Assembly (NCBI GenBank): GCA_900315785.1
Contig: ONAL01000004.1
Location: 19,021-83,020 of the forward strand
DNA from: an uncultured Eubacteriales bacterium
GTDB taxonomy: Bacteria > Bacillota > Clostridia > Oscillospirales > Acutalibacteraceae
Length of the DNA stretch: 64,000 nucleotides
Direction of reading: 5' to 3'
Both the position numbers and the translations under genes were made by a program. The notes under the pieces were generated by a model. It worked only from the letters and a program-made list of their open reading frames with translations, was not told the origin of the DNA and searched no databases. This document shows, in pieces, positions 1-64,000 of the stretch; the first letter of the stretch is position 1; each line of letters starts with the position of its first letter.

Positions 1-2
1 AA

Positions 3-860
3 TACAACGGCAGCGAGGTTACGATTTCCGCTACCCAGCCCGCAAAGACATTCTTTGTCAAGTTCTTCAAAAACAGCGGCGACACAACCGAGTTTAAGCA
101 GGTGACCAGCGTCAGGCTCAATCAGTTCGCAAAGGACGCAAACAATCAGTTTATCACCGCGGACGAGGAACTCAGCGGCAGCAAATTTGCTTACTGGCTC
201 GTCAGAAAGTCGGGCACAGACAAGGAAGTCACAAAGTGCTACTCTCGTCAGTTCAATTACCGTGTAACCGACAATTATGATGTTATCGCTTACTACGGTG
301 ACACCGCCAAGGCGATTTCAATCAGCGACGCGGTCTACAGCCGAGAGCAGACAAACGACGGCAACGGAAACTCAACCGACAGGCTCTATGCCGACTTTAT
401 TCTCTCGTATATGGAGACAAACGGCAAGCTCTTCAATTCCTCAATCGCTTCAGCCGAGGGAGTTGAAACCCTCAACGGTTACAGCTCGGGACTTGTCGTA
501 GAGTACGATGATGATATCAAGCTTGTCAAGGACGACGCGGCAGGCGCAACTCTTCAGGATAACGAAAAGGTTGTGTTCACCGACAGCGTCGACACGGAGA
601 AGCTTATCAAGTATATCAAGACAGGCACAAACGATTTTGGCAGCAAACGACATCTTGCCAAGGCAGTGATAGACAGCTCCAAATACAACAACAAGAACAG
701 GGTAGACCAGCCGATTGTGTTCAATAACACCGAAGCGGCAAGGCACCAGGTGTTCAGGGCTTACTACTATGTAATCGATAGTGACGGCAACGTGGAACTC
801 ACAGACCCCGTTTACTTCTACCTTTACGATATCGGTAACTCGGTCAGGAACGCAGGTTAA
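3..860 (+). CDS. C-terminal part of a large surface/secreted protein (5' truncated)
   Basis: The frame is already open at the window edge and runs without a stop to 860, so only about the last 285 residues are visible and the start lies outside. I do not recognise a family. The visible part is rich in Asp, Asn, Ser, Thr and Tyr, has no hydrophobic segment and ends without an LPxTG-type anchor, which fits the end of a large beta-rich extracellular protein. The gene is followed after 14 bases by a small peptide gene with a strong ribosome binding site and then by a secreted leucine-rich-repeat protein, so the three are probably co-transcribed up to the terminator at 2184. Confidence 0.6.
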   Translation, partial: YNGSEVTISATQPAKTFFVKFFKNSGDTTEFKQVTSVRLNQFAKDANNQFITADEELSGSKFAYWLVRKSGTDKEVTKCYSRQFNYRVTDNYDVIAYYGDTAKAISISDAVYSREQTNDGNGNSTDRLYADFILSYMETNGKLFNSSIASAEGVETLNGYSSGLVVEYDDDIKLVKDDAAGATLQDNEKVVFTDSVDTEKLIKYIKTGTNDFGSKRHLAKAVIDSSKYNNKNRVDQPIVFNNTEAARHQVFRAYYYVIDSDGNVELTDPVYFYLYDIGNSVRNAG

Positions 861-874
861 AGGAGGCGGCAAAA

Positions 875-1030
875 ATGAAAAAACAGTATTCAAAACCACA
901 GATAACTTCATATGAGCTCGCCCGTACCGATGTGCTGATGACCAGCACCGAGATTCCACCCGCCGAGCCCAACACCACACCCGAAAGCCAGATTCAGCAC
1001 AATTTCCTGTTAGAGCTATTTTTCCTGTAA
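875..1030 (+). CDS. Small peptide (51 aa) with Y-x-K-P-x-I / D-V-L-M signature
   Basis: A 51-codon gene starts at ATG 875, seven bases after an AGGAGG site at 861-866. The product begins MKKQYSKPQITSYEL and continues with ARTDVLMTSTEIPP, then a Pro/Thr/Gln-rich stretch and a hydrophobic tail ending ELFFL. It has no Cys and no signal peptide. A second gene at 6352-6528 encodes a clear relative with Y-x-K-P-x-I, L-x-R-x-D-V-L-M-x-S-x-E and a late FFL in the same order. From family knowledge, short clostridial proteins opening with a Y-x-x-P-x-I motif followed by a D-V-I/L..S motif are common and mostly uncharacterised; some sit near peptide-maturation genes. A role as a precursor or signalling peptide is inference. 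Confidence 0.72.
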   Translation: MKKQYSKPQITSYELARTDVLMTSTEIPPAEPNTTPESQIQHNFLLELFFL

Positions 1031-1037
1031 GTGTGAT

Positions 1038-2180
1038 ATGATGAATTTATTTCGAAAACCCGCAGCTTTACTTTTATCGGTTCTGCTGATTGCCGCAGCA
1101 ACTGTTACGGCAATCGCAGAGACCTACGGCGACGGAAGCTTCGAGTTTGAAAAAACAGACAAGAACAACGGAATAATCGTGAGCTGCTCGCTCTCTGACG
1201 AGGACATCACCGTTCCCGAATTTGTGCTCGGCTACCCGATTGCGGGTATCGGCGACTACGCCTTTATGAGCCTTCCAGGCCTCAGAACGGTAACAATGCC
1301 CGAGGCGGTCGTTTCAATCGGCGAATACGCTTTTGCCGAAAATCCTAACCTCGTGAGCGTCAGGATTCCCAGAGCTTGCAACTCAATCTCCGACAACGCT
1401 TTTGCGAATTCGCAGAATGTGACAATCATCGGTTATGCGGATTCATTTGCCAAAACCTACGCGGAGACTAACGGTCTCAGGTTCGAAGCGGCGGAGCCGA
1501 CACCTCAGCCCACAACAGAAAAGCTGACAGAACAGGTCACAACCGAGCCCGTAACGGAAAAGCCTACGGAACAGGTCACAACCGAACCCGTAACGGAAAA
1601 ACCTACGGAACAGGTCACGACCGTGCCCGTCACCGAGAAACCGACGGAAGAGGTCACAACCGAACCGACAACAGGCAAGATGAACGAGCCGCCGCTTCCC
1701 ACGGCAAAGCTTTCCAAATCTTCCTTAAAGCTCAAATCGGGTGCCGCAGTGACTGTCAAGGTAAGGGACGGCGAAGCCAGGAGCTGGAAGTCCTCAAACC
1801 CGAAGGTCGCAGCCGTCAAAAACGGCAAGGTCACAGCTCTCAGAAAGGGCTCGGCAAAAATCATCGTATCCCTCACAAACGGCCTGAGACTCACCTGTAA
1901 GGTCAGCGTGACCACCTCACCGACGATAAAAATCGGCAAAAAGAAGTGGAGCAAAAGCGCCGCCTATTCCGTCAAGAAGGGCAAGACCCTGACGGTCTCA
2001 ATCACAGGCAAGGCAAAGACGGTCAACAACATCTACAGAACCACCGATAAAAAGCTTGCGAAAATCACCTCAAAGCCCTCCGCTTCAAAGGCGGTTATCA
2101 AGGCTTACAAAAAGGGAAAGGCGACAGTCACCCTGACCGTCAACGGCGTTTCGTTCGGAATCAAGCTGAAAATATCATAA
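1038..2180 (+). CDS. Secreted BspA-like leucine-rich-repeat protein with Ig-like (Big_2) C-terminus
   Basis: The 380-residue product has a signal peptide (about residues 1-28), then two BspA/LRR_5 type repeats (GIGDYAFMSLPGLRTVTMP and SIGEYAFAENPNLVSVRIP), a Thr/Pro/Glu linker made of 13-residue repeats (about 155-215) and a bacterial Ig-like domain of Big_2 type (about 220-295). A Lys-rich module follows and ends NGVSFGIKLKIS. The same last module ends the protein at 2358-3407. Such proteins are exported and bind surfaces or hosts; the partner is unknown. The start is only eight bases after the stop of the small peptide gene and has no good ribosome binding site of its own, which suggests translational coupling. 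ATG 1041 is an equally possible start. Confidence 0.8.
   Translation: MMNLFRKPAALLLSVLLIAAATVTAIAETYGDGSFEFEKTDKNNGIIVSCSLSDEDITVPEFVLGYPIAGIGDYAFMSLPGLRTVTMPEAVVSIGEYAFAENPNLVSVRIPRACNSISDNAFANSQNVTIIGYADSFAKTYAETNGLRFEAAEPTPQPTTEKLTEQVTTEPVTEKPTEQVTTEPVTEKPTEQVTTVPVTEKPTEEVTTEPTTGKMNEPPLPTAKLSKSSLKLKSGAAVTVKVRDGEARSWKSSNPKVAAVKNGKVTALRKGSAKIIVSLTNGLRLTCKVSVTTSPTIKIGKKKWSKSAAYSVKKGKTLTVSITGKAKTVNNIYRTTDKKLAKITSKPSASKAVIKAYKKGKATVTLTVNGVSFGIKLKIS
1528..1671 (+). repeat. 39-bp tandem repeats encoding a Thr/Pro/Glu linker
   Basis: Three nearly perfect copies and one partial copy of a 39-bp unit encode the 13-residue unit TEQVTTEPVTEKP. The array lies inside the leucine-rich-repeat protein gene and separates its repeat and Ig-like domains. 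Copy number in such arrays often varies between strains. Confidence 0.8.
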
Positions 2181-2183
2181 TCA

Positions 2184-2208
2184 AAGCCCCTCAGCCGAGG
2201 GGCTTTTT
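2184..2208 (+). terminator. Intrinsic terminator
   Basis: The stem AAGCCCCTC / GAGGGGCTT with a four-base loop is followed by a T-run, four bases after the stop of the leucine-rich-repeat gene. Confidence 0.85.
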
Positions 2209-2288
2209 GCTGCGTGCTTTGGCGTTTTGCCTAAATGTGTAAGTGATATTTCGCTGTTTTGTCAATGGAATAGCACATCGTGAAATGG

Positions 2289-2294
2289 TATAAT
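2289..2294 (+). promoter_or_regulatory. Extended -10 promoter for the second BspA-like gene
   Basis: TATAAT preceded by TGG gives an extended -10 element (TGGTATAAT). No good -35 is present at the usual distance. The element lies about 40 bases before the AAGGAGGA site and ATG at 2338, so it is the likely promoter of the frameshifted BspA-like gene. Confidence 0.5.
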
Positions 2295-2357
2295 GATATG
2301 TACAAACGTATCCCTTTGGGATAAGGAGGAATTTTCAATGAAAAAACAATAAGACTT

Positions 2358-3407
2358 TTGAGCGCGGTGCTTGCGGTACTTGTGCTTATGTCCGTGGTTT
2401 CGGGACTGAGTGTCTCGGCGGCAGTCGTAAAGGGCACCAGCGGAAGCGTTAAATGGAAGCTCAACACCTCGACCGGAAATATGATTATCTGGGGCAAGGG
2501 CGCAATCAACGATTTTGAATATCCGTCCGACGTGCCGTATCACAAGTATGTCGGTAAAATCAAGAAGGTTGAAATCAGAGACGGCGTAACGGAAATCGGC
2601 TTCCACGCGTTCGCAAACTGCAACCACCTCACAAGCGTGAAGATTCCCGCAAGCGTATACCGCATCGGCTCCGACGCTTTTGAGAATTGCCGTTCTCTCA
2701 CAAGCGTTGTGATTCCGAGTCGGGTCACAACAATTGAGGATTATCTTTTTGCGGGCTGCACAAGGCTCAAGGCGGTTTATATCCCCGCTTCCGCCACATC
2801 AATCAGCAAGTACTCGTTTATGACCGTTATCAAGAACGATAACTACGGCTTTGACAAAAACTTCACGGTTGTTACCAAGAAGGGCTCCGCGGCTGATAAG
2901 GCAGCAAAGAAAAACGTCAAGGTCAGCTACGCAACACTTTCCGCCGAGAAGGCAACTCTCAAGGCGGGCGGCACAAAGGCGTTGACCCTCTCGGGCGCGA
3001 CAGCTTCGGGCTGGCTCAGCCAGACAACCTCCGTAGCAAGAATCAAGGACGGCACGGTAACGGGTCTCAGAAAGGGCACGGCTGTTGTCGGCGCAAAGCT
3101 TGCTAACGGCGCGGTTGTTACCTGCAACATCACCGTAAGCAACAATCCGTCGTTAAAAATCAACGGCGCGGCTTTTGACGCTTCCAAGACCTACGCTGTC
3201 AAAAAGGGCTCGTCCCTCTCCGTCAGCATTTCGGGCAAGGCGGCTTCCGTCAACAATTCCTACAGCACCACCGACAAGAACGTAGCGGCTGTTACCTCGG
3301 GCAGAGCCGCAAGCAAGGTCAGCATCGCTGGTTTCAAGGCTGGCTCAGCTATAGTCACAATCAAAGTAAACGGCGTAGCCTTCAAGGTAAAGGTTAAGGT
3401 AAAATAA
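2358..3407 (+). CDS. BspA-like LRR/Ig-like secreted protein, start apparently frameshifted
   Basis: The 349-residue product carries LRR_5 repeats (about residues 60-135, for example EIGFHAFANCNHLTSVKIP), a Big_2 Ig-like domain (about 195-265) and a Lys-rich end module shared with the protein at 1038-2180. The frame as it stands begins at TTG 2358 without a ribosome binding site. The best start is ATG 2338, eight bases after AAGGAGGA, but it reads only M-K-K-Q-stop. Adding one A to the run of six A at 2341-2346 would join the frames and create a normal signal peptide opening MKKTIRLLSAVLAVLVLM. So the gene has a one-base frameshift in a homopolymer: a real mutation, a slippage switch or a sequencing error. 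It ends at a strong terminator. Confidence 0.7.
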   Translation: MSAVLAVLVLMSVVSGLSVSAAVVKGTSGSVKWKLNTSTGNMIIWGKGAINDFEYPSDVPYHKYVGKIKKVEIRDGVTEIGFHAFANCNHLTSVKIPASVYRIGSDAFENCRSLTSVVIPSRVTTIEDYLFAGCTRLKAVYIPASATSISKYSFMTVIKNDNYGFDKNFTVVTKKGSAADKAAKKNVKVSYATLSAEKATLKAGGTKALTLSGATASGWLSQTTSVARIKDGTVTGLRKGTAVVGAKLANGAVVTCNITVSNNPSLKINGAAFDASKTYAVKKGSSLSVSISGKAASVNNSYSTTDKNVAAVTSGRAASKVSIAGFKAGSAIVTIKVNGVAFKVKVKVK

Positions 3408-3416
3408 GCTTCACGA

Positions 3417-3450
3417 TTTTCCCCTCTGATGCGTGTCAGAGGGGATTTTT
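3417..3450 (+). terminator. Intrinsic terminator
   Basis: The stem CCCCTCTGA / TCAGAGGGG is followed by ATTTTT, ten bases downstream of the second BspA-like gene. Confidence 0.85.
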
Positions 3451-3501
3451 GCGCGGGAAAAAGGCAGGAACGATAACGCTCCTGCCATACTTATGTCTGT
3501 T

Positions 3502-4770
3502 TTAATATTTGTCGGGGATAAATATACTCACAGTTGTTCCGCCGTTTTTGCCCGACTTTATTGTCAGTGTGCCCTTGCACATCATCGTGAGCCTTTCACG
3601 GATGTTTTTGAGCGCTATATGCGGCTCGTCGTTGTCGTCTTCACCGAAACCCGGACCCGTGTCCCTGACGGTGATTTTGCTTCCGTGGTCGGTTTTGCGC
3701 GTGGCGATGTAGATGTGCGTCGGGTCAAGCTCGGGTCTTACACAGTGCTTTACCGCGTTTTCGACAATCGGCTACAGTGTCAGCGGCGGAAGCTTGAACG
3801 CCGTGTGCGGAGTGTCAAACTCCACGAACATCTCGCCCTCAAATCTGATTTGCTCCACGGCGAGGTACGCGCGCGTGTGTTCCAGCTCCTCCGTGAACGG
3901 GATTGTGCCGTCCTTCGCAATCGCCGAAAAGTTCTTGCGCAGATAATTCGTGAAGTCCAGCGTAACCTGCTGAGCGGTTTTCGGGTCCTGCTCGCAAAGG
4001 TAATAGATACTCGTCATTGTGTTGTAGATGAAATGCGGCCTCATCTGCAATACGGAAATGCTCGCGCGCTGCTGCGCGATTTTTTCTTTCTGCTGAATGT
4101 GTCTGCCAATCTGCTCGCTCTGGATTACGACCATCAGGTACAGCGCGCCGAGCGCAGACCCCAGCACAATGAACATAATTCCGTATACAAAAATCTGAAC
4201 GACCATACAAATCATCGGAGCGAGTATGAACACCGAGAACGCGACTACCTGCTTCCTTTCGAGCTTCTTTCGCTTTATGAACAGCCATACAAGGTTCACA
4301 ACCATAATCAGCACCGCTGGAATAAGCAGTACAAAGTAGTAGGGACCGCGCATATACACGTTATCTGGTGTGATGTAGTAGATGAACGTCGTGAACTGCG
4401 TCACAACGAGCAGAGCGCAGTAAATAACGAACAGCGGCAGACCCGTGAAGAAGAGAGGGCTTCGCTTGTAGTTTTCGCCGCAGTTGTGAATAAGCATCAG
4501 CGTGAGAATAAGCATAGCCCCCGACGAGGTCAGCGACTCAAGAAAAATCGCAAGCTGAGACGCCCACGCGGGACCTGTTATCTCAAGCGAAACCGACGAC
4601 CAAAGGTTGCACGAGATGTAGACCGTGAGAATCGCAAAGAGCACTATGAACAGCTTCTTTGACCATTTTTGGATTGTATTGTTTACGACGGTGAGCAGAA
4701 GTCCGATTATAACGGTTATCAGCGCGGCGGAATCAAGCGAAAGGTTTACAAGAGTCATTATATCGACCAT
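3502..4770 (-). pseudogene. LytS/YehU-type sensor histidine kinase interrupted by an in-frame amber codon
   Basis: The frame from ATG 4770 encodes seven or so hydrophobic segments (residues about 5-215) and a His_kinase (PF06580-type) domain with phospho-acceptor His246 in QMRPHFIYN. It stops at a TAG at 3772-3774, after PPLTL. Beyond the TAG the same frame continues for 89 codons with an intact ATPase domain: PIVENAVKH (N box), DTGPGFG (G box), KNIRERL, and NGGTTVSIFIP, ending at TAA 3502. In this family the N box normally reads LQPIVENA, so the TAG replaces a Gln codon (CAG to TAG). The kinase is therefore truncated before its ATP site unless the codon is suppressed or is an error. It overlaps its response regulator by one base. 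Confidence 0.8.
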
Positions 4771-5363
4771 TACTTCAACCCCCTTACGGGATATATGAGC
4801 AGTCTGAGCTGAGCCTCGACCTTTTTATCGGACAGCGGCTTCATCAGATATCCGCACGCTCCCGTCTCCCAGGCGTCGAGGGAATAATCCATATACGCTG
4901 TCAGGAAAACGATATTCATTCTCGGGTTGACTTTCAGCAGCTTGCGGCAGAGCTCGAGCCCTGTCTCGCTCCGAAGCTCGATATCAAGGAATGCCAGCGC
5001 GACCTTGTGCGTCATAGCATATTGCAGCGCTTCGGAAGCCTTCGTGAATCCGACGATTTCGGCTTTCGGCATAACCCTCTTCAGAATCGGAATACCGCCC
5101 GTCAGTATAATTTTCTCATCGTCAACCATCATCACAATCGGCTTTTCCGCATTGACCGAATCGAGGAATACCTCGCTGTCAACGTTGAGCAGCTTCGCAA
5201 GCTTTGTCACGATTGTGTAGTCGGGCATACGGCGGCCGCTTTCCCAGTTCGCGACCGTGGAACGGTCAACGTACAGCAGCTCCGCAATCTGTTGTTGCGA
5301 CATTCCTTTTTCTGTTCTGATTCGTCTCAGAGATTCTCCAAACGATGATTTCACATCAATCAC
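4770..5363 (-). CDS. Response regulator with N-terminal XRE helix-turn-helix and C-terminal receiver domain
   Basis: The 197-residue protein has an HTH_3/XRE DNA-binding domain at about residues 8-62 (MSQQQIAELL, STVANWESGRRMPDY) and a CheY-like receiver at about 75-190, with acidic pair Asp81/Asp82, phospho-acceptor Asp127 in AFLDIEL, Thr155 and Lys175 in YLMKP. The usual order in response regulators is receiver first, output second, so this is a reversed architecture. It precedes and overlaps the sensor kinase gene by one base (TAATG) and they form an operon. The start used is GTG 5363; a GTG at codon 4 is an alternative. With its kinase interrupted, its phosphorylation state is uncertain. 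Confidence 0.85.
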   Translation of the reverse strand: MIDVKSSFGESLRRIRTEKGMSQQQIAELLYVDRSTVANWESGRRMPDYTIVTKLAKLLNVDSEVFLDSVNAEKPIVMMVDDEKIILTGGIPILKRVMPKAEIVGFTKASEALQYAMTHKVALAFLDIELRSETGLELCRKLLKVNPRMNIVFLTAYMDYSLDAWETGACGYLMKPLSDKKVEAQLRLLIYPVRGLK

Positions 5364-5455
5364 ATCGTAATACTATTCCAAATTAATTATAATCGTTTGT
5401 TCTGTTTTAGACAAGATTGTGCGAATAAAAAAACGTGACAATTTGAAACATCCCC

Positions 5456-5484
5456 TTGAAATCATCACTTTAATTAGTTAAAAT
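5456..5484 (+). promoter_or_regulatory. Sigma-A type promoter
   Basis: TTGAAA (5456-5461) and TAAAAT (5479-5484) are separated by 17 bases. The element points to the zinc-ribbon membrane protein gene at 5602. Confidence 0.6.
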
Positions 5485-5541
5485 ATCCCCGTGCTCAAGG
5501 TTGTTTAGGTCGACGACGACCGCGGGCACAGCCAAAAACAG

Positions 5542-5571
5542 TTGCCGCCGTCACACACTGCGCGGCGGCAA
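5542..5571 (+). other. 5'-UTR stem-loop
   Basis: A perfect 9-bp inverted repeat TTGCCGCCG / CGGCGGCAA with a 12-base loop lies between the promoter at 5456 and the start codon at 5602. There is no T-run, so it is not a classical terminator; it may stabilise the leader. Confidence 0.5.
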
Positions 5572-5601
5572 TATCCCCTTATGGATTTGGGAGGTGTTTC
5601 G

Positions 5602-6189
5602 ATGGCTCTTATTACCTGTCCTCACTGTGGACGCAGAAATGTGTCCGATTATCAGAGCGTCTGTCCCGCGTGCGGCGAACCGCTTAGCTTTATGACTGAG
5701 AACGGCGAGCCCGTTCGACCCCGAAGGGCAGAAATAAAAACAAACAAAGAAGAGAAAAACCGCCTCAGAAACGAGCGGCTTGACGAAGCAAAGCGCGCGC
5801 TTCTGCCCGAGCTCAGACGGGAGCTCGATAGGATTGACGCGATGACTGTTCCCGACAAACCGAGCTTTTTTAAAGAGCTCGGAAGGAAAACGGCTCCTCT
5901 GCTCCTGCTTTTGCTGTCCGCGGTTCTGACTGCAGTTGTATTCTTTCTGCTGAGACCTTGGCTCGTTGTGTGTCTGATTCTGACTCTGTGTGTCCTGTGT
6001 TATGCTGTTTTCACCGCTTTCAGAAGCTACAGAAAAGAGCTCGGCGAATATTACGAAATCACCGATGATTTTGACGACTACAAGGAAGGTCTCAAGGACG
6101 AAGTCCGTGAGAAATATCTGAAACTCGCCGAAAATATGGCAATTCACAATTCTAAAGAAACTCCAAGTTTTATCTCAAATTGGTCATAA
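5602..6189 (+). CDS. Zinc-ribbon membrane protein
   Basis: The 195-residue product starts at ATG 5602, after the GGAGGTG site at 5590-5596. It opens with a four-Cys zinc ribbon (CPHCG at 6-10, CPACG at about 22-26), followed by a charged Lys/Glu/Arg-rich region and two adjacent membrane helices (about residues 95-140) and ends in an acidic tail. The layout is that of the many clostridial zinc-ribbon domain proteins of unknown role. No partner genes are adjacent. Confidence 0.7.
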   Translation: MALITCPHCGRRNVSDYQSVCPACGEPLSFMTENGEPVRPRRAEIKTNKEEKNRLRNERLDEAKRALLPELRRELDRIDAMTVPDKPSFFKELGRKTAPLLLLLLSAVLTAVVFFLLRPWLVVCLILTLCVLCYAVFTAFRSYRKELGEYYEITDDFDDYKEGLKDEVREKYLKLAENMAIHNSKETPSFISNWS

Positions 6190-6196
6190 ATATCCC

Positions 6197-6231
6197 TGCG
6201 CAGCCTCTCACAATCGTGAGGGGCTGTGCGC
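6197..6231 (+). terminator. Probable terminator hairpin
   Basis: A long imperfect stem (GCGCAGCC and CTCAC against GTGAG and GGCTGTGCGC) follows the zinc-ribbon gene. The tail is not T-rich, so termination would be weak or factor-assisted. Confidence 0.45.
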
Positions 6232-6266
6232 TTGTAAAAAACTTTATGCAAAATTCTTACATTTTG

Positions 6267-6295
6267 TTGACAAAGTGCAATTTTTGCGTTACAAT
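6267..6295 (+). promoter_or_regulatory. Strong sigma-A promoter of the 58-residue peptide gene
   Basis: A consensus TTGACA (6267-6272) and TACAAT (6290-6295) are separated by exactly 17 bases. The first gene downstream is the small peptide gene at 6352, which is closed by its own terminator, so the promoter drives a monocistronic peptide mRNA. Confidence 0.8.
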
Positions 6296-6351
6296 ATGTC
6301 TAACTAGTTTGCTTAATATAGGGTACCATCATCGTGAAAGGAGGATTCTGA

Positions 6352-6528
6352 TTGAAATCTGAATATTTTAAACCATTGATTTCGGTTGAAATCCTCGAGC
6401 GCGCAGATGTGCTGATGTCCTCGGGCGAGGTTGTTCCCGTTGAAACAACGCAGCCCAAGGGAGCTGAGCTGGAGAACAGCTACCGCGACATTACTTCGTT
6501 CTTCTTAAGCGGAAAATGGTTTGACTAA
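6352..6528 (+). CDS. Small peptide (58 aa), paralogue of the 51-residue peptide
   Basis: The gene starts at TTG 6352, seven bases after AAAGGAGG at 6338-6344, and runs 58 codons to TAA. The product opens MKSEYFKPLISVEILERAD, continues VLMSSGEVVPVE and ends SFFLSGKWFD. It shares Y-x-K-P-x-I, L-x-R-x-D-V-L-M-x-S-x-E and FFL with the 51-residue peptide, in the same order and at nearly the same positions. It has no Cys and no signal peptide. It is a single gene between a near-perfect promoter and a strong terminator, so it is likely well expressed. The function is not known to me. It may be a modification or secretion substrate of the kinase/PqqD/peptidase genes at 57-58.6 kb, which is inference. 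Confidence 0.72.
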   Translation: MKSEYFKPLISVEILERADVLMSSGEVVPVETTQPKGAELENSYRDITSFFLSGKWFD

Positions 6529-6533
6529 AACAA

Positions 6534-6560
6534 ACGCGTCCTGATTTTCAGGACGCGTAT
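6534..6560 (+). terminator. Intrinsic terminator (works on both strands)
   Basis: The 11-bp stem ACGCGTCCTGA / TCAGGACGCGT has a three-base loop and lies between the convergent peptide and acetyltransferase genes. Confidence 0.8.
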
Positions 6561-6568
6561 TTTGTTAT

Positions 6569-7117
6569 TTAATCGAGCGCAAGGCTCATAAGCACGAGCT
6601 CCTGGTAGCCCGTAAGCCGTGATTTGAAGCCCTTTGGGTTTCGTCCGTACTCTACAAAGCCGACGCTTTTGTACAGTCTCAGGGCAACCTCGTTGTCGGC
6701 GACTGCCTGCAGCTCCATCTGGCTGTAGCCCGCTTGCTTCGCAAGCTCAATCAGCGCTTTCGTGAGCGCCTTTCCTATGCCAAGCCCCTGAAAGTCCTCA
6801 TCAACGCTTATGCCGAAGTCGCAGCGGTGCCTTAACTTGTACTGGTTTCCGAGGGATTCAATTCCCGCGGTGCCGACGAGTCTGTCGCCGATGAAGGCGA
6901 GGATTTCAGCCTCGTTTTCGCTCTCTTCTTTCTTCCTGAGATATTCGCCCTGTTCCTCCGCCGTGTAATTGATTTCGTCGGGGTAGGTCAGCAGCCAGTC
7001 CGTCTGTCTGTGCGTCAGGATAAAGTTTTCGAGCGACTTTTCTTTGTCGTCCTGTGTGCCGTTTCTGAGCACGCAGGTTCTGCCGTCCTTAAGAATAATG
7101 GTCTTGTTGTATTTCAT
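6569..7117 (-). CDS. GNAT family N-acetyltransferase
   Basis: The 182-residue product matches the GNAT fold: a central ILAFIGDRLVGTAGI strand pair, DFGISVDEDFQGLGIGKALT with the acetyl-CoA loop (Q-G-L-G-I-G, about residues 110-116), then NEVALRLYKSVGFVEYG, the usual last helix and strand. Length is normal for single-domain members. The acceptor substrate cannot be read from the sequence. The promoter on the minus strand is at 7150-7178. The gene stands alone and is convergent with the peptide gene. Confidence 0.85.
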   Translation of the reverse strand: MKYNKTIILKDGRTCVLRNGTQDDKEKSLENFILTHRQTDWLLTYPDEINYTAEEQGEYLRKKEESENEAEILAFIGDRLVGTAGIESLGNQYKLRHRCDFGISVDEDFQGLGIGKALTKALIELAKQAGYSQMELQAVADNEVALRLYKSVGFVEYGRNPKGFKSRLTGYQELVLMSLALD

Positions 7118-7149
7118 AGCGTATTCCGTCCTGTCGGTTTTCTACTGAT

Positions 7150-7178
7150 AAATTATCACCGAAAGGTGAGTATGTCAA
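7150..7178 (-). promoter_or_regulatory. Promoter of the GNAT gene
   Basis: On the minus strand TTGACA (7173-7178) is followed after 17 bases by TAATTT (7150-7155); GATAAT two bases nearer is an alternative -10. Confidence 0.5.
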
Positions 7179-7291
7179 TAGTTTTTTGCGTATAATGCAT
7201 AAAAAACACGAGAATAATTCCCGAAAAATATTTACTTTTGAGTTAATATATTGTAAACTGGAGTTGACAAATTTTTGAAGGAGGCAGATTT

Positions 7292-9721
7292 ATGAAAAAA
7301 TTCGTATCAGTTCTTCTGTCTGTGCTTATGCTTGTTTCCGTGTTTACGGTATCGGCGGGAGCGACGGAAGAAAAGAATTACCCCGACAATGCATATATTG
7401 CTTTGGATAACTTATCTGAGGAAGAAACGATTGACATCTTCTCAGATAACGAGGTCAAGTACAGCGACACCGAAATCAGCTTTGACCCCGAGAGTGCCAC
7501 GCTTACACTCAACGACATCAAGAAGAGCGGCTTTAGCCTCAGCACAAGCGACTTAGACAGAGAGCTCACGATTGAGGTGAAGGGCGAGTGCGAGCTCGAC
7601 AGGCTCAGCTTTTTCGGTATGTCTGTCAACATCTCGGGCTCGGGCAAGCTCACGGTCAACGCCGATAAGAGTTTTGAAAACGGAATTGTGTTTTACGGCG
7701 AAGAGAGCTTTATGAAGCTCAACTTTGACGACACTGTTTCGGCTGAGATTTACGGCTCTGAGTCGGCTGTTCTCGTCAACAATACAACAGTTGAGAACGC
7801 AATTACGGTAGGTTCAAAGGCGCTCGATAATGTTTCTGCAGAAAAGTTCTCATACTCCGAGAATGAGGAAATATTTGCTGTCAACCCCAAAACCTCAAGG
7901 AGGTACGGCGCTTATATGGTAACTAAGAACGACGACCCCGAAGGCATCTACTGCGCTCAGGAAATCTCGCGTTTTGTGGAGGACCCCGACAGTCCGTACG
8001 ATGAGATGATGGGAAAGAACGGCTACTGGAAGGCCCTTATAGAAATTACCAAGTATATCTATAACGAGGGATATGACGCAGTTTACCGCGACAACAGATT
8101 CGAGAGCGTCGAGTTCCCCAAAGACGAGCTTGAGAAGAACGGCTACGCCTATATCATGTCGGAAGTAACGGTTCCCGAAACTCAGAAGTTCTATAAGCCC
8201 GACGACCCGCTCGAAACCGATACTTACTATGAGGCATACCTCTTTAATAACCCCGAAAAGCCCAATGAAATGTGGGGTACAGGCTCGTATATCTACGAGG
8301 ACAGAACATCGCCTGTGTGGAAGTATAACCTGTCAAAGTTCGAGTACAGCGAAAAATACAAAAATTATGTTATTGCAGAAACCAATAGCTACAACGTAGA
8401 TGAGCTCACCGAGCTGGGTTATAGTTTTATGTATGACGAAAACGGTAAACCCGTGGAAATGCACTACTACAATATCGAGGAAGACAACGAATTCTATATT
8501 ACATACCGTATGACAAACGAGAACGACCCCGAGGGTATCTACGGACTCAACACTTATCCATATCCCGGTGAAGACGACACCTATTCCTGCTGCAAGCTCG
8601 TATATAACGAGGAGCATAATAGGTACGAGGAGGTCGAGGACGCAAAATTCTATGTTTCGGTTTCCGAATTTGTTGAAAAAGGCTACGAATATATTCTCAA
8701 GGAAGTTCCCCGTGACTTCGACTATCCTGTGCTTGACTTCAAATCACTCGGCGTCTACACGGACGAGGACGGCAAAAAATACGCCGTGGATTGGTTATAT
8801 GACATTGTATATAATTACTCCGAGAATGATACGTTTACCCTCGAGGGATGTCAGGAAACCTTCCATGTCATCGAAAAGAACAGTACAGTTGACCTGAGCG
8901 ACCTGAAGCCCTTAGAGAAAACGATTGTAATCGATAATATGTTTATCGTGAAATACGACGGTCAGCAGCTGTCGCTCGAGGGCAAGAGCGAGCCGACAAC
9001 CGAACCGCCTACGACTGCTGAGCCCACAACCGAGGCTCCGACAGCTCAGCCCACAACCGAAGCTCCGACGGTTCAGCCCGCAACCGAGGCTCCGACAGCT
9101 CAGCCCACAACCGAAGCTCCGACGGTTCAGCCTACAACCGAGGCTCCGACAGTTCAGCCCACAACCGAGGCTCCGACAGTTCAGCCTACAACTGCGGCTC
9201 CTGCCAAGATAGACCTTTCGAATTATAAAATTAAGGTTGCAAACATGACCTACTCAGGCAATCCGCGCACTCCCAAGGTTAAAGTATACAGCCCGGACGG
9301 GAATAAAATTTCGCCGAGCAACTATACAGTTACCTACAAAAACAATAAAAATGCCGGCACAGGTGTTGCTGTTATCAAAGGTACCGGAAATTATACAGGT
9401 CAGGTCAAGGAGAAATTTAAAATCACAAAGGCAAAACAGCCCTTAAAAGCAACTCCCGTAAACAAGACTTTCCGTTATTCAGACGTAAAAAGAAGGGCAA
9501 TAAATTATAAAGCGATAAAGGTTTCCTCTGCAAAGGGCAGAGTAACGTTAAAGAAACAAAAAGGCACTGGCTTGGTATTTAACTCCAGAACGAGAAAAAT
9601 TGAAATCAAAAAAGGTACCAAGCAAGGCACCTATATATACAAAATCATAGTCAAAGCGGCAGGCAATAAAAATTACGAAAAAGGAAGCAAAACAGTTGAA
9701 ATCAAGGTAATAATTAAATAA
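7292..9721 (+). CDS. Large secreted protein with Thr/Pro repeat linker and Lys-rich C-terminal module
   Basis: The 809-residue product starts after GAAGGAGG with a signal peptide (about 1-25). Residues 30-190 form beta-rich repeats; 200-560 contain at least three repeated units that include NDPEGIY-type segments (YGAYMVTKNDDPEGIYCAQ and ITYRMTNENDPEGIYGLNT). A linker of nine-residue TEAPTxQPT repeats (about 570-637) follows. The end contains a YSGNPRTPKV..NYTVTYKNNKNAGTG..GTGNYTG domain, known from many clostridial surface proteins, and a Lys-rich module ending EIKVIIK that resembles the ends of the CotH protein at 41600 and, more distantly, the one at 9835. No catalytic motif is recognised. 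Likely an exported structural or adhesive protein. Confidence 0.75.
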   Translation: MKKFVSVLLSVLMLVSVFTVSAGATEEKNYPDNAYIALDNLSEEETIDIFSDNEVKYSDTEISFDPESATLTLNDIKKSGFSLSTSDLDRELTIEVKGECELDRLSFFGMSVNISGSGKLTVNADKSFENGIVFYGEESFMKLNFDDTVSAEIYGSESAVLVNNTTVENAITVGSKALDNVSAEKFSYSENEEIFAVNPKTSRRYGAYMVTKNDDPEGIYCAQEISRFVEDPDSPYDEMMGKNGYWKALIEITKYIYNEGYDAVYRDNRFESVEFPKDELEKNGYAYIMSEVTVPETQKFYKPDDPLETDTYYEAYLFNNPEKPNEMWGTGSYIYEDRTSPVWKYNLSKFEYSEKYKNYVIAETNSYNVDELTELGYSFMYDENGKPVEMHYYNIEEDNEFYITYRMTNENDPEGIYGLNTYPYPGEDDTYSCCKLVYNEEHNRYEEVEDAKFYVSVSEFVEKGYEYILKEVPRDFDYPVLDFKSLGVYTDEDGKKYAVDWLYDIVYNYSENDTFTLEGCQETFHVIEKNSTVDLSDLKPLEKTIVIDNMFIVKYDGQQLSLEGKSEPTTEPPTTAEPTTEAPTAQPTTEAPTVQPATEAPTAQPTTEAPTVQPTTEAPTVQPTTEAPTVQPTTAAPAKIDLSNYKIKVANMTYSGNPRTPKVKVYSPDGNKISPSNYTVTYKNNKNAGTGVAVIKGTGNYTGQVKEKFKITKAKQPLKATPVNKTFRYSDVKRRAINYKAIKVSSAKGRVTLKKQKGTGLVFNSRTRKIEIKKGTKQGTYIYKIIVKAAGNKNYEKGSKTVEIKVIIK
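8994..9200 (+). repeat. 27-bp tandem repeats encoding TEAPTxQPT units
   Basis: About seven copies of a 27-bp unit alternate between GCTCAGCCC and GTTCAGCC(C/T) versions. They form the flexible linker of the 809-residue secreted protein. Confidence 0.8.
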
Positions 9722-9729
9722 TTCTTAAG

Positions 9730-9764
9730 AGAGCAGCTCGATTCCGTTCGGGCTGCTCTTTTCT
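9730..9764 (+). terminator. Intrinsic terminator
   Basis: The stem AGAGCAGC / GCTGCTCT is followed by TTTCTT directly after the 809-residue secreted protein gene. Confidence 0.7.
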
Positions 9765-9834
9765 TCTGGACATTCCCCGATAATTTTGATATTATAGTGT
9801 CATAATACAGTGTCATAACACAATGGGGGAAGTT

Positions 9835-11511
9835 ATGAAAAAAATCTTACCTGTGCTGCTTTGCCTTCTCATTCTCTGCGCGGCTCGTCCGACTGTGCTC
9901 GCTGCTCAGCCCGACATCACCAAGCCTGTCGATGTCGCTCGGATAACATTTACCACCGAGAACGGCAACGGTACCAAGCTTCAAAAGGCAGACGGCTACG
10001 TAAACGCAGAGGTCGTCATTAAGGACACCGACGGCTCATCGCTCAGCGACAGCGTTGTTATGAAGGTGCGCGGCAACAGCACTGCCTTTACAAACGTCAA
10101 CAAGAAATCATATACATTCAAGTTTCCGAAGAAGAAGAATGTTCTCAACCTCGGCAGCGGCAAGAAATGGGCTCTTGTGGCAAACGCCTTTGACCCGACT
10201 CTTGCCAGGAACTACACCGCGTTCAGTCTTGCTCAGAGGCTGGGTATTCAGTACACCTCAAACTTCAAGGTCGTAGAGGTGGTTGTGGACGGTTCTTTCC
10301 GCGGCTGTTATATGCTCTTTGAGCCTGTGGACGACGGCAAGGACAGAGTCGATATCGACGTTGACAGCGGCGACTTTATGCTCGAAATCGAAACATATCG
10401 CGAGGAAGATGACGTTACCTACTTCAAGTCGAACGGAATCCGTTTTGCCGTGAGCGAGCCCGACCCACCGAGCGAGGAACAGACCGCCCGAATCAAGTCG
10501 GCTATGGATAACTACCTCTCGGTGCTCAACAGAGGCACGGAGGACGAAATCCGCGAAAAAATAGACGTCGATTCCTTTGTGTCGTTCTATGTTCTCAACG
10601 AGTTCTTAAAGACCTTGGATTTTGACACGAGCTCCGTTTTTTACTATCAGAAGGACAACAAGCTCTACGCGGGACCGCCGTGGGATTACGACCTTAGTAC
10701 GGGAAACGTTAACGAGGGATTCTCCCAGAACGCCGCCTCGTCATACAAGACCGACGGTATCTACATCAGCTCGAAGAATCTCTATAAGTACCTTTGTCAG
10801 AAGCCGTGGTTCTCCGAGCTCATCAAGGCGAAGTTCACCGAGATATACCCGTATATTGAGAATATCGGCAAGGACGGCGGTTTTATTGATACCTTCCTCT
10901 CAGATTACAATCCCGTTATTAAGCGGAATTTTACCGACGCGGGCTGGGATGTGACGAGGTATTACGTCAACGTAATGAAGGTTCCGCTTGCGACCTTTGA
11001 GCAGAATTACGCGTTTTACAAGAACTGGTGCTATGAACGCGCTGAGTGGCTTCGTGAGCATTTCGGAATTGAAAAGCCCACCGAGCCTGTCACAACAGAA
11101 CCGCCTACAACTGCGCCCGTCACAACGGAGCCGACAACGACAGAGCCGACAACGACAGAGCCCGTTACAACGGAACCGACAACGACTCAGCCCGTTACCG
11201 AGCCTGTCAAAAAGCTTGACCAGAATTTCACAGCCAAGGTCAAGAACGCGAAGGTCAAGGCTTCCGTGCTCAAGCGTTCAAACGCGAAGGTAACGCTCAA
11301 ATTTGCTATTGTTAACAGCCACGGAGCTCTCACGGTTACTAAGCTCAGCGGTTCGAACGTCGCGAGTATCTCAAAGAACGGCGTTGTCACAATCCGCAAG
11401 GGCAGCTACAAGCGCCCGAGCTTCAAGCTCAGACTGAAGGTCATCGCTGCAGGTGACGACAGGTACAAGCGCGCATACCGCACCGTCAGAGTTCGGATTG
11501 ATAAAATATAA
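9835..11511 (+). CDS. CotH kinase-family secreted protein
   Basis: The 558-residue product is placed at ATG 9835, five bases after GGGGGA; an in-frame ATG at 9823 lacks a site. A signal peptide (about 1-25) precedes a CotH domain (about 40-390): VVMKVRGNSTAF, KKSYTFKFPKKKNVL, KWALVANAFDPTLARNY, GCYMLFEPVD, and GPPWDYDLSTGN, which carries the Asp-containing motif of the CotH kinase fold. A Thr/Pro/Glu linker (about 410-455) and a Lys/Arg-rich C-terminal module follow. CotH of Bacillus is an atypical protein kinase of spore coat; secreted relatives in Ruminococcus-type cellulosomal bacteria have unknown targets. The gene stands alone between terminators. Confidence 0.88.
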   Translation: MKKILPVLLCLLILCAARPTVLAAQPDITKPVDVARITFTTENGNGTKLQKADGYVNAEVVIKDTDGSSLSDSVVMKVRGNSTAFTNVNKKSYTFKFPKKKNVLNLGSGKKWALVANAFDPTLARNYTAFSLAQRLGIQYTSNFKVVEVVVDGSFRGCYMLFEPVDDGKDRVDIDVDSGDFMLEIETYREEDDVTYFKSNGIRFAVSEPDPPSEEQTARIKSAMDNYLSVLNRGTEDEIREKIDVDSFVSFYVLNEFLKTLDFDTSSVFYYQKDNKLYAGPPWDYDLSTGNVNEGFSQNAASSYKTDGIYISSKNLYKYLCQKPWFSELIKAKFTEIYPYIENIGKDGGFIDTFLSDYNPVIKRNFTDAGWDVTRYYVNVMKVPLATFEQNYAFYKNWCYERAEWLREHFGIEKPTEPVTTEPPTTAPVTTEPTTTEPTTTEPVTTEPTTTQPVTEPVKKLDQNFTAKVKNAKVKASVLKRSNAKVTLKFAIVNSHGALTVTKLSGSNVASISKNGVVTIRKGSYKRPSFKLRLKVIAAGDDRYKRAYRTVRVRIDKI

Positions 11512-11519
11512 GATACAGA

Positions 11520-11556
11520 TAATGTTATGCAAAAGCTGCATAACATTATTTTGCTT
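11520..11556 (+). terminator. Intrinsic terminator
   Basis: The perfect 11-bp stem AATGTTATGCA / TGCATAACATT is followed by ATTTTGCTTTT after the CotH gene. Confidence 0.75.
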
Positions 11557-11582
11557 TTACAATTATTGCATAAGCTTTTGTA

Positions 11583-11611
11583 TTGAGTTTGAGTGATTTC
11601 GGGGATATAAT
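11583..11611 (+). promoter_or_regulatory. Promoter of the thioesterase gene
   Basis: TTGAGT (11583-11588) and TATAAT (11606-11611) are 17 bases apart, 45 bases before the start codon at 11656. Confidence 0.65.
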
Positions 11612-11655
11612 AAGCTTACCGTGACAATCGGATTTTTTATCATAAAGGAGCCGTT

Positions 11656-12084
11656 ATGAGCTGGGAATATCACAGACGAGTAAAATACTACGAAACCGAC
11701 CGAATGGGCGTTGTTCACCATTCAAACTACCTTCGACTGCTCGAGGACGCGCGTATGGACTGGCTGGGAGACAACCTCATTACATACAGTAAGCTCGAGA
11801 AGCTCGGCGTAATTATCCCGTGCGTTTCCGCCTCCGGCAACTTCCTGAACTATCTGCGCTTTGACGACCCGTTCAAGGTTGTTATCACGCTCACAGACTT
11901 CAAGGGCGTCAAGATGAGCTTTGCGTATCAGATATTCAACACCGATACCGACGAGCTCTGCTACGAGGGCGTCAGCTCGCACTTCTTCGCAATCGACGGC
12001 AGCTACAAGCCCTACCTCTCATTCCGCAAGGAATTCCCCGAGCTTTACAAGAAAATGTTGTCGCTTGTCGAAAAGCAGGCTTGA
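11656..12084 (+). CDS. Acyl-CoA thioesterase, YbgC/FadM hot-dog family
   Basis: The 142-residue product is a single hot-dog domain. YYETDRMGVVHHSNYLRLLEDAR at about residues 11-33 contains the catalytic Asp of the 4-hydroxybenzoyl-CoA thioesterase-like family (Y-x-x-T-D-x-x-G-V-V) and the substrate-loop His-His. Such enzymes hydrolyse acyl-CoA in the cytoplasm; chain-length preference is not evident. A consensus promoter precedes it and the stop overlaps the -35 of the next gene. Confidence 0.88.
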   Translation: MSWEYHRRVKYYETDRMGVVHHSNYLRLLEDARMDWLGDNLITYSKLEKLGVIIPCVSASGNFLNYLRFDDPFKVVITLTDFKGVKMSFAYQIFNTDTDELCYEGVSSHFFAIDGSYKPYLSFRKEFPELYKKMLSLVEKQA

Positions 12085-12108
12085 CAAAAACCGAAAAGAT
12101 GATACAAT
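12081..12108 (+). promoter_or_regulatory. Promoter of the ArsR-type operon
   Basis: TTGACA (12081-12086, overlapping the stop codon of the thioesterase) and TACAAT (12103-12108) are 16 bases apart. Confidence 0.75.
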
Positions 12109-12110
12109 AA

Positions 12111-12134
12111 ATACATAGACACTTTTCTATGTGT
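12111..12134 (+). promoter_or_regulatory. Probable ArsR operator, site 1
   Basis: An inverted repeat ATACATAG / CTATGTGT with an 8-base spacer lies just after the -10 and directly before the ribosome binding site of the regulator gene. It matches the palindrome before the permease gene, including the GTGGTGA that follows. Its position fits autorepression. Confidence 0.6.
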
Positions 12135-12144
12135 GGTGAATAAT

Positions 12145-12438
12145 ATGGAACCAAGCGACAAGAGAACCGCCGAAATGTTCAAGGCGTTCTGTGATGAAAA
12201 CCGCATAAGAATTCTGAAGCTGCTGAAATCAGGTGAAAAATGCGCCTGCCGTCTCAACGAGGAAATCGACGTTTCTCAGCCCACAATGTCCCACCATATG
12301 AAGATACTCTGCGATTCGGGACTGGTGGTCGGACGTAAGGAAGGCAAATGGACGCACTATTCCATATCGCCCGAGGGTGCTCAGACCGCGCTCAGGGTTT
12401 TGGCGGAGCTTACGAACACAAAGGAAATTGAGCCGTGA
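12145..12438 (+). CDS. ArsR/SmtB family metalloregulator
   Basis: The 97-residue product is a winged helix protein. ATG 12145 is preferred because GGTGA lies five bases upstream; GTG 12133 is in frame but has no site. SGEKCACRLNEEIDVSQPTMSHHMKIL holds the DNA-recognition helix and a Cys-x-Cys pair at about residues 33-35, the As(III)/Sb(III)-sensing signature (ELCVCDL in classical ArsR). Family knowledge: it represses its operon until metalloid binds the Cys residues. The next genes, an ArsP-like permease and a CxxC protein, fit arsenical resistance. Confidence 0.88.
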   Translation: MEPSDKRTAEMFKAFCDENRIRILKLLKSGEKCACRLNEEIDVSQPTMSHHMKILCDSGLVVGRKEGKWTHYSISPEGAQTALRVLAELTNTKEIEP

Positions 12439-12450
12439 TTTCACGGCTTT
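12431..12450 (+). other. Stem-loop overlapping the arsR stop codon
   Basis: The stem AGCCGTGA / TCACGGCT with a two-base loop is followed by TTAATT. It could partially terminate transcription between the regulator and the permease. Confidence 0.45.
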
Positions 12451-12461
12451 AATTCAGGACA

Positions 12462-12493
12462 ACACATAGATAGTTTTCGATTTATCGATGTGT
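12462..12493 (+). promoter_or_regulatory. Probable ArsR operator, site 2
   Basis: Arms ACACATAGATA and TATCGATGTGT pair at 10 of 11 positions around a 10-base spacer and are followed by GTGGTGAGG. It resembles site 1. I see no clear promoter here, so it may act on a cryptic promoter, as a roadblock, or as an RNA hairpin near the ribosome binding site. Confidence 0.55.
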
Positions 12494-12504
12494 GGTGAGG
12501 TATT

Positions 12505-13500
12505 ATGTGGAGTTTTATTCAAAACGAAATCCTCGGAATGAGGTGGCTGGAGCGTTTCTTTTCGTGGCTGCTCTCAATCTGCGGTCTTGACGTAAAGAGC
12601 AAGCTCGGCGGCAGCGTGCTCTTCTTCCTGTACGATACGGTCAAGATTATGCTTCTGCTCGGATTTCTGATTCTGATTATCTCGTATATTCAGAGCTTTT
12701 TTCCGCCTGAGCGCAGCAAAAAGCTGCTCGGCAGATTTAACGGGCTCGGCGCGCGTATTATCGCCGCTCTGCTCGGAACGGTGACGCCGTTCTGCTCCTG
12801 CTCGTCAATACCGCTGTTTATCGGATTCACGAGCGCGGGATTGCCGCTGGGTGTGACGTTCTCGTTTCTGATTTCGTCGCCTATGGTTGACCTCGGAAGC
12901 CTCGTTCTGCTGATGAGCATTTTCGGCTGGAAGGTTGCCGTCGTCTACGTGATTCTGGGTCTCGTAATCGCTGTCGCGGGCGGCACTCTGATAGAAAAAC
13001 TGCACCTTGAAAACCAGGTTCAGGACTACATCAGAAACGCAAAACAGCTCGATATCCCGCAGAATGAACTGCGCTTCTCCGACAGGCTAAGGTATGCCTG
13101 GGGCGAGGTTTTGTCAACCGCAAAGAAGGTCTTTCCATATGTGCTGGTCGGAGTCGGTATCGGCGCCGTGATTCACAACTGGATACCCGAGGACTGGGTC
13201 GTTACGGCGCTGGGCGGCAACAACCCGTTCGGAGTAATCATTGCGACCGTGTGCGGAATTCCGATGTATGCCGACATCTTCGGCACAATCCCGATAGCCG
13301 AGGCTCTGCTCGGAAAGGGCGCTCTGCTCGGAGTTGTGCTGTCGTTTATGATGGGCGTGACGACGCTTTCTCTGCCGTCAATGATTATGCTCAAAAAGGC
13401 AGTCAAGGCAAAGCTCCTCGGAATATTCATAGCAATCTGCGCCGCGGGAATCATAATAGTAGGATACGCGTTCAACGCGCTTCAATTTTTACTTGTATAA
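12505..13500 (+). CDS. ArsP-like permease (COG0701 / DUF318 family)
   Basis: The 331-residue membrane protein has about eight helices in two related halves. The first half carries TPFCSCSSIPLFIGF (about residues 92-106), the Cys-containing signature of this permease family; the second half carries CGIPMYADIFGTIPIAEALL at the equivalent place. Family members export trivalent organoarsenicals (ArsP) or related compounds. It lies behind an ArsR regulator and before a CxxC thioredoxin-like gene, as in many arsenic operons. Substrate identity is inference. Confidence 0.85.
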   Translation: MWSFIQNEILGMRWLERFFSWLLSICGLDVKSKLGGSVLFFLYDTVKIMLLLGFLILIISYIQSFFPPERSKKLLGRFNGLGARIIAALLGTVTPFCSCSSIPLFIGFTSAGLPLGVTFSFLISSPMVDLGSLVLLMSIFGWKVAVVYVILGLVIAVAGGTLIEKLHLENQVQDYIRNAKQLDIPQNELRFSDRLRYAWGEVLSTAKKVFPYVLVGVGIGAVIHNWIPEDWVVTALGGNNPFGVIIATVCGIPMYADIFGTIPIAEALLGKGALLGVVLSFMMGVTTLSLPSMIMLKKAVKAKLLGIFIAICAAGIIIVGYAFNALQFLLV

Positions 13501-13515
13501 ATAAAGGAGAATACT

Positions 13516-13836
13516 ATGTCATTATTCAATCGCAAAAAGGACGAAACAAAACCCTGCTGCTGCTCGGGCTCGGAGTCATCGGCAGAAAAGGCAGAGGGCA
13601 ACGTTCAGAGCATAAAGGTGCTCGGTGCAGGCTGCAAGGCTTGTCATCAGATGTTTGAGAACACAAAAACAGCGGCAGCTGACCTCGGTATTCAGGTTGA
13701 GGTCGAGTACATCACCGATATGGAAAAGGTTATGCAGTACGGCGCAATGTCAATGCCTGCTCTCGTTGTGAACGAAAAGGTCATTGCGTACGGAAAGGTG
13801 CTCAAGCCCAAGGAAATCGCAAAGCTTCTTTCCTGA
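13516..13836 (+). CDS. Thioredoxin/glutaredoxin-like CxxC protein (redox-active disulfide protein 2 type)
   Basis: The 106-residue product has a thioredoxin fold with the active site GAGCKACHQM (C-K-A-C, about residues 40-43) and the cis-Pro motif MSMPALVVNEKV. The length after residue 30 matches the TM0996/MTH895 small thioredoxin family often beside ArsP permeases. An extra Cys triplet (KPCCCSG) near residue 14 is not part of the fold and might bind metalloid; this is inference. It is the third gene of the arsenic-type operon. Confidence 0.85.
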   Translation: MSLFNRKKDETKPCCCSGSESSAEKAEGNVQSIKVLGAGCKACHQMFENTKTAAADLGIQVEVEYITDMEKVMQYGAMSMPALVVNEKVIAYGKVLKPKEIAKLLS

Positions 13837-13841
13837 AAGCA

Positions 13842-13870
13842 TAGACTTTTCTGACCCTGTCTGTTATAAT
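13842..13870 (+). promoter_or_regulatory. Promoter of the acylphosphatase gene
   Basis: TAGACT (13842-13847) and TATAAT (13865-13870) are 17 bases apart. Confidence 0.55.
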
Positions 13871-13901
13871 TTTCTTGAGAAATATCAGCGAGGGTGCGGC
13901 T

Positions 13902-14186
13902 ATGTTCAGAAAAAACGTTATCAGAAAGCACATAAATTTTTACGGCGAGGTTCAGGCTGTGGGCTTCAGATTCACTGCATACCACGCCGCGCAGCTCTAC
14001 GGCGCGACGGGTTGGGTACGAAACGAGTACGACGGCTCCGTGACAATGGAGATTCAGGGTACACAGGGACAGATTGACGACGTGCTCGCCGCAATCGAGC
14101 GCGGTTCGTATATCCGAATCACGAATATGCGCGTCAAATCGGTCGAGCCCGAAAAGAACGAGCGCGGTTTCCGCGTGGCATACTGA
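13902..14186 (+). CDS. Acylphosphatase
   Basis: The 94-residue product has the two acylphosphatase signatures: GEVQAVGFRFTAY with the phosphate-binding Arg (about residue 23) and GWVRNEYDGSVTMEIQG with the catalytic Asn. It hydrolyses carboxyl-phosphate bonds such as acetyl phosphate in the cytoplasm. ATG 13902 is chosen because GAGGGTG lies upstream; an earlier in-frame ATG at 13875 lacks a site. The next gene starts 9 bases downstream and is probably co-transcribed. Confidence 0.9.
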   Translation: MFRKNVIRKHINFYGEVQAVGFRFTAYHAAQLYGATGWVRNEYDGSVTMEIQGTQGQIDDVLAAIERGSYIRITNMRVKSVEPEKNERGFRVAY

Positions 14187-14195
14187 GAGGTAATT

Positions 14196-14717
14196 ATGGA
14201 TGTATTTGAAATACTCACCCGAAAGGGGATAAAAAAGCTTGAAGCGCGTGAGCTTACTGCTCAGGCAATCCTTGACGGCGATTTTGCGCCCGAGAGCTTT
14301 GACGAGAGGAGAACGGAGCTCAACGAAAAGCAAATCGCGACGCTGCTCGAAGCGATTGAGATGATTACCTGCAAGAAGCTCAAACACCTTGGCTCGGATT
14401 ATCTCAGGCTTGCGGTGCCGTATATCGGTTGTGAGAACAACTCGTGCAAGCGGGAAGCTTCGCGAATTGTCGGCAATATGGCGTCAGATTATCCCGATGA
14501 GCTCGCGGACGCAATTCCGCTGCTTATCGAAAACACAAAGAACGACGGCACGGTCGTTCGATGGGGCAGCGCCTACGCGCTTTCTAGGATAATTCTGCTT
14601 GACTGTTTCAAAGACAGCGAGCTCCTTGAAACTGTCAAAAGTATCTGCAAAGCCGAGCAGGAAAACGGCGTCAAAAATCAGTACGTCAAAGCGCTCAGAC
14701 GCATAAAAGTAATTTAA
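14196..14717 (+). CDS. HEAT-like repeat protein
   Basis: The 173-residue product is all-helical with tandem helical pairs such as YLRLAVPYIGCENNSCKREA and SDYPDELADAIPLLIENT and resembles short HEAT-repeat proteins of clostridia, which act as protein-binding scaffolds. No catalytic residues are recognised. It follows the acylphosphatase by 9 bases with a GAGAGG site and ends before a terminator. Confidence 0.65.
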   Translation: MDVFEILTRKGIKKLEARELTAQAILDGDFAPESFDERRTELNEKQIATLLEAIEMITCKKLKHLGSDYLRLAVPYIGCENNSCKREASRIVGNMASDYPDELADAIPLLIENTKNDGTVVRWGSAYALSRIILLDCFKDSELLETVKSICKAEQENGVKNQYVKALRRIKVI

Positions 14718-14729
14718 TATCACAATAAC

Positions 14730-14765
14730 GGGCGGAGATATTTTGTCACCGCCCATATATTTTTT
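14730..14765 (+). terminator. Intrinsic terminator
   Basis: GGGCGG / CCGCCC stem with a 13-base loop, followed by ATATATTTTTT. Confidence 0.65.
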
Positions 14766-14920
14766 ACAGTGAATTCCAATACGTATTCAAATAATGAATA
14801 AATATAAAAAAGAAATCTGTGTTTTTTACGCGAAAATCGCTCTGAAAGGTTCAAATGCTCTAAAAGTGGGTAGTAATAAAAAATACGGTGTGATAAAATC
14901 AAGGGGTATTGGTAATAATA

Positions 14921-14934
14921 TGGATAATTATCCA
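14921..14934 (+). promoter_or_regulatory. Palindrome before the AraC-family gene
   Basis: TGGATAATTATCCA is a perfect 14-bp palindrome five bases before the ribosome binding site, downstream of a possible extended -10 (TGATAAAAT, 14891-14899). It may serve autoregulation. Confidence 0.4.
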
Positions 14935-14949
14935 AAATGAGGTGAGCAC

Positions 14950-15933
14950 GTGAAACCTGAAAAAATAAGTCATCTCAAAGAGGACGGTACTCTCAGAAAC
15001 GAACGTAAAAAACGTGTTGAATATACACTGGCGGAAAACGGCGGAAAAATTGTATCCTATCAGCCCTACAAGAGCTTACAGCTTATCTTTTATGATTTGC
15101 ACACCTCGGATTTGCCCGACCTGTGGAAGCTCGGTTTCCGTAAGGGCAGCAGGGAAAGGTATGTACGCGCTCTGATTTGTCAGCGCGGCAGCTGCGAGTT
15201 TACGATTAACGGAAAAACCGATACGATTTCCGAAGGTCAGATTGTGACCGACTACGGCGTCGGCGACAACCTCAGTTTCGGTTTTACAACCGATGATTTC
15301 GCTGGTGTGGAAATTGCCGTTCAGGAATCTCTCACCAACCAGAGCTCGATGTTCAGGATGTTAAGGCTTGTGCTCGAGTCGATGTATCTTCCCGAGGAAG
15401 AGGTTTTCGACAGCGACGGCTATATTTTCAGCATTTCCAAGAACTCCGAGCAGACGCTTGATAAACTGCTTGCGGCAGGTCTCGACGGCGTAGAGGGTAT
15501 TATGGTTATCGCTCTCACGCTTGAAATTATTCATAACCTGTCAAACGACCTCAAGAACAGCGTTCTGCCCCAGAAGGCAAACCTCGAGGACAAGCAGATT
15601 GTTATCGCGCGCGATATTTACCGCTGTCTTTCCGAGGACTTCGGTACAAAGTACACTGCGGCTCAGTTTGCCGAAAAGTACGGTGTGAGCGACACCACCG
15701 TCAAGAAGTATTTCAAAAAGCAGTACGGATACGGCTTCAAGGAATACCAGACCAAGGTTCGTATGGAATGGGCTGCGGCAAAGCTCGCGACCTCCAGTAT
15801 GAAGGTCGGCGAAATCTCTGAAAAAACAGGCTATTCCAAGCAGACCAAGTTCACCAAGGCGTTCAAGAATTACTTCAACACAACGCCGCTTCGTTATCGT
15901 CAGAGCGTAAGGCGCAATGACTACGATGATTAA
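14950..15933 (+). CDS. AraC-family transcriptional regulator
   Basis: The 327-residue product has an N-terminal cupin-like sensor region (about 30-130: CQRGSCEFTINGKTDTISEG) and a C-terminal pair of helix-turn-helix motifs (about 225-320: YTAAQFAEKYGVSDTTVKKY and KVGEISEKTGYSKQTKFTKA, then PLRYRQ). The start is GTG 14950 after GAGGTGAG. A perfect 14-bp palindrome TGGATAATTATCCA at 14921-14934 just upstream could be an operator. Inducer and targets are unknown; no metabolic gene is adjacent on this strand except the trp operon, which has its own promoter. Confidence 0.85.
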   Translation: MKPEKISHLKEDGTLRNERKKRVEYTLAENGGKIVSYQPYKSLQLIFYDLHTSDLPDLWKLGFRKGSRERYVRALICQRGSCEFTINGKTDTISEGQIVTDYGVGDNLSFGFTTDDFAGVEIAVQESLTNQSSMFRMLRLVLESMYLPEEEVFDSDGYIFSISKNSEQTLDKLLAAGLDGVEGIMVIALTLEIIHNLSNDLKNSVLPQKANLEDKQIVIARDIYRCLSEDFGTKYTAAQFAEKYGVSDTTVKKYFKKQYGYGFKEYQTKVRMEWAAAKLATSSMKVGEISEKTGYSKQTKFTKAFKNYFNTTPLRYRQSVRRNDYDD

Positions 15934-15975
15934 CACAATTTCTCGTATGTGATTTTCACGATCACTCCTTCAAGG

Positions 15976-16010
15976 CCTCCCTGAAAGCTGACCCGTTCAG
16001 GGAGGTATTA
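15976..16010 (+). terminator. Intrinsic terminator
   Basis: The perfect 10-bp stem CCTCCCTGAA / TTCAGGGAGG with a 10-base loop is followed by TATTATTTG after the AraC-family gene. Confidence 0.7.
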
Positions 16011-16089
16011 TTTGTAATCAGATTTTTCCCGTTTCCAAAACGTCAGCGTGACTTTTGCCGTTTTAATAAAAAATATTCAGTCTTAGTTA

Positions 16090-16118
16090 TTGACAAACTG
16101 AGGATTTAGTGCTATAAT
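16090..16118 (+). promoter_or_regulatory. trp operon promoter
   Basis: TTGACA (16090-16095) and TATAAT (16113-16118), both perfect, are 17 bases apart and drive the T-box leader. Confidence 0.88.
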
Positions 16119-16139
16119 TCTTACAATTTATTACATTAA

Positions 16140-16392
16140 ACCGTTGAAGCGGAGATAAAGGCAATCATGCCTCTACAGAGAGCCCGCGGCGCTGAGAGTC
16201 GGGTGAGAAACAAGTTGTCAAATGGACCGCCGAGGGCGCAGTCAAACGAGCAATCGGAGTATTCTGCGACGTTGCAGGCAGACGTAATTTGCCGGGGATA
16301 TGCTTGTATCCCGCTAAGCGCACGGGTTTCCGTGAATCAAGGTGGCACCGCGATTTTATCGTCCTTGACAGTTTCTGTCAGGGACGTTTTTC
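16140..16392 (+). promoter_or_regulatory. Tryptophan T-box leader
   Basis: The conserved T-box AAGGTGGCACCGCG lies at 16339-16352. It is followed by a terminator hairpin, arms CGTCCTTGACA and TGTCAGGGACG, ending in TTTTT at 16386-16390. Upstream, a long stem I region (16150-16240) contains AAATGGACC, where TGG (16223-16225) is the likely specifier codon for tRNA-Trp. Uncharged tRNA-Trp would stabilise the antiterminator and switch on trpE and the genes behind it. An open frame runs through this leader but is not a gene. Confidence 0.92.
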
Positions 16393-16410
16393 ATTTTAAG
16401 GAGATTTGTT

Positions 16411-17874
16411 ATGGAGATTAGACCTACCGTTGACGAAGTCAGAAAAATTGCCTCGTCGGGCGATTACAGCGTGCTTCCGCTGAGCTGTGAGATTCTCTCG
16501 GACTTCACCACGCCGATTGAGACTATGAAGGTGCTCAAGAATGTTTCGACCCATTGTTATATGCTCGAATCCGCTCAGGCGAACGAGCGATGGGGACGCT
16601 ACACGTTTATGGGCTATAACCCCAAGCTCGAAATCACCTGTATCAACGGCGAGCTGAAAGCAGGGTCAAAGACGGTCACAACCGACGCCCCCTCGGCATA
16701 TCTCAGAAAAATCCTCAGCGGCTACAAGAGCCCGCGCTTTGATTATCTGCCGTCGTTCACGGGCGGACTTGTGGGATATTTTTCCTACGATTATCTCAGC
16801 TACAGCGAGCCGACAGTCAAGCGCGAGGTCGAGGACGTGGAGCAGTTCAAGGACGTCGACCTTATGCTCTTTGACAAGGTAATCGCCTTCGATAACGCTC
16901 GGCAGAAGCTCGTTCTCATAGTCAATATGAAGCTCGATGATATCGACGCGGAGTACGAAAAAGCCGCGTCCGAGCTCAGAGACCTCGCAAAGCTCCTCAG
17001 AACAGGCTCAAAATCAGAGGAAAAGGGCGGCAGACTTCTCGGCGAGGTCACTCCGCTGTTTAACAGAGAACAGTACTGCTCAATGGTTGAGCGTGCCAAG
17101 AATCATATCCGCGAGGGCGACATCTTCCAGATTGTGCTCTCCAACCGTCTCAGCGCTCCGTTCGAGGGCAGTCTGCTCAACACCTACCGCATACTCAGGA
17201 CGATTAATCCGTCGCCGTATATGTTCTATTTTTCGGGCACCGACGTTGAGGTCGCGGGAGCTTCTCCCGAAACCCTCGTCAAGCTCGAGGACGGTATTCT
17301 CCACACCTTTCCGCTTGCGGGAACACGTCCCAGAGGCAAGACCGAAGCCGAGGACAAGGCGCTCGAAAGTGAGCTTCTGGCTGACGAAAAGGAGCTTGCA
17401 GAGCACAATATGCTCGTGGACCTCGGCAGAAACGACCTCGGAAAAATCAGCCGCTTCGGCACCGTGGAGGTGGAGAAGCTCCATTCAATTGAGCGCTACT
17501 CCCACGTTATGCATATCGGCTCGACCGTCCGCGGAATAATCCGTGATGACAAGGACGCGCTCGACGCAATCGAGGCTGTGCTCCCTGCGGGAACACTCTC
17601 GGGAGCCCCGAAAATCCGCGCCTGCCAGCTCATCGGCGAGCTCGAGAACAACAAGCGCGGTATCTACGGCGGCGCAATCGGTTATATAGATTTCACGGGC
17701 AATATGGATACCTGTATCGCAATCCGTATCGCCTACAAAAAGAACGGCAGAGTTTTCGTGCGAAGCGGCGCGGGAATTGTCGCCGACTCCGTTCCCGAAA
17801 AGGAATTTGAGGAATGTCTCAACAAGGCGAAGGCTTCGCTGAGAGCCTTGGAGCTTGCAGGGGGGATTGAATAA
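16411..17874 (+). CDS. trpE: Anthranilate synthase component I
   Basis: The 487-residue protein has an N-terminal domain with the Trp feedback-site motif MLESAQANERWGRYTFMG (about 51-68) and a chorismate-binding domain (about 220-480) with IFQIVLSNR, GASPETLVKL, PLAGTRPRGKT, GRNDLGKISRFG and AGTLSGAPKIRA. It makes anthranilate from chorismate with ammonia from TrpG. It is the first gene of a complete trp operon, 18 bases after the T-box terminator and behind AAGGAG. Its stop overlaps the trpG start (TAATG). Confidence 0.97.
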   Translation: MEIRPTVDEVRKIASSGDYSVLPLSCEILSDFTTPIETMKVLKNVSTHCYMLESAQANERWGRYTFMGYNPKLEITCINGELKAGSKTVTTDAPSAYLRKILSGYKSPRFDYLPSFTGGLVGYFSYDYLSYSEPTVKREVEDVEQFKDVDLMLFDKVIAFDNARQKLVLIVNMKLDDIDAEYEKAASELRDLAKLLRTGSKSEEKGGRLLGEVTPLFNREQYCSMVERAKNHIREGDIFQIVLSNRLSAPFEGSLLNTYRILRTINPSPYMFYFSGTDVEVAGASPETLVKLEDGILHTFPLAGTRPRGKTEAEDKALESELLADEKELAEHNMLVDLGRNDLGKISRFGTVEVEKLHSIERYSHVMHIGSTVRGIIRDDKDALDAIEAVLPAGTLSGAPKIRACQLIGELENNKRGIYGGAIGYIDFTGNMDTCIAIRIAYKKNGRVFVRSGAGIVADSVPEKEFEECLNKAKASLRALELAGGIE

Positions 17875-18443
17875 TGGTTTTACTGATTGACAACTATGAC
17901 AGCTTTTCCTATAATCTATATCAGCTTATAGGGGAAATCGAGCCCGATATCAGGGTCATCAGAAACGACGAGATGACTGTAAGCCAAATCGGGGAGCTCA
18001 ACCCCGACAGAATCATACTCTCCCCGGGTCCGGGTCGTCCCGAGGACGCAGGCATTATCATCGACGTTGTAAAGCAGCTCGGCGACAGGTTCCCGATACT
18101 CGGCGTGTGCCTCGGTCATCAGGCAATCTGTTCCGCGTTCGGCGCGACGGTCACATACGCGAAGCGCCTTATGCACGGCAAGCAGAGCGACGCCAGGCTC
18201 GACACGCAGTGTCAGCTCTTCAAGGGCTGTCCCGAAACGGCGCCTGTAGCGAGATATCACTCGCTCGCGGTTGACGAGGGCACCCTTCCCGATTGTCTCA
18301 AGGTGACGGCAATCACAGAGGACGGCGAGGTTATGGGCGTCCGTCACGCCGATTATCCGATTTTCGGCGTGCAGTTCCACCCCGAATCAATCCTCACACC
18401 CGACGGAAAAACAATGTTATATAACTTTATCAAAGGAGAGTAA
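17874..18443 (+). CDS. trpG: Anthranilate synthase component II (glutamine amidotransferase)
   Basis: The 189-residue class I amidotransferase has the oxyanion motif [12 protein letters not shown], the nucleophile elbow GVCLGHQAI (Cys about 80) and the His/Glu pair in VQFHPESI. It supplies ammonia to TrpE. It overlaps trpE by one base and precedes trpD by two bases, so translation is coupled. It might also serve para-aminobenzoate synthase, as in several Firmicutes; this is not testable here. Confidence 0.96.
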
Positions 18444-18445
18444 TT

Positions 18446-19462
18446 ATGATTAAAGAAGCAATCGTTAAGATAGTAAATAAGGAAGATTTAACCTACGACG
18501 AGGCGTACAGCGTAATGAACGAAATTATGAGCGGCAACACCTCGGCGACTCAGAACGCGGCTTTCCTCGCGTCACTCTCCACCAAGAGCGCGCGTGCCGA
18601 AACCACCGACGAAATCGCGGGCTGCGCCGCGGCTATGCGCGACCACGCAACAAAGGTTACCACAAACTATGACCTCTTCGAAATTGTCGGCACAGGCGGC
18701 GACAACGCGCACAGCTTCAACATCTCGACCACCTCGGCGATTATCGCCGCTTCGGGCGGAATGAAGGTTGCCAAGCACGGCAACCGCGCCGCTTCCTCAA
18801 AGAGCGGCACAGCCGACTGTCTCGAAGCCCTCGGCGTTAACATCAACCAGAGCCCCGAGAAGTGCGTAGAGCTGCTCGACAAGGTCGGAATGTGCTTTTT
18901 CTTCGCTCAGAAATACCACACCTCGATGAAGTACGTCGGAGCTATCAGAAGAGAGCTCGGCTTCCGCACCGTTTTCAATATTCTCGGACCCCTCACTAAC
19001 CCCGGTTCTCCGAAAATGCAGCTTCTCGGCGTTTACGACGGCTACCTCGTTGAGCCGCTTGCTCAGGTTCTCATCAGCCTCGGCGTAAAGCGCGGAATGG
19101 TAGTTTACGGTCAGGATAAGCTCGACGAAATCTCACTGAGCTCCCCGACAACAATCTGCGAAATGCGCGACGGCTGGTACAAGACCTACGCAATTACCCC
19201 CGAGGACTTCGGCTTTGACTACTGCACCAAGCAGGATTTGGTCGGCGGAACTCCCGAGGAAAACGCTCAGATTACGCGCGATATCCTGAACGGTCAGAAG
19301 GGTCACAAGCGCAACGCCGTGCTCCTCAACGCGGGAGCGTCGCTGTACATCGGCGGCAAGGCTGACAGTATGTCTGACGGCGTGAAGCTCGCCGCGGAGC
19401 TGATTGACTCGGGCAAGGCGGCGGCAACGCTCGAAAAGCTCATTGAGGTCAGCAACATATGA
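18446..19462 (+). CDS. trpD: Anthranilate phosphoribosyltransferase
   Basis: The 338-residue protein has the PRPP-binding motif [15 protein letters not shown] (about 79-93), the anthranilate-site [21 protein letters not shown], and [10 protein letters not shown]. It transfers phosphoribose to anthranilate. Length is typical. Ribosome binding site AAAGGAGAG precedes ATG 18446; the stop overlaps trpC (ATGA). Confidence 0.97.
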
Positions 19463-20241
19463 CGATTTTGAACCAGCTTGCCGACTACGCAAAAATCCGC
19501 GTGACCCGCGCCAAAATGTCGGTTTCTGCCGAAGAGCTCAGAGCTCAGGCGCTCAGTCTTCCTGAGGGCAGTTTTGCCTTTGAGAACGCGCTGAAGGGCG
19601 AGGACATCTCCTTTATCTGCGAATGCAAAAAGGCGTCGCCCTCAAAGGGTCTTATCGCGCCCGAATTTCCGTATCTGGAAATCGCAAAAGCGTACGAAAA
19701 CGCGGGAGCGGAGTGTATCTCGGTTCTGACCGAGCCCAAATGGTTCCTCGGCAGTGACGAATATCTCAGAGAAATTGCGAAAACCGTGAACATTCCCTGT
19801 ATACGCAAGGACTTCACGGTCGATGAATATATGATATACGAGGCAAAGCTTCTGGGAGCCTCGGCGGTGCTTCTCATCTGCTCGATACTCTCGGACGCTC
19901 AGCTCAGAAGCTACATTGAAATCTGTGACAGTCTCGGTCTGTCGGCGCTCGTCGAAGCTCACGACGAGGACGAGGTCAGGTCAGCCGTGAACGCGGGCGC
20001 AAGGCTTATCGGTGTTAATAACCGAAATCTCAAGGATTTTTCGGTCGATACGGACAACAGCCGCAGACTTCGCGAGCTTATCCCGAGCGATATTCTTTTC
20101 GTCTCGGAAAGCGGAGTAAAAACCGCCGAGGATATCGCCGCTCTGCGTGAAATCGGAGCCGACGCGGTGTTAATCGGCGAAACGCTTATGCGCGCCGAGG
20201 ACAAGAAAGCAAAGCTTCAGGAGCTCAGAGGTAAAATATGA
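19459..20241 (+). CDS. trpC: Indole-3-glycerol phosphate synthase
   Basis: The 260-residue TIM barrel has [15 protein letters not shown] (catalytic Lys), [31 protein letters not shown] and [12 protein letters not shown], all standard for TrpC. It cyclises carboxyphenylamino-deoxyribulose phosphate. It overlaps trpD and trpF by four bases on each side. Confidence 0.97.
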
Positions 20242-20846
20242 CTAAGATAAAACTTTGCGGACTGAGCCGAAAAGAGGATATCAAGGCGGCAAACGCCCTC
20301 GCTCCCGATTTTATCGGCTTTGTGTTCGCCGAAAAAAGCAAACGCAGAGTAACGCACATTGAAGCGGTCGAGCTCAAAGCGGAGCTCAAGCCCGAAATCA
20401 AGGCGGTCGGAGTTTTCGTGAACGCCGACATCAATGAGGTCAGCTCGCTTCTCAACCTCGGCGTTATCGATATCGCCCAGCTCCACGGAGACGAGGACGA
20501 CGAATATATAAATAAGCTCAAGCTTGTCACCGATAGACCGATTATCAAGGCGTTCACCGTCAAGAGCACGGCGGATGTTCTGAACGCCGAAAAAAGCTCT
20601 GCCGACTGTGTTCTGCTCGACGCGGGCAAGGGCGACGGCAAAAGCTTTGACTGGTCGCTGATACAGGGTATCAGCCGTCCGTATTTTCTTGCGGGCGGTC
20701 TCGATACGGACAACGCGGTCAGAGCCGTCAGAGAGCTCAGACCTTACGCCGTAGATGTCAGCTCGGGAATCGAGACAGACGGCGTTAAGGACAGAAACAA
20801 AATGGCGGAGTTCGTATCTGCCGTCAGAAAGGAAGGAAACCTATGA
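20238..20846 (+). CDS. trpF: Phosphoribosylanthranilate isomerase
   Basis: The 202-residue TIM barrel opens [12 protein letters not shown] with the catalytic Cys, has [35 protein letters not shown] (catalytic Asp), and the end [14 protein letters not shown]. It overlaps its neighbours by four bases. Confidence 0.96.
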
Positions 20847-22033
20847 CAAACCCCAACGGACGCTTCGGAATTCACGGCGGACAGTATATCCCCGAAACTC
20901 TGATGAACGCTATCATCGAGCTCGAGGAAGCGTATAACCACTACAAAAACGACCCCGAATTCAACCGTGAGCTCACCGAGCTTTTCAATAACTATGCGGG
21001 CAGACCGTCGCTTCTCTATTATGCCGAGCGTATGACAGAGGATTTGGGCGGAGCCAAAATCTATCTCAAGCGCGAGGACCTGAACCACACAGGCGCTCAC
21101 AAGATTAACAACGTGCTCGGTCAGGCTCTGCTTGCCAAGAAAATGGGCAAAACCAGACTGATTGCCGAGACAGGCGCGGGTCAGCACGGAGTTGCGACCG
21201 CTACAGCGGCGGCGCTTATGGGTATGGAGTGCGTCGTCTTTATGGGCGAGGAGGACACAATCCGTCAGGCGCTCAACGTCTATCGTATGCGGCTGCTCGG
21301 CGCAGAGGTTATCCCCGTCAAGACAGGCACGGCAACTCTCAAGGACGCCGTTTCAGAGGCTATGAGAGAGTGGACTAACCGCATAAGCGACACGCATTAC
21401 TGCCTAGGTTCCGTTATGGGACCTCATCCGTTTCCGACGATTGTCAGGGATTTTCAGGCGGTAATCTCCAAGGAAATCAAGTCGCAGATGCTCGAGAAAG
21501 AGGGCAGACTTCCCGACGCTGTGCTCGCCTGCGTAGGCGGCGGTTCAAACGCTATCGGAAGCTTCTACCATTTCATAGACGACGCTCAGGTCGAGCTTAT
21601 CGGCTGCGAGGCTGCGGGCAGAGGTATCGACACCTTCGAGACCGCGGCGACAATCTCGACAGGCAGGCTCGGAATTTTCCACGGAATGAAGTCCTATTTC
21701 TGTCAGGACGAGTTCGGTCAGATTGCGCCTGTTTACTCAATTTCCGCGGGACTTGATTATCCCGGAGTCGGACCCGAACACGCGTATCTGCACGACATCG
21801 GACGCGCAAAGTACGTTGCGGTTACCGACGACGAGGCAGTCAACGCATTTGAGTACCTCTCAAAAACCGAGGGAATTATCCCCGCGATTGAATCGTCCCA
21901 CGCCGTAGCTCAGGCGATAAAGCTCGCTCCGACTATGGATAAGGACAAGATTATTGTTATCACAATTTCGGGCAGAGGCGACAAGGACTGCGCCGCGATT
22001 GCCCGTTACAGAGGGGAGGATATTTATGAGTAA
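20843..22033 (+). CDS. trpB: Tryptophan synthase beta subunit
   Basis: The 396-residue PLP enzyme contains [15 protein letters not shown] with the Schiff-base Lys, [16 protein letters not shown], the phosphate-binding GGGSNAIG and the C-terminal SGRGDKD. It condenses indole with serine. Its length and motifs match TrpB1, the type that partners TrpA. The stop overlaps the trpA start by eight bases. Confidence 0.97.
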
Positions 22034-22802
22034 GATTGCTAACGCTTTCAAAAACGGCAAGGCATTCATACCGTTTATCACCTGCGGCGACCCCGACCTC
22101 GCCACAACCGCGGCGGTTGTCAGAGCGGCAGTCGAGAACGGCGCCGACTTAATCGAGCTCGGAATCCCCTTCTCCGACCCGACAGCCGAGGGTCCCGTAA
22201 TTCAGGGAGCAAACCTCAGAGCGCTCAAGGGCGGAGTCAACACCGACAAGGTCTTTGACCTCGTGCGTGACCTCAGAACAGACGTAACCGTCCCGATGGT
22301 CTTTATGACCTACGCAAACGTCGTTTTCTCCTACGGCTCCGAGAGGTTTATCTCCACCTGTGCTCAGATTGGAATCGACGGACTCATTCTCCCCGATATT
22401 CCCTTTGAGGAAAAGGACGATTTTCTCCCGATTTGTCACAAGTACGGCGTCGATTTGATTTCGCTGATTGCGCCGACCTCGGAGAACAGAATCGGTATGA
22501 TTGCAAAGGAAGCCGAGGGCTTTATCTATGTGGTTTCGAGCCTCGGCGTTACGGGTGTCAGAAGCGAGATAAAGACCGACCTCGACGCGATTGTCAGCGT
22601 TATCCGCGAGAACACCGACGTTCCGTGCGCAATCGGCTTCGGTATTTCAACCCCCGAGCAGGCGAAAAAAATGGCGGGTGTTTCCGACGGCGCGATTGTC
22701 GGTTCCGCGATAATCAAGCTCCTCGAAAAGTACGGCGCGGACGCTCCGAAGTATGTCGGCGAGTACGTCAGGAGTATGAAGGACGCTATCCTCGAAATCT
22801 GA
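22026..22802 (+). CDS. trpA: Tryptophan synthase alpha subunit
   Basis: The start is ATG 22026, behind GAGGGGAGG and inside the end of trpB; the 258-residue product is a TIM barrel with [20 protein letters not shown] (catalytic Glu and Asp), [15 protein letters not shown], and [14 protein letters not shown]. It releases indole from indole glycerol phosphate. It is the last gene of the operon, closed by a bidirectional terminator. Confidence 0.96.
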
Positions 22803-22814
22803 TATTACGGCAAA

Positions 22815-22840
22815 AAAACCGACCCTCGGGTCGGTTTTTC
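22815..22840. terminator. Bidirectional terminator
   Basis: AAAACCGACCC / GGGTCGGTTTT with a two-base loop has A-run and T-run flanks and separates the convergent trpA and SGNH hydrolase genes. Confidence 0.85.
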
Positions 22841-22841
22841 G

Positions 22842-23849
22842 TTACATTGATTTTAGCCAGTCCTCGTAAATATAGCTGAGAACCCGATGTCCCTTGCGGT
22901 TCGGGTGAGTTCCGTCCGCGAGGTATACTCTCCTGTTTCTTCGGATTTGCGCCTTGGTATAGTACTTGAAGCCCGATTCCTTGCCGTAGAACAGGCGCTG
23001 GTTGTCAGCGTAAAGGTCGAGACAGTAAACGCCAAACTTCCTCGCTATTCGTCTTACAGCGTTTCGCATAGCCTTTGTACAGCCGTACGGAACCACGATA
23101 CCAATCTTTGTGTTTTTGTACTTGGGGCTGGTTGTCAGATATTTGAGCACAAAGCTGTATGCTCCCCAGAACGTTCTTCTCGACGTGCTGTGCTCGTCGC
23201 CGATGAACAGCCTGTTGAAGTAGTCCGCGCCCTGAAATCTTTTGCCGTTGATATAGCCGACAGCCTTGTCGCACGATTCCTTCTGAAACGCTGTCGCAAA
23301 CTTGCCCTTGCCGATTTGCTTGGGGTCTAAGGGATAGTAAATCGTCTTGCCGTACATCTTCTTGAGCCACTGCTCGCGCATCATATACTGTCCGACGTGG
23401 TTGTCGTTCCAGCCAAACCACAGCGTGAGGTAGTCAACCCCTGCGGGAGCCTGAAGATAACGCTTGTAAATCCTCGAGGAATACGGCGTGTATTCCTTGC
23501 CGTTCAATGTTGCGCAGGACATTGTGGTTGAGGAAATCGCGTTGTTAATGACGCAAGCGTCGTTGCGGTACGCGGTAAGCGCCGAATATGTCGGTCTTAC
23601 TCCGAGCGTTGAGGCTACGCTGATTCTCGCGCCTCGGGTTATGCTGTCACCGTCGGCGTAGATAACCTTGCCCGCAAGCGGACTTGCGACGTAGGACTCG
23701 GGTTCAACATCGGGGATGTCATCGCCCTCGACAACAGCTGTCTCGTTTGTCGCAACCTCTTCAGCGTTGAACGGAACGGCGCAAAGAAATATTGAAATCG
23801 AAAGTATTAAGATAAGAACCGCCTGAACGGTTGTTTTCAGATTTTTCAT
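22842..23849 (-). CDS. Secreted SGNH/GDSL hydrolase
   Basis: The 335-residue product has a signal peptide (about 1-30), an acidic linker, then YADGDSITRG with catalytic Ser69 (block I), LTLWFGWNDN (block III) and LADGTHPNRKGH with Asp312 and His315 (block V). Family members are esterases or carbohydrate deacetylases acting outside the cell. The substrate is not known. It stands alone and faces trpA. Confidence 0.85.
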   Translation of the reverse strand: MKNLKTTVQAVLILILSISIFLCAVPFNAEEVATNETAVVEGDDIPDVEPESYVASPLAGKVIYADGDSITRGARISVASTLGVRPTYSALTAYRNDACVINNAISSTTMSCATLNGKEYTPYSSRIYKRYLQAPAGVDYLTLWFGWNDNHVGQYMMREQWLKKMYGKTIYYPLDPKQIGKGKFATAFQKESCDKAVGYINGKRFQGADYFNRLFIGDEHSTSRRTFWGAYSFVLKYLTTSPKYKNTKIGIVVPYGCTKAMRNAVRRIARKFGVYCLDLYADNQRLFYGKESGFKYYTKAQIRRNRRVYLADGTHPNRKGHRVLSYIYEDWLKSM

Positions 23850-24028
23850 ATAACATACCTTTCAAAATACTCTTTTTAGATTATTGCACATTTTTGGAAA
23901 AAATACAAGTGAAATGCACACCGTTTCGGGTTAGAAATACAGGGCGGTTTTGTTGACGTTTTTGTAGAATTATGATAATATCAACTACGACAAATTTCTG
24001 TTAAACAAGACCCGTAAAGGAGAAATAT

Positions 24029-25225
24029 ATGGTAAAAAAGACACTTTCGGCGATTATTGCGGTGCTGCTCGCAGCGGCGGTTCTCGCGTCGTGCGCGAAG
24101 GCGGAAAAAGCCTCGTCGGCTCAGAAGCAGACCAAGTCCGAAACCTCGCCAATCCCTCAGGCGGTGACTGTCCCTCAGGAGACAAACAGCGTCGAGCAGG
24201 TGCTCGCTTCAATGACGACCGAGGAAAAGATTGAGCAGATGATTATGCCCTCAATCCGTTATAACGACAACGGCGACCGCGAATACGTCACCAAAATCAC
24301 GGACGACATCAGGCGCTCGCTCAAAAAGCACAGCTACGCGGGCGTTGATATTCTGCTTATGCCCGTCACGACCTACACGACCGAGGGCTTCAGGCAGATG
24401 GACAAGTACATACGGGAGCTCGCTAATCTCACCGATAAGGGTGAAATCCCGATAAAGGCGGTCGACGCGGCGGTCACGAGAATCCTCACTCTTAAGGATA
24501 ATAACGGTCTGCTCGATACCTACGAGAGCTCCGATATTGAGGAAAGGGTCGAAAAGGCGGTAAGCTTTGTAGGCTCCGGGACAAACCACGACAAGGAGTG
24601 GGAGCTCACCGAGCGCGGAATCACTCTGGTGAAGAACGAAAGCGCTCTGCCTCTCACAAATTCCGATGAAAAGACGGTTGTTCTCGTTCCGTATGATGAG
24701 GAAATCACCTCGATTAACTACGCGGTCAACAAGCTGACCGCCGACGGAAAGCTTCCGAGCGGAGCAGCGGTTGAGGTCTATTCATATAATAATAAGACCG
24801 CAAAGAAAGTTCTGCCCCTGATTAAGGGCGCGGACAATGTGATATTTGTGTCTGAGATTTATTCCGCCGACGGTCTCAAAAACGACGTGTCATATATGGC
24901 GGACGCGCTCACCGAAAGGGCTCACGCAAACGGCGCGAGGTTTATCGTGATGTCGGCAAGTCTGCCGTACGACGCCGCAAGGTTCCAAAGCTCCGACGCG
25001 ATTATGCTCGCGTATATGCCCTGCTCTATGAGCTCCGACCCCACAGGCAAGGAGACTGAAATCGAGCAGTACGGACCCAACATTTCCGCGGCGCTGTATA
25101 TGATGTTCAGCGAGGACGACGCTCCTTCTGCTAAGCTCCCCGTCGATATCCCCGAGCTTGACAGCACTTACAGCTTTACCGACAGTATCCTCTACGAACG
25201 GGGCTTCGGGCTTACATATGAATAA
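24029..25225 (+). CDS. GH3-like lipoprotein lacking the catalytic barrel core
   Basis: The 398-residue product has a lipoprotein signal with lipobox LASC (Cys22). MTTEEKIEQMIMPSIR (about 58-73) is the usual opening of NagZ-type GH3 enzymes. About 30 residues later, AGVDILLMPVTTYT and GEIPIKAVDAAVTRILTLK match the end of the barrel. The roughly 270 residues that normally lie between, including the K-H-x-P-G motif and the nucleophile Asp, are absent with the frame intact. The GH3 C-terminal domain (about 195-395: RGITLVKNESALPLT..YERGFGLTY) is kept. It is therefore unlikely to be an active glycosidase; it may be a binding protein or a decaying gene. AAAGGAGA precedes the start and a terminator follows. 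Confidence 0.8.
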   Translation: MVKKTLSAIIAVLLAAAVLASCAKAEKASSAQKQTKSETSPIPQAVTVPQETNSVEQVLASMTTEEKIEQMIMPSIRYNDNGDREYVTKITDDIRRSLKKHSYAGVDILLMPVTTYTTEGFRQMDKYIRELANLTDKGEIPIKAVDAAVTRILTLKDNNGLLDTYESSDIEERVEKAVSFVGSGTNHDKEWELTERGITLVKNESALPLTNSDEKTVVLVPYDEEITSINYAVNKLTADGKLPSGAAVEVYSYNNKTAKKVLPLIKGADNVIFVSEIYSADGLKNDVSYMADALTERAHANGARFIVMSASLPYDAARFQSSDAIMLAYMPCSMSSDPTGKETEIEQYGPNISAALYMMFSEDDAPSAKLPVDIPELDSTYSFTDSILYERGFGLTYE

Positions 25226-25230
25226 AAGGA

Positions 25231-25256
25231 AAGAGCCGCGGTTGCGGCTCTTTTTA
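25231..25256 (+). terminator. Intrinsic terminator
   Basis: GAGCCGC / GCGGCTC stem with a four-base loop and a TTTTT tail. The A-run on the other side suggests it also serves the convergent ECF gene. Confidence 0.85.
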
Positions 25257-25261
25257 GTATG

Positions 25262-25798
25262 TTATGCTTTTAACAGCGACTTCGGAAAAATCGCCTGAAC
25301 CGCCTTTTTCAGCGGAACGATTACGACCGCGACAATCACCGCGGCGCAGCCGATTTGCAGGAGGTTGCCGGGGATTGAACCGATTGGTACGACGATGTTC
25401 TGATAGATTATCGCCTCGGCAATGTAATAGCCGACAATCTTGATTGCGCAGGCAATCGCCATAGAAATAATGTACCAGTAGAACTTGGGGCTTTTCTCGG
25501 CGATTAATCCGACGGTGTAGCCCATCAGTCCCACAATAACGAGGGTAAACGGCGCCCACGCGGTCCAGCCCGAGAACAGGTCGAACAGCGCCATTCCGAC
25601 GCCGCCCGCAATCGCTCCGACGCGTCTGCCGAACAGGATAGCGCCGACGAAGAGCGGCACGTTGCCGAGGTGGATAAGTCCGCCGTTAGCGGCGACGGGC
25701 AGCCTGATGTTGATGAACGCCGTAAACACATATGTCAGCGCGATGAAAAGCGCCGTGATTGTGATTTGAAAGATTGAAAATGTTCCTTGTTTTTTCAT
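25262..25798 (-). CDS. ECF transporter S component family protein
   Basis: The 178-residue protein has about six membrane helices. IRLPVAANGGLIHLGNVPLF and GAIAGGVGMALFDL near residues 32-75 are typical of the riboflavin/pyrimidine-type S components of energy-coupling factor vitamin transporters; the short N-terminus holds the hydrophobic A-x-x-x-A helix used to dock with EcfT. It would capture a vitamin and work with a shared EcfA/EcfT module encoded elsewhere. The ligand cannot be read. Upstream lie several ACTGTC/GACAGT motifs. Confidence 0.82.
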   Translation of the reverse strand: MKKQGTFSIFQITITALFIALTYVFTAFINIRLPVAANGGLIHLGNVPLFVGAILFGRRVGAIAGGVGMALFDLFSGWTAWAPFTLVIVGLMGYTVGLIAEKSPKFYWYIISMAIACAIKIVGYYIAEAIIYQNIVVPIGSIPGNLLQIGCAAVIVAVVIVPLKKAVQAIFPKSLLKA

Positions 25799-25845
25799 AT
25801 TGATTACTCCTAACTGTCTTTGAAGGTTATTGCCTTATGCAAGTG

Positions 25846-25907
25846 ATTATAGCTCAATGACTGTCCTTTTTAAAGAGACAGTTTTTAACTATTATATAAG
25901 GACAGTT
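25846..25907 (-). promoter_or_regulatory. Promoter and ACTGTC repeats of the ECF gene
   Basis: On the minus strand TATAAT (25846-25851) lies 17 bases after a weak TTTAAA. Overlapping it is a perfect inverted repeat ACTGTCCTT / AAGGACAGT (arms 25859-25867 and 25898-25906), and between these arms a further GACAGT. Another ACTGTC lies in the leader at 25813-25818. This may be a vitamin-repressor site; the TGTC/GACA core recalls NiaR operators, which is only a suggestion. The repeat may also act as the 3' hairpin of the gamma-glutamyl operon. Confidence 0.4.
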
Positions 25908-25920
25908 AGAGAGCGTTCAG

Positions 25921-27303
25921 TTATAATTCTGCAAAGCTTTTTACAACGCTCTCGAGGCTCTCGCCGTTTTTCAGCCTGGCGGTCATCGACTTTGCGGGAT
26001 TGGTTCTCGTTTCAATCCGTTCATAGAGAGGGGAGAGAAACCTTTCCTCGCCGAGACCCCTTTGCTTCAAGCCCTCTCGGCTAATGTTGACGATTTTTTC
26101 AGCCAGAGCGTAGACCTTGTCCTGATTAATGAATTCGGGCAGCTCGCTTCTGACAAAGAGTTTTCGAAGCTCGCTCTGGTTATAGCCGTTGTGGTAGAGC
26201 GTTGTGTCGTTGTCGAGGATATAGGCGAGCTCGTCAAGCTTATCCATAAGTCCCGCGTGAAATGCCGCCGAGCTCATACAGTCGTGAATCGGCTGACAGC
26301 AAACGCTGCGGAACTCGACCGTGCCTCTGAATGTCAAATCCTCGAACTTGAATGTTCTGAGGTACTTTATATCGTCAGCTTCGGGTGTGAAGCTTATTTT
26401 TTTGTACCCGCCGTTTTCGTAGTATTCGCCCTCGATTGTGTCCGAGGTCATATACTCCACGATGTTTATCGGCTCAAAGTTAATATACTTGTCGCCGCGT
26501 TCGACGCAGTAAATGCTGGTGGACGAGATGTAGCTGAGGATATCGTCCACGTTCTCGATGTCGCACTCGTACATACCGATGTTGTGCGGATTAATTCCGT
26601 GGGTGCTGTTCTCCCAGAACATATCGCGCACACAGCTCAGCTCGCCGTGCTCCCCGAGCAGCAGCGAATTGTTGAACAGCAGCGCCTTTATCGGCTCGAG
26701 CTTCGAGAACGCGTTGAGCGTCATCGGGAGCTTGTCGTATTCGACGTCGAGCTGAACCTGAGACGCGCTTGAGAACGTGCCGAAGTCAGGATATTCGTGA
26801 AAGTACATCGGGAGCTCGTAATTTTTGTAAGACGCAAGATGATGAAACAGCATTCTGTAGCGTCCGTTCTCAATCGGAACATTGTGATTGTACTTGCGGT
26901 ACGGGTTTACGCCCATACCCGTCAGCGTGTAGTTGTACTCCCTGAAATACTCCTGAATGAAGCTGTAGTAGCTCTTGAATCGGCTGTGAATCTCCGCAAG
27001 GCTCCGCTCCTTGCCGAACGACAGCTCGAGGTTGTTGTACGAGCAGTCGTACGAGAGGATGTCGCCGTTTTTCGGGCTCTGAGCCGAGTAGATGTTGCCT
27101 TGGTCGTCAATGCCTGCTGCCTTGAAGCCGAAACGCTCAATGAACTTGTGCGTGAGTCTGTGGATAACATCGAAGTCCACGGCTTCCTTGTTCAGATTGA
27201 CAATCGGCATTTCGATTTCCACGCCGATATAATCCTGCCGCCAGTGTCTTGTCGGCTCGATATAGCGGCGGTACAGCAGGTCGATAACAGTTTTTTTGTC
27301 CAT
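25921..27303 (-). CDS. GCS2-type glutamate-cysteine ligase-like protein
   Basis: The 460-residue product starts at ATG 27303. DYIGVEIEMPIVN (about 29-41) is the ATP/Glu-binding opening of the GCS2/EgtA-like carboxylate-amine ligases; SYDCSYNNLELSF and RGTVEFRSVCCQP (about 350) match other conserved strands of that superfamily. Such enzymes ligate the gamma-carboxyl of glutamate to an amine, most often cysteine. It is the third gene of an operon with a GshA-type ligase and a class II amidotransferase. Having two different gamma-glutamyl ligases together suggests the second has another acceptor; this is inference. Confidence 0.78.
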   Translation of the reverse strand: MDKKTVIDLLYRRYIEPTRHWRQDYIGVEIEMPIVNLNKEAVDFDVIHRLTHKFIERFGFKAAGIDDQGNIYSAQSPKNGDILSYDCSYNNLELSFGKERSLAEIHSRFKSYYSFIQEYFREYNYTLTGMGVNPYRKYNHNVPIENGRYRMLFHHLASYKNYELPMYFHEYPDFGTFSSASQVQLDVEYDKLPMTLNAFSKLEPIKALLFNNSLLLGEHGELSCVRDMFWENSTHGINPHNIGMYECDIENVDDILSYISSTSIYCVERGDKYINFEPINIVEYMTSDTIEGEYYENGGYKKISFTPEADDIKYLRTFKFEDLTFRGTVEFRSVCCQPIHDCMSSAAFHAGLMDKLDELAYILDNDTTLYHNGYNQSELRKLFVRSELPEFINQDKVYALAEKIVNISREGLKQRGLGEERFLSPLYERIETRTNPAKSMTARLKNGESLESVVKSFAEL

Positions 27304-27316
27304 AAATTTACTCCTA

Positions 27317-28090
27317 TTAAAGGTTCGAGAAAATCTGATAGAGCAGCTTGATTTGCTCTTCGTTCTCGACATACTCGTTGCCGTGCGCCGTTCCCGCAAG
27401 CGCAAGCCTGCCCTTCTTGTACGCAAGAAGCTGCGCAAAGCTCACTTCCTTCCAACCCTCGTCGCTGAGCGGCTGAGTTGAAAAGATTGTCGTTCCGTCG
27501 CTTTCGAGATAATGAAGCGTTTTCTTGCAGTTGGTGTGTACATAGACGTAGTGTCCGTCGGTGAGTATGAGGTTGAGCTTGTTGCCTCTCGACATATTTT
27601 TCACGACGCAGTCGAGAATTTCAAACCGCTCCTCAAAGCTGAGTTTCGCCTTTTTCTCCTTCTGCGCCAGATTGATTTTGTCGAGAATATAGAGGAAAAT
27701 CCTCTCGCTGTCCGTGTCTCCGCTCTGCTTTTTTACATATTTCTCAAGCGGCGGATAGTCAAAAATCGTGCCGTTGTGAATGAGCGTCCACGTCCTGCCG
27801 AAGTTGTCCTTTCCCGTGTAGGGATGACAGTTGCGGTACTCCACATTACCGATTGTCGCGTAACGGATATGCGCGAGCAGAATTTTCTCGGTTATCGGCT
27901 GCGATAGCCTTTCGCCGAGGTAATGGCTGTCAAGAGCCCGTATGCTCTCCTTTTCTATGAGCGCGCCGTTTCTCGATACGCAAGCGAGCCCCCAGCCGTG
28001 AGGGTGCTTGTCGCTGTGAGAAAAAAACGTCCGCAAGTATTCGTTTGCGTAGATTTCGTCACGCGCCGAGAATCCGAATAATTCACACAT
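27317..28090 (-). CDS. Class II glutamine amidotransferase (YafJ/EgtC-like)
   Basis: The 257-residue product starts MCELFGFSA at 28090; Cys2 becomes the N-terminal nucleophile. HPHGWGLACV, LLAHIRYATIGNV and WTLIHNGTIFDY are the glutamine-site motifs of this single-domain family. In mycobacteria EgtC, a member, removes the gamma-glutamyl group during ergothioneine synthesis beside the GCS2-type ligase EgtA. Here it sits between two gamma-glutamyl ligases, overlapping the first by eight bases, which points to a gamma-glutamyl amidase role in thiol or peptide metabolism. Confidence 0.85.
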   Translation of the reverse strand: MCELFGFSARDEIYANEYLRTFFSHSDKHPHGWGLACVSRNGALIEKESIRALDSHYLGERLSQPITEKILLAHIRYATIGNVEYRNCHPYTGKDNFGRTWTLIHNGTIFDYPPLEKYVKKQSGDTDSERIFLYILDKINLAQKEKKAKLSFEERFEILDCVVKNMSRGNKLNLILTDGHYVYVHTNCKKTLHYLESDGTTIFSTQPLSDEGWKEVSFAQLLAYKKGRLALAGTAHGNEYVENEEQIKLLYQIFSNL

Positions 28091-29324
28091 ATGGGTCGCC
28101 CCTTTCTGCGTATTGCCGCGCGAGCTCAAGCCCGAGGTTCAGATAATCGGAGCCGAACCTGTCTCTCACGAGCCGCGCGTAGCGGTTTCCGCCGAGCTTC
28201 TTGTACTGAAAGTCGAGCGCTTCGAAAAACTCGGGTAGGTATTTCTGAGCAAAGTCTCGGATTTTGTCAAGAGTTTCCTTTGCGGCTCTCCTTACGCATA
28301 TGCTTTCGCCGTCGAGAATAATCCTGTTTGAATCGTCGTACAGCGCGGCGGTTTTGATGTTTTCAATTGCGCGGATTTGCTCGCGGTCGCTGAGGTCAGC
28401 CTTGTCAAGCGAGCAAAGCCAGAGAATAAGCAGATGTATAAAGTCCACGTCCTCGCGCATAATTCCGACGCGCGAGAACGGATTAATATCGAGCATTCGC
28501 AGCTCGATGTGGTTAACGCCGTTTTTGAGCCTTTCAAGCGTGTTTTCGCCCCTCGGCTTGAGCCTGATGGGGTAGTAGAGCTCGCCCGAGGATTTCAGCA
28601 GCCCCGAGCTGATGTATTTCTGAATACTGTCGGCGTAGCTCTCGACCGAGCTGTAGCTCAGCGTCGGGATAAAGTCGTTCCAATATCCCGCGTCGCCGCA
28701 GCGTACCGAGGCATAGCGGTAGCGGTCAATCTCGCTGAGCGCCGTGTTGCTGATATAGGAGCTGTCGAGCAGAGGGCTCGCCGCCGTGAGGTATACGATT
28801 AGCCAGCTGTATTTTATCAGCTTTTCAGCGAGGTCAAGGTACAACTCATCCTTGCTCTGACCGCATACGCCGAGCAGAACGTCTGAGAACGAAAAGTTGT
28901 AGTGAATACCCGAGAACAGCATTTTCATTTTGCCGTACTTTTTGGAAAGATAGTTGCGGTATTCCTCCTTGCCCTTGTTCTGCTGAGAGAACTTCGCAAT
29001 CGGGATATCGTCCTCACCGTCTGTGAACGGCGGATTTGAGAAGCTCCAGAGGTACTCGCCGTTTTCGCTGATTTTGCTGTATACCTTGTCGTGGAGCCTG
29101 TTCATATGCTCCGTCAGCGCAAAGCTGTCCGTAAAAACGTCGCTTACAAATTCTATTTGATTTTCGCAGAAATCGCGGCTGACGTTGCGGTCGTCCTCGG
29201 AAAAGGGGTGGGAAGTGTGTGAGAGCCTGCCGTCAGATGTTATGCGCAGACATTCCTTTTCTATTCCGATTTCGTCAAACCTTACCGCTTTTCTGAGTGC
29301 CTGATTGCTGAAATCCAATGCCAT
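28083..29324 (-). CDS. gshA: Glutamate-cysteine ligase, GshA type
   Basis: The 413-residue product resembles the ligase half of clostridial and enterococcal GshA/GshAB: FDEIGIEKECLRI (ATP-Glu site), FCENQIEFVSD, the Met-rich KMLFSGIHYNFSF and HIELRMLDINPFS. It would make gamma-glutamylcysteine. The ATP-grasp half for glutathione synthesis is absent and no gshB is in the window, so the end product may be gamma-glutamylcysteine or another thiol. It is the first gene of a three-gene operon with promoter at 29378-29406. Confidence 0.88.
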   Translation of the reverse strand: MALDFSNQALRKAVRFDEIGIEKECLRITSDGRLSHTSHPFSEDDRNVSRDFCENQIEFVSDVFTDSFALTEHMNRLHDKVYSKISENGEYLWSFSNPPFTDGEDDIPIAKFSQQNKGKEEYRNYLSKKYGKMKMLFSGIHYNFSFSDVLLGVCGQSKDELYLDLAEKLIKYSWLIVYLTAASPLLDSSYISNTALSEIDRYRYASVRCGDAGYWNDFIPTLSYSSVESYADSIQKYISSGLLKSSGELYYPIRLKPRGENTLERLKNGVNHIELRMLDINPFSRVGIMREDVDFIHLLILWLCSLDKADLSDREQIRAIENIKTAALYDDSNRIILDGESICVRRAAKETLDKIRDFAQKYLPEFFEALDFQYKKLGGNRYARLVRDRFGSDYLNLGLELARQYAERGDPYV

Positions 29325-29343
29325 AAAATCACCTATGCCTAAT

Positions 29344-29366
29344 ATACCTATCTGTTTAGTAGGAAT
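29344..29366 (-). promoter_or_regulatory. Inverted repeat in the leader of the gamma-glutamyl operon
   Basis: Read on the minus strand the arms are ATTCCTA and TAGGTAT around a 9-base spacer, between the -10 and the gshA start. The shape resembles Rrf2/CymR-type sites that control sulfur genes in Firmicutes; the assignment is tentative. Confidence 0.4.
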
Positions 29367-29377
29367 TATTTTCTACA

Positions 29378-29406
29378 ATAATACCACAACTTTGGTAGGT
29401 TTTCAA
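29378..29406 (-). promoter_or_regulatory. Promoter of the gamma-glutamyl operon
   Basis: TTGAAA (29401-29406) and TATTAT (29378-29383) on the minus strand, spacer 17 bases. Confidence 0.7.
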
Positions 29407-29444
29407 GTGTTTGAGCGAATCTTTTTGATTTTGTGCCTAAAGGA

Positions 29445-29479
29445 GGAAGGCGCACCCGCAAAACCGCGGATACGCCTTC
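29445..29479 (-). terminator. Terminator of the amt transcript
   Basis: Read on the minus strand GAAGGCG and TCCGCGG pair with GCGGGTGCGCCTTC around a small loop, followed by CTCCTTT, downstream of the Amt-PII gene. Confidence 0.6.
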
Positions 29480-29542
29480 TATAGTAAAGAATGGATATGG
29501 ACTTTCGTCCTCGGGGGAAACTAGCTATATCACTTGTAAAAC

Positions 29543-31300
29543 TTATTCTACATCCTGTAATGCGTCGAAGCCTGTTTCGCCCGTTCTGACCTTTACAACA
29601 TCCTCGACGTCGTATACGAAGATTTTACCGTCGCCGATGTGTCCTGTGTAAAGCGTCTTTTTGGCAGCTTCGATTACAGCCGATACAGGTACAGCGCAAA
29701 CCACGATATCAACCTGTACCTTGGGTAAGAGGTTAGCCTCAATCTGTACACCGCGATAATACTCGGGCTTGCCCTTCTGAGCGCCGCAGCCGAGAACGTG
29801 GGATACGGTCATACCTGTGATGCCGATTGCCATCATAGCGTTCTTGAGGGGTTCGAGCCTTGACTCCTTACATACAATCTCAACTTTTGTGAGCTTCGGT
29901 ACGTTTTCGTCAAATGTCGGAACCTTCTTAACGGGGATAGCTTCCGCAACAGGTGTGTCGCCGCTGACAAGAACGGGGTTGTCGCCTTCCTCGATGTACT
30001 CGGGAATCATAGCGAAGCCTGCGTATGCAGAAGGCATATTATGCTCGGTAGCGTCAAGACCTGTGACTTCTTCTTCACGGCTGACTCTGAGACCGACAAT
30101 CTTCTTGATGAGGAGGAATGTGATTGTGATAGTAACGGCAGTCCATAAAGCAACAGCCGCAAAGCCTACAAACTGTAAGCCCAGAAGCTCGAAGCCGCCG
30201 CCGTAGAATAAACCTGTGAGCTTCTTGCCTGCCGCGTTGGCAACTGCGTAGCCGGGAGCTGTGTCTGTAGCGAACAAACCTACGGAAAGCGTACCCCAGA
30301 TACCGTTCATCATATGTACAGCAACCGCGCCGACAGGGTCGTCGATGTGGAGCTTGTAGTCGAGGAGCCATACTCCGAATACTACGAGCAGACCCGCAAC
30401 AAGACCGATAACGATAGCGCCGAAGGCGTCTGTTACGTCACAGGGAGCCGTGATAGCTACAAGACCTGCGAGCGAAGCGTTCAGACACATACTTACGTCG
30501 GGCTTGCCGTACTTAACCCAGGTGAAAATCATACATGTAACGGTAGCAATTGCGGGAGCTACGGTAGTTGTCAGGAAGATAGAGCCGAGCTGAGCGACAG
30601 ATGTAGCGGCAGCGCCGTTAAATCCGTACCAGCCGAGCCAAAGGATGAACACGCCGAGCGCGCCCAGAGCGATGTTGTGACCGGGGAAAGCGCCGACCTT
30701 TGTGACCTTGCCTTCCTTGTTTCTCTTGAACTTACCGATACGTGCTCCGAGGATTTTCGCGCCGATGAGAGCGGAGATACCGCCGACCATATGGATAGCG
30801 CAGGAGCCTGCGAAATCGTGGAAGCCGAGCTGGTTGAGCCAGCCGCCGCCCCAAATCCAGTGAGCCTCGATGGGATAGATGAACGCGGAGATAATTCCTG
30901 AATAGATACAGTATGAGAGGAACTTTGTGCGTTCTGCCATTGCGCCCGAAACGATAGTAGCGGTTGTGGCGCAGAATACGAGGTTAAATACAAAGCTTGA
31001 AAAATTGAAGTTCTGATACGATGTGAAGAGGTCGAATCCGGGTTTTCCGATAAAACCGACCAGATCCTCGCCCATCAGCAAGCAGAAACCGATGGCGATA
31101 AAGGTTACTGTACCGATACAGAAGTCCATCAGGTTTTTCATAATGATGTTGCCTGTGTTCTTTGCTCTGGTAAAGCCTGCTTCTACCATTGCAAAGCCGG
31201 CCTGCATCCAGAATACCAGTGCGGCTCCGATCAGGAACCAGACTGCAAATAGTTGTTCAGAGGTTGCCTGAGTGACAAACTCTTTGATTGCTTCATTCAT
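29543..31300 (-). CDS. amt: Ammonium transporter fused to a PII signalling domain
   Basis: The 585-residue product has eleven Amt helices (about residues 15-420) with FWMQAGFAMVEAGFTRAKN, the FIYPIEAHWIWGGGWL segment, FAGSCAIHMVGG, and AVAVHMMNGIWGT (pore His). A linker leads to a C-terminal PII (GlnB-like) domain at about 465-575: KVEIVCKESRLEPLKNAMM, ITGMTVSHVLGCGAQKG and TGHIGDGKIFVYDVEDVVKVRTGE, a near-complete PII signature. In most bacteria PII is a separate protein that blocks AmtB; here gate and regulator are one chain. It follows glnN with an intervening terminator-like hairpin. Confidence 0.93.
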   Translation of the reverse strand: MNEAIKEFVTQATSEQLFAVWFLIGAALVFWMQAGFAMVEAGFTRAKNTGNIIMKNLMDFCIGTVTFIAIGFCLLMGEDLVGFIGKPGFDLFTSYQNFNFSSFVFNLVFCATTATIVSGAMAERTKFLSYCIYSGIISAFIYPIEAHWIWGGGWLNQLGFHDFAGSCAIHMVGGISALIGAKILGARIGKFKRNKEGKVTKVGAFPGHNIALGALGVFILWLGWYGFNGAAATSVAQLGSIFLTTTVAPAIATVTCMIFTWVKYGKPDVSMCLNASLAGLVAITAPCDVTDAFGAIVIGLVAGLLVVFGVWLLDYKLHIDDPVGAVAVHMMNGIWGTLSVGLFATDTAPGYAVANAAGKKLTGLFYGGGFELLGLQFVGFAAVALWTAVTITITFLLIKKIVGLRVSREEEVTGLDATEHNMPSAYAGFAMIPEYIEEGDNPVLVSGDTPVAEAIPVKKVPTFDENVPKLTKVEIVCKESRLEPLKNAMMAIGITGMTVSHVLGCGAQKGKPEYYRGVQIEANLLPKVQVDIVVCAVPVSAVIEAAKKTLYTGHIGDGKIFVYDVEDVVKVRTGETGFDALQDVE

Positions 31301-31320
31301 AGTTTTTCATCTCCCAAATA

Positions 31321-31360
31321 ATTAAAAGGGCGCGCTGCTCCGTCGGGAACAACACGCCTT
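31321..31360 (-). promoter_or_regulatory. Terminator-like hairpin between glnN and amt
   Basis: On the minus strand a stem of 13 or more pairs (GGCGTGTTGTTCC with GGAGCAGCGCGCC) has a CGAC loop and a TTTTAATT tail, 20 bases before the amt start. It may end the glnN transcript or act as an attenuator for amt; I see no separate amt promoter. Confidence 0.65.
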
Positions 31361-31382
31361 TGTGTTGATAAGAAATACGCTT

Positions 31383-33473
31383 TTATACTCCGAAAAGTAT
31401 CTCGCCGTATGACGGATAAGGCCAGTACTCAGCCGAGGTTTCTGTTTCCATACTGTCGCCGAGCGTTCTTAACTCCTGCATAAGCTCGAATACAGTGTTT
31501 CTGTAATACTTCGCGAGCTCGAGGTTGTCCGTGTAATCGCCCGAAGCCTTGACTGCTTTGTCGAGCTCGTCGGTTTTCTTTACGAATTCCTCGAGCTTGT
31601 CGGAGAGACTGTCGATAAGCTGTTCCTCGGCATATGTGGAAACCTTTGATGAAACGCTCTTCTTGACCGCAGCGGCGTCTGCAAGCTCCTTGACAAAGGA
31701 GATAACCGCGGGGGTGATGTTCTTTTTCGCCATATCGACCATAGTCAGTGCCTCGATATGGAGAAGCTTGGAGTAATGCTCAAGCTCGATTTCGTATCTC
31801 GCGTGCATTTCCGCTTCGCTTACAATACCGTTGAGAGCGAACAGGTCGATGTTCTTTTTGTCGATGTAGTGCTCCATAGCCTCGGGAAGGCTCTTGTAGT
31901 TGCAAAGTCCGCGCTTCTCGGCTTCCTCAACCCACTCGTCTGAGTAGTTGTCGCCGTTGAAGATGATTCTTCTGTGCTCGGAGAGAACCTTCCTGATGAG
32001 CGCCTTGAGAGCTGCCTCGAGGTCGTCTGCGTCCTTGAGCTCAGCGTAGAACTGGCTGAGTTCCTCCGCAACCATTGTGTTGAGCATATAGTTCGGGCAA
32101 GCGATGTTGAGCGAGGAGCCGAGAGCTCTGAACTCGAACTTGTTGCCTGTGAATGCGAACGGTGAGGTTCTGTTACGGTCTGAGTTGTCCTTCTTGAAAT
32201 CGGGAAGAACATCAACGCCTGTCTGCATATCAGCCTTGTCGTGGCTTGTGTAGGGCTTGCCGTCGATAATGCTGTCTACCAGCGCTCCGAGGTCGTCGCC
32301 GAGGTACATCGAGATGATTGCGGGCGGAGCCTCGTTAGCTCCGAGTCTGTGGTCGTTGCCCGCGGACGCAACAGTGATTCTGAGAAGGTCCTGATACTCG
32401 TCGACAGCCTTGACAACAGCTGCGAGGAAGAGCTGAAACTGTAAGTTCTCCTCGGGCTTCTTACCGGGGTCAAGCAGGTTTTCGCCTGTGTCGGTCGAGA
32501 TTGACCAGTTGTTGTGCTTGCCCGAGCCGTTAACACCCGCGAAGGGCTTTTCGTGAAGCAGACATACAAGTCCGTGCTTCTCGGCGGTTTTCTTCATAAC
32601 CTCCATTGTCAGCTCGTTGTGGTCTGTCGCAATGTTCGAGGTTGTAAAAATCGGTGCAAGCTCGTGCTGTGAGGGAGCAACCTCGTTGTGCTTTGTCTTT
32701 GCGAGAACGCCGAGCTTCCAGAGCTCCGCGTCAAGGTCGCGCATATACGCCGCAACTCTTGTCTTGATGGAACCGAAGTAATGGTCGTCGAGCTCCTGTC
32801 CCTTGGGAGCCATAGCTCCGAAAAGCGTTCTGCCTGTGTAAATCAAATCGGGACGAGCGTCGTACATCTTCTTATCAATAAGGAAGTACTCCTGCTCGGG
32901 ACCGACGGTTGTTGTAACTCTCTTTACGCTGTCCTTGCCGAGAAGTCTGAGGATTTTGCAAGCCTCGCCGCTGAGCTTTTCCATCGAACGCAGAAGCGGA
33001 GTTTTCTTGTCGAGAACCTCTCCTGTGTAGGAACAGAAGGCTGTCGGGATATACAGCGTGCCGTCTCTGATAAATGCGGGTGAGGTCGGGTCCCAGGTTG
33101 TGTAGCCTCTCGCCTCAAATGTTGCTCTGATTCCGCCTGAGGGGAACGAGGAAGCGTCGGGCTCGCCCTTGATGAGCTCTTTGCCTGAAAATTCCATAAT
33201 AATCTGACCGTCGCCGTTGGGACAGATGAAGCTGTCGTGCTTTTCAGCGGTAACGCCTGTCATCGGCTGGAACCAGTGAGTGTAGTGGGTGCAGCCCATC
33301 TCAACCGCCCAATCCTTCATCGCGTTAGCGACTACGTTTGCGACGCTGAGGTCGAGAGCCTCGCCGTTCTCAATTGTTTTTCTGAGAGCCTTGTAGGTAG
33401 CCTTGGGGAGCCTCTCCTGCATTTTCTTGTCGTTGAATACATTGATTCCAAACTGTTCTGCCGTGTTTTTCAT
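31383..33473 (-). CDS. glnN: Glutamine synthetase type III
   Basis: The 696-residue product (ATG 33473) has the size of GlnN rather than the 450 residues of [65 protein letters not shown] and [18 protein letters not shown] (metal/glutamate site) are characteristic. It makes glutamine from glutamate and ammonia and, with GltBD encoded divergently, forms the GS-GOGAT cycle. Regulation: consensus promoter at 33577-33605 and a hairpin directly at the start of the transcript. Confidence 0.95.
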
Positions 33474-33514
33474 AGTATTCTCTCCATTCCTTAAAATGAC
33501 TTTGAAATAAACAA

Positions 33515-33562
33515 AGCAAGGGTGCCGAAAACCCATAAGTCTGAGTTTGCAGCACCCTTGCT
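33515..33562 (-). promoter_or_regulatory. glnN leader hairpin (possible attenuator)
   Basis: On the minus strand AGCAAGGGTGC and GCACCCTTGCT form a perfect 11-bp stem with a 26-base loop, followed by TTTGTTTATTTC. It starts within about 15 bases of the predicted transcription start, so it would form as soon as RNA leaves the polymerase. The T-rich tail suggests termination/antitermination control. Confidence 0.6.
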
Positions 33563-33576
33563 GTGTCGATGATGTA

Positions 33577-33605
33577 AGTATACACTAACCAAATCCGTTT
33601 GTCAA
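33577..33605 (-). promoter_or_regulatory. glnN promoter
   Basis: TTGACA (33600-33605) and TATACT (33577-33582) on the minus strand, spacer 17. Confidence 0.75.
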
Positions 33606-33617
33606 TAGGAAATTGCA
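33599..33617 (-). promoter_or_regulatory. Shared glnN/gltB promoter motif, glnN copy
   Basis: TGCAATTTCCTATTGACAA overlaps the glnN -35. The gltB promoter has the same 19 bases with one change (33707-33725) in the same place relative to its -35. Confidence 0.65.
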
Positions 33618-33641
33618 AGTTTTTTTATTTTTCTTGCAATT
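33611..33641. repeat. Inverted repeat between the divergent glnN and gltB promoters
   Basis: AATTGCAAG and CTTGCAATT form a perfect 9-bp inverted repeat around a 13-base T-rich spacer. One arm overlaps the glnN copy of the shared promoter motif. It may be a regulator site. Confidence 0.5.
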
Positions 33642-33706
33642 AATTTATTTTTGTCTTTCAATTTATATAAATAAAAGAAAAAAATGAAAGTTTTCACAAA
33701 GAAAAA

Positions 33707-33725
33707 TGCAATTTTCTATTGACAA
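33707..33725 (+). promoter_or_regulatory. Shared glnN/gltB promoter motif, gltB copy
   Basis: TGCAATTTTCTATTGACAA overlaps the gltB -35 and differs from the glnN copy at one base of 19. Confidence 0.65.
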
Positions 33726-33747
33726 CCATTCATAACGGCTGTATAAT
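33719..33747 (+). promoter_or_regulatory. gltB promoter
   Basis: Perfect TTGACA (33719-33724) and TATAAT (33742-33747), spacer 17, about 35 bases before the start codon. Confidence 0.88.
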
Positions 33748-33781
33748 AATTGACGTTAAATATGCCGAAAGGATGATTGGA

Positions 33782-36700
33782 ATGGATAGGGAATTTACAC
33801 ACAGCCTGTATTCGCCGAGTTACGAACACGATAACTGCGGAATCGGCGCGGTTGTAAATATCAAGGGCGTAAAATCTCACACAACCGTTGAGAACGCTCT
33901 GACAATCGTAGAGACGCTCGAGCACCGTGCGGGCAAGGACGCCGACGGCAAGACAGGCGACGGCGTAGGTATTCTTTTACAGATTTCTCACAGCTTTTTC
34001 AGGAAGGCGGCAGCCGAAATCGGAATTACGCTCAAGGGCGAGCGCGATTACGCGGTCGGAATGTTCTTCTTCCCCCAGAACGAGCTTCTGAGAAATCAGG
34101 CTAAGAAGATGTTCGAGATAATCGCCGAGAAAGAGGGTCTTAACATCCTCGGCTGGCGAAACGTCCCCCACAACGAAAACGCAATCGGCAAGCGTGCTCT
34201 CGACTGTATGCCCGACATTCAGCAGTGCTTTATCGCTCGTCCCGACGGTGTGAAGAAGGGTCTCGACTTTGACCGCAAGCTCTATGTAGCGCGCAGGGTT
34301 TTTGAGCAGAGCAACGAGGACACATACGTTGTTTCGCTCTCGTCAAGAACCATTGTATATAAAGGTATGTTCCTTGTCGGCGATTTGCGCGAGTTCTTCC
34401 TTGATTTACAGGACAAAGCTTTTGAGAGTGCAATCGCGCTTGTGCATTCGCGTTTTTCAACCAACACAAACCCGAGTTGGCAGAGGGCTCATCCGAACAG
34501 AATGATAGTCCACAACGGCGAGATTAACACAATCAAGGGCAACGCCGACAAAATGCTCGCACGAGAGGAAACTATGCGAAGCGAGCACCTCAAGGGCGAC
34601 CTCGACAAGGTTATGCCTGTCGTAAACGCGGAGGGCTCCGACTCGGCTATGCTCGACAATACGCTCGAGTTCCTCGTTATGAGCGGTATGGATTTACCCC
34701 TCGCAGTTATGATTACAATTCCCGAGCCCTGGGACAGAAACGGCGCTATGGTTCGCGCAAAACGCGATTTCTATCAGTATTACGCAACGATGATGGAGCC
34801 TTGGGACGGTCCCGCCTCAATCCTCTTCTCCGACGGCGACATTATGGGCGCGGTGCTTGACCGAAACGGTCTGCGTCCCTCACGTTATTATATTACGGAC
34901 GACGACAATCTTATTCTTTCGTCCGAGGTCGGCGCTCTGCCGATTGAACCCGAAAGGGTAGTGGTCAAGGAGAGACTTCGCCCTGGCAAAATGCTTCTTG
35001 TCGATACCGTCAAGGGCGAGCTTATCGACGATGATGAGCTCAAGCTCAGGTACGCGACAAATCGTCCCTACGGCGAATGGCTCGACCAGAACCTCATCAA
35101 GCTCAAGGATTTGAAAATCCCGAACGTCAAGGTTGACGAGCACAAGGGTCCTGAGAGACGCAAGCTCCAGAAAGCCTTCGGCTACACCTACGAGGACGTT
35201 ATGACCTCGATTCTGCCTATGGCAAAGAACGGTGCGGAGCAGATTTCCTCAATGGGAACCGACAGCCCGATTCCTCCGCTTTCGAGCGAAAATCAGCCGC
35301 TGTTCAACTACTTCAAGCAGCTCTTCGCTCAGGTAACAAATCCTCCGATTGACGCAATCCGTGAGGAAATCGTCACCTCGACCACCGTCTACATCGGCGA
35401 AGCGGGCAATATCCTCGAGGAAAAGCCCGAGAACTGCAAGGTAATCAAGGTTCACAACCCGATTCTCACGTCAACCGATATCCTCAAGCTCAAGAATATG
35501 CATTCAAACGGCTTCAAGGTTTCGGTAATTCCGATTTTATATTATAAGAACACACGTCTCAGCAAGGCAATTAAGAGACTGTATATCGAAGCCGACAAGG
35601 CGATAAACAGCGGCGCTAATATCCTCATTCTGTCGGATAGGGGAGTGGACGAAAACCACCTCGCTATTCCGTCGCTGCTGGCTGTTTCGGCGCTCCACCA
35701 GCACCTCGTTGTCACCAAGCGCAGAACTTCGCTTTCAATTGTGCTCGAGAGCGGCGAGCCCCGTGAGGTTCACCACTTCGCGGCTCTGCTCGGCTACGGC
35801 GCAACGGCAATCAACCCGTATCTTGCTCAGGAGACTATCCACGAGCTTATCCACCACGACTTGCTCGACAAGGATTACTACGCGGCGGTTGATGATTACA
35901 ACGACGCGGTGCTCCACGGAATTGTCAAGATTGCTTCCAAGATGGGTATCTCGACGATTCAGTCTTACCTCGGCTCTCAGATTTTCGAGGCAATCGGTAT
36001 CAGCAAGGAGGTTATCGACGAGTATTTCACAGGTACGGTCAGCCGTATCGGCGGTATCACTCTCAAGGATATTGAGAAAAACGTCGACAGGCTCCACACC
36101 TCAGCCTTTGACCCGCTCGGTCTTGAGGTCAACTCAGAGCTCAGCTCGCGCGGAAGTCATAAGTTCCGCAGCGGCAAGGAAGAGCACCTTTACAATCCCA
36201 GAACAATTCACACTCTCCAGACTGCGACGCGCACAGGAGATTACAACCTGTTCAAGGAATATTCAAAGCTGATTAACGAGGAAATGAGCCCCGTCAGCAT
36301 TCGCGGTCTTCTCGACTTCAACTACGCCGAGAACCCTGTTCCGCTCGACGAGGTCGAGAGCGTTGACGAGATTGTCAAGAGGTTCAAGACAGGAGCTATG
36401 TCCTACGGTTCAATTTCTCAGGAAGCTCACGAAACTTTGGCTCTCGCTATGAATATGCTTCACGGCAAGTCGAACTCGGGCGAGGGCGGCGAAAGCCCCG
36501 AGAGACTTTTGACAAAGGGCTCCAAGGAAAACCGCTGTTCGGCAATCAAGCAGGTAGCCTCGGGACGCTTCGGCGTTACGAGCGAGTATCTGAACTCCGC
36601 CGATGAAATCCAGATAAAAATGGCTCAGGGAGCAAAGCCCGGCGAGGGCGGACATCTCCCGGGCAACAAGGTTTATCCGTGGATTGCCAAGACAAGACAC

Positions 36701-38308
36701 TCCACACCGGGCGTATCTCTGATTTCACCGCCGCCTCATCACGATATCTATTCAATCGAGGATTTGGCGCAGTTAATTTATGATTTGAAGAACGCAAACA
36801 AAGCGGCGCGTATCTCCGTCAAGCTCGTTTCCGAGTGCGGCGTAGGCACCGTTGCGGCAGGCGTAGCCAAGGCAGGCGCAGGCGTAATCCTGATTTCGGG
36901 TTACGACGGCGGCACAGGCGCAGCTCCGAGAAGCTCGATTTACAACGCTGGTCTTCCGTGGGAGCTCGGTCTTGCCGAGGCTCACAGAACGCTTATTATG
37001 AACAACCTCAGAAACAAGGTTGTAATTGAAACAGACGGCAAGCTTATGACAGGTCGTGACGTTGCGATTGCGGCAATTCTCGGTGCTGAGGAATACGGCT
37101 TCGCTACCGCTCCGCTCGTAACACTCGGCTGTGCGATGATGAGGGTCTGCAACCTCGACACCTGTCCGTTCGGCGTTGCGACACAGAACCCCGAGCTCAG
37201 AAAACGCTTTGCGGGCAAGCCCGAGTATGTCGTCAACTTTATGCGGTTTATCGCTCAGGAGCTCAGAGAGTATATGTCAAAGCTCGGCGCCCGCACGCTC
37301 GACGAGCTTGTCGGCAGAGTTGACTTGCTCAAAGCTAAGGAGAACCTCTCCGAGCGCGAAAGCAAGATTGATTTGTCCGCAATCCTCAGCGACGACTTTG
37401 ACGGCGAAAAGGTTGAGTATCTCAACAAGAGCTCCTATGATTTCAAGCTCAGCGAAACTGTTGACGAGAGGGTTCTCGAAAAGGAGCTCTCGGGCAGAAA
37501 GCACGCTATCGAAATAGACGTAAAGAACACCGACCGTTCACTCGGCACGGCGTTCGGTTCAACCCTGACAAAGAAATTCGGCACCAAGCTTGGCGACGAC
37601 AGCTACCGCGTCAAGTGCAACGGCTCGGGCGGTCAGAGCTTCGGCGCGTTTATTCCCAAGGGTCTCACGCTTGAGCTTGCGGGCGACAGCAACGACTACT
37701 TCGGCAAGGGACTTTCGGGCGGCAAGCTCGTGGTTTATCCGCCCAAGGGCAGCAGGTTCAAGGCTGAGAACAACATCATCATCGGAAACGTCGCTCTCTA
37801 CGGAGCGACAAGCGGCAAGGCGTTCATAAACGGCGTCGCGGGAGAGCGCTTCTGCGTTCGTAACTCGGGCGCTTCTGCGGTTGTCGAGGGCGTCGGCGAC
37901 CACGGCTGCGAGTATATGACAGGCGGCTGTGTTGTCGTGCTCGGACGCACAGGCAAGAACTTTGCCGCGGGAATGTCGGGCGGTATCGCCTACGTTCTCG
38001 ATGAACACCATGACCTTTATATCAGACTTAACAAGGAGCTTGTTGAGTGCGGCGAGATTGAGGAAAAATCCGACGCAGAGAGACTCAGAGGCTTGATTTC
38101 GGAGCATTACGAAGCCACCAAATCCGAAAAGGCGAAGGAAATCCTCGACAATTTCAAGGAGTATCTCCCCAAATTCAAGAAGATTATTCCGCACGATTAC
38201 AAGCATATGATAAGCGAAATCGCCTCATTTGAGGAAAAGGGCTACGAGCCCGAGCAGGCTAAGATTGAAGCCTTCAACAAAATCATCAGCGAAAGGGAGG
38301 GAGCGTAA
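33782..38308 (+). CDS. gltB: Glutamate synthase (NADPH) large subunit
   Basis: The 1508-residue product starts at ATG 33782, nine bases after AAAGGA (ATG 33773 is too close to the site). A short propeptide precedes HDNCGIGAV, whose Cys is the amidotransferase nucleophile. The class II glutaminase domain covers about 17-420, the central domain 460-750, the FMN/4Fe-4S synthase domain about 800-1200 (SGEGGE, GAKPGEGGHLP, ISGYDGGTGAAP, CNLDTCPFGVATQNP with the cluster Cys) and the C-terminal beta-helix about 1240-1480 with Gly-rich repeats. It converts glutamine and 2-oxoglutarate to two glutamates. It overlaps gltD by one base and faces away from glnN. Confidence 0.96.
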   Translation: MDREFTHSLYSPSYEHDNCGIGAVVNIKGVKSHTTVENALTIVETLEHRAGKDADGKTGDGVGILLQISHSFFRKAAAEIGITLKGERDYAVGMFFFPQNELLRNQAKKMFEIIAEKEGLNILGWRNVPHNENAIGKRALDCMPDIQQCFIARPDGVKKGLDFDRKLYVARRVFEQSNEDTYVVSLSSRTIVYKGMFLVGDLREFFLDLQDKAFESAIALVHSRFSTNTNPSWQRAHPNRMIVHNGEINTIKGNADKMLAREETMRSEHLKGDLDKVMPVVNAEGSDSAMLDNTLEFLVMSGMDLPLAVMITIPEPWDRNGAMVRAKRDFYQYYATMMEPWDGPASILFSDGDIMGAVLDRNGLRPSRYYITDDDNLILSSEVGALPIEPERVVVKERLRPGKMLLVDTVKGELIDDDELKLRYATNRPYGEWLDQNLIKLKDLKIPNVKVDEHKGPERRKLQKAFGYTYEDVMTSILPMAKNGAEQISSMGTDSPIPPLSSENQPLFNYFKQLFAQVTNPPIDAIREEIVTSTTVYIGEAGNILEEKPENCKVIKVHNPILTSTDILKLKNMHSNGFKVSVIPILYYKNTRLSKAIKRLYIEADKAINSGANILILSDRGVDENHLAIPSLLAVSALHQHLVVTKRRTSLSIVLESGEPREVHHFAALLGYGATAINPYLAQETIHELIHHDLLDKDYYAAVDDYNDAVLHGIVKIASKMGISTIQSYLGSQIFEAIGISKEVIDEYFTGTVSRIGGITLKDIEKNVDRLHTSAFDPLGLEVNSELSSRGSHKFRSGKEEHLYNPRTIHTLQTATRTGDYNLFKEYSKLINEEMSPVSIRGLLDFNYAENPVPLDEVESVDEIVKRFKTGAMSYGSISQEAHETLALAMNMLHGKSNSGEGGESPERLLTKGSKENRCSAIKQVASGRFGVTSEYLNSADEIQIKMAQGAKPGEGGHLPGNKVYPWIAKTRHSTPGVSLISPPPHHDIYSIEDLAQLIYDLKNANKAARISVKLVSECGVGTVAAGVAKAGAGVILISGYDGGTGAAPRSSIYNAGLPWELGLAEAHRTLIMNNLRNKVVIETDGKLMTGRDVAIAAILGAEEYGFATAPLVTLGCAMMRVCNLDTCPFGVATQNPELRKRFAGKPEYVVNFMRFIAQELREYMSKLGARTLDELVGRVDLLKAKENLSERESKIDLSAILSDDFDGEKVEYLNKSSYDFKLSETVDERVLEKELSGRKHAIEIDVKNTDRSLGTAFGSTLTKKFGTKLGDDSYRVKCNGSGGQSFGAFIPKGLTLELAGDSNDYFGKGLSGGKLVVYPPKGSRFKAENNIIIGNVALYGATSGKAFINGVAGERFCVRNSGASAVVEGVGDHGCEYMTGGCVVVLGRTGKNFAAGMSGGIAYVLDEHHDLYIRLNKELVECGEIEEKSDAERLRGLISEHYEATKSEKAKEILDNFKEYLPKFKKIIPHDYKHMISEIASFEEKGYEPEQAKIEAFNKIISEREGA

Positions 38309-39792
38309 TGGGTAAACCCACAGGCTTTATGGAATATCAGCGTGAGGAAGCCCGCGCTTACTCCGTCAAGGAGCGTATCAAGAATTTCAATGAATTTCAC
38401 GAGCCTTTGAGCCGTGAGGAACAGCGCAGACAGGGCGCCCGCTGTATGGAATGCGGCGTTCCGTTCTGCCAGTCGGGAATGATGCTCTGCGGTATGATTT
38501 CGGGCTGTCCCTTAAACAATCTTATCCCCGAGTGGAACGACCTCGTTTACCGCGGAGCGTTCGAACAGGCGTATCAGCGTCTCAGGTCGACGAACAATTT
38601 CCCCGAGTTCACCTCGCGCGTTTGCCCCGCACTCTGCGAAAAGGCGTGCACCTGCTCGGCTAACGGCGACGCGGTTACCGTTCGGAACAATGAATACGCG
38701 ATTGTCGAGAACGCCTACAGGGAAGGCTTTGCTCACGCGAATATCCCCAAGGTCAGAACAGGCAAGAAGATTGCCGTCATCGGCTCGGGACCCTCGGGTC
38801 TTGCGGCGGCTGACCAGCTCAATCAGCGCGGTCACAGCGTGACTGTTTTTGAGCGAAGCGACCGTGTCGGCGGACTGATGATGTACGGTATCCCGAATAT
38901 GAAGCTCGAGAAAACCGTTATCGACCGCCGAATTGAGATTATGAAAGAGGAAGGCGTAGAGTTCAGAACCTCGGTAAACGTCGGCAAGGACGTCACCGCA
39001 AAGGAGCTTCTGGCAGATTTTGACCGCGTAATCCTTGCGTGCGGAGCCTCCAATCCGCGCGATATCAAGGTCGAGGGCAGAGACGCCGAGGGTATTTACT
39101 TTGCGGTCGATTTCCTCAAATCCACCACCAAGGCGCTGCTCGATAACGGACTTCAGGAAGGCACCTTCATTTCGGCAAAGGGCAAGAACGTAATGGTAAT
39201 CGGCGGCGGCGACACGGGTAACGACTGCGTCGGCACGGCGGTTCGTCACGGAGCAAAGAGCGTGCTCCAGCTTGAGATGATGCCCAAGCTCCCCGACACG
39301 CGCGCCGAGAACAACCCCTGGCCTCAGTGGCCGCGCGTCTGCAAGACCGATTACGGTCAGGAAGAGGCAATCGAGGTTTTCGGCAAGGACCCGAGAGAGT
39401 ACCGGACAACCGTCAAGCAGTTCATCAAGGATAAGGACGGCAAGCTCTGCGGAGCCGTACTCGTCAAGCTCAGATCCGAGAAGGACGAAAAAACAGGAAG
39501 ATTTATGATGAAAGAGGTCGAGGGCAGCGAGTATCAGGTCGCTGTTGAGCTCGCGCTTATCGCGGCGGGCTTCCTCGGCAGCGAGAGCTACGTCACCTCG
39601 TCGTTCGGCGTCAGCACAGACGCGCGAAGCAACGTCGCGGGTGAAAACGGCTCGCACAAAACAAGCGTTGACCGCGTGTTCACCGCAGGTGATATGCACA
39701 GCGGACAGTCGCTCGTCGTACGCGCTATCCGCGACGGCAGAGACTGTGCCCGCGAGGTTGACTTAAGCCTTATGGGCTACACTAATTTGTAA
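38308..39792 (+). CDS. gltD: Glutamate synthase small subunit
   Basis: The 494-residue product has N-terminal Cys motifs for 4Fe-4S clusters (CMECGVPFC, CGMISGCPLNN, CPALCEKACTC), a FAD-binding GSGPSGLAAADQLN (about 153-166) and an NADPH-binding GGGDTGNDCVGTAVRHGA (about 295-312). It feeds electrons to GltB. Start overlaps the gltB stop (TAATG). Length is typical. Confidence 0.96.
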   Translation: MGKPTGFMEYQREEARAYSVKERIKNFNEFHEPLSREEQRRQGARCMECGVPFCQSGMMLCGMISGCPLNNLIPEWNDLVYRGAFEQAYQRLRSTNNFPEFTSRVCPALCEKACTCSANGDAVTVRNNEYAIVENAYREGFAHANIPKVRTGKKIAVIGSGPSGLAAADQLNQRGHSVTVFERSDRVGGLMMYGIPNMKLEKTVIDRRIEIMKEEGVEFRTSVNVGKDVTAKELLADFDRVILACGASNPRDIKVEGRDAEGIYFAVDFLKSTTKALLDNGLQEGTFISAKGKNVMVIGGGDTGNDCVGTAVRHGAKSVLQLEMMPKLPDTRAENNPWPQWPRVCKTDYGQEEAIEVFGKDPREYRTTVKQFIKDKDGKLCGAVLVKLRSEKDEKTGRFMMKEVEGSEYQVAVELALIAAGFLGSESYVTSSFGVSTDARSNVAGENGSHKTSVDRVFTAGDMHSGQSLVVRAIRDGRDCAREVDLSLMGYTNL

Positions 39793-39801
39793 AGGAGTTG
39801 A

Positions 39802-41400
<1,599 letters not shown>

Positions 41401-41406
41401 AAATCA

Positions 41407-41433
41407 AACCGAGGCTTGTCCTCGGTTTTTTTC
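41407..41433 (+). terminator. Intrinsic terminator
   Basis: AACCGAGG / CCTCGGTT stem with a five-base loop and a T-run after pyrG. Confidence 0.85.
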
Positions 41434-41556
41434 TGTAATGCGCTCGGCTTTGAAAGGTTCAATTGCGGTATTATCCACAAAATGAGCGGACAAACTTTGT
41501 GCAGGTTTTCCTATAAAAGTGTTGCGCGTCATCACCCTTTCGCTTCTGATTTGTGG

Positions 41557-41562
41557 TATAAT
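41557..41562 (+). promoter_or_regulatory. Extended -10 promoter of the second CotH gene
   Basis: TATAAT preceded by TGTGG forms an extended -10; no good -35 is seen. The transcript start would be about 30 bases before the start codon at 41600. Confidence 0.5.
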
Positions 41563-41599
41563 AGTCGTGGCTGAAATCTATCTGTGAAGGAGATTTATT

Positions 41600-43966
41600 A
41601 TGAAGAAAGTAACAGCAATTCTGCTTGTGCTTCTGCTTACCGTTTCGGCTCTGTCGGGACTGAGCGTCAGCGCGGACGAGGCAGACCTCGGCGCGCCTTC
41701 GGGCTTCACGCTCGAGAACGCTCTCTACGCTCACGCGGTTCTGAGCTCGACGGACACTCAGGCGTGGCAGGAATGGCAGAGTATTCACGATGAGGACGGC
41801 AACGTCGAAAAGCCTTTGGAAAAGTACTTTTTCCTGCCGACTTCCGCAAACTCCGAGAGCGTCGATATCTACAACGGCTTCGAGAGCGAGGTCGTCGTAA
41901 ACGGTACAGCGATTGCGGCGGGCAAGACCGCGAACGTAGCCTACAAGGCTGACACACCTTATACCGTCAAGTCGGGTCGATACAGCTTTACGCTCACGCT
42001 TATGAAGTCGAACGCCGAAGCCGCGATTTACGTCAACAACAGCGACGCGGACGGCAAGGGCACTGACTTGATGACCTACCTCAACGCCGACAAGGAGCTC
42101 AGCGCAAAGGCGACCGGCGCAATCGTCACACCCGACGGCACGGTCGACAACACCAAAATCAAGAAAATCAAGGGCAGAGGCAACACAACGTGGCAGAAGC
42201 CCAAGAAAGCATACAACATCACCTACGACAGCAAGGTAGCTATCGCAGGAATGACCAAGGCGAAGAAGTATTCCATTCTCGCGAACTATCAGGACGATTC
42301 GCTCTCGCGCAACCGTTTCCTCTATGATTTGTCCGACGCGGTCGGTATGCCCTATGCTTCCGATTCGCGCTATGTGGATTTTTACGCGAACGGTGTTTAT
42401 CTCGGCTCATATCAGATGACCGAGAAGGTCGAGGTCGGAGCTTCAAGCCTCGTAAACGATTTCGAAGAGACCGACTATCTCGACGCCGAGGGCAACGTCA
42501 AGGAAGACTTCCCCTTCCTCTGCGAGGTTGACGCGGGCGCAAACGATACCGACTACTACGTCAGCGCGAACAACGGTATCAAGATAACAATCAAGGCTCC
42601 CGAGCTTTCGAGCTCAGACAAGGGATACAACGAGGTCAAGGAATACGTCAGGAACAAGTTTAACGCCTTATATGACGCGGCAAAGACAACTTCCAACGAC
42701 CTTTCTCCGTATCTGGATATCGATTCCGCGGCTAAGCTTTATCTCATAAACGAGCTCGGCAAGAACTGGGACGCGGGTGTTTCGAGCCTGTTCTTCACGT
42801 ACAAGCAGGACAGCGAAGGCAATTATAAATTCTTCGGTTCCCCTGTCTGGGACTATGACAACTCACTCGGCAACGCCGTGGGAATCTCGGGCGAGCTCAA
42901 GAACATCGGCGTAAGCGACTACGAGCAGTGCACAGGCTGGTGGTGCAGATACAAGGGCAAGAACTCGGGCTCGACAGGCTCGAACAACATTATGAACAGG
43001 ATTTCCAAGAACACGCGCATTATCGCCGCGGCAAAGCAAATCTGGTTCGACAAATTCGTGCCCGCAATCGACCACTTCTCGGGCAGAAAAACGAGCGAAG
43101 AAATCGGCAAGGAGCTCTACACCGCCGATGAATACTACAGCCTCGTCAAGGATTCCGCTCTGATGAACTACAAGAGCGGCTGGCTGCTCAATACGGGCGA
43201 CTGGATTGCGAAGCACAACAAGCTGACAAACGCTTTCTACGACGTCGAGAACAACACCTACAACATTTACAAAACATCCGACAGCTACGCTGACACCTTC
43301 GAGGGAATGTTCGGTTACGCGCGCGACTGGATGATAAGCCGTGCGGCGTGGCTCTCAAAGCAGATGAGCGCTGTGGCTCCGACGACTGTCTATCTCGACA
43401 AGCCCGTTCCCGAGCCCGAGCCGACCACAGAGCCCGCAAAGAAGGATATCACGGCTTGCACCGTAAGCGGTATCAAGTCAAAGACCTACAGCGGCAAGGC
43501 TCAGACCCAGTCCGTAACCGTCAAAGACGGCGATACCGTTCTGCAGAAGGGTACTGACTTCACCGTTTCGTACAAGAACAACAAGAACGCGGGCAACGCG
43601 ACAGTCATCATCAGCGGTACGGGCGACTACACAGGCACGCTTGCAAAGACCTTCAAAATCGCAAAGGCAAATCAGCCGATGACCGTTAAGGCAGCAGTAA
43701 AGAGCGCAAAGGCTTCCGCGCTCAGAAAGTCGAAGGTCAACGTCCGCTCGGCGGTCATTGTCAGAAAGAATCAGGGCTCCGTTACTTACTCAAAGGTGAG
43801 GGGTTCCTCTAAGCTGACCGTCTCCAAAAAGGGCATTATCACGGTCAAAAAGGGCACCTATAAAAAGGGCACAGTCCTCAAGGTCAAGGTGAAAGCCAAG
43901 GCAAAGGGTACCTCGAACTACAAGTCGGGCTCCAAGACCGTAACGGCAAAAATTAAGATTAAGTAA
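41600..43966 (+). CDS. CotH kinase-family secreted protein with Lys-rich C-terminal modules
   Basis: The 788-residue product has a signal peptide (about 1-25), an N-terminal beta-rich region (about 30-180), a CotH domain (about 185-590: KIKGRGNTTWQKPKKAYNI, YSILANYQDDSLSRNRFLYD, GVYLGSYQMTEKV and GSPVWDYDNSLGNA, the Asp motif) and then a YSGKAQTQSVTV..FTVSYKNNKNAGNATV..GTGDYTG domain (about 620-690). The end is a Lys-rich module closely related to the end of the 809-residue protein at 7292. Activity and target are unknown; secreted CotH proteins may phosphorylate extracellular proteins. AAGGAG precedes the ATG. Confidence 0.88.
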   Translation: MKKVTAILLVLLLTVSALSGLSVSADEADLGAPSGFTLENALYAHAVLSSTDTQAWQEWQSIHDEDGNVEKPLEKYFFLPTSANSESVDIYNGFESEVVVNGTAIAAGKTANVAYKADTPYTVKSGRYSFTLTLMKSNAEAAIYVNNSDADGKGTDLMTYLNADKELSAKATGAIVTPDGTVDNTKIKKIKGRGNTTWQKPKKAYNITYDSKVAIAGMTKAKKYSILANYQDDSLSRNRFLYDLSDAVGMPYASDSRYVDFYANGVYLGSYQMTEKVEVGASSLVNDFEETDYLDAEGNVKEDFPFLCEVDAGANDTDYYVSANNGIKITIKAPELSSSDKGYNEVKEYVRNKFNALYDAAKTTSNDLSPYLDIDSAAKLYLINELGKNWDAGVSSLFFTYKQDSEGNYKFFGSPVWDYDNSLGNAVGISGELKNIGVSDYEQCTGWWCRYKGKNSGSTGSNNIMNRISKNTRIIAAAKQIWFDKFVPAIDHFSGRKTSEEIGKELYTADEYYSLVKDSALMNYKSGWLLNTGDWIAKHNKLTNAFYDVENNTYNIYKTSDSYADTFEGMFGYARDWMISRAAWLSKQMSAVAPTTVYLDKPVPEPEPTTEPAKKDITACTVSGIKSKTYSGKAQTQSVTVKDGDTVLQKGTDFTVSYKNNKNAGNATVIISGTGDYTGTLAKTFKIAKANQPMTVKAAVKSAKASALRKSKVNVRSAVIVRKNQGSVTYSKVRGSSKLTVSKKGIITVKKGTYKKGTVLKVKVKAKAKGTSNYKSGSKTVTAKIKIK

Positions 43967-43987
43967 ATAAGATTCAGTTGTAAAAAA

Positions 43988-44035
43988 CCTCGCTTTGATA
44001 TACAATAGAGTGTGAAATCAAAGCGAGGTGTTTTT
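43988..44035 (+). terminator. Hairpin that terminates the CotH transcript and masks the next ribosome binding site
   Basis: CCTCGCTTTGAT (43988-43999) and ATCAAAGCGAGG (44017-44028) are a perfect 12-bp inverted repeat followed by GTGTTTTT. The 3' arm contains the GCGAGG ribosome binding site of the gene at 44036. The loop contains TACAAT (44001-44006), 17 bases after TTGTAA (43978-43983), a likely promoter. RNA from this promoter would lack the 5' arm. Confidence 0.65.
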
Positions 44036-44410
44036 ATGGATAAAAAGGATTTGGCAGTCAGATACAAGCACAACGGCTGCAACTGCTGTCAGGCGGTAAT
44101 TGCCGCCTACGCCGTCGAGCTCGGAATTGACGTTAACACAGCCAAGAAGCTCGGCGCGGCGTTCGGTCTCGGAATGGGAAATATGAAGGGCGACTGCGGC
44201 GCGCTCTGCGGAGCTCAGCTCGTGCTCGGTATGCTCGACTGCGGCAAGTCTCCCGTAGCTCCCAAGGCAAGGACGCTTTATTCCGAGTTTGAGAAAAGCT
44301 GCGGTGCCGTAATCTGCGGCGACTTAAAGGGTGTGAACACGGGCAAAATCCTCTGTTCCTGTGACGATTGCGTCCGAAACGCCGTCGACGCCCTTGAATC
44401 GGTAAAATAA
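44036..44410 (+). CDS. C_GCAxxG_C_C family redox protein
   Basis: The 124-residue product is Cys-rich: HNGCNCCQAVIAAYA, GDCGALCGAQLVLGML (the G-x-C-G-A-x-x-G motif) and a C-terminal CSCDDCV. This family (also called C-GCAxxG-C-C or split-Soret-like) is found in anaerobes and often binds metal or redox centres; its exact role is not established. The start at 44036 follows GCGAGGTG. It is a single gene followed by a terminator. Confidence 0.85.
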   Translation: MDKKDLAVRYKHNGCNCCQAVIAAYAVELGIDVNTAKKLGAAFGLGMGNMKGDCGALCGAQLVLGMLDCGKSPVAPKARTLYSEFEKSCGAVICGDLKGVNTGKILCSCDDCVRNAVDALESVK

Positions 44411-44431
44411 GGACGCAAATATTGCAACGTA

Positions 44432-44459
44432 AAAGGAGCTGACCGAGGTCAGCTCCTTG
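44432..44459. terminator. Bidirectional terminator
   Basis: AAGGAGCTGAC / GTCAGCTCCTT with a four-base loop separates the convergent Cys-rich protein and FN3 protein genes. Confidence 0.75.
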
Positions 44460-44461
44460 CC

Positions 44462-45667
44462 TTATTTTGTCTTTGTTTTTGCCGTAACTGCTACCCAGTT
44501 GCCGTAGTATTTTGCGCCGTCCTTCTTGAGATATGCTCTCACGCGGAAGGTGTATCGTGTGTTCTTTTTGAGCGGCTTCTTTGTGTATTTGAGCGCGCTC
44601 TTGTTGCAGAACTGCGACTTCGAGAACTTCTTGCCGCTCTTGAACTGAATCTCATAGCCCGTTACGTCGGAGAGCTTCTTTGAGGTCAGCGTAATCGAGT
44701 TTTTGGTAGCTTTGGTCGATACCTTAGGCTTAGCCGCGAGAACAAAGGTCGAGGTGATGTTGTAAGGCTCGCCTACAACGTCTGAGGGTGAGCGCAAGCC
44801 GTAGTAATAAGCGTCGCCGTATAAGTTGCCGTCGAATCCGCTCTGAACGGTGAACCAGAACTCAGCGTTCTTGTCCACTGACGCTCTGTAAACCTTGGTG
44901 TCGGCGTCGCCGTTGATTCTGAGCGTAGCGTTGCTCACGGAGAGGTTGCCGCTGCTGTTGTGCTTGTAAAGGTTTACGTACCAGCCGCCGTCATTATAGA
45001 GCACGGGAGCCTTTTTCTTGTGATTGAAGTTAATCGTCATCCTGCCCTTTGCGGGAGCCTTGATGTTGAAGTAGTCGATATCCATACAGGGGTTTCCGTC
45101 GCCGTCAACAAAGTCGCCTCCGACAGTGCCCGTGTACTTCTTTGAGAGAATGTACTTTGTAGCCGAAGCCTCGGAGTTGTTGCTTTCCTTTTCGTAGAAC
45201 TTGCCCTTTGTGAACGAGGTTCTGATTCTGTAGGAATGACTGCTCGCGTATCCGGGACCTGCCCAGATGCTAAGGTAGTAGTATTTGCCGCCCTGTGCGC
45301 CGATAAACGGTAATGTGACGCCCTTTTCGACCAAGTCAATCTCTGACATAGCGACAAGCTTCTTGGCGGAATCATAGACAAAGAATGTCCATCTTCCGTG
45401 CTGAGGCGTTTCGTTGGGTGTGAGGTTGTCGATGCTGATGTTGATTTTTCCGTCAACTTTTGAGATAAACTTGAAGTAATCGGAATCGAGCGCGGACGGC
45501 ATCGAACCCGTCAGGCTGTTTCCGAGTGTGATAAGCTGAGCCGAGCTGAAATCGTCGTTATCATCAGCCTCGGTCTGTGAACCGCCCGCGGCGAAGCTTA
45601 CGGGCATAGTCGTGAAAATTGAAACCGTAAGAATAGCCGCAATTAACAGTGATAATAATTTTTTCAT
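44462..45667 (-). CDS. Secreted protein with pre-peptidase-like beta domains and a C-terminal FN3 domain
   Basis: The 401-residue product has a signal peptide (about 1-26), then two beta-sandwich domains (about 35-165 and 170-310) that resemble bacterial pre-peptidase C-terminal domains (DDFSSAQLITLGNSLTGSM, DYFKFISKVDGKINISI; DYFNIKAPAKGRMTINF). A fibronectin type III domain (about 315-401: NSITLTSKKLSDVTGYEIQF, RYTFRVRAYLK) ends the protein. No protease domain is present, so it is probably a binding or structural exoprotein. Confidence 0.75.
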   Translation of the reverse strand: MKKLLSLLIAAILTVSIFTTMPVSFAAGGSQTEADDNDDFSSAQLITLGNSLTGSMPSALDSDYFKFISKVDGKINISIDNLTPNETPQHGRWTFFVYDSAKKLVAMSEIDLVEKGVTLPFIGAQGGKYYYLSIWAGPGYASSHSYRIRTSFTKGKFYEKESNNSEASATKYILSKKYTGTVGGDFVDGDGNPCMDIDYFNIKAPAKGRMTINFNHKKKAPVLYNDGGWYVNLYKHNSSGNLSVSNATLRINGDADTKVYRASVDKNAEFWFTVQSGFDGNLYGDAYYYGLRSPSDVVGEPYNITSTFVLAAKPKVSTKATKNSITLTSKKLSDVTGYEIQFKSGKKFSKSQFCNKSALKYTKKPLKKNTRYTFRVRAYLKKDGAKYYGNWVAVTAKTKTK

Positions 45668-45689
45668 AAATAATCACTCCTTTATTGAA

Positions 45690-45718
45690 ATATTATCACA
45701 ATTGTTTTTTATTGTAAA
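45690..45718 (-). promoter_or_regulatory. Promoter of the FN3 protein gene
   Basis: TTTACA (45713-45718) and TAATAT (45690-45695) on the minus strand, spacer 17. Confidence 0.5.
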
Positions 45719-45779
45719 GGCTGCAAACTGTATAAATACGCGGTTTTCAAAAAATATAATAAGAGAAACATCAAAAGGC

Positions 45780-45808
45780 TTGACTTTAATGGTTTAAAGT
45801 GCTAAAAT
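45780..45808 (+). promoter_or_regulatory. Promoter of the DAHP synthase gene
   Basis: TTGACT (45780-45785) and TAAAAT (45803-45808), spacer 17. Confidence 0.7.
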
Positions 45809-45855
45809 ATAGCTTGTCTGTATGAATTAAAAAGGTAATGTTAGGAGAGATTAAT

Positions 45856-46869
45856 TTGATTATTGTATTAAAACCGTCAACACCGCCCGAGCAAATCGAG
45901 CTTTTCACAAGTAAGCTTTGCTCCGACTATGACGTCAAGGTCAACCGCTGGGACGGAGTTCATTCAACGGTTCTCGGTCTTATCGGCGACACCCATACGG
46001 TAGATATCGAGTACATCGACGCACAGGATATCGTTGAGAGCGTCAAGCGCGTTCAGGAGCCGTACAAAAAGGCGAACAGAAAGTTCCACCCCGAGAACAC
46101 CGTCATCAAGATTAACGACAAGGTGAGCATCGGCGACGGCAGCCTTCATATTATGGCAGGTCCCTGTTCGGTCGAGAGCGAGGAGCAGATTGTCGAAATC
46201 GCAAAGTCGGTCGAGAAATCGGGTGCTACTCTGCTTCGCGGCGGCGCTTTCAAGCCCAGAACCTCGCCCTACGCTTTCCAGGGACTCAAGTCCGAGGGAC
46301 TTGATTTGCTCAAAATTGCGCGCAAGGAAACGGGACTTCCGATTGTAACCGAAATTATGCGCGCTTCGCATATCGATATGTTCGAGAACGTCGACATCAT
46401 TCAGGTCGGCGCAAGAAATATGCAGAACTTTGACCTGCTCCGTGAGCTCGGCAGAACAAAAAAGCCTATTCTCTTAAAGCGCGGTCTTTCCGCGACAATC
46501 GAGGAATGGCTGATGAGCGCCGAGTATATTATGGCAGGCGGCAACGACAACGTAATTCTCTGTGAGCGCGGTATCCGCACCTACGAGACCTACACGAGAA
46601 ACACCCTTGATATCGCGGCAATTCCGATTGTCAAGAAGCTCTCGCACCTTCCCGTAGTAGTTGACCCGAGCCACGCTTCGGGCAAGAGCTGGCTTGTTGA
46701 GCCGCTCGCGATGGCGGCTGTCGCGGCAGGAACCGACGGACTTATCATTGAGGTTCACAACGACCCGCCCCACGCGCTTTCCGACGGTGCCCAGTCGCTC
46801 ACGCCCAAGCAGTTCGACGGCGTGGCGAAGAAGATTTTCGCGCTCAAGAAAAGCTTGGAAAAGGTTTAA
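45856..46869 (+). CDS. aroF: 3-deoxy-7-phosphoheptulonate synthase (DAHP synthase, AroF/KDPS-like class)
   Basis: The 337-residue product is best started at TTG 45856, six bases after AGGAGAG, giving MIIVLKPSTPPEQIE, the usual opening of this class; an earlier in-frame ATG 45838 lies before the site. An N-terminal ferredoxin-like regulatory domain (about 1-65) precedes the barrel: MAGPCSVESEEQI, LLRGGAFKPRTSPYAFQG, VGARNMQNFDLL, PILLKRG, VVVDPSHASGKSW. It commits carbon to the shikimate pathway that feeds TrpE. It stands alone between its promoter and a terminator. Confidence 0.93.
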   Translation: MIIVLKPSTPPEQIELFTSKLCSDYDVKVNRWDGVHSTVLGLIGDTHTVDIEYIDAQDIVESVKRVQEPYKKANRKFHPENTVIKINDKVSIGDGSLHIMAGPCSVESEEQIVEIAKSVEKSGATLLRGGAFKPRTSPYAFQGLKSEGLDLLKIARKETGLPIVTEIMRASHIDMFENVDIIQVGARNMQNFDLLRELGRTKKPILLKRGLSATIEEWLMSAEYIMAGGNDNVILCERGIRTYETYTRNTLDIAAIPIVKKLSHLPVVVDPSHASGKSWLVEPLAMAAVAAGTDGLIIEVHNDPPHALSDGAQSLTPKQFDGVAKKIFALKKSLEKV

Positions 46870-46879
46870 AACACTTTCG

Positions 46880-46904
46880 GCGGAAGCTTCGGCTTCCGCT
46901 TTTT
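46880..46904 (+). terminator. Intrinsic terminator
   Basis: GCGGAAGC / GCTTCCGC with a TTCG tetraloop and TTTTT tail. Confidence 0.88.
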
Positions 46905-47022
46905 CTTGTTTTACGTCCTTTTGTTGTGCAGTGTGTACAAATCTGAAGGGGTAATTTTGGTGAGATTTATTTTTGATATTATGATAAAATAAACAGGTAA
47001 AAACTCTTTAGGAGGTAAATTT

Positions 47023-48186
47023 ATGAGAAAATTAAAGAAGTCTGTCAGCGTTATTCTGGCTGCGGTTATGCTCTTGAGCGTTATGCTTATTGCTCCGATT
47101 ACAGCTCACGCTGAAACACTCAACTACGATCTGGTTCTGGGCAAATCGTATACAAAGACCGTTCCCGAGCCGACAACGCTCTACGGTATCGTTATGAGCC
47201 AGACCTATCACATCTACAGCTTCACTATGACAAGCGCGTCAAACGTAAAGGTTTCCTTTACAACAAAGAGCGCTTCTCAGACCTGGAGCCTCAGAAGCAC
47301 CGACTACGACGTCAGCACAGGCACAAACCACGGCGGCGTTTACGGCTGTTATCTTCCCAAGGACAAGACCTACTCGATTACGGTTTCGGGCGCAGGCAAG
47401 TACACTCTAAGGGTTGATACCGACGCTCCCGACGTTATCAGCACAAAGTCCAAGTCCTGCAAGATAGGCGATTCAAAGAAGACCGTCGCCTTTACCTACA
47501 CGGGTACAGACGGCTATGCCAAGGATAACCTCACCGTCGGTTCCAAGAACAAGAAGGTCGCTACCGTAAGCTATGAGATTACAGCCGCCAACAAGGGAAA
47601 GTTCACAATCACCCCGAAAGCAGCCGGCAAGACCTACATTATGCTCCGTATGAAGGGCAGTAACACGATTAAGTTCACGGTTTACGTAACCCAGTCCTAC
47701 TGGTTTATCGCAAAGGGCAGCACCCAGAAGGCGCCTGCTCCCATCGGTATCTCAAAGCCCAAGTGGTCGTCCGCCAACAAGAAGGTCGCCGTCATTAACA
47801 AAAAGACAGGCAAGGTAAGAGCCAAGAAGGGCGGCAGAGTGAACTTCACCGCAAAGAAGGGCAAGGTCAACTTCCGCATAACCGGAGTTGTTACCGACTA
47901 TATCGTCATCGGCAAGCGCGCCTACAGACAGCTTAAGGACATAGTAAATAATCCCGAAAAGCTCAAGATTTACAACGTCTACAGCGGTTATTCCAAGCAG
48001 ATTTACTCGGGTCAGAAGGTTCCCGTAGTAATGGTTGACTACGGCAGCACGAACGAGAACGGTGCAATGATCAGACACAAGATTGTCGCTTGGTATGACG
48101 ACGTATATGAAGTCCACTACGCCAATAACTGGAGCGTTGATAACATCATAGGCAGAAGAAGAATCGATCCCTCAAAGATTAAATAA
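47023..48186 (+). CDS. Secreted Ig-like domain protein
   Basis: The 387-residue product has a signal peptide (about 1-28) and a beta-sandwich (about 30-140) followed by two Ig-like (Big_2-like) regions: TVGSKNKKVATVSYEI (about 165-220) and WSSANKKVAVINKKTGKVRAKKGG (about 245-290), then a Tyr-rich C-terminal domain of about 95 residues that I do not recognise. No enzyme motif is seen. AGGAGG precedes the start and a terminator follows. Confidence 0.75.
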   Translation: MRKLKKSVSVILAAVMLLSVMLIAPITAHAETLNYDLVLGKSYTKTVPEPTTLYGIVMSQTYHIYSFTMTSASNVKVSFTTKSASQTWSLRSTDYDVSTGTNHGGVYGCYLPKDKTYSITVSGAGKYTLRVDTDAPDVISTKSKSCKIGDSKKTVAFTYTGTDGYAKDNLTVGSKNKKVATVSYEITAANKGKFTITPKAAGKTYIMLRMKGSNTIKFTVYVTQSYWFIAKGSTQKAPAPIGISKPKWSSANKKVAVINKKTGKVRAKKGGRVNFTAKKGKVNFRITGVVTDYIVIGKRAYRQLKDIVNNPEKLKIYNVYSGYSKQIYSGQKVPVVMVDYGSTNENGAMIRHKIVAWYDDVYEVHYANNWSVDNIIGRRRIDPSKIK

Positions 48187-48195
48187 TTCGGCTAT

Positions 48196-48226
48196 CAGCG
48201 GCAAGCGTCAGGCTTGCCGCTGTTTT
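48196..48226 (+). terminator. Intrinsic terminator
   Basis: CAGCGGCAAGC / GCTTGCCGCTG stem followed by TTTTG. Confidence 0.8.
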
Positions 48227-48322
48227 GTTACTTTATAGGAAACTGCTACTCCCTATTGATGAAAACTAAGACGCCATATACAAACTGAGCGGTGGTTGCG
48301 CGCGCTTTCTTAGGATACACGG

Positions 48323-48351
48323 TTGCTATTTTCTGAAAAAATTGGTATGAT
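48323..48351 (+). promoter_or_regulatory. Promoter of the thioesterase-HAD gene group
   Basis: TTGCTA (48323-48328) and TATGAT (48346-48351), spacer 17, with a TGG extension before the -10. Confidence 0.6.
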
Positions 48352-48380
48352 ATATTCATACTTTTTAAGGTGGTATTTTT

Positions 48381-48773
48381 ATGGTGAAAATCGGAGACAA
48401 AAACGAGATTATTACTAAGGTTGAGAAGCCCTACCTCGCAAGCTCAATGAAGAGCGGCTGCCTCGATGTTTTCGCGACGCCGATGGTTGTTGCGTTTATG
48501 GAGGAAACCGCGCTGGAGCTGCTTGAGCCGAGCCTTCCTGACGGAATCACAACCGTCGGAACCGAGGTGAACGTGCGTCATATTTCGCCCACGCCGCTCG
48601 GCGCAGAGGTGAGATTCACGGCGGAGCTTGTTGAGAGCGACGACCGCTTCTTTTCCTTTAAGGTAGAGGCATACGACAAGGCGGGACTTATCGCCGAGGG
48701 AACTCACACCCGAGCCAGCGTCAAGGCTGAAAAATTCGAGAAGAAAGCGAACGAAAAGTACGATGAAATATAA
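48381..48773 (+). CDS. Hot-dog thioesterase, fluoroacetyl-CoA thioesterase (FlK)-like
   Basis: The 130-residue product is a single hot-dog domain. DVFATPMVVAFMEETALELL and GTEVNVRHISPTPLGAEVRF match the FlK-like thioesterases: Thr and Glu of the first motif and His of the second are the catalytic set in that family. Most relatives hydrolyse short acyl-CoA, not necessarily fluoroacetyl-CoA. It overlaps the HAD phosphatase gene by 11 bases. Confidence 0.85.
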   Translation: MVKIGDKNEIITKVEKPYLASSMKSGCLDVFATPMVVAFMEETALELLEPSLPDGITTVGTEVNVRHISPTPLGAEVRFTAELVESDDRFFSFKVEAYDKAGLIAEGTHTRASVKAEKFEKKANEKYDEI

Positions 48774-49416
48774 GTATATTCTCTTCGACCTCGACGGCAC
48801 GATTTCTCAGAGCGCCGAGGGCATTCGCTACAGCCTCGAGAGCGTGCTTGAGAAGTACGGCAAGAGGAATGTGGATTTGTCCGACTACACGCGTTACATC
48901 GGACCGCCGCTCCTCGATACACTTCTCAATCTCTGCGGACTTGAGCCCGAGCTCTGTGACGAAGCGTACGAGCACTACAAGGGAGTGTATTCGCGTGAGG
49001 GCAAGCTGATGAACAAGCCCTACGACGGAATTACCCGGGTTCTGGAGACCCTAAGAAGCAAAGGCCTGAAGCTCGCCGTCTGCACCTCAAAGCTTGAGCC
49101 CACGGCAGTCACCGTTATGAACGAGCTGGGTCTCGCCGATTATTTCGACGCGATTGCGGGCTCAAACCGCGACAGCACACGCAAGGACAAAAAAGACCTT
49201 ATCCCTTACGCTATCGGGAAGCTCGGAGGCTCCCCCGACGAAAAGGACAAGGCGGTTATGCTCGGCGATACCTGGTACGACGCAAAGGGCGCGTACGAGT
49301 GCGGAGTTGATTTTGTCGCCTGTCGTTACGGCTACGGCGACAACGGCGAAATGGAGAAGTACAGCCCCGTCGCTCACGTCGACAGCCCTCTTGAGCTTAT
49401 CGATTTGTTAGGCTGA
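48763..49416 (+). CDS. HAD-family phosphatase (phosphoglycolate phosphatase-like)
   Basis: The 217-residue product has all HAD motifs: LFDLDGTISQS (I), VCTSK (II), Lys in SNRDSTRKDKKD (III region) and VMLGDTWYDAKGA (IV), plus a helical cap at about 18-85. It resembles Gph/PpaX-like enzymes that clear small phosphorylated metabolites. The substrate is not certain. It overlaps the preceding thioesterase gene. Confidence 0.88.
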   Translation: MKYKYILFDLDGTISQSAEGIRYSLESVLEKYGKRNVDLSDYTRYIGPPLLDTLLNLCGLEPELCDEAYEHYKGVYSREGKLMNKPYDGITRVLETLRSKGLKLAVCTSKLEPTAVTVMNELGLADYFDAIAGSNRDSTRKDKKDLIPYAIGKLGGSPDEKDKAVMLGDTWYDAKGAYECGVDFVACRYGYGDNGEMEKYSPVAHVDSPLELIDLLG

Positions 49417-49463
49417 TTCTTCTAAAACCCGAAGCATCTGCATATGCTTTCTCGGGTGATAAT

Positions 49464-49952
49464 ATGTTCATTTTCTCGTTCGAAAAACGAAAGGGATACA
49501 AGCTCGCGGCGATATTCGTCTCCGCGCTCTTTTTGGTGTCGCTCTGCCTTTTCATTGCGTTTGAGAGACACGACGCGGTCAAAGGCTACGCGACCGCCGA
49601 CGAGGTCGGCCGCTACGTCACCGAGGCTCCCGATACAGAGGGAAGGCTCGGGTTCCTCTCTCAGTTCGGCATTGAAGCCGAGCCCGATTCCGAGGTCTGC
49701 GACAGCGTGGTTATCCCAAAGGCTTTCGACGATACATACAACGACTACAACTCCCTTCAAAAGGGGATAGGGCTGGAGCTCGAACCGTTCAGGGGCGAAA
49801 GCGTCAGCCGATTTACATACAGGATAAAGGACAGCCGTTACCGTGTAACGCTGCTCTGCTTCAAGGCTCACGTCATCGCCGGGCACATATCAAGCGGAGT
49901 ATACGGAGAGCGGTATTTAAGGCTGAATTCGCGCTATGGAAAGACTGGATAA
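49464..49952 (+). CDS. DUF4830-like membrane-anchored protein
   Basis: The 162-residue product has one membrane helix (about 15-33) and an exterior domain with GRLGFLSQFGIEAEPDSEV, VVIPKAFDDTYNDYNSLQK and YRIKDSRYRVTLLCFKAHVIAGH, the pattern of the DUF4830 proteins of clostridia. The role is unknown. It overlaps the next gene, a pseudouridine synthase, by 17 bases. Confidence 0.75.
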   Translation: MFIFSFEKRKGYKLAAIFVSALFLVSLCLFIAFERHDAVKGYATADEVGRYVTEAPDTEGRLGFLSQFGIEAEPDSEVCDSVVIPKAFDDTYNDYNSLQKGIGLELEPFRGESVSRFTYRIKDSRYRVTLLCFKAHVIAGHISSGVYGERYLRLNSRYGKTG

Positions 49953-50643
49953 AATACTCGTCTCGCAGGGCATAGGCTCTCGGAAGGAAGTCCAAAAGTT
50001 AATACGTTCAAAGTCCGTAACGGTCAACTCAGAGCTTGTCACAAAGCCCGAAACAAAGCTTGACCCCGACGAAGCGGAGATTTGTGTCAAAGGCAGAAGG
50101 CTCAGTTTCAAAAAGCACATTTATCTTATGCTTCACAAGCCGTCGGGCTACGTCAGCGCAACCGAGGATAATCTGAGCGCCACTGTTATGGAGCTCGTCC
50201 CGAAAGAGTTTATGCGGAAGGGCTTGGCTCCTGCGGGCAGGCTCGACAAGGACACCGAGGGGCTTTTGATTCTGACCGACGACGGCGATTTTGCCCACAG
50301 GCTGATTTCACCGAAGAGCAAGGTGTACAAGCGTTACTACGCCGAGCTCGACTTCGGCATTACCGAGGACGACGTCAGAAAATTCAGAGAGGGAATAGAG
50401 CTTGACAACGGCGAGAAATGCCTGTCGGCAAGGCTCGAAAAGGCGGGAGAAACCTCGGCTTTTGCCGAAATCTGCGAGGGAAAATTCCACCAGATTAAAA
50501 AAATGTTCGCCGCCTGCTCAAAAAAAGTTTTGTATCTCAAAAGAGTTTCAATCGGCGGTCTGAAACTTGATGGCAACTTGCCTAAAGGAGAATGCCGAGA
50601 GTTGACAAAAACTGAAAAAGATGCCTTATTTATTGGCATTTAG
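49936..50643 (+). CDS. rsuA: RsuA-family 16S rRNA pseudouridine synthase
   Basis: The 235-residue product has an S4 RNA-binding domain (about 1-60: MERLDKILVSQGIGSRKEVQ) and a synthase domain with APAGRLDKDTEGLLILTDDG, whose Asp is catalytic, and HQIKKMFAACSKKVLYLKR. Length and motifs fit RsuA (modifying position 516 of 16S rRNA) better than RluB. It acts on ribosomal RNA during assembly. Confidence 0.88.
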   Translation: MERLDKILVSQGIGSRKEVQKLIRSKSVTVNSELVTKPETKLDPDEAEICVKGRRLSFKKHIYLMLHKPSGYVSATEDNLSATVMELVPKEFMRKGLAPAGRLDKDTEGLLILTDDGDFAHRLISPKSKVYKRYYAELDFGITEDDVRKFREGIELDNGEKCLSARLEKAGETSAFAEICEGKFHQIKKMFAACSKKVLYLKRVSIGGLKLDGNLPKGECRELTKTEKDALFIGI

Positions 50644-50652
50644 CACAAAAAA

Positions 50653-50685
50653 GGGACGTCGTTTTTTACGTCGTCCTCATTTTAT
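50653..50685 (+). terminator. Probable intrinsic terminator
   Basis: GGACG-T-CG pairs with CG-T-CGTCC around a T-rich loop, followed by TCATTTTAT. Confidence 0.5.
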
Positions 50686-50790
50686 ATAAAAACCTTGATA
50701 AAACTTTGTTTACTTTACAAATGGTAAAAAATGAGATAAGGTGTTAAAATACTATTGTGAAAATTTTATCATTATTTGGAGGAATAATGT

Positions 50791-51894
50791 ATGGCAAATG
50801 TAAGTTTAAAACACGTTTATAAAATCTATGACGGCGACGTTGTTGCTGTAACAGATTTCAACCTTGAGATTGATGATAAAGAATTTATCATTCTCGTAGG
50901 TCCTTCAGGCTGCGGTAAGTCCACAACTCTCCGTATGATCGCAGGTCTCGAGGATATCTCCAAGGGCGAGCTCTACATCGGCGACAAGCTTTGCAACGAC
51001 GTAACACCTAAGGACAGAGATATCGCGATGGTTTTCCAGAACTACGCTCTCTATCCTCATATGTCCGTTTATGACAACATGGCTTTCGGCCTTAAGCTCC
51101 GCAAGATGCCTAAGGAAGAAATCAAGAAGAGAGTTGAGGAAGCTGCGCGCATCCTCGGCATCGAGCAGTACCTCGACAGAAAGCCGAAGGCTCTCTCCGG
51201 CGGTCAGAGACAGCGTGTTGCTCTCGGTCGTGCTATCGTTCGTGATCCTAAGGTATTCCTTCTTGACGAGCCGCTCTCCAACCTCGACGCTAAGTTAAGA
51301 GCTCAGATGCGTACCGAGATTTCCAAGCTCTATCAGAGACTCGGCACAACATTCATCTACGTAACTCATGACCAGACCGAGGCTATGACAATGGGTACTC
51401 GTATCGTTGTTATGAAGGACGGTTTCGTTCAGCAGGTTGACACACCTCAGAACCTCTACGACAAGCCCTGCAACGAGTTCGTAGCTGGCTTCATCGGCTC
51501 GCCTCAGATGAACTTTGCCGAGGCTACAGTTACTAAGGGCGGCAAGGCTCTTAAGTTTGACAAGTATGAGCTCCCGCTTCCCGCTGACAAGGCTGAGGCT
51601 CTCAAGGCTTACGACGGCAAGGAAGTTGTATTCGGTATCCGTCCTGAGCACGTTCACGATGAGCCCGACTTCCTCGAGAAGGCTCCCAAGGACGCTATCA
51701 TGGACGCAAGCGTTGACGTAACAGAGCTTATGGGCGCAGAGATTTACCTCTATGTAAACATCAACGGCGCTTCCATCACTGCTCGTGTTGATCCCGCTTC
51801 CAAGGCTAAGCCCGGCGACACAATCAAGATTGCGTTTGACCTTTCCAGAATCCACATATTCGATAAGGAAACGGAAAAGACTATCACTAACTGA
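50791..51894 (+). CDS. msmX: Sugar ABC transporter ATP-binding protein, MsmX/UgpC type
   Basis: The 367-residue product is a CUT1-type ATPase: Walker A GPSGCGKST (about 37-45), Q-loop FQNYALYPHM, signature LSGGQRQRVALGRAI, Walker B FLLDEPLSNLD, H-loop THDQTEAM and a C-terminal OB-type regulatory domain (about 240-360). In Gram-positive bacteria a single such ATPase serves many sugar importers, which fits the absence of permease or binding-protein genes here. TTTGGAGGA precedes the start; a terminator follows. Confidence 0.92.
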   Translation: MANVSLKHVYKIYDGDVVAVTDFNLEIDDKEFIILVGPSGCGKSTTLRMIAGLEDISKGELYIGDKLCNDVTPKDRDIAMVFQNYALYPHMSVYDNMAFGLKLRKMPKEEIKKRVEEAARILGIEQYLDRKPKALSGGQRQRVALGRAIVRDPKVFLLDEPLSNLDAKLRAQMRTEISKLYQRLGTTFIYVTHDQTEAMTMGTRIVVMKDGFVQQVDTPQNLYDKPCNEFVAGFIGSPQMNFAEATVTKGGKALKFDKYELPLPADKAEALKAYDGKEVVFGIRPEHVHDEPDFLEKAPKDAIMDASVDVTELMGAEIYLYVNINGASITARVDPASKAKPGDTIKIAFDLSRIHIFDKETEKTITN

Positions 51895-51907
51895 TAACAG
51901 TAGATTG

Positions 51908-51948
51908 ACTGAACGTTCCCTTTACGGGAGCGTTCAGTTTTCATTTTT
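51908..51948 (+). terminator. Intrinsic terminator
   Basis: ACTGAACG / CGTTCAGT outer stem with an inner TCCC / GGGA stem, then TTTTCATTTTTT. Confidence 0.8.
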
Positions 51949-51961
51949 TGAGGTGTTTTTT

Positions 51962-52723
51962 ATGAAGAAAAAGTTTTTATCGATTGCCGCGGTTATCCTT
52001 GTTCTCGCAATGTCCGTTTCGCTCTTCGGCTGCTCGTCAGGCGGCGACTCGAACTCCGCTCTCAAGGATAATCTTGAGTATGCCAAGGCAAAGGTACAGG
52101 ATTATGTCGAGTGGCAGGCTAAGTACGACTCCGAGTTCTATGACGAGATGTACTCCAAGGCGTATCTCGCCGCTCTCGCGTTCAAGCCCGACTACACCGA
52201 CGAACAGCTCCAGACTCTTGCTCGTTACCTCTATGTCGATACAATCACCGTAACCGACGACCAGGGCAAGATTGTTGCGGCGCTTCCCTCAGACGAGAAG
52301 GGAAAGAACATCTCCGATATCTCCGAGAAGAAGCAGTACAAGGCTATCCTCAAATGGATTTACCCCAGAATGGCGTCGGAACCCGCAAAGGTTGAGGGCA
52401 GCGACGAGTACGCGATGGAGATTGCCGTTCAGCGCAGCGACGAGACAGGCGTTGTTATCGTAAGCTTCAATACAGACGCTTACGGCAAGGTTATCGGCGC
52501 AAACCTCGCTCAGGAATCGGGCAACAACGTAGTGGTTGCTCAGAACGATGTTGTTATCAGCTCCACTGTTGACGGCGTTGAGGTCGGCAAGGCTCTCAAG
52601 GACTACGGCGTAACCTCAAAGGAAGTCGAGTCCGACAGCTTCACACTCAAGGCAGGCGACAACAAGCTCACAGCTTCTGCCGATACGCTCGACAGCTACA
52701 CAATCATTTGTGCGGAAAAGTAA
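51962..52723 (+). CDS. Lipoprotein with a solitary Cache-like sensor domain
   Basis: The start is ATG 51962 after GAGGTG. The 253-residue product has a lipobox LFGC (Cys about 24) and an extracellular domain (about 35-250) that looks like a Cache/PDC sensor: a long helix (YAKAKVQDYVEWQAKYDSEF), then LYVDTITVTDDQGKIVAALP and later VVVAQNDVVISSTVDGVEVGKAL, the repeated strand pattern of such domains. Cache domains normally feed a kinase or chemoreceptor through the membrane; here the output is missing, so it may pass ligand to a partner. Read-through from the ATPase gene is possible. Function not assigned. Confidence 0.7.
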   Translation: MKKKFLSIAAVILVLAMSVSLFGCSSGGDSNSALKDNLEYAKAKVQDYVEWQAKYDSEFYDEMYSKAYLAALAFKPDYTDEQLQTLARYLYVDTITVTDDQGKIVAALPSDEKGKNISDISEKKQYKAILKWIYPRMASEPAKVEGSDEYAMEIAVQRSDETGVVIVSFNTDAYGKVIGANLAQESGNNVVVAQNDVVISSTVDGVEVGKALKDYGVTSKEVESDSFTLKAGDNKLTASADTLDSYTIICAEK

Positions 52724-52738
52724 TTCAGGCAAAAATTC

Positions 52739-52768
52739 AGGACGCTCCTCGGAGCGTCCTTCTTTTTA
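52739..52768. terminator. Terminator between convergent genes
   Basis: AGGACGCTCC / GGAGCGTCCT with a two-base loop followed by TTCTTTTTAT. Confidence 0.85.
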
Positions 52769-52780
52769 TATTGTGTGTTT

Positions 52781-53491
52781 TTAGCCCGCAAGCTCGATGT
52801 CGGGTCTTTCGAATTCCTTGATTCGCTGATTATACGCGTCGCGCATTTCGTCCTCAAATTTGAGCTTGTCCACCTTAACGCCCGCAAGTCCGAGCAGATA
52901 CTTGGTGAAATCGGGGTTCATAACGAGCAGGGGACCGATAAGGTAGGTTCCGAAGAAGTTGTTTACCCTGATTCCCTCGCCCTCGTCGTCGGGGTTGAGA
53001 CCTGCGCCTTTTACTCTTTCAAAGAGCCTGTCAGAGTTCTCGCCGCCGTAGGAATGCGAAAACTGCGCCTTGAAGCCCGCAATCTTCATATCGCCGAAGT
53101 TGCCGAGGAAGAGCGCGTTGTAGCGGTTGAGCATATCGCGCTTTGCGTAGGTGTCAAAGATTTTGAGACAATCCACGCGGCTTCCGTCCTCGTTCTCGAT
53201 ATACTGACCGAAGATTTCAAGCGCGTTGCCTGTCACAAAGAACACCGTGCCGTCCTCGATAAGCTCTCTGAGCTTCTCACGATAGGGCAGAAGCTTCTCG
53301 ACAGCAAGCTCCTGAGCGAACTCAGGCATAGGGGACATACAGATGATGTCAATTTTCTCACTCGCGAACGCGGGTGTGTCGTTAAGATTTGTATTGATTA
53401 CCTCGCAGTTTGTGCACTGCTCAAGATATTTGACGTTGAACAAGTCACCGTAAAGGTTAGCTACGTCAGGAAAAAGTACCTCAATTTTCAT
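52781..53491 (-). CDS. GatD-like amidotransferase homologue without catalytic Cys and His
   Basis: The 236-residue product matches GatD/CobQ-type glutaminase domains: LFPDVANLYGD opening and NFFGTYLIGPLLVMNPDF near the end. The nucleophile elbow, normally C-G-G-Y/F, reads TGNA (Thr87 in place of Cys), and the catalytic His of GTYLHGP is Ile185. So glutamine hydrolysis is not expected. It overlaps the MurT-like ligase gene by 11 bases. In Gram-positive bacteria MurT/GatD amidates D-glutamate of lipid II; here the pair could have a different nitrogen source or role. Confidence 0.82.
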   Translation of the reverse strand: MKIEVLFPDVANLYGDLFNVKYLEQCTNCEVINTNLNDTPAFASEKIDIICMSPMPEFAQELAVEKLLPYREKLRELIEDGTVFFVTGNALEIFGQYIENEDGSRVDCLKIFDTYAKRDMLNRYNALFLGNFGDMKIAGFKAQFSHSYGGENSDRLFERVKGAGLNPDDEGEGIRVNNFFGTYLIGPLLVMNPDFTKYLLGLAGVKVDKLKFEDEMRDAYNQRIKEFERPDIELAG

Positions 53492-54866
53492 CTGCTTTTC
53501 CCTCCAGTTTGCGGGCGATTGCCGCCTTGATTTTGTTGTAGATTACAATCTGATATACCTCGTAGAGGATGTAAACGTCGAGACCTTTTCTGAGCTCGAG
53601 CACGTCGAGAATGTTGTCCTCGCTCTCAACCGTGGCGATTTTCTCGGCGGGGATTCCCGCAATGAGAAGTCTGCAAAGGATATCCTTTGCTCTTACGCCG
53701 ACAACGACAATTCTCTCGATATCGTCGTCCTTGAGGAACTCAAAGTCCGTGTCGTACAGGAACGCCATATTCTCCGAGGAGTGAATGTTCTTGTGAGCGT
53801 CCTCAATCGCAAGCACGATTTCCTTCTTGCCCTCAAGACCTCTGACGTGGTCAAAAACTACCGAACAAGCGGGAGCCGTCTGACCCTTAGCCATATGAGC
53901 GACAACCTTTACGCCGCCGATAACGTCCTCTCTGTATCTTGACTCAAGCACCTTGAGCTTTTTGAACGAGCTGCTGACCTCGTCGTCGGAGAGCCCGTAG
54001 GCTCTGAGCACGGCGATTGCCGCGAGCTCGTCGTAGATGTGGAAGCTCGAATCCGAAATAAGCGGATAAACGTGCTCGCCGTCCTTCTCCTTGAGAGTAA
54101 GAGTGCGGTTCTTGTAGTCGATTTTATTAACGCGGTAATCATCCTCGGGAGACGAAAGTCCGCACTTGGGGCACCATACCTTGCCGATGTGGTTGTAGCG
54201 GACATTGCTGTAAACGAGCTGAGAATGACACTCGGGACAAACCTTCATATCGTTGATGATGTTGAAGCTCTCGGGTCTGTCGCCCTCAAGCGCGTCGATT
54301 CCGTAGTAAAGTCGCTTGTTGTTCTTTTTGAGCCTTGTCGCGAGGATATCGTCGCCGTTGAGCACCATAACGGTTGTGTCGGGGAGCGACTTGTCAAAGA
54401 GGTCAAAAACAAAGTGGGGGTGAGGCTCACGGTTTGTCGTGTCTCTGAGCAGGTTTGTGATTACGAAGTAATCGGGATGAACGTATGGGAAAACTCTCGG
54501 AGCGGAGCGCTCGTCAACCTCGAGCACGGCTACGTCGCCCTTTGTCTTGTTTCTCAGACCTACGCCCGAAAGCAGAGCGGTCGCGATACCCGAAGCGATG
54601 TTCGAGCCCGCGCGGTTGTTGATAACCTTCCTGCCGTTATCCTCGAGAATGTTGGAAACGAAATTCGCGGTTGTTGTCTTGCCGTTTGTACCTGTTACGG
54701 CGATAATCTTCTCGGGCTTACCGATTTTGCCGAGAAAGTCGGGACAAAGCCTGATTGCGATTTGTCCGGGGAGGTTTGTGCCTTTTCGGCTCGAAACCTT
54801 GGCGAGTATTCTGAAAATCAGAGAGAAAAACTTACTCGTCCACAGAGCAAAATAAAACTTAAACAT
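53481..54866 (-). CDS. murT: MurT-like Mur ligase family protein
   Basis: The 461-residue product has a short hydrophobic N-terminus, Mur ligase P-loop ITVTGTNGKTTT-like motif (AVTGTNGKTTTANFVS, about 55-70), a four-Cys zinc ribbon (CPECH..CPKCG, about 215-245) as known in MurT, DERSAPRVFPYVHPDYFVITNLLRDTTNR, and the C-terminal DUF1727 domain (about 330-455). MurT activates the D-Glu carboxylate of lipid II for amidation by GatD. Its partner gene is next and overlaps. Confidence 0.88.
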   Translation of the reverse strand: MFKFYFALWTSKFFSLIFRILAKVSSRKGTNLPGQIAIRLCPDFLGKIGKPEKIIAVTGTNGKTTTANFVSNILEDNGRKVINNRAGSNIASGIATALLSGVGLRNKTKGDVAVLEVDERSAPRVFPYVHPDYFVITNLLRDTTNREPHPHFVFDLFDKSLPDTTVMVLNGDDILATRLKKNNKRLYYGIDALEGDRPESFNIINDMKVCPECHSQLVYSNVRYNHIGKVWCPKCGLSSPEDDYRVNKIDYKNRTLTLKEKDGEHVYPLISDSSFHIYDELAAIAVLRAYGLSDDEVSSSFKKLKVLESRYREDVIGGVKVVAHMAKGQTAPACSVVFDHVRGLEGKKEIVLAIEDAHKNIHSSENMAFLYDTDFEFLKDDDIERIVVVGVRAKDILCRLLIAGIPAEKIATVESEDNILDVLELRKGLDVYILYEVYQIVIYNKIKAAIARKLEGKADEN

Positions 54867-54951
54867 ACCTACCTCTGTTTCTAATATATATTGTATTTAC
54901 TGACTTTCACATTCTACCACAAGATGTGAAAAAGTCAAGAGCATTTGACGC

Positions 54952-54990
54952 AAAAAGGGGACTGCCGAACGACAGTCCCCGTCATTTTTA
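54952..54990 (-). terminator. Terminator of the ldh gene
   Basis: On the minus strand GGGGACTG / CAGTCCCC with an 8-base loop is followed by TTTTTG. Confidence 0.8.
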
Positions 54991-55926
54991 TCAGAATTCA
55001 AGTCCGGCGAAGGTCTCGTCGAGCAGCTGGCAGCTCTCCTTGAACTTCTTGAGCTCGTTATTCATCAATGTCAACTCAACACGCCTTGTCGCGCCGTCCT
55101 TGTTGACAATACAGGGGCTTCCGACATAGACCTTGTCCATTCCGTAAGCTCCGCAAAGCCTTGCGCTGACTGTGAGAATCGAGCTCTCGTTCTGCAAAAT
55201 CGCTCTCGCGACTCTGCAAATCGCCATTCCGATGCCGTAGTAGGTCGCGCCCTTGGCTTCGATAATCTCATACGCCGCGTGACGTACGTTCTCCTCAATC
55301 TGCTCGAGGTCGGACATCTTGAAATCGGGGTTATCCATAAGCTCGTCGCGAATCGGCTTGGGACCGATTGTGACCTGAGACCACGGAACAAACTCGGAAT
55401 CACCGTGTTCGCCGATGACGTAGCCGTGAATGTTTCTCGGGTCAACCTTAAAGTACTCGCCGAGCAGATATCTCATTCTCGCGGAGTCGAGCGTTGTGCC
55501 CGTGCCGATGACCTTGCTGTTCGGGAAGCCCGAGAGCTTTCTCGTGATACGCGCCATAATATCGACAGGGTTTGTCGCGACTACGAAAATTCCGTCAAAT
55601 CCGCTTTCTACGATGGGGTTGACAATCGTCTTGAAAATCTCGAGATTGCGCTGAAGGAGCTGAAGTCTGGTTTCGCCAGGCTTCTGACCTACGCCCGCGC
55701 AGATAACGACGATGCTTGCGTCGGAGCAGTCGGAGTAATTTCCCGCGTAAATCTTCATACTTGTTTTGGAGAACGCAAGTCCGTGGTTGAGGTCCTGAGC
55801 TTCTCCCTTGGCTCTTTTCTCGTTGATATCGCAGAGAACAAGCTCGTCGCAGAGGTTCTGGTTGAGCGCCGCGTAAGCAAAGCTCATACCGACCATTCCG
55901 GTGCCGACAAGTACAATTTTCTTCAT
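54991..55926 (-). CDS. ldh: L-lactate dehydrogenase
   Basis: The 311-residue product (ATG 55926 after AGGAGCGG) has the NAD motif VLVGTGMVGMSFAYA-like GTGMVGMSF (about 7-15), DINEKRAKGEAQDLNHG, the substrate loop ETRLQLLQRN with Arg, ATNPVDIM, and catalytic His in VIGEHGDSEFVPWS. It reduces pyruvate to lactate with NADH. The Gln in the loop (GETRLQL) supports lactate rather than malate dehydrogenase. Single gene. Confidence 0.92.
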   Translation of the reverse strand: MKKIVLVGTGMVGMSFAYAALNQNLCDELVLCDINEKRAKGEAQDLNHGLAFSKTSMKIYAGNYSDCSDASIVVICAGVGQKPGETRLQLLQRNLEIFKTIVNPIVESGFDGIFVVATNPVDIMARITRKLSGFPNSKVIGTGTTLDSARMRYLLGEYFKVDPRNIHGYVIGEHGDSEFVPWSQVTIGPKPIRDELMDNPDFKMSDLEQIEENVRHAAYEIIEAKGATYYGIGMAICRVARAILQNESSILTVSARLCGAYGMDKVYVGSPCIVNKDGATRRVELTLMNNELKKFKESCQLLDETFAGLEF

Positions 55927-56085
55927 AATAACCGCTCCTTTTTTCGTAGTATTATAATACACCTTAATAATAGCATATATTAGTTTTTTTGTAAACAATT
56001 TTTAATTTGCCGAGCCGCAAGAATAATTCACTCCGTTTTTGCCCTTTTTGAGGGGGTAAAATATACAATTTGTACATTTTTCCTA

Positions 56086-56114
56086 TTGCCTTTTAATGTG
56101 AATTGTTGTATTAT
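56086..56114 (+). promoter_or_regulatory. Promoter of the 56-61 kb operon
   Basis: TTGCCT (56086-56091) and TATTAT (56109-56114), spacer 17, close before the Ser-rich lipoprotein gene at 56131. Confidence 0.6.
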
Positions 56115-56130
56115 TTAAACGGTGATTTGT

Positions 56131-56649
56131 ATGAATTTTGAAAAAATTAAACAAATACTCGCAATTTCGACCGCTTGTTTAGTTCTTACAGCGTCGATGG
56201 TTTCGTGCGGCGAGAGCGGCGGCTCCGATAAAAAGAGCTCTGATTCAGGCTCAGGCAGCTCCCGGAGTTCGCAGAGCAGCTCGTCCTCGTCAAAGTCAGG
56301 CTCTTCGACAAAGTCATCAAAGAGCTCCAAGTCAAGCGGCTCCGACAGCTCAGAGGCTTCGGGCGGCTCGTCATCGTCAAAGGGCTCCGACAGCTCCTCG
56401 AAAACCTCAAAAAGTTCGGTAAGCTCGTCGGGCACGACTTCTTCAAAGACTTCCTCGAGCGTTTCCTCAAAGACATCCTCGGGCACATCGTCCAAGACTT
56501 CCGGAAGCTCTCAGTCCAAGCTTTCCTCAGGAGAGTCCCCAAAGGATTCGGAAAACAGCTCCTCAAGCACATCGTCCAAGACTTCATCAAGCTCGTCACA
56601 GCAGGGTATTCCCAAAGATAACGCGGAGGTGGATTTCAGTGACCTTTAA
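56131..56649 (+). CDS. Ser-rich lipoprotein
   Basis: ATG 56131 is preferred over the upstream GTG 56122 because GGTGA lies five bases before it. The 172-residue product has a lipoprotein signal with lipobox MVSC (Cys about 25) and then about 120 residues of mostly Ser with Lys, Gly, Thr and Glu (SSKTSS-type units), ending NAEVDFSDL. It looks like a long flexible, possibly glycosylated spacer without a folded domain. It overlaps the next dockerin gene by 11 bases, so the two are translationally coupled. Confidence 0.72.
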   Translation: MNFEKIKQILAISTACLVLTASMVSCGESGGSDKKSSDSGSGSSRSSQSSSSSSKSGSSTKSSKSSKSSGSDSSEASGGSSSSKGSDSSSKTSKSSVSSSGTTSSKTSSSVSSKTSSGTSSKTSGSSQSKLSSGESPKDSENSSSSTSSKTSSSSSQQGIPKDNAEVDFSDL

Positions 56650-57145
56650 GAAATTTTCAATTGTATTTACAGCGATAATTATGGCTCTTCTTATGAGTAT
56701 TGCTTCTGTTTCCGTAATGGCGGCAGGCGACTCGATTCCCAAGGAGCCCGAGCCCGTACCTACCGATATTCTCGACGACGAACCCACAACGGCAGCGCCC
56801 GCTCAGGAAGTCGGCACTACGGCTCCCGCGTCAGATGAAGGCGTGGTTATTCCCGATAAGCCGACCAAGGCGGTTTCCGAAGAGGAGCCCGCGGTTGATC
56901 CTGAGGTGCTCTACGGCGACGTGAACCTCGACGGCAAGGTTAACATCAACGATGTTACCGCGCTTCAGAGCTACTTTGCACGCAAGATTGACGCGCCCGC
57001 AGGTCTCACGACTCACGGCGACACAAATACCGACGGCAAGGTCAACATCTATGACGCTACGGTAATTCAGCTTTACCTTGCTGGTACGTTTACAGAGCTT
57101 CCCGTCACTCCCGACGGCTACTACGCAAGACTCATCAGACCATGA
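56639..57145 (+). CDS. Secreted type I dockerin protein
   Basis: The start is GTG 56639, eight bases after GGAGGTGG. The 168-residue product has a signal peptide (about 1-29), a Pro/Glu/Thr linker (about 30-90) and a dockerin (92-150) with two good calcium loops, GDVNLDGKVNINDV and GDTNTDGKVNIYDA, and a 18-residue tail. Dockerins bind cohesins on cellulosome-type scaffoldins. No enzyme domain is attached, which is unusual. The stop overlaps the start of the P-loop kinase-like gene (ATGA), tying an extracellular protein to cytoplasmic processing genes. Confidence 0.88.
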   Translation: MTFKKFSIVFTAIIMALLMSIASVSVMAAGDSIPKEPEPVPTDILDDEPTTAAPAQEVGTTAPASDEGVVIPDKPTKAVSEEEPAVDPEVLYGDVNLDGKVNINDVTALQSYFARKIDAPAGLTTHGDTNTDGKVNIYDATVIQLYLAGTFTELPVTPDGYYARLIRP

Positions 57146-57870
57146 CGTTTGTTTACAAGATAGCGGATATCGTGTTCAGCGCCGATATCCGCTACAAATA
57201 CACCTATGAAATGATGCGCGATTATCTTGTGCAGGACGAAGAACCCGAGTTTCACGTCGAGGTTACCGACGCGGACATCGAAAACGAGCGGGAGCTTTCG
57301 CCCTACGACGACATAACCGCGCCTGTGTTTGAATTTACGGCGGTTTACCGCAAATACATCGATGTTATTATGGACAGGTACGACGCTTTCTTCTTCCATT
57401 GTTCCGCGATAGAAGTTGACGGCGGCGCTGTTATGTTTACCGCAAAAAGCGGCACAGGCAAGAGCACTCACCGCAGACTCTGGCTTGAGCGCTACGGCGA
57501 CAGGGTAAAGGTTATCAACGACGACAAGCCCGTTATCCGCAGGATTGACGGCAGGTTCTATGTTTACGGAACTCCGTGGAAGGGCAAGGAGAACTTCGGC
57601 GAGAACGTTCGCGTTCCCGCAAAGGCGCTCTGCTTCCTTTCAAGAGCCGAGCAGAACTCCATCGGTCCGATAGATACGGTCACGATTATTTCACATCTTC
57701 TGAACCAGACGGTTCGTCCGACGGACAAGAAGCTGATGTCAAACCTTCTCGGGCTGCTCGACGGCTTTGTGCGTCAGGTCGACTGCTACGATTTGCGTGT
57801 GAATATGAACCCCGACGCGCCTGAGGTTGCGTACGAGGGTATTAAAAAAGGATTAAAGAATGAAGATTAA
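57142..57870 (+). CDS. HPr-kinase/PEPCK-like P-loop protein of peptide-maturation loci
   Basis: The 242-residue product has FFFHCSAIEVDGGAVMFTA followed by the Walker A AKSGTGKST (101-109), then VINDDKPVI (126-132) and VYGTPWKGKENF (141-152). This pattern is that of small HprK-like kinases found beside PqqD-like proteins in RiPP-type clusters, such as lasso peptide kinases and ScmC. It lacks the HPr-binding N-terminal domain of true HprK. Likely an ATP-dependent kinase on a peptide or protein substrate; the substrate is unknown. It overlaps both neighbours. Confidence 0.82.
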   Translation: MTFVYKIADIVFSADIRYKYTYEMMRDYLVQDEEPEFHVEVTDADIENERELSPYDDITAPVFEFTAVYRKYIDVIMDRYDAFFFHCSAIEVDGGAVMFTAKSGTGKSTHRRLWLERYGDRVKVINDDKPVIRRIDGRFYVYGTPWKGKENFGENVRVPAKALCFLSRAEQNSIGPIDTVTIISHLLNQTVRPTDKKLMSNLLGLLDGFVRQVDCYDLRVNMNPDAPEVAYEGIKKGLKNED

Positions 57871-58126
57871 AGACGGTTTTATGCTTCGTCAGTTCGGCGA
57901 CGAGTTCATCGTTGTCGCTGTCGGTGACGGAGCCGAGGAATTTAACAAGCTCATAACCCTCAACGGCGTGGGTAAGTTCATCTATGAGTACCTCTCGACA
58001 GACAGAACACGCGACGAGGTTGTGGAAGCTATGCTGAACGAGTACGAGGTCGACAGAGCTACTGCGTCCAGAGACGCGGACGCGTTTATCTCGGGACTCA
58101 AAAACGCGGGACTTCTTGATGTCTAA
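57860..58126 (+). CDS. PqqD-like peptide chaperone
   Basis: The 88-residue product matches the PqqD fold (RiPP recognition element): an N-terminal beta-hairpin region, ITLNGVGKFIYEYL (the L-N-x-x-G-x-x-I-x-x-x-L motif, about 33-46) and a helical C-terminus with a TRDEVVEAMLNEYEV segment. PqqD proteins bind leader peptides and present them to modifying enzymes. It overlaps the kinase-like gene by 11 bases and the peptidase gene by eight. No radical SAM or cyclase gene is close. Confidence 0.88.
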   Translation: MKIKDGFMLRQFGDEFIVVAVGDGAEEFNKLITLNGVGKFIYEYLSTDRTRDEVVEAMLNEYEVDRATASRDADAFISGLKNAGLLDV

Positions 58127-58595
58127 GCCGATAGCCTCCGTAATTCGGGAAAAGGGCTTCTGTATGATAACCCCAAAGGGCTACAGTATGTATCCTATGC
58201 TCAAGCAGGGCAGAAACCAGGTCTGCGTGGTCAGAGCCGAGCAGCCGCTTGAGCTGTACGATGTAGCTCTCTATATCCGCTCGGACGGCACCCACGTTCT
58301 GCACAGAGTAATCGGGTTTGAGGAAAACTCCTACATAATGTGCGGCGACAACCAGTGGGAGCCCGAGCACGGCATAACTCCCGATATGGTAATCGGACGG
58401 CTCGACAGCTGGTACAAGGGCAAAAAGGAGTACAAAACAGACGGCAAGCGTTATCTCAGATACGTCCGCTTCTGGTGCAAATCTCTGAAACGCCGCAGAA
58501 GGATTCTGAAAATCCGACGCGCGTTCTGCGAGATTGGCTGGTTTTTCAAGGGCGTGTTCGGGAAAATCGCTCGGATTCTCAGGATAAAAAAGTAA
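58119..58595 (+). CDS. S24/S26 family peptidase (signal-peptidase-like)
   Basis: The 158-residue product starts at ATG 58119. MITPKGYSMYPMLKQGRNQV carries the catalytic Ser of the S-M-x-P motif (about residue 24) and THVLHRVIGF the H-R-V motif; a Ser-His pair is used by SipW/Sec11-type signal peptidases. The domain ends after about 110 residues with GDNQWEPEHG and is followed by a strongly basic, weakly hydrophobic tail (Arg/Lys-rich, 120-158) that may bind membrane or substrate. Short enzymes of this type beside PqqD genes remove leader peptides in some RiPP loci. Confidence 0.82.
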   Translation: MSKPIASVIREKGFCMITPKGYSMYPMLKQGRNQVCVVRAEQPLELYDVALYIRSDGTHVLHRVIGFEENSYIMCGDNQWEPEHGITPDMVIGRLDSWYKGKKEYKTDGKRYLRYVRFWCKSLKRRRRILKIRRAFCEIGWFFKGVFGKIARILRIKK

Positions 58596-58599
58596 TTTT

Positions 58600-59475
58600 A
58601 TGGAAAATGTAATCACTGTTAAAAATATGCGCGAGAGCGACGAGTTCACCATTAACACATCGGTCAGCTCCCGCGAGCTTATGCGCCGCGCCGCTCAGGG
58701 CGTCTGCGACAGCGTCAGCTGGTACGGCAGAATCGCGATTGTGTGCGGCAGCGGAAACAACGGCGGCGACGGCTACGCTCTCGGCGAAATTCTCGCCGAT
58801 AAGGGCTTTTCGCCCGTCGTGCTCAGAACGAGCGAAAAATTCTCCGACGACGGACTTTATTACTACAGACAGTGTGTAAAAAAGGGCGTCGGCGATTTGT
58901 TATGCGACGAATTTACCGATTTCAGCGAGTACGATATCATCGTCGACTGTATCCTCGGCACAGGCTTTTCGGGCACTCTGCGTGAGGATATGATAGGCTT
59001 GATTGAGCAGATTAACCGCTCTGGCGCCTATGTCGTGAGCGTGGATATCAACAGCGGACTTTCGGGCTCAAACGGACTTATGCTCCCTGTCGCGGTCGTT
59101 TCCGACCTCACGGTTTCCGTCGGATATTACAAGACGGGAATGTTCTTGAACGACGCGCCGAGAGTAATAAGGTCGCTCAAAAACGTAGATATCGGTATCA
59201 AGCTTCTCAAAAAGCAGTTTTACCTCATAACCTCGGACGAGCTCAGCCCGTTTATCGGTTATTCGAGCGAGGTTCTCACCGCCGACAGGTTCTCTCTGGA
59301 GTACGCCGTCGATGAGGAAGAATTCAGACGAAGCCCGATAAAGGTCGTCGCAGGCGAGAGCCGTGACAGCGGAAAGGTCTTTGTCGTCGACTATGACGGC
59401 AGCAAGCTCATCTGCGACCAGAGCTACGTATACTTTCAGTCCGACAGGATAGATAATATAGACAAAAGGATGTAA
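58600..59475 (+). CDS. NAD(P)H-hydrate epimerase-like protein (YjeF_N family)
   Basis: The 291-residue product matches the YjeF_N domain: SSRELMRRAAQGV, IVCGSGNNGGDGYALGEIL (about 46-64), DIIVDCILGTGFSGTLRE, VVSVDINSGLSGSNG and the SVGYYKTGMF strand. These enzymes epimerise damaged NADHX/NADPHX. The kinase (NnrD) domain is absent. About 80 extra C-terminal residues have no match I know. It begins four bases after the peptidase gene without a clear binding site, so it probably belongs to the same operon; its functional link is unclear. Confidence 0.8.
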   Translation: MENVITVKNMRESDEFTINTSVSSRELMRRAAQGVCDSVSWYGRIAIVCGSGNNGGDGYALGEILADKGFSPVVLRTSEKFSDDGLYYYRQCVKKGVGDLLCDEFTDFSEYDIIVDCILGTGFSGTLREDMIGLIEQINRSGAYVVSVDINSGLSGSNGLMLPVAVVSDLTVSVGYYKTGMFLNDAPRVIRSLKNVDIGIKLLKKQFYLITSDELSPFIGYSSEVLTADRFSLEYAVDEEEFRRSPIKVVAGESRDSGKVFVVDYDGSKLICDQSYVYFQSDRIDNIDKRM

Positions 59476-59479
59476 TAAG

Positions 59480-60280
59480 ATGGAAGAAAAGAAAATCACA
59501 AACCCCGCCCTTTTAGAGGCGATTGAGGATATGCAGGCGAACAACACCCCCGACACCGTCAATCATATGATTGACTGCGTAATGGCGGCTCAGTTCATCA
59601 CTCCCGCAAATGTTTCTCAGCCGAGAAACGTTGCAAAGACCGACAACAACGGCGCAACCGTTATGCAGCAGGAAACTCAGATTCAGTTCCAGCTCATCGA
59701 GAACGGCAACAAGGAGAAGTTTTTCCCTGCCTTCACCGACGAAGGGGAGAAGGACAAGTGGGCAGGCGCTGAGGGCAAGCAGAATGTTATTATGACCTTT
59801 GACAGCTTTGCTCAGGTGCTTTCTGCTCCCGACTGCGACGTCAAGGGCTTCGTTATCAACCCCTTCGGCAAGTCCGTAGCCTTCCCGACGCCTATGGTTA
59901 TGAACCTCAAAAAGCAGAAGGACGAGCGCGCCGAGGGCGGTCTCACCAAGAAAGAAATCAAGAGCGACGAGAAAATCGAGCTCGGCGATCCCGATCCCGA
60001 CGAGTACCCCATCGATATGATGGCGGCTATGATTAACTTCTTCAACGAGCGCGACGACGTAAGCCGCGCGTTCCTCAGAACCTTCAGGCGCGAAAATGAC
60101 GAGAAGCCCAGCTACCTCGTTATCGTGGACTTTGAGGGCGACAAGATGGAGGAGATTTTCAAGGGCGTTTCCATCGCCGCTTCACCTCACCTCAACGGCT
60201 ACGAGCTCTCGATGATGCCCTTTGCGGTCAAGTTCGCGCGCAATGCCTGCGACGGCGTTGAACCGTTCTTTGAGGCTTGA
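59480..60280 (+). CDS. SseB-like protein
   Basis: The 266-residue product has an SseB N-terminal-like domain (about 1-140: NTPDTVNHMIDCVMAAQFITPAN, FFPAFTDEGEKDKWAG, IMTFDSFAQVL, GFVINPFGKSV) and an SseB C-terminal-like domain (about 165-262: MMAAMINFFNERDDVSRAFL). SseB-domain proteins are common in clostridia and of uncertain cytoplasmic function. It lies four bases after the epimerase gene and one base before the next. Confidence 0.78.
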   Translation: MEEKKITNPALLEAIEDMQANNTPDTVNHMIDCVMAAQFITPANVSQPRNVAKTDNNGATVMQQETQIQFQLIENGNKEKFFPAFTDEGEKDKWAGAEGKQNVIMTFDSFAQVLSAPDCDVKGFVINPFGKSVAFPTPMVMNLKKQKDERAEGGLTKKEIKSDEKIELGDPDPDEYPIDMMAAMINFFNERDDVSRAFLRTFRRENDEKPSYLVIVDFEGDKMEEIFKGVSIAASPHLNGYELSMMPFAVKFARNACDGVEPFFEA

Positions 60281-60281
60281 T

Positions 60282-61046
60282 ATGAAATCCTTCAGGAGAG
60301 CTGTTTCGGCTCTGCTCGCTGTTTTGATTGTCGCTTCCGCAGGCGTAATCGGCGCTTCGGCTGACGATGTATCCGTGCTCACGGTCAAGTCGGCTCAGTC
60401 GGTTTTTGAGCCGTTCACCTATACCGTTCCCGAAAAGGGCGCGACCGTAGATATCGTTTTTAAACTCCGTTCGGATTTGAAAACTGTCGACGCGGGCTTC
60501 ACGCTCGGCTTTGACAGCGACAAGCTCGAGGTCAGGGCTTACCGTTACGGAAAACGGATTTTCGGCGGTATGACAAATATTTCCGACGAGTGGCAGAAGG
60601 CGCGCAACAACGTCGCAACCCAGATTTCCGCAGGCGGCTCCTTCTTTGATTTCGCCGACGAGGATGTGCTCATCCGATACACCGTCAAGGTTTTTGAAAG
60701 CTCCGACCTCACCTTGGATTTTGATACCCTCACCGCAAACAACACCGTTTTATCTGACGGCAAGGAGCAGATTGACCCGAACGGCGACGTAAGCCTTGTC
60801 AGGTTCGGAAAGCTCGAAAAGAACTTTTCGTGCTCTGCCGAGGTTAAGCCGACTATGGGCGACGTCAACTTTGACGGAAAGGTCGATATCAACGACGCGA
60901 CGCTTGTTCAGCTCTATACTCTCGACCTTGCGGGGCTCTCCGACGAGCAGCTTGTCCGAGCCTACGTTTACGCGGACGGCAGCGTAACTATCCGAGATGT
61001 AACGAAAATCCAGCTTTATCTGGTTAATAGAATCGAAGAACTGTAA
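60282..61046 (+). CDS. Secreted protein with cohesin-like domain and degenerate dockerin
   Basis: ATG 60282, one base after the previous stop, gives a 254-residue product with a signal peptide (about 1-27), a cohesin-like beta-sandwich (about 33-180: VDIVFKLRSDLKTVDAGFTL, FDSDKLEVRAY, LIRYTVKVFES) and a dockerin (193-252). The first calcium loop GDVNFDGKVDINDA is intact. The second, AYVYADGSVTIRDV, has Tyr at two places where Asp and Asn normally bind calcium. Members with both modules may bridge other cellulosome-type proteins. Last gene of the operon. Confidence 0.82.
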   Translation: MKSFRRAVSALLAVLIVASAGVIGASADDVSVLTVKSAQSVFEPFTYTVPEKGATVDIVFKLRSDLKTVDAGFTLGFDSDKLEVRAYRYGKRIFGGMTNISDEWQKARNNVATQISAGGSFFDFADEDVLIRYTVKVFESSDLTLDFDTLTANNTVLSDGKEQIDPNGDVSLVRFGKLEKNFSCSAEVKPTMGDVNFDGKVDINDATLVQLYTLDLAGLSDEQLVRAYVYADGSVTIRDVTKIQLYLVNRIEEL

Positions 61047-61057
61047 ATAATATTCAC

Positions 61058-61086
61058 AAAAGGACGGCTCGGCTGTCCTTTTTTTC
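61058..61086 (+). terminator. Intrinsic terminator
   Basis: AAAGGAC / GTCCTTT stem followed by a T-run, ending the 56-61 kb operon. Confidence 0.8.
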
Positions 61087-61130
61087 TATATTTTCGGATT
61101 ACGAGGATATATTTTCCACCCAAGCTGAGG

Positions 61131-61159
61131 TTGACCGTTATTGCGAAATGTGGTACAAT
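61131..61159 (+). promoter_or_regulatory. Promoter of the CHAP protein gene
   Basis: TTGACC (61131-61136) and TACAAT (61154-61159), spacer 17, with TGTGG before the -10. Confidence 0.75.
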
Positions 61160-61240
61160 AATTAAAATGTCAAATTATGCGGGATTTGGCAGAAGATTTG
61201 GAAGTTAAGATTGAAAAAACCAAGATTGAGAGATGATTCT

Positions 61241-63445
61241 ATGAGTAAAATTTGCAAACGGACTACCGCATTAGCACTGATAATAACGCTTGTTATTTCG
61301 GCGTTTGCCTGTCTATCCCTCGGCTCAGGTACGGTCAAGGCGGCTTCATATCCTACGGGATACCCAAATACCTATAAGAATTCGGGAGTCGGCGCGAACG
61401 ATATCATCGGCGTTGCCCGAACTCAGATTGGCTACACCGAAAATTATTACGGCACAAAGTACGGCTACTGGTACACGCCCACATTTGTTAATCAGCCGTG
61501 GTGTGCGATGTTTGTCAGCTGGTGCGCGAATCAGGCGGGAATTCCGAACTCCGTAATCCCAAAATTCGCGGCATGCAGTATCGGTATCAACTGGTTCAAG
61601 AACGTCAATCAGTGGCACGACAGTAAGTATTACGGAGGCAGCTACACACCGAAAAAGGGTGACGTTATCTTCTATCGTGACTACGGAAGCACCTCGCTTT
61701 CGACTCACGTCGGACTGGTAGCAGGTCTCAACGGCGTGTATATCAACGCTATCGAGGGCAACTCCACCAATTCCGCGGTCTGCGAGTTCACCCACAACGA
61801 AGCCAGAAGAATCGACAGCGCGTACGTTATCGGTTACGGAACACCCACATATTCGTCAAAGCTCGAGAACGAGCCCACTACATACGAGGTCTGGCAGGTG
61901 TCGACCGACAGCCTCAATATGAGAAAAACAGCGTCCGCCACGGGAACGCTCGTAACCTCGCTTCCCTTCGGTACTTCGCTGAAGGTCAAGAACTTCAAGG
62001 TAACCGACGATTATCTCTGGGGTCACGTTTCATATTCGGGAAAAACAGGTTGGGTAGCGCTCAACTACTGCGATTACATTTACGGCAACGTGAACGGAGC
62101 TTATTATCAGCTGCCGCCTGAGATATCGCCAAAGACCAATTCGCTTTATATCGGCGAGACGTTCAGGTTCACGCCGACGAACGCTCTCGGCGCCAAGTAT
62201 ACGGTTTCGGATAACACCAAGGCAAAGGTCAGCGCGTTCGGACTTTTCACAGCCCTCAAGGCGGGAACGGTTACGGTTACAATCACAACCCAGACGGGCT
62301 CGAATCAGGCGACAATCAAGGTCAAGAACCCTGTCCTCAGCGCAAAGAGCGCCAACACCTGTATCGGCGACAAGTACCAGCTTTCAGTAAACCACACCAA
62401 GCTTACGCCCACGTGGTCATCGTCCGATACGAGTATTGCGAAGGTTAACTCCAAGGGCGTTGTTACAGGTATCAAGAAGGGCGACGTTATTATCACGGCG
62501 ACAGTCGGCGACGTCAAGCTCCACTGTAACTTCAAGGTTACGCTCTATCCGAGAATCTACGAGAATTTCGAGACGGCGCGCAACACCTATCTCAAGAACG
62601 ACAAGCTCGGTACAAAGAGCATTGTAAAGATACCCAGAGGCACCAAGCTCAAAGTCAGCGAGGTCTACTACTCCGACACCTACACCTACGGCAAGACGAC
62701 CTTCAACGACAAGGAAGGCTGGGTAATCCTCAACAAGTGCACATACCTTAACGGTATCATAAACGGCAAGACCTACCTCGTCAGACCTTACTTCGACGAG
62801 AAGGAAAAGTCGATATTCATCCGTGAGGAATTCAACCTCAACGTAATCGACGCGACAGAGCCGATTACATATACATCTCAGGACAAGACCGTAGCGCGCG
62901 TAATTAATTCGAGCGGAAAGGTCAGAGGACTGAAGCAGGGCACAACGACGCTCACCGCGACAATCGGCGAAACCTCGCTGAACTTCAAGGTCAACGTCAA
63001 GAACCCTGTGCTCAACTGCAGCGAGCTTGACCTCGTCAAGGGCAAGAAAAAGCGACTGACCGTCACGGGCGGCTCGGGCGCAATCGAGTGGAAGAGCACA
63101 GACGAAAACGTCGCTAAGGTAAGCGCAGACGGCGTTGTTACCGCGACAGGCTACGGCGAAGCCGATATCACGGCTGCCCGTAACGGCGTTACCGTTCAGT
63201 GTCACGTCAAGGGCTATGACCCGATTCTCAACGCGACCTATAAGGCGGTCAGAGTTGACCAGGTCAAGAAGCTGAGAGTTCGCCAGTCCACAGGCGCGAC
63301 GGTTACGTGGAAGAGCTCGAACCCGAGCCTCGTCCGCGTCAGCAAGTCGGGAGCGTACAGAGGTCTCAAGCCGGGCACCGCGTACATCACCGCGACGGTT
63401 GACGGCGTAACGCTCAAATGTGAGATTAAAATCATAGAAGCATAA
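61241..63445 (+). CDS. Secreted CHAP amidase with SH3 and Ig-like domains
   Basis: The 734-residue product (ATG 61241) has a signal peptide (about 1-35), a CHAP domain (about 50-200) with QPWCAMFVSWCANQAG (nucleophile Cys88), GDVIFYRDYG, STHVGLVAG (His156) and AIEGNST, a first SH3-like domain (about 215-285: STDSLNMRKTASATGTLV, WGHVSYSGKTGWVALNYCDY), Big_2 domains (about 300-440), a second SH3-like domain (about 445-520: VSEVYYSDTYTYGKTTF) and three more Ig-like units. It should cleave peptidoglycan amide bonds at the cell surface. A TTG start at 61211 is possible but lacks a site. Confidence 0.88.
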   Translation: MSKICKRTTALALIITLVISAFACLSLGSGTVKAASYPTGYPNTYKNSGVGANDIIGVARTQIGYTENYYGTKYGYWYTPTFVNQPWCAMFVSWCANQAGIPNSVIPKFAACSIGINWFKNVNQWHDSKYYGGSYTPKKGDVIFYRDYGSTSLSTHVGLVAGLNGVYINAIEGNSTNSAVCEFTHNEARRIDSAYVIGYGTPTYSSKLENEPTTYEVWQVSTDSLNMRKTASATGTLVTSLPFGTSLKVKNFKVTDDYLWGHVSYSGKTGWVALNYCDYIYGNVNGAYYQLPPEISPKTNSLYIGETFRFTPTNALGAKYTVSDNTKAKVSAFGLFTALKAGTVTVTITTQTGSNQATIKVKNPVLSAKSANTCIGDKYQLSVNHTKLTPTWSSSDTSIAKVNSKGVVTGIKKGDVIITATVGDVKLHCNFKVTLYPRIYENFETARNTYLKNDKLGTKSIVKIPRGTKLKVSEVYYSDTYTYGKTTFNDKEGWVILNKCTYLNGIINGKTYLVRPYFDEKEKSIFIREEFNLNVIDATEPITYTSQDKTVARVINSSGKVRGLKQGTTTLTATIGETSLNFKVNVKNPVLNCSELDLVKGKKKRLTVTGGSGAIEWKSTDENVAKVSADGVVTATGYGEADITAARNGVTVQCHVKGYDPILNATYKAVRVDQVKKLRVRQSTGATVTWKSSNPSLVRVSKSGAYRGLKPGTAYITATVDGVTLKCEIKIIEA

Positions 63446-63451
63446 AAGAAG

Positions 63452-63484
63452 AGGCTGCCGCAAAATAACGCGGCAGCTTTTTTG
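63452..63484 (+). terminator. Intrinsic terminator
   Basis: GCTGCCGC / GCGGCAGC with an 8-base loop and a run of six T after the CHAP gene. Confidence 0.88.
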
Positions 63485-63491
63485 CGGCTTC

Positions 63492-63553
63492 AAACTGATG
63501 CACTGCATCAGTAAATTTGCAAATGCATCAGTTTTATTTTGCAAACTGATGCA
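63492..63553. repeat. Cluster of TGATGCA/TGCATCA inverted repeats
   Basis: AAACTGATGCA (63492-63502), TGCATCAGT (63504-63512), TGCATCAGTTTT (63524-63535) and GCAAACTGATGCA (63541-63553) alternate in orientation and can form several hairpins. Three more TGCATCAG copies follow at 63591-63630. No gene is visible here. Confidence 0.75.
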
Positions 63554-63575
63554 CCCCTAAGCCCAGTGTTTATGC

Positions 63576-63619
63576 GGGTTTCGGGACTTTTGCATCAGGG
63601 TTTCGGGACTTTTGCATCA
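63576..63619 (+). repeat. Two perfect 22-bp tandem repeats
   Basis: A 22-bp unit from GGGTTTCGGGA to CTTTTGCATCA occurs twice without a gap (63576-63597 and 63598-63619). Each unit ends in the TGCATCA core of the neighbouring inverted repeats. Confidence 0.85.
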
Positions 63620-63890
63620 GTTGCATCAGTTTTTTGGAACATACATAGAGAATAATGAAAAAGTTTCGCGGGGCGGCTCGGGCGGATGGAGAATTTCGGT
63701 CGGGGAGAAGCCTTTCGTCTCCCGATACCTTTCGTGTCCCGAACGTATAAATAATTGATATCAGCCAACAAGAATGACAAACCTGCGCGATAACCAAGCA
63801 AGGCGGCTCTTTTTCCACCAAATGGTGCAGCGAGGGCTCGTTCATATATGTACTAATATAATCTGTTAACAATGATAGTCTATACAAACA

Positions 63891-63937
63891 GGTCGGGAAC
63901 AGGAGTTTTCCGGATAACGGAAGCTCAGTTCCCGACC
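63891..63937 (+). other. Long hairpin, possible structured RNA
   Basis: GGTCGGGAAC and GTTCCCGACC form a perfect 10-bp outer stem; inside, TTCCG and CGGAA form a second stem around ATAA-type loop bases. TATACA at 63881-63886 could be a -10, but no -35 is evident. No T-run follows directly, so it is not a simple terminator. It could be the start of an RNA element or leader continuing past the window. Confidence 0.45.
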
Positions 63938-64000
63938 TTAATGTTTTGGAGCTTTGCCCAAGTTTTTTGCTCAGGGGTAATAAATAAAAATTTCAGGGGT

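Follow-up and report, generated by a model that had tools for sequence, protein, structure and literature searches.

Dispersed, probable LPP-like RiPP precursors paired with large proteins in an uncultured member of the Acutalibacteraceae

Two short genes in a 64,000-nt stretch of DNA from an uncultured Eubacteriales bacterium (hereafter the window), P0001 and P0002, probably encode LPP-like RiPP precursors: genome-dispersed substrates that would be processed by shared enzymes, many of them tied to a large, probably exported protein. A sequence-only reading of the window had taken them for leader/core precursors and linked them to HprK-like, PqqD, and S26 genes. That interpretation is supported by co-occurrence, by gene adjacency, and by the LPP pathway, which employs the same kinds of enzyme in the available part of its published account (PMC13381572); leader removal and phosphorylation we infer. 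Because a single genome can hold many LPP-like precursors, each next to a giant protein that is probably exported, this newly described peptide class gains a first testable job. The repeated pairing invites a direct test, namely whether the mature peptide binds, anchors, or assembles its neighbor.

Table 1. Features of the window discussed in the text
Feature	Position	Strand	Basis or remark
Very large ORF before P0001, C-terminal part	3..857	+	No Pfam match
P0001 ribosome binding site, AGGAGG	861..866	+	Sequence
P0001	875..1030	+	51-aa precursor-like peptide, ATG start
380-aa protein, BspA-type LRR_5 and Big_2	1038..2180	+	LRR_5 47.6 bits, Big_2 26.1 bits, both above cut-off
P0002 promoter-like site, TTGACA-17-TACAAT	6267..6295	+	Pattern match only
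P0002 ribosome binding site, AAGGAGG	6338..6344	+	Sequence
P0002	6352..6528	+	58-aa precursor-like peptide, TTG start
Terminator-like hairpin 3' of P0002, 11-bp stem	6534..6558	+	Pattern match only
Ser-rich, lipoprotein-like gene (our reading) leading the central locus; ends in PKDNAEVDFSDL	56122..56649	+	Relatives carry a similar gene in this position; no NCBIfam match
Type I dockerin protein	56639..57145	+	PF00404 42.4 bits, cut-off 22.9
HprK-like kinase, P-loop SGTGKST (LppK-like)	57142..57870	+	Far below cut-off for ScmC (E 2.4e-6) and hpr-ser (E 0.045); no Pfam match
Discrete PqqD-type RiPP recognition element (LppB/B1-like)	57860..58126	+	PF05402 59.1 bits, cut-off 23.4
S26, SipW-like peptidase, no membrane segment	58116..58595	+	TIGR02228 21.8 bits, below cut-off 51.85; no S26 family match in Pfam

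A family of conserved leaders and variable tails

Both ORFs are present and have strong ribosome binding sites, as first proposed (Table 1). They share Y-x-K-P-x-I (residues 5-10) and, starting at residue 15, L-x-R-x-D-V-L-M-x-S-x-E-x-x-P, and a P0002 query retrieves P0001 within its own genome (E 4.1e-4, 35% identity); on sequence comparison, their similarity exceeds chance. A six-member profile (A1), among whose members are both peptides, matches P0001 at E 1.4e-21 and P0002 at E 2.1e-21, and neither matches any Pfam family or any NCBIfam family above cut-off. Whereas these motifs from the sequence-only reading stand, the late FFL that it included in the shared signature is no family feature, as most members end otherwise. 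Its description of two paralogues was correct in kind but too low in number: a second profile (A4) finds eight peptide matches in the same genome at E ≤ 0.01, seven of them at E ≤ 1e-8, and about 20 in one relative.

Our set of 64 peptides was obtained after removing two rows, L096 (a duplicate of L038) and L061 (which overlaps the window). The leader, Y..P.I.VEEL.K.DVL..S, is conserved, and the tail is variable, acidic, and cysteine-free. Mean pairwise identity falls from 0.48 in residues 1-25 to 0.25 beyond, bearing out the conserved front and variable tail of a leader/core layout. Every member has a Ser after the leader Tyr, at Y+19 in 57 and at Y+20 in 7; Thr at Y+19 and a signal-peptide-like run at the start were each found in none of the 64. 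The reading frames are under purifying selection. Synonymous bias in relatives, the conservation check initially suggested, was evident, for example, in the pair L064/L068 (18 synonymous changes versus 1 non-synonymous). The weakest finite ratio was 0.73 (L041/L048); ratios are given only where finite because dS was saturated in many pairs.

The two peptides differ in setting. A large same-strand ORF stops 14 nt before P0001, and the 380-aa LRR_5/Big_2 protein begins 7 nt past the stop of P0001. P0002 is one of a subfamily of stand-alone peptides whose tails are related (ENxYxDIxSF..WF) and which have no protein with the C-terminal domain (CTD) described below directly upstream; no close relatives of P0002 were confirmed in the genome-contig search. 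The near-consensus promoter and terminator ascribed to P0002 were recovered as consensus matches only: one site agrees at 11/12 positions (shuffles average 0.5), and hairpins of this kind number 3 in the 64-kb stretch versus 0.4 in shuffles. The same scan revealed neither element near P0001.

Pairing with large, exported-looking proteins

Directly 3' of a large same-strand ORF lie 47 of the 64 peptide genes, and nearly all of the 47 ORFs end in one of two CTD classes. P0001 is a peptide of this paired kind: the last 170 aa of the ORF before it (348-857) were aligned as a class B CTD. In L061, this ORF spans 2199 aa with no signal peptide of its own as read, and a 1370-aa ORF lies just upstream in another frame. 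The partners are mostly exported-looking, and by our thresholds LPXTG-like motifs and hydrophobic stretches are missing from all 47 of their ends. Across ten genomes, 49 of 79 class A CTD matches have a peptide match within 200 nt. The CTD can evidently do without a peptide, since 15 of the 39 unpaired CTD matches inspected have neither peptide nor tail. Our literature search, which covered mainly open-access journal papers, returned no account of such peptides paired with surface proteins.

The CTD appears to be β-rich, judging from the prediction for one class A member. AlphaFold models that member as a folded domain with tail residues 171-190 disordered (pLDDT < 50), which leaves docking of the tail on the CTD unsupported. 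With Foldseek, no PDB structure resembled this model at E ≤ 0.001; the top match reached 8.3e-3, and TM scores were ~0.3. Covariation between peptide Cys and CTD Cys, assessed by eye, was inconsistent.

A shared enzyme locus

The candidate processing enzymes are encoded together in the window (locus 1). The P-loop of the kinase is kept in 12/12 orthologues, and the recognition element is related to TbiB1 (E 1.9e-6) and to LppB (9x8z, E 6.5e-5). Overlapping the PqqD gene is the S26-like gene, whose product we read as LppS-like. Locus 1 contains neither an exporter nor an NTP transferase. At a second locus (L100) lie genes for a putative NTP transferase of 381 aa (best E only 0.01) and for an ABC exporter, which scores E 7.8e-73 with MsbA_rel yet stays under the cut-off of that model; no kinase was seen at this locus in the mapped clade genomes.

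Co-occurrence with HprK-like, PqqD, and S26 genes had been the proposed check on the precursor reading. Among 161 genomes of the genus, peptides are present in 22/22 with PqqD and in 11/139 without, and the S26 protein accompanies PqqD in ten clade genomes. Outside the clade, 13 of the 58 peptide matches listed lie on the same strand as a PqqD gene and no more than 2.5 kb upstream of it, with ~0.07 expected.

The co-occurrence is clustered in one clade. Two genomes, G031 and G047, have the syntenic locus without PqqD and S26 and keep HprK, which may be explained by the kinase-less locus 2. Neither has a class A CTD match; at E ≤ 0.01, profile A4 finds one peptide in G031 and none in G047, and profile A1 gives one weak G047 match elsewhere (E 0.0085). 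Three gene trees (two lacking one of the genomes) disagree, with weak support, on loss versus ancestral absence in G031 and G047.

Prochlorosin-type RiPPs, in which one enzyme acts on many distant substrates, offer a parallel for this organization: one processing locus, many unlinked precursors, and a common leader. The enzymes differ, however, and many of the present substrates are bound up with a neighboring protein.

Comparison with LPP

The biochemistry of a relative of these peptides has been described for LPP of Paenibacillus alginolyticus (PMC13381572, May 2026), of which the part available states that the biological role is unknown. That part names a discrete RRE, an HprK-like kinase, and a SipW-like SpI leader peptidase as core enzymes, with an NTP transferase and an MsbA-like exporter also in the clusters (PMC13381572). 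A discrete RRE and candidates for the other two enzyme kinds occur at 57142-58595 in the window, and locus 2 would add the MsbA-like exporter and putative NTP transferase, both of which locus 1 lacks in contrast to LPP clusters. The precursors likewise combine a YxxP leader, a conserved Ser ~18-20 residues past the Tyr, and a variable tail, with no cyclase noticed. The printed LPP consensus, YxxPxVLxHQxIxFETxxS (PMC13381572), is not matched: YxxP and the Ser agree, but the leader body between them is VEELxKxDVL here, VLxHQxIxFET in LPP, and one residue longer here. Ser3 of the LPP core, at Y+18 of that consensus, is polyphosphorylated, and S3T abolished phosphorylation (PMC13381572). Register with this residue places the predicted leader/core border of P0001 at 21/22, with residues 1-21 (MKKQYSKPQITSYELARTDVL) as leader and Ser24 as the predicted modified residue.

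The peptidases agree in part. The LppS triad of S29, H68, and D93 has a Ser-His spacing of 39 and its Asp at His+25 (PMC13381572). The spacing is 38-39 in 10/10 of the S26-like proteins (39 in the window protein), yet the LppS triad is unmatched by spacing because their CGDN Asp falls at His+15. Genome organization also differs: in the available LPP account, 1-3 precursors per cluster lie in capsule neighborhoods (PMC13381572), whereas here up to ~20 are dispersed per genome. Many follow a large CTD protein, an arrangement absent from that account as far as it was available (PMC13381572).

Proposed pathway and alternatives

We propose that the PqqD-type RRE would bind the Y-x-x-P-x-I leader, that the HprK-like kinase would phosphorylate the conserved Ser24, and that the SipW-like protein would cut before residue 22. 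P0002, despite its stand-alone setting, may be processed by the same enzymes. The product, expected to be a linear and acidic phosphopeptide that lacks cysteine, would comprise 30 residues from P0001 or 37 from P0002. Many of the precursors are each tied to a single large and probably exported protein and would likely act with its CTD.

More tentatively, each mature phosphopeptide could serve a single giant exported protein as its dedicated small subunit. Synthesis and modification would take place in the cytoplasm, export would be separate from that of the Sec-type partner, and outside the cell the peptide would join the β-rich CTD of the partner and cap, anchor, or assemble it. We consider this possible but doubtful. 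If true, it would mean sortase-free surface display, with RiPP chemistry maturing adhesin-like proteins, and would also explain what LPP-type peptides are for.

It is unlikely that the peptide instead stays unprocessed in the cytoplasm as a partner or chaperone in secretion of the giant protein, resembling a RiPP leader only through the adaptor role of a PqqD-like protein. The close link with large proteins that mostly look exported, the lack of signal-peptide-like starts among the 64 peptides, and the absence of an exporter from locus 1 would suit such a role, but a conserved Ser lies about where a related kinase acts, and an S26 protein travels with PqqD in the ten clade genomes. Variable cores, several copies per genome, and the MsbA-like exporter of locus 2 are what an extracellular signal or antimicrobial RiPP might show, its giant neighbor being a mere operon partner. 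This seems improbable, as a bystander would not be expected where 47/64 peptides follow a large ORF, nearly all with one of two CTD classes and none with an LPXTG-like motif.

Lasso systems with a discrete B1 protein (paeninodin, Bsf) also combine a PqqD/RRE, a leader of the YxxPx[LIV] type, and an HprK-like kinase. PqqD as B1 followed by macrolactam formation is, however, very improbable here. The leader resembles the lasso motif YxxPxL (PMC10368454, as far as that source was available), the window PqqD matches TbiB1 and, below cut-off, lasso PqqD models, and P0001 weakly matches NF033528 over residues 1-13 (E 0.052). Lasso identity was rejected, though, on the lack of a B2 transglutaminase over cut-off in this 91.5% complete genome, where the best PF13471 match (16.7 bits versus 26) contains one stop. 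No macrolactam synthetase was noticed in the mapped loci, and among the 50 best-scoring peptides 19 are predicted to begin their core with Leu or Met; a linear product is expected instead.

An origin of the peptides as decayed or split surface-protein C-termini, rather than as genes of their own, is scarcely credible, since they have their own starts, a conserved leader, purifying selection, and stand-alone members, and the likeness of the tails of seven CTD proteins to some cores is not significant overall. In these seven, which come from tandem operons, a C-terminal tail (EN....D.W.) stands where the peptide would be, and the 60 nt that follow each read as the beginning of a further secreted protein. 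The cis-tail idea was rejected: a tail profile gave E > 2 for every core listed, and shuffling gave p < 0.05 for 8/64 cores versus 11/200 background C-termini (KS p 0.06). The few tail-like cores are two from L062, identical in letters (p 0.005 and 0.0075), and one from L053 (p 0.0025).

The peptide family

The two small ORFs of the sequence-only reading exist (P0001 and P0002, precursor-like peptides of 51 and 58 aa), and the signature common to both is real. They are not just the pair of paralogues that had been proposed but members of a family with many matches across genomes of the genus, and the late FFL noted in both is not general within it. Pfam returned no match to either peptide, and the sole NCBIfam match was sub-threshold (lasso_cyano, P0001 residues 1-13, E 0.052). 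Searching the own genome with P0002 gave five places at E ≤ 10, and a DNA pattern located one further peptide. Six own-genome peptides were aligned as profile A1, which found matches at E ≤ 0.1 in 33/60 genus genomes (20 in G007 and 18 in G015).

Across the window and fetched loci L038 to L119, which were picked beforehand for peptide, PqqD or HprK matches, 66 ORFs reached E ≤ 0.05 with A1. Removing two duplicating rows (L096, L061) left 64 peptides, whose mean identity of 0.48 over residues 1-25 and 0.25 thereafter bears out the suggested conserved front and variable tail. The conserved Ser is located at Tyr+19 in 57/64 peptides and at Tyr+20 in the remaining seven, and Asp occupies Tyr+14 in 57/64. 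The tails contain no Cys and are negative in net charge in 61/64; no peptide starts with a signal-peptide-like run, and two have a hydrophobic 12-mer somewhere.

The synonymous bias sought in relatives was present, with pooled pN/pS values of 0.41, 0.54 and 0.48 by codon comparison in three subgroups, indicating real genes. Finite pairwise dN/dS in the largest group spans 0.01 to 0.62. Selection is clear for L064/L068 (18 synonymous versus 1 non-synonymous change), and L075/L076 (0.16) and L074/L046 (0.11) are clear low cases; L041/L048 (0.73) is the weakest finite one. For pairs involving P0001 or P0002, dS was mostly saturated, with P0002 versus L075 giving 0.14 at dS 2.71.

Pairing with giant proteins

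Most family members are encoded directly behind another gene: in 47/64 cases the peptide ORF follows a same-strand ORF of at least 80 aa with a gap of -82 to +33 nt, and in 33 of these the gap is 10 to 22 nt. Negative gaps arise because the peptide ORFs are over-long. The other 17 include three without an upstream ORF in the locus (at least two of these by a contig end), eight P0002-like peptides where the gap is larger or the neighbouring gene is opposite, and one located 64 nt from a 909-aa ORF (L101). By crude keywords, the partner C-terminal domains (CTDs) comprise 36 of class A, about four being misfits, and 11 of class B; 30 and 11, respectively, were aligned as profiles A2 and A3. The 29 partners whose start lies inside the locus range from 177 to 2916 aa, and 26 have a hydrophobic N-terminal segment. 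An LPXTG-like motif or hydrophobic end was found in none of the 47. One class A CTD was predicted to fold as a beta-rich domain (98/190 residues at pLDDT ≥ 90), for which the PDB held no match at E ≤ 0.001.

Searching the 60 genomes with A2 returned at least 95 matches in 20 genomes. In the clade of ten genomes carrying the PqqD and peptides, 49/79 A2 matches have a peptide match within 200 nt downstream. We inspected 39 of the 45 unpaired matches: eight had a peptide-like ORF missed by the model (some without the Pro), seven a C-terminal tail in place of the peptide, and three a peptide match about 1 kb further on; four were domains within a longer protein, two lay at a contig edge, and 15 showed nothing recognised. 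Among 293 genomes of the class, 14 (own included) have peptide matches at E ≤ 1e-4. The other genomes contribute 22 matches; of the 16 whose loci were examined, 13 have a same-strand ORF of at least 120 aa within 200 nt upstream (nine within 26 nt), and two of the 13, L170 and L172, look unrelated.

In tandem CTD operons (L124, L125, L127, L129, L131), the upstream members end in a short acidic tail and lack a peptide. Where the operon end was visible (three cases), a separate leader peptide accompanies the last member, in one case with an in-frame stop inside the leader (L125, G007 C163). Locus L062 (G015 C17) holds a row of four CTD-protein/peptide pairs, and in L140, L142, L143 and L144 a CTD-like domain is internal, with about 240 aa of different sequence behind it.

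P0001 and P0002

P0001 belongs to the partner-bound peptides. A large ORF on the same strand stops 14 nt before it, and 7 nt beyond the end of P0001 lies a gene for a protein with BspA-type LRR and Big_2 domains. Read as it stands, the partner ORF has 2199 aa and no signal peptide, and its frame stays open ahead of the first start codon. In another frame, a 1370-aa ORF whose start is hydrophobic ends shortly before the partner. The giant gene (L061 8828-19880 of the own genome, ending at window 860) thus reads as 1370 + 2199 aa, for which a frameshift or assembly error is a possible cause.

P0002 stands, as proposed, as a single-gene unit between promoter-like and terminator-like sites, both being pattern matches. 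The fetched loci show one member of its subfamily in each of nine genomes (window, L043, L046, L050, L073-L076, L080); these members often start with GTG or TTG and have a related tail, ENxYxDIxSF..WF, that is weaker in L046 and L074. No CTD protein lies directly upstream in these loci, L074 being too close to a contig end to judge. As a guess, P0002 may act with CTD proteins that have no peptide of their own.

Enzyme loci and comparison with known systems

Features of the window discussed in the text
Feature	Position	Strand	Remarks
P0001	875-1030	+	ATG start
Sensor histidine kinase ORF	3772-4770	-	stops at TAG
P0002	6352-6528		TTG start
Ser-rich lipoprotein-like gene	56122-56649		heads central locus
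Dockerin-like protein	56639-57145		Pfam basis
HprK-like kinase	57142-57870		ScmC match E 2.4e-6, below cut-off
PqqD-type RRE	57860-58126		PF05402 59.1 bits; PDB: TbiB1 E 1.9e-6, LppB E 6.5e-5
S26 protein	58116-58595		TIGR02228 21.8 bits, below cut-off

The enzyme genes are still within the window, about 51 kb from P0002. Linear polyphosphorylated peptides (LPPs), as described in PMC13381572, have an RRE (LppB), a kinase (LppK), a SipW-like peptidase (LppS), an exporter (LppD) and an NTP transferase (LppN). The kinase P-loop is kept in 12/12 orthologues. In 10/10 S26 orthologues, Ser and His are 38-39 residues apart, as in LppS, and the Asp of the CGDN motif lies at His+15, versus His+25 for D93 of LppS. 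A second locus of the genome (L100) encodes another PqqD and S26 with an MsbA-like ABC exporter and a putative NTP transferase; in G015, G033, G047 and G031, this locus has its own giant-peptide pair. Because no kinase was seen at the second locus of mapped clade genomes, and G000, G007, G015, G031, G033 and G047 have one kinase match each, the HprK-like kinase probably serves both loci.

In the same paper, the LPP precursor consensus is YxxPxVLxHQxIxFETxxS, phosphates are on Ser3, and the cut falls behind the last leader residue, with the role given as unknown; looking in its main text for words that start with clostridia, surface or secreted gave nothing. Setting the conserved Ser of the window peptides as LPP Ser3 predicts a cut after residue 21. 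The window peptides depart from the published leader consensus, and the system is for this reason LPP-like rather than an LPP member. Lasso leaders have a YxxPxL motif (PMC10368454), and HprK, PqqD and nucleotidyltransferase occur in rumen lasso clusters (PMC7533575); lasso peptide membership fails on B2. Judging from homology and gene order, PqqD would bind the leader, Ser would be phosphorylated, S26 would cut off the leader, and the product would be exported and may act at the surface together with the CTD of its partner.

Co-occurrence of peptides and enzymes

In the 60 genomes, the ten with PqqD at ≥60% identity are the same ten with A1 peptides at E < 1e-8, both cut-offs having been chosen after looking. 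Across the 161 genus genomes searched, PqqD (E ≤ 1e-26) occurs in 22 and peptides (profile A4, E ≤ 1e-8) in 33. The suggested co-occurrence held, with peptides in 22/22 genomes with PqqD versus 11/139 without, and follows one clade. Six of these 11 had loci examined (G012, G014, G020, G032, G035, G042), and all have PE-type peptides of the second kind of locus. Outside the clade, 13/58 peptide matches listed have a PqqD on the same strand no more than 2.5 kb downstream, the chance expectation being about 0.0011 per match; no other arrangement near a PqqD was found among those 58.

G031 and G047 keep the kinase and syntenic flank, with PqqD and S26 absent between them; the dockerin gene is also absent there in G047, and A2 has no match in either genome. 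Three gene trees gave no decision on loss of the PqqD/S26 module. A kinase serving both loci, as is probable, would explain its retention here. Among the A4 matches listed at E ≤ 0.01, G047 has no peptide and G031 one, which shares its contig region with the second PqqD of that genome. A1 gave one weak G047 match elsewhere (E 0.0085), and a weaker peptide also lies at the second locus of G047.

Additional observations

Relatives of the Ser-rich lipoprotein-like gene (L112, L038, L114, L116, L117, L118) appear to have a similar tail end (KDNVEIDFSDL and the like), which by eye resembles some peptide cores (DN....LADFSxFM), a candidate common module. Beyond the TAG of the sensor histidine kinase ORF, kinase-like sequence continues in frame, and the ORF may be a pseudogene or assembly error. 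A dockerin-like duplicated motif ends several proteins beside peptides or enzymes, namely the window protein and, as read by eye, those of L100, L101, L158 and L159.
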